A DNA stretch of 8,343 bases from Desulfobacula sp. GTDB taxonomy: Bacteria; Desulfobacterota; Desulfobacteria; Desulfobacterales; Desulfobacteraceae. The translations under genes and the position numbers were made by a program. A model generated the notes under the pieces. That model searched no databases, was not told where the DNA came from, and saw only the letters and a list, made by a program, of their open reading frames with translations. Where the stretch lies: NCBI GenBank assembly GCA_027858355.1, contig JAQICW010000175.1:1-8343 (forward strand), in the 5' to 3' direction. Below, in pieces: positions 1-8,343 of the stretch (positions within the stretch are counted from its first letter, which is position 1; each line of letters begins with the position of its first letter).

Positions 1-254
1 CCTCAATGATGGATGCCACCATTGCCATCCAGCTTTTCCAATTATTGCTGGATATTCGTAAAAAATTTAAAATGACCTTTCTTTTTATCACTCACAACCT
101 GGCTGTAGCAAGATACCTGTGTGATCGAATTGCGGTAATTCACAATGGGGTTATTGTTGAAACCGGAATCGCGGACAAGGTTATTAAAGATCCTCAACAT
201 GCCTACACCAAAAAACTGATCCTGGCACAACCCGGGTTTAACTTTAAAAATTAA
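1..254 (+). CDS. ABC transporter ATP-binding protein, oligopeptide/nickel (OppF/DppF) type, C-terminal fragment
   Basis: Only the last ~84 codons lie in the window; the frame is open through the left edge, so the gene begins outside it. What remains is the end of an ABC nucleotide-binding domain. SMMD near the left edge sits where the D-loop (usually SALD) follows Walker B. ITHNL is the H-loop (switch histidine) region. RIAVIHNGVIVETG and the terminal HAYTKKLILAQP match the pattern 'DRIAVM..GxIVE.G...HPYTKxLL' typical of oligopeptide, dipeptide and nickel importers. The protein would energise uptake of a peptide or metal chelate at the inner face of the membrane. Walker A, the Q-loop and the signature motif are outside the window, so the substrate cannot be judged. 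The gene stops at TAA 252-254, 42 bases before the radical SAM gene on the same strand, so the two may be co-transcribed. Confidence 0.9.
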   Translation, partial: SMMDATIAIQLFQLLLDIRKKFKMTFLFITHNLAVARYLCDRIAVIHNGVIVETGIADKVIKDPQHAYTKKLILAQPGFNFKN

Positions 255-282
255 TTATCAATCTGAAACAGGGAACAAAAAA

Positions 283-300
283 ATGGATATATCAAAATGA
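283..300 (+). other. Possible five-codon leader ORF (MDISK) coupled to the radical SAM gene
   Basis: ATG 283-285 opens the frame Met-Asp-Ile-Ser-Lys and stops at TGA 298-300. This stop overlaps the ATG of the next gene (297-299) as ATGA. The purine-rich stretch CAGGGA (269-274) is spaced about 8 bases from ATG 283 but too far (22 bases) from ATG 297, while ATG 297 has only a weak GGAT upstream. That arrangement would suit translational coupling by termination and reinitiation. It could equally be chance, as five-codon frames are common. Confidence 0.25.
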
Positions 301-1529
301 AAGATACCTTGTTTATTCAATTTTATAACAAAACAAAAAGCGGCTGGTTTGACCTTTGCAATGGATTTTCCGATACCTGGGACCTGTGTAAAGAAAAAGG
401 GGACTTTTACTGGATGTCGCATGAAGAAGACAATGACAAGTGGTATTTGGAAGAAACCTATCAGGATATTCCCCTTCCCATAAAAAAGGGAATAGTCTAT
501 GTCAGCGCCAGTTATATCAACCATTTATATCAGGCCTATACCTGGTCAATCCAAAACCCTGATATACGTTTCATTGTTGGCGGGCCAGTGGCTTCTGAAC
601 GAAGTATCAGCCACAACAAATGGAATTCCGTCCACTTCAAGGTGGAAAAAGAGCTGCCGTCCAACCTGATACTCACAGGCCAAAGTGTTGAAAGCCTCTT
701 CAACGTACCGGAGTTTTCAGGAAAATGGAAACTTGAGATTCCAGAATCCATCCCGGAAAACAGCAAAATTTATTTTTCCTATACCCTTGAAAATCAATGC
801 TATTGGAAAAAATGCCCTTTCTGCTCCATTGCCCAGCATTGCTCGGAACATTTCAGAAAACGCAAAAACCTGGACCTTGAATTTAATAATCTTGACTTTA
901 AAGGACACAAAATTGTCCGTCTCAACACAGGCTCCATTACACCTGAACACATTAAAGCCATTCTTCCAAACCTGCCCCTGGGAGATGATATTGAATACCG
1001 GTTCTTTATGCGGGCAGCCAAAGCCGAGACCAATGCCCTAAAACAGGCCGTTAAAAACTTTGATAAAAAAATCCCAACCTGCACATTGGGATTTGGCATT
1101 GAATTTCCCTCGGACCGGATGTGGAAATATTTGAACAAAGGCACCATAATGAGTGAGGTTCTTGAAACCCTTGAATTTTGTATGCAAACCGGCTTCAAGG
1201 TCAATGCCAATGTTATCCTTGGCTGGAACAATCTTACAGACCAGGACCTTTTGGATCTGGAAGGATTTATGGACAGCCTTTCAGGGCATACTGTCACAAC
1301 GTTGCAGCTGCGATGGCTTTTTGCCCATCCATACACAAAAATATATGACACCTATGATGGAGTTGAAGATACCATTCGATTGGGACCGTTTAACTGCGGA
1401 TTTAATGTAAAGGTGGATATCAGGCAAAAAAAATTAAACCTTGCAGCAGCCAAAATTATCAAGAAAAAATGTGATCTTAAGCACATCAAGCTGGAAGGCT
1501 ATAAAAACTTGAGAAAAGGCCAGCTTTAG
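297..1529 (+). CDS. Radical SAM family protein with an N-terminal B12-binding-like region; function unknown
   Basis: This 410-residue protein has a cysteine cluster C168-x4-C173-x2-C176 (CYWKKCPFC) that should bind the [4Fe-4S] cluster cleaving S-adenosylmethionine. The spacing is one residue longer than the classical CX3CX2C; such variants are known to me in cobalamin-type radical SAM families. After it come barrel-like elements: VRLNTGSIT, then FGIEFPSDRMWKYLNKG, resembling the 'GxESGSDxxLxxMNKG' segment of B12-type radical SAM enzymes, then VNANVILGW. The first ~120 residues (IVYVSASYIN...IRFIVGGPVASE) resemble the Rossmann-like cobalamin-binding domain, but I see no DxHxxG base-off histidine motif, so B12 binding is doubtful. 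There is no signal peptide or membrane segment, so it should be cytoplasmic. It lies 42 bases after a transporter ATPase gene. Substrate and pathway are not recognisable: it could modify a peptide, a tRNA or a small molecule. No precursor-peptide gene is evident beside it. ATG 297 has a weak SD; no better in-frame start lies upstream. Confidence 0.8.
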   Translation: MKDTLFIQFYNKTKSGWFDLCNGFSDTWDLCKEKGDFYWMSHEEDNDKWYLEETYQDIPLPIKKGIVYVSASYINHLYQAYTWSIQNPDIRFIVGGPVASERSISHNKWNSVHFKVEKELPSNLILTGQSVESLFNVPEFSGKWKLEIPESIPENSKIYFSYTLENQCYWKKCPFCSIAQHCSEHFRKRKNLDLEFNNLDFKGHKIVRLNTGSITPEHIKAILPNLPLGDDIEYRFFMRAAKAETNALKQAVKNFDKKIPTCTLGFGIEFPSDRMWKYLNKGTIMSEVLETLEFCMQTGFKVNANVILGWNNLTDQDLLDLEGFMDSLSGHTVTTLQLRWLFAHPYTKIYDTYDGVEDTIRLGPFNCGFNVKVDIRQKKLNLAAAKIIKKKCDLKHIKLEGYKNLRKGQL

Positions 1530-1567
1530 CCGATAGTTTTTTATCTTGCTCCTATACCCTAGCCTAA

Positions 1568-1588
1568 CATCGAACTCGAAAGTTGATG
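1568..1588 (+). other. Small hairpin in the intergenic region before the GAF-protein promoter
   Basis: CATC (1568-1571) and AACT (1573-1576), separated by one bulged G, pair with AGTT (1581-1584) and GATG (1585-1588) around a CGAA loop. It lies between the radical SAM stop and the TTGACA box at 1609. No T-run follows, so it is not a convincing Rho-independent terminator; an operator or chance structure is possible. Confidence 0.25.
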
Positions 1589-1608
1589 GGGCACCCTGGT
1601 ATGCAGTG

Positions 1609-1636
1609 TTGACATTATTTTCCCAATGATTATTCT
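1609..1636 (+). promoter_or_regulatory. Candidate sigma-70-type promoter for the GAF protein-hgcAB gene set
   Basis: A perfect -35 hexamer TTGACA (1609-1614) is followed after 16 bases by TATTCT (1631-1636, four of six matches to TATAAT). Transcription would begin about 1643, giving a leader of roughly 20 bases containing the AAGGAG ribosome site. The position also argues against the upstream ATG at 1626, which lies inside the promoter. Confidence 0.5.
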
Positions 1637-1650
1637 GGATTCATTAATTA

Positions 1651-1656
1651 AAGGAG
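1651..1656 (+). promoter_or_regulatory. Ribosome binding site that fixes the GAF-protein start at 1665
   Basis: AAGGAG lies 8 bases before ATG 1665. The alternative in-frame ATG at 1626, 13 codons upstream, has no SD and sits between the candidate -35 and -10 boxes, so 1665 is preferred. Confidence 0.75.
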
Positions 1657-1664
1657 TCTTCATA

Positions 1665-4034
1665 ATGAAAAATAGTATCGCACCCCCATCTTTCAGGGTA
1701 GATTCCATCAGGTCTGTCGTCAGTCTTGACCCGCTGCTGGCCTTTTGGGAAAAAAATCTGGTGCCAAAATATTCCCACATGGCATCAATGTTCTTGGAAC
1801 TGAAAAGCAAAATCAGTCAGATCCCGGAAATAATAGGTCCTATCAAGGATATTAAAGTCTTAATTAAATATCATGATATCATGATCCCTTTGATGAGTGC
1901 CATATTTCCTCCGGCATCCTTTAGCACTGACATCATGGGAGCCTTTACTCCCTGTACATCTGAGCCTTTTTTTGTGACCCCGGAATTCCAACGACTGCTT
2001 CTCGGCAATAACAATTTTATCAAAGAAGACCTCAAGGAAATCGTTGAAGCAGAGAAATCAAAAAAACTGGTGGATATATATTCTTTAGTGCTGGAACGAA
2101 TTTATGATTTTAACTGCCAGCGGTTCGATACTATGAATATAAAAAAAATACCGCAAGAAAAAACCGGTCTGGACCGTTACTATAGTTTCACCCCTGATTT
2201 TCAATTTGTCCAGATAAAGTCACTTGATTCACCAAAAAAACTTTCAGAAGATGACAAAGCTATGATCAGCAATCATATTTCTGACATTGACGTTTTAAGC
2301 AGGTACATTGATTTAAATAAATTTGAATTCACGGGATTTACCATTGTGCGGGCCATGGATATCACCGAGTCTGAGGTTATTTCAGCCTTTAAAAGGGATC
2401 TGATTGAGCAGCATTCCATTTTTTCTTCAGATGGAATAAAACTTTTGGAATCACGACTTCAGGCTATTTTCCGGCGGCCGGACCTATCCATAGGTATTGG
2501 AGCGCTTCAAGGAGATCAGGTCATGATCCTTAAAAATGACTGTGCCTCCAAGATCAACTGTCTGTTTGCCAATTCCCATCACATTAACCTTGAAGATCTC
2601 CGGGGATCGGTCTGGATGCAGGTAGTGGAAAAGGGATCTGTATTGCATGTGCCAGACCTTGCTAAAAAACCGGACCTGGTTCCTGCAGAACAGCAGGCAG
2701 TGGAGGCCGGTATCAGATCCATGCTTTTATCTCCTTTGTACTTTCAGGGAGAAATCATCGGGCTTATGGAAATGTTTACCCGGACTCCAAATGCCCTGAG
2801 CACCATCAACACCATTCTACTGGAAAAGATCACCCCTTTATTTTCGCTGGCCTTAAAAAGAGGGCAGGACCAACTGCAAAAACAGGTCCAATCAATTATC
2901 AAGGAAAAATGCACGGCCGTTCACCCCTCTGCGGAATGGCGTTTTGAAAAGGCTGCCATTGCCCATATGGAACGAATCCATAATGGCAACCTTAACTCAG
3001 AAATGGAATCCATTGTCTTTAAGGATGTGGTTCCTTTTTATGGACAATCCGATATCAGGGGATCTTCTCTGGCCCGAAACAAAGGGATCCAGCAGGATCT
3101 AACCCAGCAGTTGACCCTGGCCATGGATGTACTGGAAGCAGGTTCAAAACAAAGGCCCTTGCCGTTGTTACATGAATTCAAATACCGAATTAAAACCCTG
3201 ATTCAAGGCATCTCATCCGGGATATCCTCTGGTGACGAAAATGCCGTGTTTTCACTTCTAAATAATGAAGTGGTGCCTTTTTTTAATGATCTCACAGGAC
3301 TTGGGTCTGAGGTTTCAAAACGGATCGAGATCTATAACTCTGCCCTGGATCCATCCACAGACATGGTTTATAATAAAAGAAAAGATTATGAAAATAGTGT
3401 ATCCAGATTAAACAAAGCCCTGTCCAGCTATATAGATCAGGAGGATGAGTTGATCCAGCAGACCTTTCCCCACTATTTTGAAAAACGCCAGACAGACGGG
3501 ATAGATTATATGATGTATATCGGTGCTTCCATGATGGAACACCAAAAGCTTGCCAAGTTACATATCAAGGATTTAACGCTCTGGCAGCTGATGCTTGCCT
3601 GTGGCCTGGCCTTGCGCACGGAACAGGTTAAGCCGGAATTAAAAATCCCCCTGGACACATGCCACCTCATCCTGATCAACCATACTCCGCTTTCAATCCG
3701 ATTCAGATTTGACGAAAAACGATTTGATGTGGATGGTGCCTATGATGTCCGCCATGAAATCATAAAATCTCGCCTGGACAAGGCATTGATCAAAGGATCA
3801 GGGGAAAGACTTACCCAGCCCGGTCGGATTGCCGTGGTCTATTCCAACCCATCCGAAGGCGAGGCAATCCAGCAACATATTAATTTTCTCATAAGCATTG
3901 GCAAACTCAATGACGACCTTGAAATTATGAATCTGGAGGATATGCCGGATGTCCGAGGGTTGAAAGCCCTGAGGATTGGTGTGAACCTGAAATCTGCGGC
4001 CGGTAATAATATCATCAACATGAAAACAGGATAA
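1665..4034 (+). CDS. Large GAF-domain protein of unknown function, encoded directly upstream of hgcAB
   Basis: From the start set by AAGGAG this is a soluble 789-residue protein with no signal peptide or clear membrane helix. Residues ~255-400 look like a GAF small-molecule-binding domain: a helix, then IGIGAL...MILKND, the GSVLHVPDL strand-turn, and SMLLSPLYFQGEIIGLMEMFT, the usual closing strands. Next comes a region with VPFYGQSDIRGSSLARN (~456-472). The last ~180 residues include PLSIRFRFDEKRFDVDGAYDVR (split here by position: ~675-696) and ERLTQPGRIAVVYS. From memory this order resembles a large uncharacterised GAF family common in Bacteroidetes; I could not check this. There is no histidine kinase, GGDEF, HTH or sigma-54 output domain, so calling it a regulator would be a guess. 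hgcA begins 76 bases downstream on the same strand with no terminator between, so co-transcription with hgcAB is likely. A ligand-sensing or accessory role in mercury or corrinoid metabolism is inference only. Confidence 0.8.
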   Translation: MKNSIAPPSFRVDSIRSVVSLDPLLAFWEKNLVPKYSHMASMFLELKSKISQIPEIIGPIKDIKVLIKYHDIMIPLMSAIFPPASFSTDIMGAFTPCTSEPFFVTPEFQRLLLGNNNFIKEDLKEIVEAEKSKKLVDIYSLVLERIYDFNCQRFDTMNIKKIPQEKTGLDRYYSFTPDFQFVQIKSLDSPKKLSEDDKAMISNHISDIDVLSRYIDLNKFEFTGFTIVRAMDITESEVISAFKRDLIEQHSIFSSDGIKLLESRLQAIFRRPDLSIGIGALQGDQVMILKNDCASKINCLFANSHHINLEDLRGSVWMQVVEKGSVLHVPDLAKKPDLVPAEQQAVEAGIRSMLLSPLYFQGEIIGLMEMFTRTPNALSTINTILLEKITPLFSLALKRGQDQLQKQVQSIIKEKCTAVHPSAEWRFEKAAIAHMERIHNGNLNSEMESIVFKDVVPFYGQSDIRGSSLARNKGIQQDLTQQLTLAMDVLEAGSKQRPLPLLHEFKYRIKTLIQGISSGISSGDENAVFSLLNNEVVPFFNDLTGLGSEVSKRIEIYNSALDPSTDMVYNKRKDYENSVSRLNKALSSYIDQEDELIQQTFPHYFEKRQTDGIDYMMYIGASMMEHQKLAKLHIKDLTLWQLMLACGLALRTEQVKPELKIPLDTCHLILINHTPLSIRFRFDEKRFDVDGAYDVRHEIIKSRLDKALIKGSGERLTQPGRIAVVYSNPSEGEAIQQHINFLISIGKLNDDLEIMNLEDMPDVRGLKALRIGVNLKSAAGNNIINMKTG

Positions 4035-4110
4035 CTTACTTCTGCATGGATAAAACCGTTTTAAATCAATTTAAGCAATATATCCAGAATTTATAGGGAT
4101 GGAAAAACAA

Positions 4111-5256
4111 ATGGATAAAATCTCAACCTCTGGCGTAGATATCATGTCCTCAATGGATGAAATCGCTTTAAGCTGTTCTGCTGAACATTCCAACCCCATG
4201 GCAGACTACGAAAAACCAGGTTACAAAATGTGTTCTTATGTGGACAAGTTTATGAAAACCGATGCCGGGGTTATTCCCATCATCAAATCAAAGCTTGAAA
4301 AAGATGACCTTTTTTCAACATTTCATGTCAGATGCGGTATCAAGCGAAATAAATACAAGGTGGCTCCCGGGCTTTATGGCATTGGGAACCCAGATAAAAA
4401 TTGTGAGGTGCTTGTTACTGCAAACTTTAAATTGACCTTTGATCATTTGAGAAAGGATCTTAAGGGCATCAATGCATGGATTCTTGTACTTGATACAAAA
4501 GGGATCAATGTTTGGTGTGCAGCAGGCAAGGGAACCTTTTCAACCCTGGAACTTGTGAACAGAATTAAAGCGTGCAAACTTGAAAAGATAGTGGATCACA
4601 AACGGATCATTGTTCCTCAGTTGGGAGCAACGGGTGTATCAGCAGGGGATGTTAAAAAACTATCTGGATTCAGGGTGGTATATGGCCCGATACGTGCAAA
4701 TGATATCCCTGCCTTTTTAAAGAAAAAAAGAAAGGCGGATAAAAACATGAGACAGGTTACCTTTAACTTATATGAACGGTTTATCCTGACACCTGTGGAA
4801 ATTCAAATTGTGTTAAAACCAGCACTGATAGCAGCACTTGTCCTGTTCATCGTTTCAGGTTTTGGACCGGGTATTTTTTCTTTTTCCATGGCCTGGGAAA
4901 GAGGCGTGATATCTTTTTTTGCCCTTATTGCAGGAATAGTTTCAGGGGGATTTGTTACCCCCGTGCTCCTCCCCTTTATCCCATCCAGACAATTTGCTCT
5001 CAAAGGAATCATTGCCGGAAGTGTATTTTCCATCCCCCTTTTGGCCCTGATTTCCACTTCTATTTTAGGGGTAGCAGGATTCCTGGCGCTTTTTTTATTC
5101 AGTGTAACCATCAGCTCTTATCTGGCCATGAATTTTACAGGGGCAACACCGTTTACCTCGCCCTCAGGGGTTGAAAAAGAAATGAAATGTTACATTCCCG
5201 TGCAATTGGTTTGCCTTGTGATTTCATCCGGGCTTTGGATATATTCTGCGTTTTAA
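4111..5256 (+). CDS. hgcA: HgcA, corrinoid-dependent mercury methyltransferase (membrane protein)
   Basis: HgcA carries a methyl group on a corrinoid cofactor and transfers it to Hg(II), forming methylmercury. The diagnostic motif N-V-W-C-A-A-G-K is present at residues 133-140; Cys136 corresponds to the cap-helix cysteine (Cys93 in the characterised Desulfovibrio protein) that ligates cobalt. The corrinoid-binding domain spans ~35-220, with PGLYGIGNP, VLVTANFKLTFD and AWILVLDTKGINVW. Five predicted membrane helices follow at about 237-254, 265-288, 299-315, 318-339 and 362-379, as expected for the family. The conserved MNFTG lies just after the fourth helix, and SPSGVEKEM follows. At 381 residues it is longer than the ~338 I recall for ND132, mainly at the N terminus. 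ATG 4111 is chosen because GGA (4101-4103) precedes it by 7 bases; in-frame ATG 4099 abuts its own AGGG too closely but would give 385 residues. hgcB follows after 22 bases and supplies the ferredoxin partner. Confidence 0.95.
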   Translation: MDKISTSGVDIMSSMDEIALSCSAEHSNPMADYEKPGYKMCSYVDKFMKTDAGVIPIIKSKLEKDDLFSTFHVRCGIKRNKYKVAPGLYGIGNPDKNCEVLVTANFKLTFDHLRKDLKGINAWILVLDTKGINVWCAAGKGTFSTLELVNRIKACKLEKIVDHKRIIVPQLGATGVSAGDVKKLSGFRVVYGPIRANDIPAFLKKKRKADKNMRQVTFNLYERFILTPVEIQIVLKPALIAALVLFIVSGFGPGIFSFSMAWERGVISFFALIAGIVSGGFVTPVLLPFIPSRQFALKGIIAGSVFSIPLLALISTSILGVAGFLALFLFSVTISSYLAMNFTGATPFTSPSGVEKEMKCYIPVQLVCLVISSGLWIYSAF

Positions 5257-5278
5257 CCTAATTTCGGAAGGATGCACC

Positions 5279-5569
5279 ATGAAAGATTTAAGATATTTAG
5301 ATGATGTATCAACCCTGGTACTTGATAAAGAAAAATGTATCGGCTGCAGCTTGTGTACAGAGGTCTGCCCCCAGGCTGTTTTTGAAATGAGAGATAATAA
5401 AGCCGATATTGTTGATTTCAATGCCTGCATGGAATGTGGCGCATGTGTCAACAACTGCCCTTCAAAGGCTATATCTGTGAGTCCCGGTGTTGGCTGAGCT
5501 GCCTATATTATCCAGGTCTGGATAAAGGGTAAAGAAAACGCCTCCTGCGGCAGCGGCGAGTGCTGCTGA
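5279..5569 (+). CDS. hgcB: HgcB, two-[4Fe-4S] ferredoxin of mercury methylation, predicted selenoprotein (Sec73)
   Basis: HgcB is the ferredoxin partner of HgcA; it is thought to reduce the corrinoid and to bind and pass on Hg(II). Two cluster motifs are visible: C20-x2-C23-x2-C26-x3-C30-P and C50-x2-C53-x2-C56-x3-C60-P. After ISVSPGVG the frame meets TGA (5495-5497) at codon 73, where the family has a strictly conserved, functionally essential cysteine (GVGC-AA). Read as selenocysteine, the protein continues AAYIIQVWIKGKENAS, then CGSGECC, and stops at TGA 5567-5569. This gives 96 residues with the terminal Cys-Cys pair (C95, C96); ND132 HgcB is 95 residues with Cys94-Cys95, as I recall. A SECIS-like hairpin lies directly after the TGA. 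Translation starts at ATG 5279 with GGAAGGA (5266-5272) 6 bases upstream, 22 bases after hgcA, so the pair is an operon. Conventional gene calling would report a truncated 72-residue product lacking Cys73 and the tail. A nonsense mutation is the alternative, but the intact tail and SECIS argue against it. Confidence 0.9.
5495..5497 (+). other. In-frame TGA read as selenocysteine (codon 73 of hgcB)
   Basis: The TGA replaces the TGC/TGT codon of the conserved HgcB Cys73 by what would be a single change at the third base. It lies between G70-V71-G72 and A74-A75-Y76-I77-I78, sequence typical of HgcB on both sides. The downstream frame stays open for 23 codons after TGA and ends in a Cys-Cys pair, as the family does. 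Confidence 0.85.
5501..5530 (+). promoter_or_regulatory. Bacterial SECIS element within the hgcB coding sequence
   Basis: TTATCC (5508-5513) pairs perfectly with GGATAA (5520-5525), closing the hexaloop AGGTCT (5514-5519), in which A and T can also pair. Below an asymmetric internal loop (5504-5507 against A5526), C5502-C5503 can pair with G5527-G5528. The apical loop AGGUCU is the one I recall from the E. coli fdhF SECIS, where its guanines are contacted by SelB. The first loop G is 18 bases after the UGA, against 19 in fdhF as I recall it. The element would recruit SelB with Sec-tRNA to decode UGA 5495-5497. Confidence 0.85.
5548..5568 (+). other. GC-rich hairpin overlapping the end of hgcB
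   Basis: GCAGC (5550-5554) pairs with GCTGC (5562-5566), extended by G5549-T5567 and C5548-G5568, around a 7-base loop. No T-run follows, so I do not call it a terminator. No other convincing terminator is seen in the 58 bases (5570-5627) between the convergent hgcB and cyclase genes. The hairpin may simply reflect the Cys-Gly-Ser-Gly-Glu-Cys-Cys codons. Confidence 0.25.
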
Positions 5570-5627
5570 TCAAAGGCCTTGTGCTCGGTTCCCAGAGGAG
5601 AGTATGCTCACAAAAATTATCAGGTTT

Positions 5628-6854
5628 TCATTCAGGCAATAGATTAGATTTTTTTTCCTCAGAAGATTTATCACTTTGAATTAATTTTGGCCGATTTTCA
5701 AATGTCAACTCAATCCTTGTAGGACTGATATTTACAACATCAATCCTGTCATTGGGCAGGGTTAAATTTCCTGTATTAATACTATAAAAAGTCGTGCCAA
5801 GTCGTGCCGAAAACAGATCAATAGAAGTAAGGACATTGTTTTTATTTAACAGACTGACATCTTTTCTAAGCCCTCGGAAGGTAATGGAAATTTTAGGGTC
5901 CTTTGGCTGGGATACCATAAGTTCTGTTGGAATATTTTTAAAATTAAGGGGCAGATCGATTTTTTTTTCAAAATTCTGTTGCCCTGCAAGGACCATCCAC
6001 AGAATAAAAACCAATGTAAAAACAGCTGCCTTTATTTTATACCGCCTGGTAAACCAGGATTTAATTTTTTCTTTAATACTTGTATGCACCTCTTTTTGAA
6101 CAAGTATAACATCCTCAATAATCATGGACAATTCTTTTTGATCTTTTACCTTTTGGAGTTCCTGGTCCCCGACAAATGATATTTCCCCTCTTTCCTCTGA
6201 AATAATCATTACCCAGGCATCGCATTGTTCAGTCAACCCCAGGGCTGCCCTATGCCTTGTTCCCCATTCCTGGGGAAGATCCTCCCTTGCAGACAAGGGC
6301 AGATAGCAGGATGTTTTTAAGATTTTCCCCTTGGAAATAAGGACAGCACCATCATGCAGAGGTGATTCTTTATAAAAAATGGAATTCAATATTTCAGGCT
6401 GGGGATCACATTCCATAGAAATCCCTTTGGTGATCAAATCAAACACCAGGTCTGTTCTTTCAAAAATAATGAGTGCGCCAATTTTTTTTGCTGCGGCATC
6501 AAAGGCCCAGTCGGCAAACTCAGCTATCCAGGTATCCTTAGCAGAACCATGTTTCAATCCAAAGGTTTTCAGAGGATTAAACCGCTCAAGCATCTGCCTG
6601 ATTTCTTTTTGAAACAGTATAATCAAAAGGATAACAAAAACCTGCCATAAAATCTGAAATACCCAGGTGGTCAAAAAAAGACCTCCGGCTTTGGCAACAA
6701 TAAAAATCCCGCTTAAAAGGACAATACCAATCAGAGCTTTAAAGGCTTTGGTGCCCCAGAACCATATATAAAGCTGATAGGAAACCATAGATATAAACAA
6801 AATATCAAGAACATCCGGCAACCCGATATTCGACAATATGGCAAGCAAATTCAT
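5628..6854 (-). CDS. cdaA: Membrane diadenylate cyclase (CdaA/DacA type) fused to a C-terminal YbbR-like domain
   Basis: This enzyme makes cyclic di-AMP from two ATP at the cytoplasmic face of the inner membrane. Three N-terminal membrane helices (~12-33, 40-60, 64-82) precede a DAC domain (~105-235) with the catalytic signatures H167-D168-G169-A170 (SPLHDGAVL) and G198-T-R-H-R202 (GTRHRAALGL), both intact. A further helix (~274-291) then leads to an extracytoplasmic domain (~297-387) with YbbR-like character: IDLPLNFKNIP...ISITFRGLR...INTGNLTLP...ISPTRIELTFE. In Firmicutes, CdaA (~273 residues) and the YbbR-repeat regulator CdaR are separate neighbouring genes; here one polypeptide of 408 residues appears to join the cyclase with one YbbR-type unit. 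The start at 6854 has a modest upstream GAGAAAGTAGGA on the minus strand. The gene converges on hgcB with a 58-base gap and diverges from the oxidoreductase gene, so it is transcribed separately from both. It stops at TGA, taken as a true stop because no SECIS-like loop follows. Confidence 0.9.
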   Translation of the reverse strand: MNLLAILSNIGLPDVLDILFISMVSYQLYIWFWGTKAFKALIGIVLLSGIFIVAKAGGLFLTTWVFQILWQVFVILLIILFQKEIRQMLERFNPLKTFGLKHGSAKDTWIAEFADWAFDAAAKKIGALIIFERTDLVFDLITKGISMECDPQPEILNSIFYKESPLHDGAVLISKGKILKTSCYLPLSAREDLPQEWGTRHRAALGLTEQCDAWVMIISEERGEISFVGDQELQKVKDQKELSMIIEDVILVQKEVHTSIKEKIKSWFTRRYKIKAAVFTLVFILWMVLAGQQNFEKKIDLPLNFKNIPTELMVSQPKDPKISITFRGLRKDVSLLNKNNVLTSIDLFSARLGTTFYSINTGNLTLPNDRIDVVNISPTRIELTFENRPKLIQSDKSSEEKKSNLLPE

Positions 6855-6888
6855 GATCCTACTTTCTCATGTTTGATTTTGCAATTTA

Positions 6889-6936
6889 ATATTTCATTCA
6901 CCATTCACCATTCACCATTCACCATTAATGAAATAT
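6889..6936. repeat. CATTCAC heptad tandem array enclosed by a perfect 10-bp inverted repeat
   Basis: Four full copies of CATTCAC plus a partial CATT run from 6895 to 6926. The left arm ATATTTCATT (6889-6898) is the exact reverse complement of AATGAAATAT (6927-6936), so the array would form the loop of a hairpin. It sits in the 254-base intergenic region (6855-7108) between divergent genes. Heptanucleotide arrays of this kind are scattered in some bacterial genomes; whether this one is a mobile or regulatory repeat cannot be told from one copy. I see nothing else firm in the region except the inverted repeat near 7040. Confidence 0.75.
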
Positions 6937-7039
6937 CTGCTGGTAATGATTCATTTATTTGTAAACCAAAAAAGCTGATTTGTATATATTAAATTTTTAC
7001 CCGCCCAAACCAATTCATCAATACAATAAAGCTTTACGT

Positions 7040-7060
7040 TAATAACACAAAGCGTTATTA
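7040..7060 (+). promoter_or_regulatory. Inverted repeat, possible operator upstream of the oxidoreductase gene
   Basis: TAATAAC (7040-7046) and GTTATTA (7054-7060) form a perfect 7-bp inverted repeat with a 7-base spacer. A -10-like TATATT (7059-7064) overlaps its right edge, but no good -35 lies at normal spacing. The dyad is 49 bases before ATG 7109. A regulator-binding site is plausible; a chance AT-rich dyad is also possible. Confidence 0.3.
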
Positions 7061-7108
7061 TATTTGCATGATAAAATTCTTTAAAAACAAATGATGGTTT
7101 GAATAAAT

Positions 7109-8343
7109 ATGTACGGATGGACCGGCAATATACTGCATTTAGATCTGACAAAAAAAAATATTGAGATTGAAAAACCCCGTCTTGATATCTTAAACCAATA
7201 TGTCGGTGGCAAAGGATTTGGCGGGCGTTATTTGAGGGAGTGCGCAACCCTGCCCTGGGACCACCCCGACATGGTGATCTGTATATTTGCAGGTCCTTTT
7301 GCGGCAAGCATCTCCCCTACATCAGGGCGGGCTCATATTCTTTCAAAATCCCCACTCACAGGGCTTGTGGGAGATTCATCCGTTGGCGGAAAGCTTGCCA
7401 CCCGGCTGAAAAGGGCTGGCTGGGACGGTATTGTCATCACAGGCAAAAGCAAGACACCTGTTGGCATTACCATAAAGGATAATCTTGTAGAGTTTAAAGA
7501 TGTCAAAGGATTATGGGGGCTTGATACAGATACTGTCCACAAACAGATCAGACCGGGGAATGCATCTTTAGCATGCATTGGCCCTGCTGCTGAAAATGGT
7601 GTCCGATATGCCAGTATAATTGTGGACCGCTATTTTGCTGCCGGCAGAAGCGGGCTAGGACTTTGTCTTGCCAAAAAAAAAATCAAATATCTCCTGATAG
7701 ACGGCACAGGCCATTGTAAAGTACAAAACCCTAAAAAGCTTAAAGAAGCAAGGGAAGACATCTTAAGACTTACAGCTGCCTCCCCGGCACTGATGGGCCA
7801 GTTCGGCTTTACCTGCCTTGGTACTGGGGCCGTATATGATCTCATGGACAACCGCCGGATGATGCCCACAGATAATTTTCAACGTACCCGTTTTGAACCT
7901 GCATCAAAACTCAATGCAGCCGCCTATACAAAAAGTTATTCAACCAAAAAACACGGGTGTCTTGGCTGTCATATCCTCTGCAAAAAAATAGGGACAAAAA
8001 ACAAAACATCCATTGCCATGCCGGAGTTTGAGACCATGTCCCATTTTACAGCTTTAATCGGTTGCATGGATACCGAGCTTGTCGTAAAAGCCAATGAACT
8101 ATGCAATCATCTTGGGATGGATACCATATCAGCTGCTTCTACCCTGGCTTGCAGACGTGAAATAACCGGGCTTAATTATACTTCAGACACAGTTTTATCA
8201 CTTTTAAAGGATATTGCGTTTGGAAAAGGTGAAGGAAAACTCCTTGCCCTGGGGGCAAAACTATATGCAAAAAAAATGGGCAACCCTCAGGCTGCCATGG
8301 CTGTCAAAGGGATGGAACTTCCGGCCTATGATCCCAGAGGAGC
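7109..8343 (+). CDS. Aldehyde:ferredoxin oxidoreductase family protein (tungsten-bispyranopterin), 3' end missing
   Basis: Family members oxidise aldehydes to acids with ferredoxin as electron acceptor, using a tungsten-bispyranopterin and one [4Fe-4S] cluster, in the cytoplasm. The first 411 residues of an expected ~600 are present and open at the right edge. MYGWTGNILHLDLT, GGKGFGGRYL, FAGPFAASISPTSGR and SKSPLTG match the N-terminal AOR domain. C284-x2-C287-x3-C291 supplies three cluster ligands, aligning with Cys288/291/295 of the Pyrococcus enzyme; the fourth lies outside the window. PEFETMSH and ANELCNHLGMDTIS follow, and E403-LPAYDPRG-411 is the conserved pterin-binding segment. Some positions differ from the usual pattern: AAGRSGLGLCLAKKKIK stands where most enzymes have AAGRGGLGAVMGSKNLK, and HFTALIGCMD replaces the common LLGxNLGI. 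It may therefore be a divergent subfamily with an unknown substrate. The start codon lacks a good SD; ATG 7091 is in frame but blocked by TGA at 7100-7102. No ferredoxin or moaD-like partner is visible. Confidence 0.92.
   Translation, partial: MYGWTGNILHLDLTKKNIEIEKPRLDILNQYVGGKGFGGRYLRECATLPWDHPDMVICIFAGPFAASISPTSGRAHILSKSPLTGLVGDSSVGGKLATRLKRAGWDGIVITGKSKTPVGITIKDNLVEFKDVKGLWGLDTDTVHKQIRPGNASLACIGPAAENGVRYASIIVDRYFAAGRSGLGLCLAKKKIKYLLIDGTGHCKVQNPKKLKEAREDILRLTAASPALMGQFGFTCLGTGAVYDLMDNRRMMPTDNFQRTRFEPASKLNAAAYTKSYSTKKHGCLGCHILCKKIGTKNKTSIAMPEFETMSHFTALIGCMDTELVVKANELCNHLGMDTISAASTLACRREITGLNYTSDTVLSLLKDIAFGKGEGKLLALGAKLYAKKMGNPQAAMAVKGMELPAYDPRG

What the first reader, a model, noticed from the sequence alone, without database searches (positions are those of the whole stretch)
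5279..5569. HgcB appears to be a selenoprotein: UGA replaces the essential Cys73
Seen: the hgcB frame has TGA at codon 73, followed by 23 further open codons that read AAYII... and end in Cys-Cys, then a second TGA. Total length becomes 96 residues. Established: HgcB of Desulfovibrio ND132 has a conserved Cys73 needed for methylation, and a C-terminal Cys pair of which at least one is needed (site-directed mutagenesis work, as I recall). The position match is exact. Inference: Sec73 would put a selenolate, a far stronger mercury ligand than thiolate, at the site thought to bind or hand over Hg(II), possibly changing rate, affinity or redox behaviour of methylation. I do not know of a described Sec-containing HgcB. 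Automated annotation would miss it, reporting a 72-residue truncated ferredoxin, so other Sec-HgcB genes may be hidden in databases.
Basis: partly seen in the sequence, partly recalled or inferred. Interest (0 to 1): 0.95.

Follow-up and report, generated by a model that had tools for sequence, protein, structure and literature searches.

The report
Selenocysteine form of mercury-methylation ferredoxin HgcB
In this bacterial gene for the mercury-methylation ferredoxin HgcB, a stop-type codon sits exactly where an essential cysteine normally is, and it is very likely read as the selenium amino acid selenocysteine; selenium forms of HgcB were already reported in 2023, so this is a well-supported new member of a known kind.

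Summary
The hgcB frame (5279-5569) has TGA at codon 73, then 23 open codons ending Cys-Cys. Read through, it passes NCBI's HgcB model (123 bits, cut-off 99); hgcA lies directly upstream.

The Sec reading is strongly supported. TGA sits at codon 73 in 28 of 80 public loci found by HgcA similarity, and in 59 distinct sequences (window included) after a targeted extension. All 59 can form the same 7-bp hairpin with a G-containing loop after the UGA, held by three different, fixed Ile codons. Of 39 codon columns with an invariant amino acid and synonymous choices, only these three never vary (29 sequences). Codons after the TGA are under purifying selection (pN/pS 0.10). The 51 Sec rows on the tree form one group. 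SelA, SelB and tRNA-Sec are found in most relatives' genomes; the window's own genome is not held.

The novelty claim fails: a 2026 review lists HgcB with motif GVGU, citing Haft & Gwadz 2023.

Possibly new: Sec73 in HgcB and Sec at the HgcA N-terminus never occur together here, and 42 of 51 Sec-HgcB rows lack the matching HgcA Cys-Cys. This rests on few evolutionary events.

The parts
5279..5569 (+). hgcB, read through the TGA at codon 73: 96-residue dicluster ferredoxin HgcB, stop TGA at 5567-5569
   Evidence: NF040864 123 bits over residues 5-96
5495..5497 (+). TGA codon 73, predicted Sec codon, at the place of the essential Cys73 of HgcB
   Evidence: TGA at this codon in 59 distinct sequences incl. 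the window
5508..5525 (+). predicted SECIS hairpin: 7-bp stem 5508-5514 / 5519-5525, apical loop GGUC 5515-5518, 17 nt between UGA and loop
   Evidence: folds; all 7 pairs and a loop G possible in 59 of 59 Sec sequences; Ile codons 77, 78, 82 fixed as ATT, ATC, ATA
5336..5461 (+). two CxxCxxCxxxCP motifs (residues 20-31 and 50-61) for two [4Fe-4S] clusters
   Evidence: translation; Pfam Fer4 hits
5561..5566 (+). C-terminal Cys-Cys pair (residues 95-96)
   Evidence: 55 of 59 Sec sequences end in CC
4099..5256 (+). hgcA, corrinoid protein HgcA with NVWCAAGK cap-helix Cys; N-terminal region reads SCSAE, not the CC/CU motif of most other HgcA seen here
   Evidence: NF040863 437 bits

Best explanation
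This is hgcB with an in-frame UGA at codon 73, which is predicted to be decoded as selenocysteine through a SECIS-like hairpin that begins 10 nt behind the UGA, giving a likely 96-residue HgcB with a selenolate in place of the essential Cys73 thiolate. Shown: the TGA, the open frame behind it, the conserved hairpin potential and its fixed codons, purifying selection downstream, one Sec group on the tree, and selA, selB and selC in most of the relatives tested. Inferred: SelB binds the hairpin and brings Sec-tRNA to the UGA; Sec73 sits at the start of the C-terminal helix and, in the model of Cooper et al. 2020, would accept methylmercury from the C-terminal Cys pair after methylation at the HgcA corrinoid. 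Any effect of Se on rate or affinity is untested.
For: Read-through product passes NF040864 over its full length. TGA at codon 73 in 28 of 80 HgcA-similarity loci and 59 distinct sequences in all. Hairpin with 7 of 7 pairs and a loop G possible in 59 of 59 Sec and 2 of 78 Cys sequences; the minimum-energy fold holds the exact stem in 57 of 59 Sec and 2 of 78 Cys. Of 39 amino-acid-invariant columns with synonymous codons only I77, I78 and I82 show a single codon, and the three codons differ from each other (29 sequences); the same codons in 59 of 59. The loop reads GGUN in 56 of 59, GGGC in 2, AGUU in 1. pN/pS 0.097 in ten codons after the TGA outside the hairpin (59 sequences); 55 of 59 end in CC. 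SelA over cut-off in 26 of 28 Sec-HgcB genomes, tRNA-Sec in 24 of 28, SelB in 23 of 28 (read off the rows); all three in 20 of 28.
Against: No genome is held for the window, so its own Sec machinery is unseen. One relative (G016) shows none of the three parts over cut-off and seven others lack one or two; incomplete MAGs are my untested explanation. The machinery does not single out Sec-HgcB: SelB is over cut-off in 8 of 8 Cys-HgcB genomes too, and the tRNA-Sec model passed its cut-off in 5 of 14 control genomes. Rfam finds no hit in the window. The window hairpin alone is not unusual. 8 of 59 Sec sequences fold weaker than the -7.5 kcal/mol of the published bSECIS model. A G at the first base of codon 80 is not peculiar to Sec rows: GGC is the commonest codon there in Cys rows, 14 of 78. 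No protein evidence.
Confidence: 0.95

Rival explanations
1. The TGA is a real stop and the gene makes a 72-residue truncated HgcB, either a pseudogene or a short functional ferredoxin.
For: Table 11 reads it so. Both ferredoxin cluster motifs lie before the stop.
Against: Codons after the TGA are under purifying selection (pN/pS 0.097) and 55 of 59 keep the terminal CC; fixed hairpin codons follow the TGA in 59 of 59. Cys73 to Ala abolishes methylation in ND132 (passage in PMC7305189).
Confidence: 0.02
2. The UGA is read through, but mainly as Cys or another residue instead of Sec, for example under selenium limitation.
For: Homologs have Cys at this place. Cys insertion at UGA Sec codons is recalled from other organisms, no call.
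Against: A plain Cys codon would do the same without the hairpin; hairpin codons are kept in 59 of 59. Most relatives tested carry selA, selB and selC.
Confidence: 0.02
3. Sequencing or assembly error turned TGC/TGT into TGA.
For: The window is a single record.
Against: 58 other public loci have TGA at the same codon, among them the isolate Desulfocicer vacuolatum DSM 3385 (L024).
Confidence: 0.005

Closest known systems
Sec-containing HgcB (NF040864, motif GVGU), Haft & Gwadz 2023, J Bacteriol 205:e00259-22, as listed in PMC13188914
   Same: Same protein family and same motif GVGU; the window reads PGVGU.
   Different: No difference found at the level I could see. I saw only the table row and reference in the review and the citation in PMC11588087; the 2023 paper is not held, so its species and SECIS cannot be compared.
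HgcB of Desulfovibrio desulfuricans ND132
   Same: Dicluster ferredoxin paired with HgcA, critical residue 73 and C-terminal Cys pair (passages of PMC7305189).
   Different: Cys at 73; here UGA with a hairpin behind it.
Sec-containing HgcA (motif CU), listed in PMC13188914
   Same: Other half of the same pair, with Sec next to Cys; seen here as an in-frame TGA in a CU or CSU motif at the HgcA N-terminus in 23 of 72 Cys-HgcB tree rows, 16 of them PCUGP.
   Different: Sec lies at the HgcA N-terminus and HgcB has Cys73; none of the 51 Sec-HgcB tree rows has it. That the review's CU is this same place is my inference from the motif.

Membership tests
HgcB (NF040864) | full-length profile score over the curated cut-off | tested here: met
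   123 bits vs 99, residues 5-96, read through the TGA
HgcB (NF040864) | two CxxCxxCxxxCP cluster motifs | tested here: met
   residues 20-31 and 50-61; Fer4 hits
HgcB (NF040864) | conserved Cys (or Sec) after GVG at position 73 | tested here: met
   GVG followed by the UGA codon; motif GVGU is listed for Sec-HgcB. That it is Sec in the protein is predicted
HgcB (NF040864) | C-terminal Cys residue(s) | tested here: met
   ends ...ECC
HgcB (NF040864) | hgcA next to it | tested here: met
   NF040863 437 bits vs 275 for the gene ending at 5256
bacterial selenoprotein with bSECIS | in-frame UGA aligned with a conserved Cys of homologs | tested here: met
   TGA in 59, TGC/TGT in 78 of 137 distinct rows
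bacterial selenoprotein with bSECIS | 3-9 nt apical loop, 4-16 bp upper stem, G in the first two loop positions, 16-37 nt from UGA, MFE at most -7.5 kcal/mol (model in PMC13188914) | tested here: met
   window: 4-nt GGUC loop, 7 bp, 17 nt, -11.7 kcal/mol. Over the group, 49 of 59 show the exact stem and the MFE
bacterial selenoprotein with bSECIS | SelA, SelB and tRNA-Sec in the organism | tested here: inconclusive
   own genome not held; in 28 relatives: SelA 26, tRNA-Sec 24, SelB 23; nearest relative G001 has all three
bacterial selenoprotein with bSECIS | Sec shown in the protein | not testable with these tools
   needs 75Se labelling or mass spectrometry

The most novel reading that the evidence does not exclude
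HgcA and HgcB offer two alternative seats for one selenolate in the mercury-methylation complex. A lineage puts Sec either in the N-terminal Cys-Sec motif of HgcA or at position 73 of HgcB, never both; once HgcB gained Sec73, the N-terminal Cys-Cys pair of HgcA became dispensable and decayed. This would mean that the two sites serve one hand-over step for Hg(II) or methylmercury. It would also mean that HgcB was pre-adapted for Sec, since its conserved IIQxWIK codons already encode most of both hairpin arms (33 of 78 Cys sequences pair 6 of 7).
Probability: 0.3. Interest if true: 0.65.

Novelty: new member of a known kind. Interest (0 to 1): 0.45.

Why it matters
HgcAB makes methylmercury. In this group, which includes Desulfobacula, Desulfotignum, Desulfamplus and Desulfocicer by record title, a residue essential in ND132 would depend on selenium supply. 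A survey that translates by table 11 would record such an hgcB as a 72-residue fragment, as one search does here, and lose residue 73 and the C-terminal Cys pair. The conserved hairpin gives a simple DNA test for this group's Sec-HgcB, and a cultured carrier (Desulfocicer vacuolatum DSM 3385) allows direct proof. The split between Sec-HgcA and Sec-HgcB, if it holds, points to a role of the HgcA N-terminal Cys pair; I did not search whether that pair has been studied.

Tried and rejected
Rejected: truncated gene, sequencing error and read-through without Sec (see rivals). The Rfam scan gave no hit. A plasmid search with the read-through protein found 7 records, all under 60% identity and none covering 80% of the query. 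The single-sequence fold z-score was weak, and a synonymous recoding control forms the hairpin in 2291 of 20000 draws, so I do not use the window's hairpin alone as evidence. A phylum-wide pattern search matched only the centre genome G024 among 395 genomes; the pattern was cut to this group's hairpin and would miss other SECIS forms. A small class-level search (11 genomes) added nothing. In one search one TGA row (G219) proved to be in the tail, not at codon 73. Structure prediction was not run, since a published model places Cys73.

Limits: most of L111-L142 (and L103) were looked at because one search reported a TGA in them, so the 59 do not measure frequency. In one search, 149 rows from 149 of 151 sources were cut to 137 by removing 12 duplicates; L046 and L069 are cut by contig ends and gave no row. 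The tree used 123 of the 137 rows (13 without a readable HgcA, one too short) with the quick method. HgcA N-terminal states were called by motif search with L132 and L138 set by hand. An earlier count of 54 CC tails mis-scored L019; the recount is 55 of 59.

Full report
What is there. The window carries hgcA (4099-5256) and directly after it hgcB from ATG 5279. By the standard code hgcB stops after 72 residues at TGA 5495-5497; read through, the frame goes on for 23 codons to Cys-Cys and a second TGA at 5567-5569. The read-through protein matches NCBI's HgcB model over residues 5-96 (123 bits, cut-off 99) and the upstream protein matches HgcA (437 bits, cut-off 275). Codon 73 falls on the Cys that, in ND132, abolishes methylation when changed to Ala, while loss of both C-terminal Cys cuts activity by 95% (passages of PMC7305189).

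Relatives. hgcB has TGA at codon 73 in 28 of these 80 (L001-L027 and L029); 50 show TGC/TGT, and L046 and L069 are cut by contig ends. A search of 389 genomes of the order of Desulfocicer vacuolatum with the HgcB model found 164 over cut-off. By my count of its listing, which is cut off at the weak end, 54 rows in 53 genomes held an in-frame TGA. I fetched the ones not yet held; one (G219) has its TGA in the tail, the rest at codon 73. After removal of duplicates there are 59 TGA rows, window included, and 78 Cys rows.

The hairpin. The 18 bases 5508-5525 form a 7-bp stem with loop GGUC, the loop 17 nt after the UGA. This fits the published bSECIS constraints (loop 3-9 nt, stem 4-16 bp, G in the first two loop positions, 16-37 nt, MFE at most -7.5; PMC13188914, passages); the window folds at -11.7 kcal/mol. 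Alone this is weak: z-score -0.82, and 2291 of 20000 synonymous recodings form it too. Across relatives it is strong. In 29 Sec sequences 39 columns have an invariant amino acid with a choice of codons; only three show one codon, Ile77 ATT, Ile78 ATC and Ile82 ATA, three different codons for the same amino acid, and their third bases lie in the stem. In 59 sequences the three stay fixed. All 7 pairs plus a loop G can form in 59 of 59 Sec and 2 of 78 Cys. The loop is GGUN in 56, GGGC in 2 and AGUU in 1. The exact stem is in the minimum-energy fold in 57 of 59 Sec and 2 of 78 Cys; 49 of 59 also pass the -7.5 limit.

Selection and descent. In codons 74-76 and 83-89 of the 59 Sec rows pS is 0.65 and pN 0.063; 55 of 59 end in CC. 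So synonymous sites vary widely while the protein and the three Ile codons are kept. On a tree of HgcA plus HgcB residues before codon 73 (123 rows, quick method) all 51 Sec rows are one side of a branch with SH-aLRT 100, one change. This fits one gain of Sec and no observed return to Cys, but many rows were picked for having TGA.

Machinery. In the 28 relatives' genomes of the first scan, SelA is over cut-off in 26, tRNA-Sec in 24 and SelB in 23 (read off the rows); all three in 20. G016 shows none of the three over cut-off; G003, G010, G014, G015, G019, G020 and G021 lack one or two. All but G024 are titled MAG; that incompleteness explains the gaps is my inference. As a control, SelB is over cut-off in 8 of 8 Cys-HgcB genomes of the same call, so the machinery is common in these bacteria and does not by itself mark Sec-HgcB; in the 14 well-known control genomes SelB passed in 2, tRNA-Sec in 5 and SelA in 1. 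The nearest relative G001 and the isolate G024 have all three. The window's own genome is not held.

What is known. The review PMC13188914 (passages seen) lists 'Mercury methylation ferredoxin HgcB, NF040864, GVGU, WP_250697400.1' with reference 63, Haft & Gwadz 2023, and HgcA with motif CU. PMC11588087 (passages) cites the same paper. The 2023 paper itself is not held. So Sec-HgcB is a known kind, and this is one more member. Searches of the held library for hgcB or hgcA with selenocysteine or selenoprotein listed, besides these two, only PMC4195725 and PMC3945755, seen as listings and not opened; by their titles they are about dolphins and about glyphosate.

A pattern that may be new. In 23 of 72 Cys-HgcB tree rows the HgcA N-terminus holds a TGA in a CU or CSU motif, 16 of them PCUGP (21 with a Met upstream in the stretch read, 2 without); 48 others have Cys-Cys there, and the one row with neither (L053) is cut at a contig end. 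Of 51 Sec-HgcB rows none has the HgcA Sec motif, and only 9 keep Cys-Cys; one TGA near L138 lies before the start Met and was not counted. Sec-HgcA needs 5 changes on the tree, Sec-HgcB one, so the exclusion rests on few events and no independent test was possible. Seven Sec-HgcA loci (L052, L057, L061, L062, L066, L073, L075) have an HgcB with an extra Cys (GCGCA or RCGCA) at the same place.

How it likely works. SelB with Sec-tRNA would bind the hairpin and insert Sec at UGA (inference from the known bacterial pathway). In the model of Cooper et al. the C-terminal Cys pair brings Hg(II) to the corrinoid and then hands methylmercury to residue 73; with Sec there, a selenolate would take that role. 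Whether this speeds, tightens or slows the cycle is not known.

Noticed in passing
L052, L057, L060-L063, L066, L071-L075, L077, L079 and others (N-terminus of HgcA): In-frame TGA in a CU motif (mostly PCUGP) at the HgcA N-terminus, i.e. predicted Sec-HgcA, with Cys-HgcB.
   Followed up: partly
L052, L057, L061, L062, L066, L073, L075: HgcB with an extra Cys two residues before Cys73 (GCGCA or RCGCA in place of GVGCA), all in Sec-HgcA loci.
   Followed up: no
L010, HgcB tail: A second in-frame TGA after ASC (ASCUDSGCC), where many relatives have Gly; second Sec, early stop or error.
   Followed up: no
L002, HgcB tail: Ends ...SCCIG at a TAG, with Cys-Cys codons just behind the stop; one of 4 of 59 Sec rows that do not end in CC, the others being L007, L010 and L127.
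   Followed up: no
G021 (L021 and L142): Two hgcAB loci in one genome record, both with TGA at codon 73; the HgcA of L142 keeps the PCCGPP motif.
   Followed up: partly
window 5628-6854 (-): Diadenylate cyclase CdaA (DAC 124.5 bits) with a long C-terminal part that no Pfam model matched even at E 10; by eye it resembles a YbbR/CdaR-type domain (recalled).
   Followed up: partly
window 1626-4034 (+): 802-residue GAF-domain protein of unknown role directly upstream of hgcA.
   Followed up: no
window 7109-8341 (+): Start of an aldehyde:ferredoxin oxidoreductase gene, cut by the window end.
   Followed up: no
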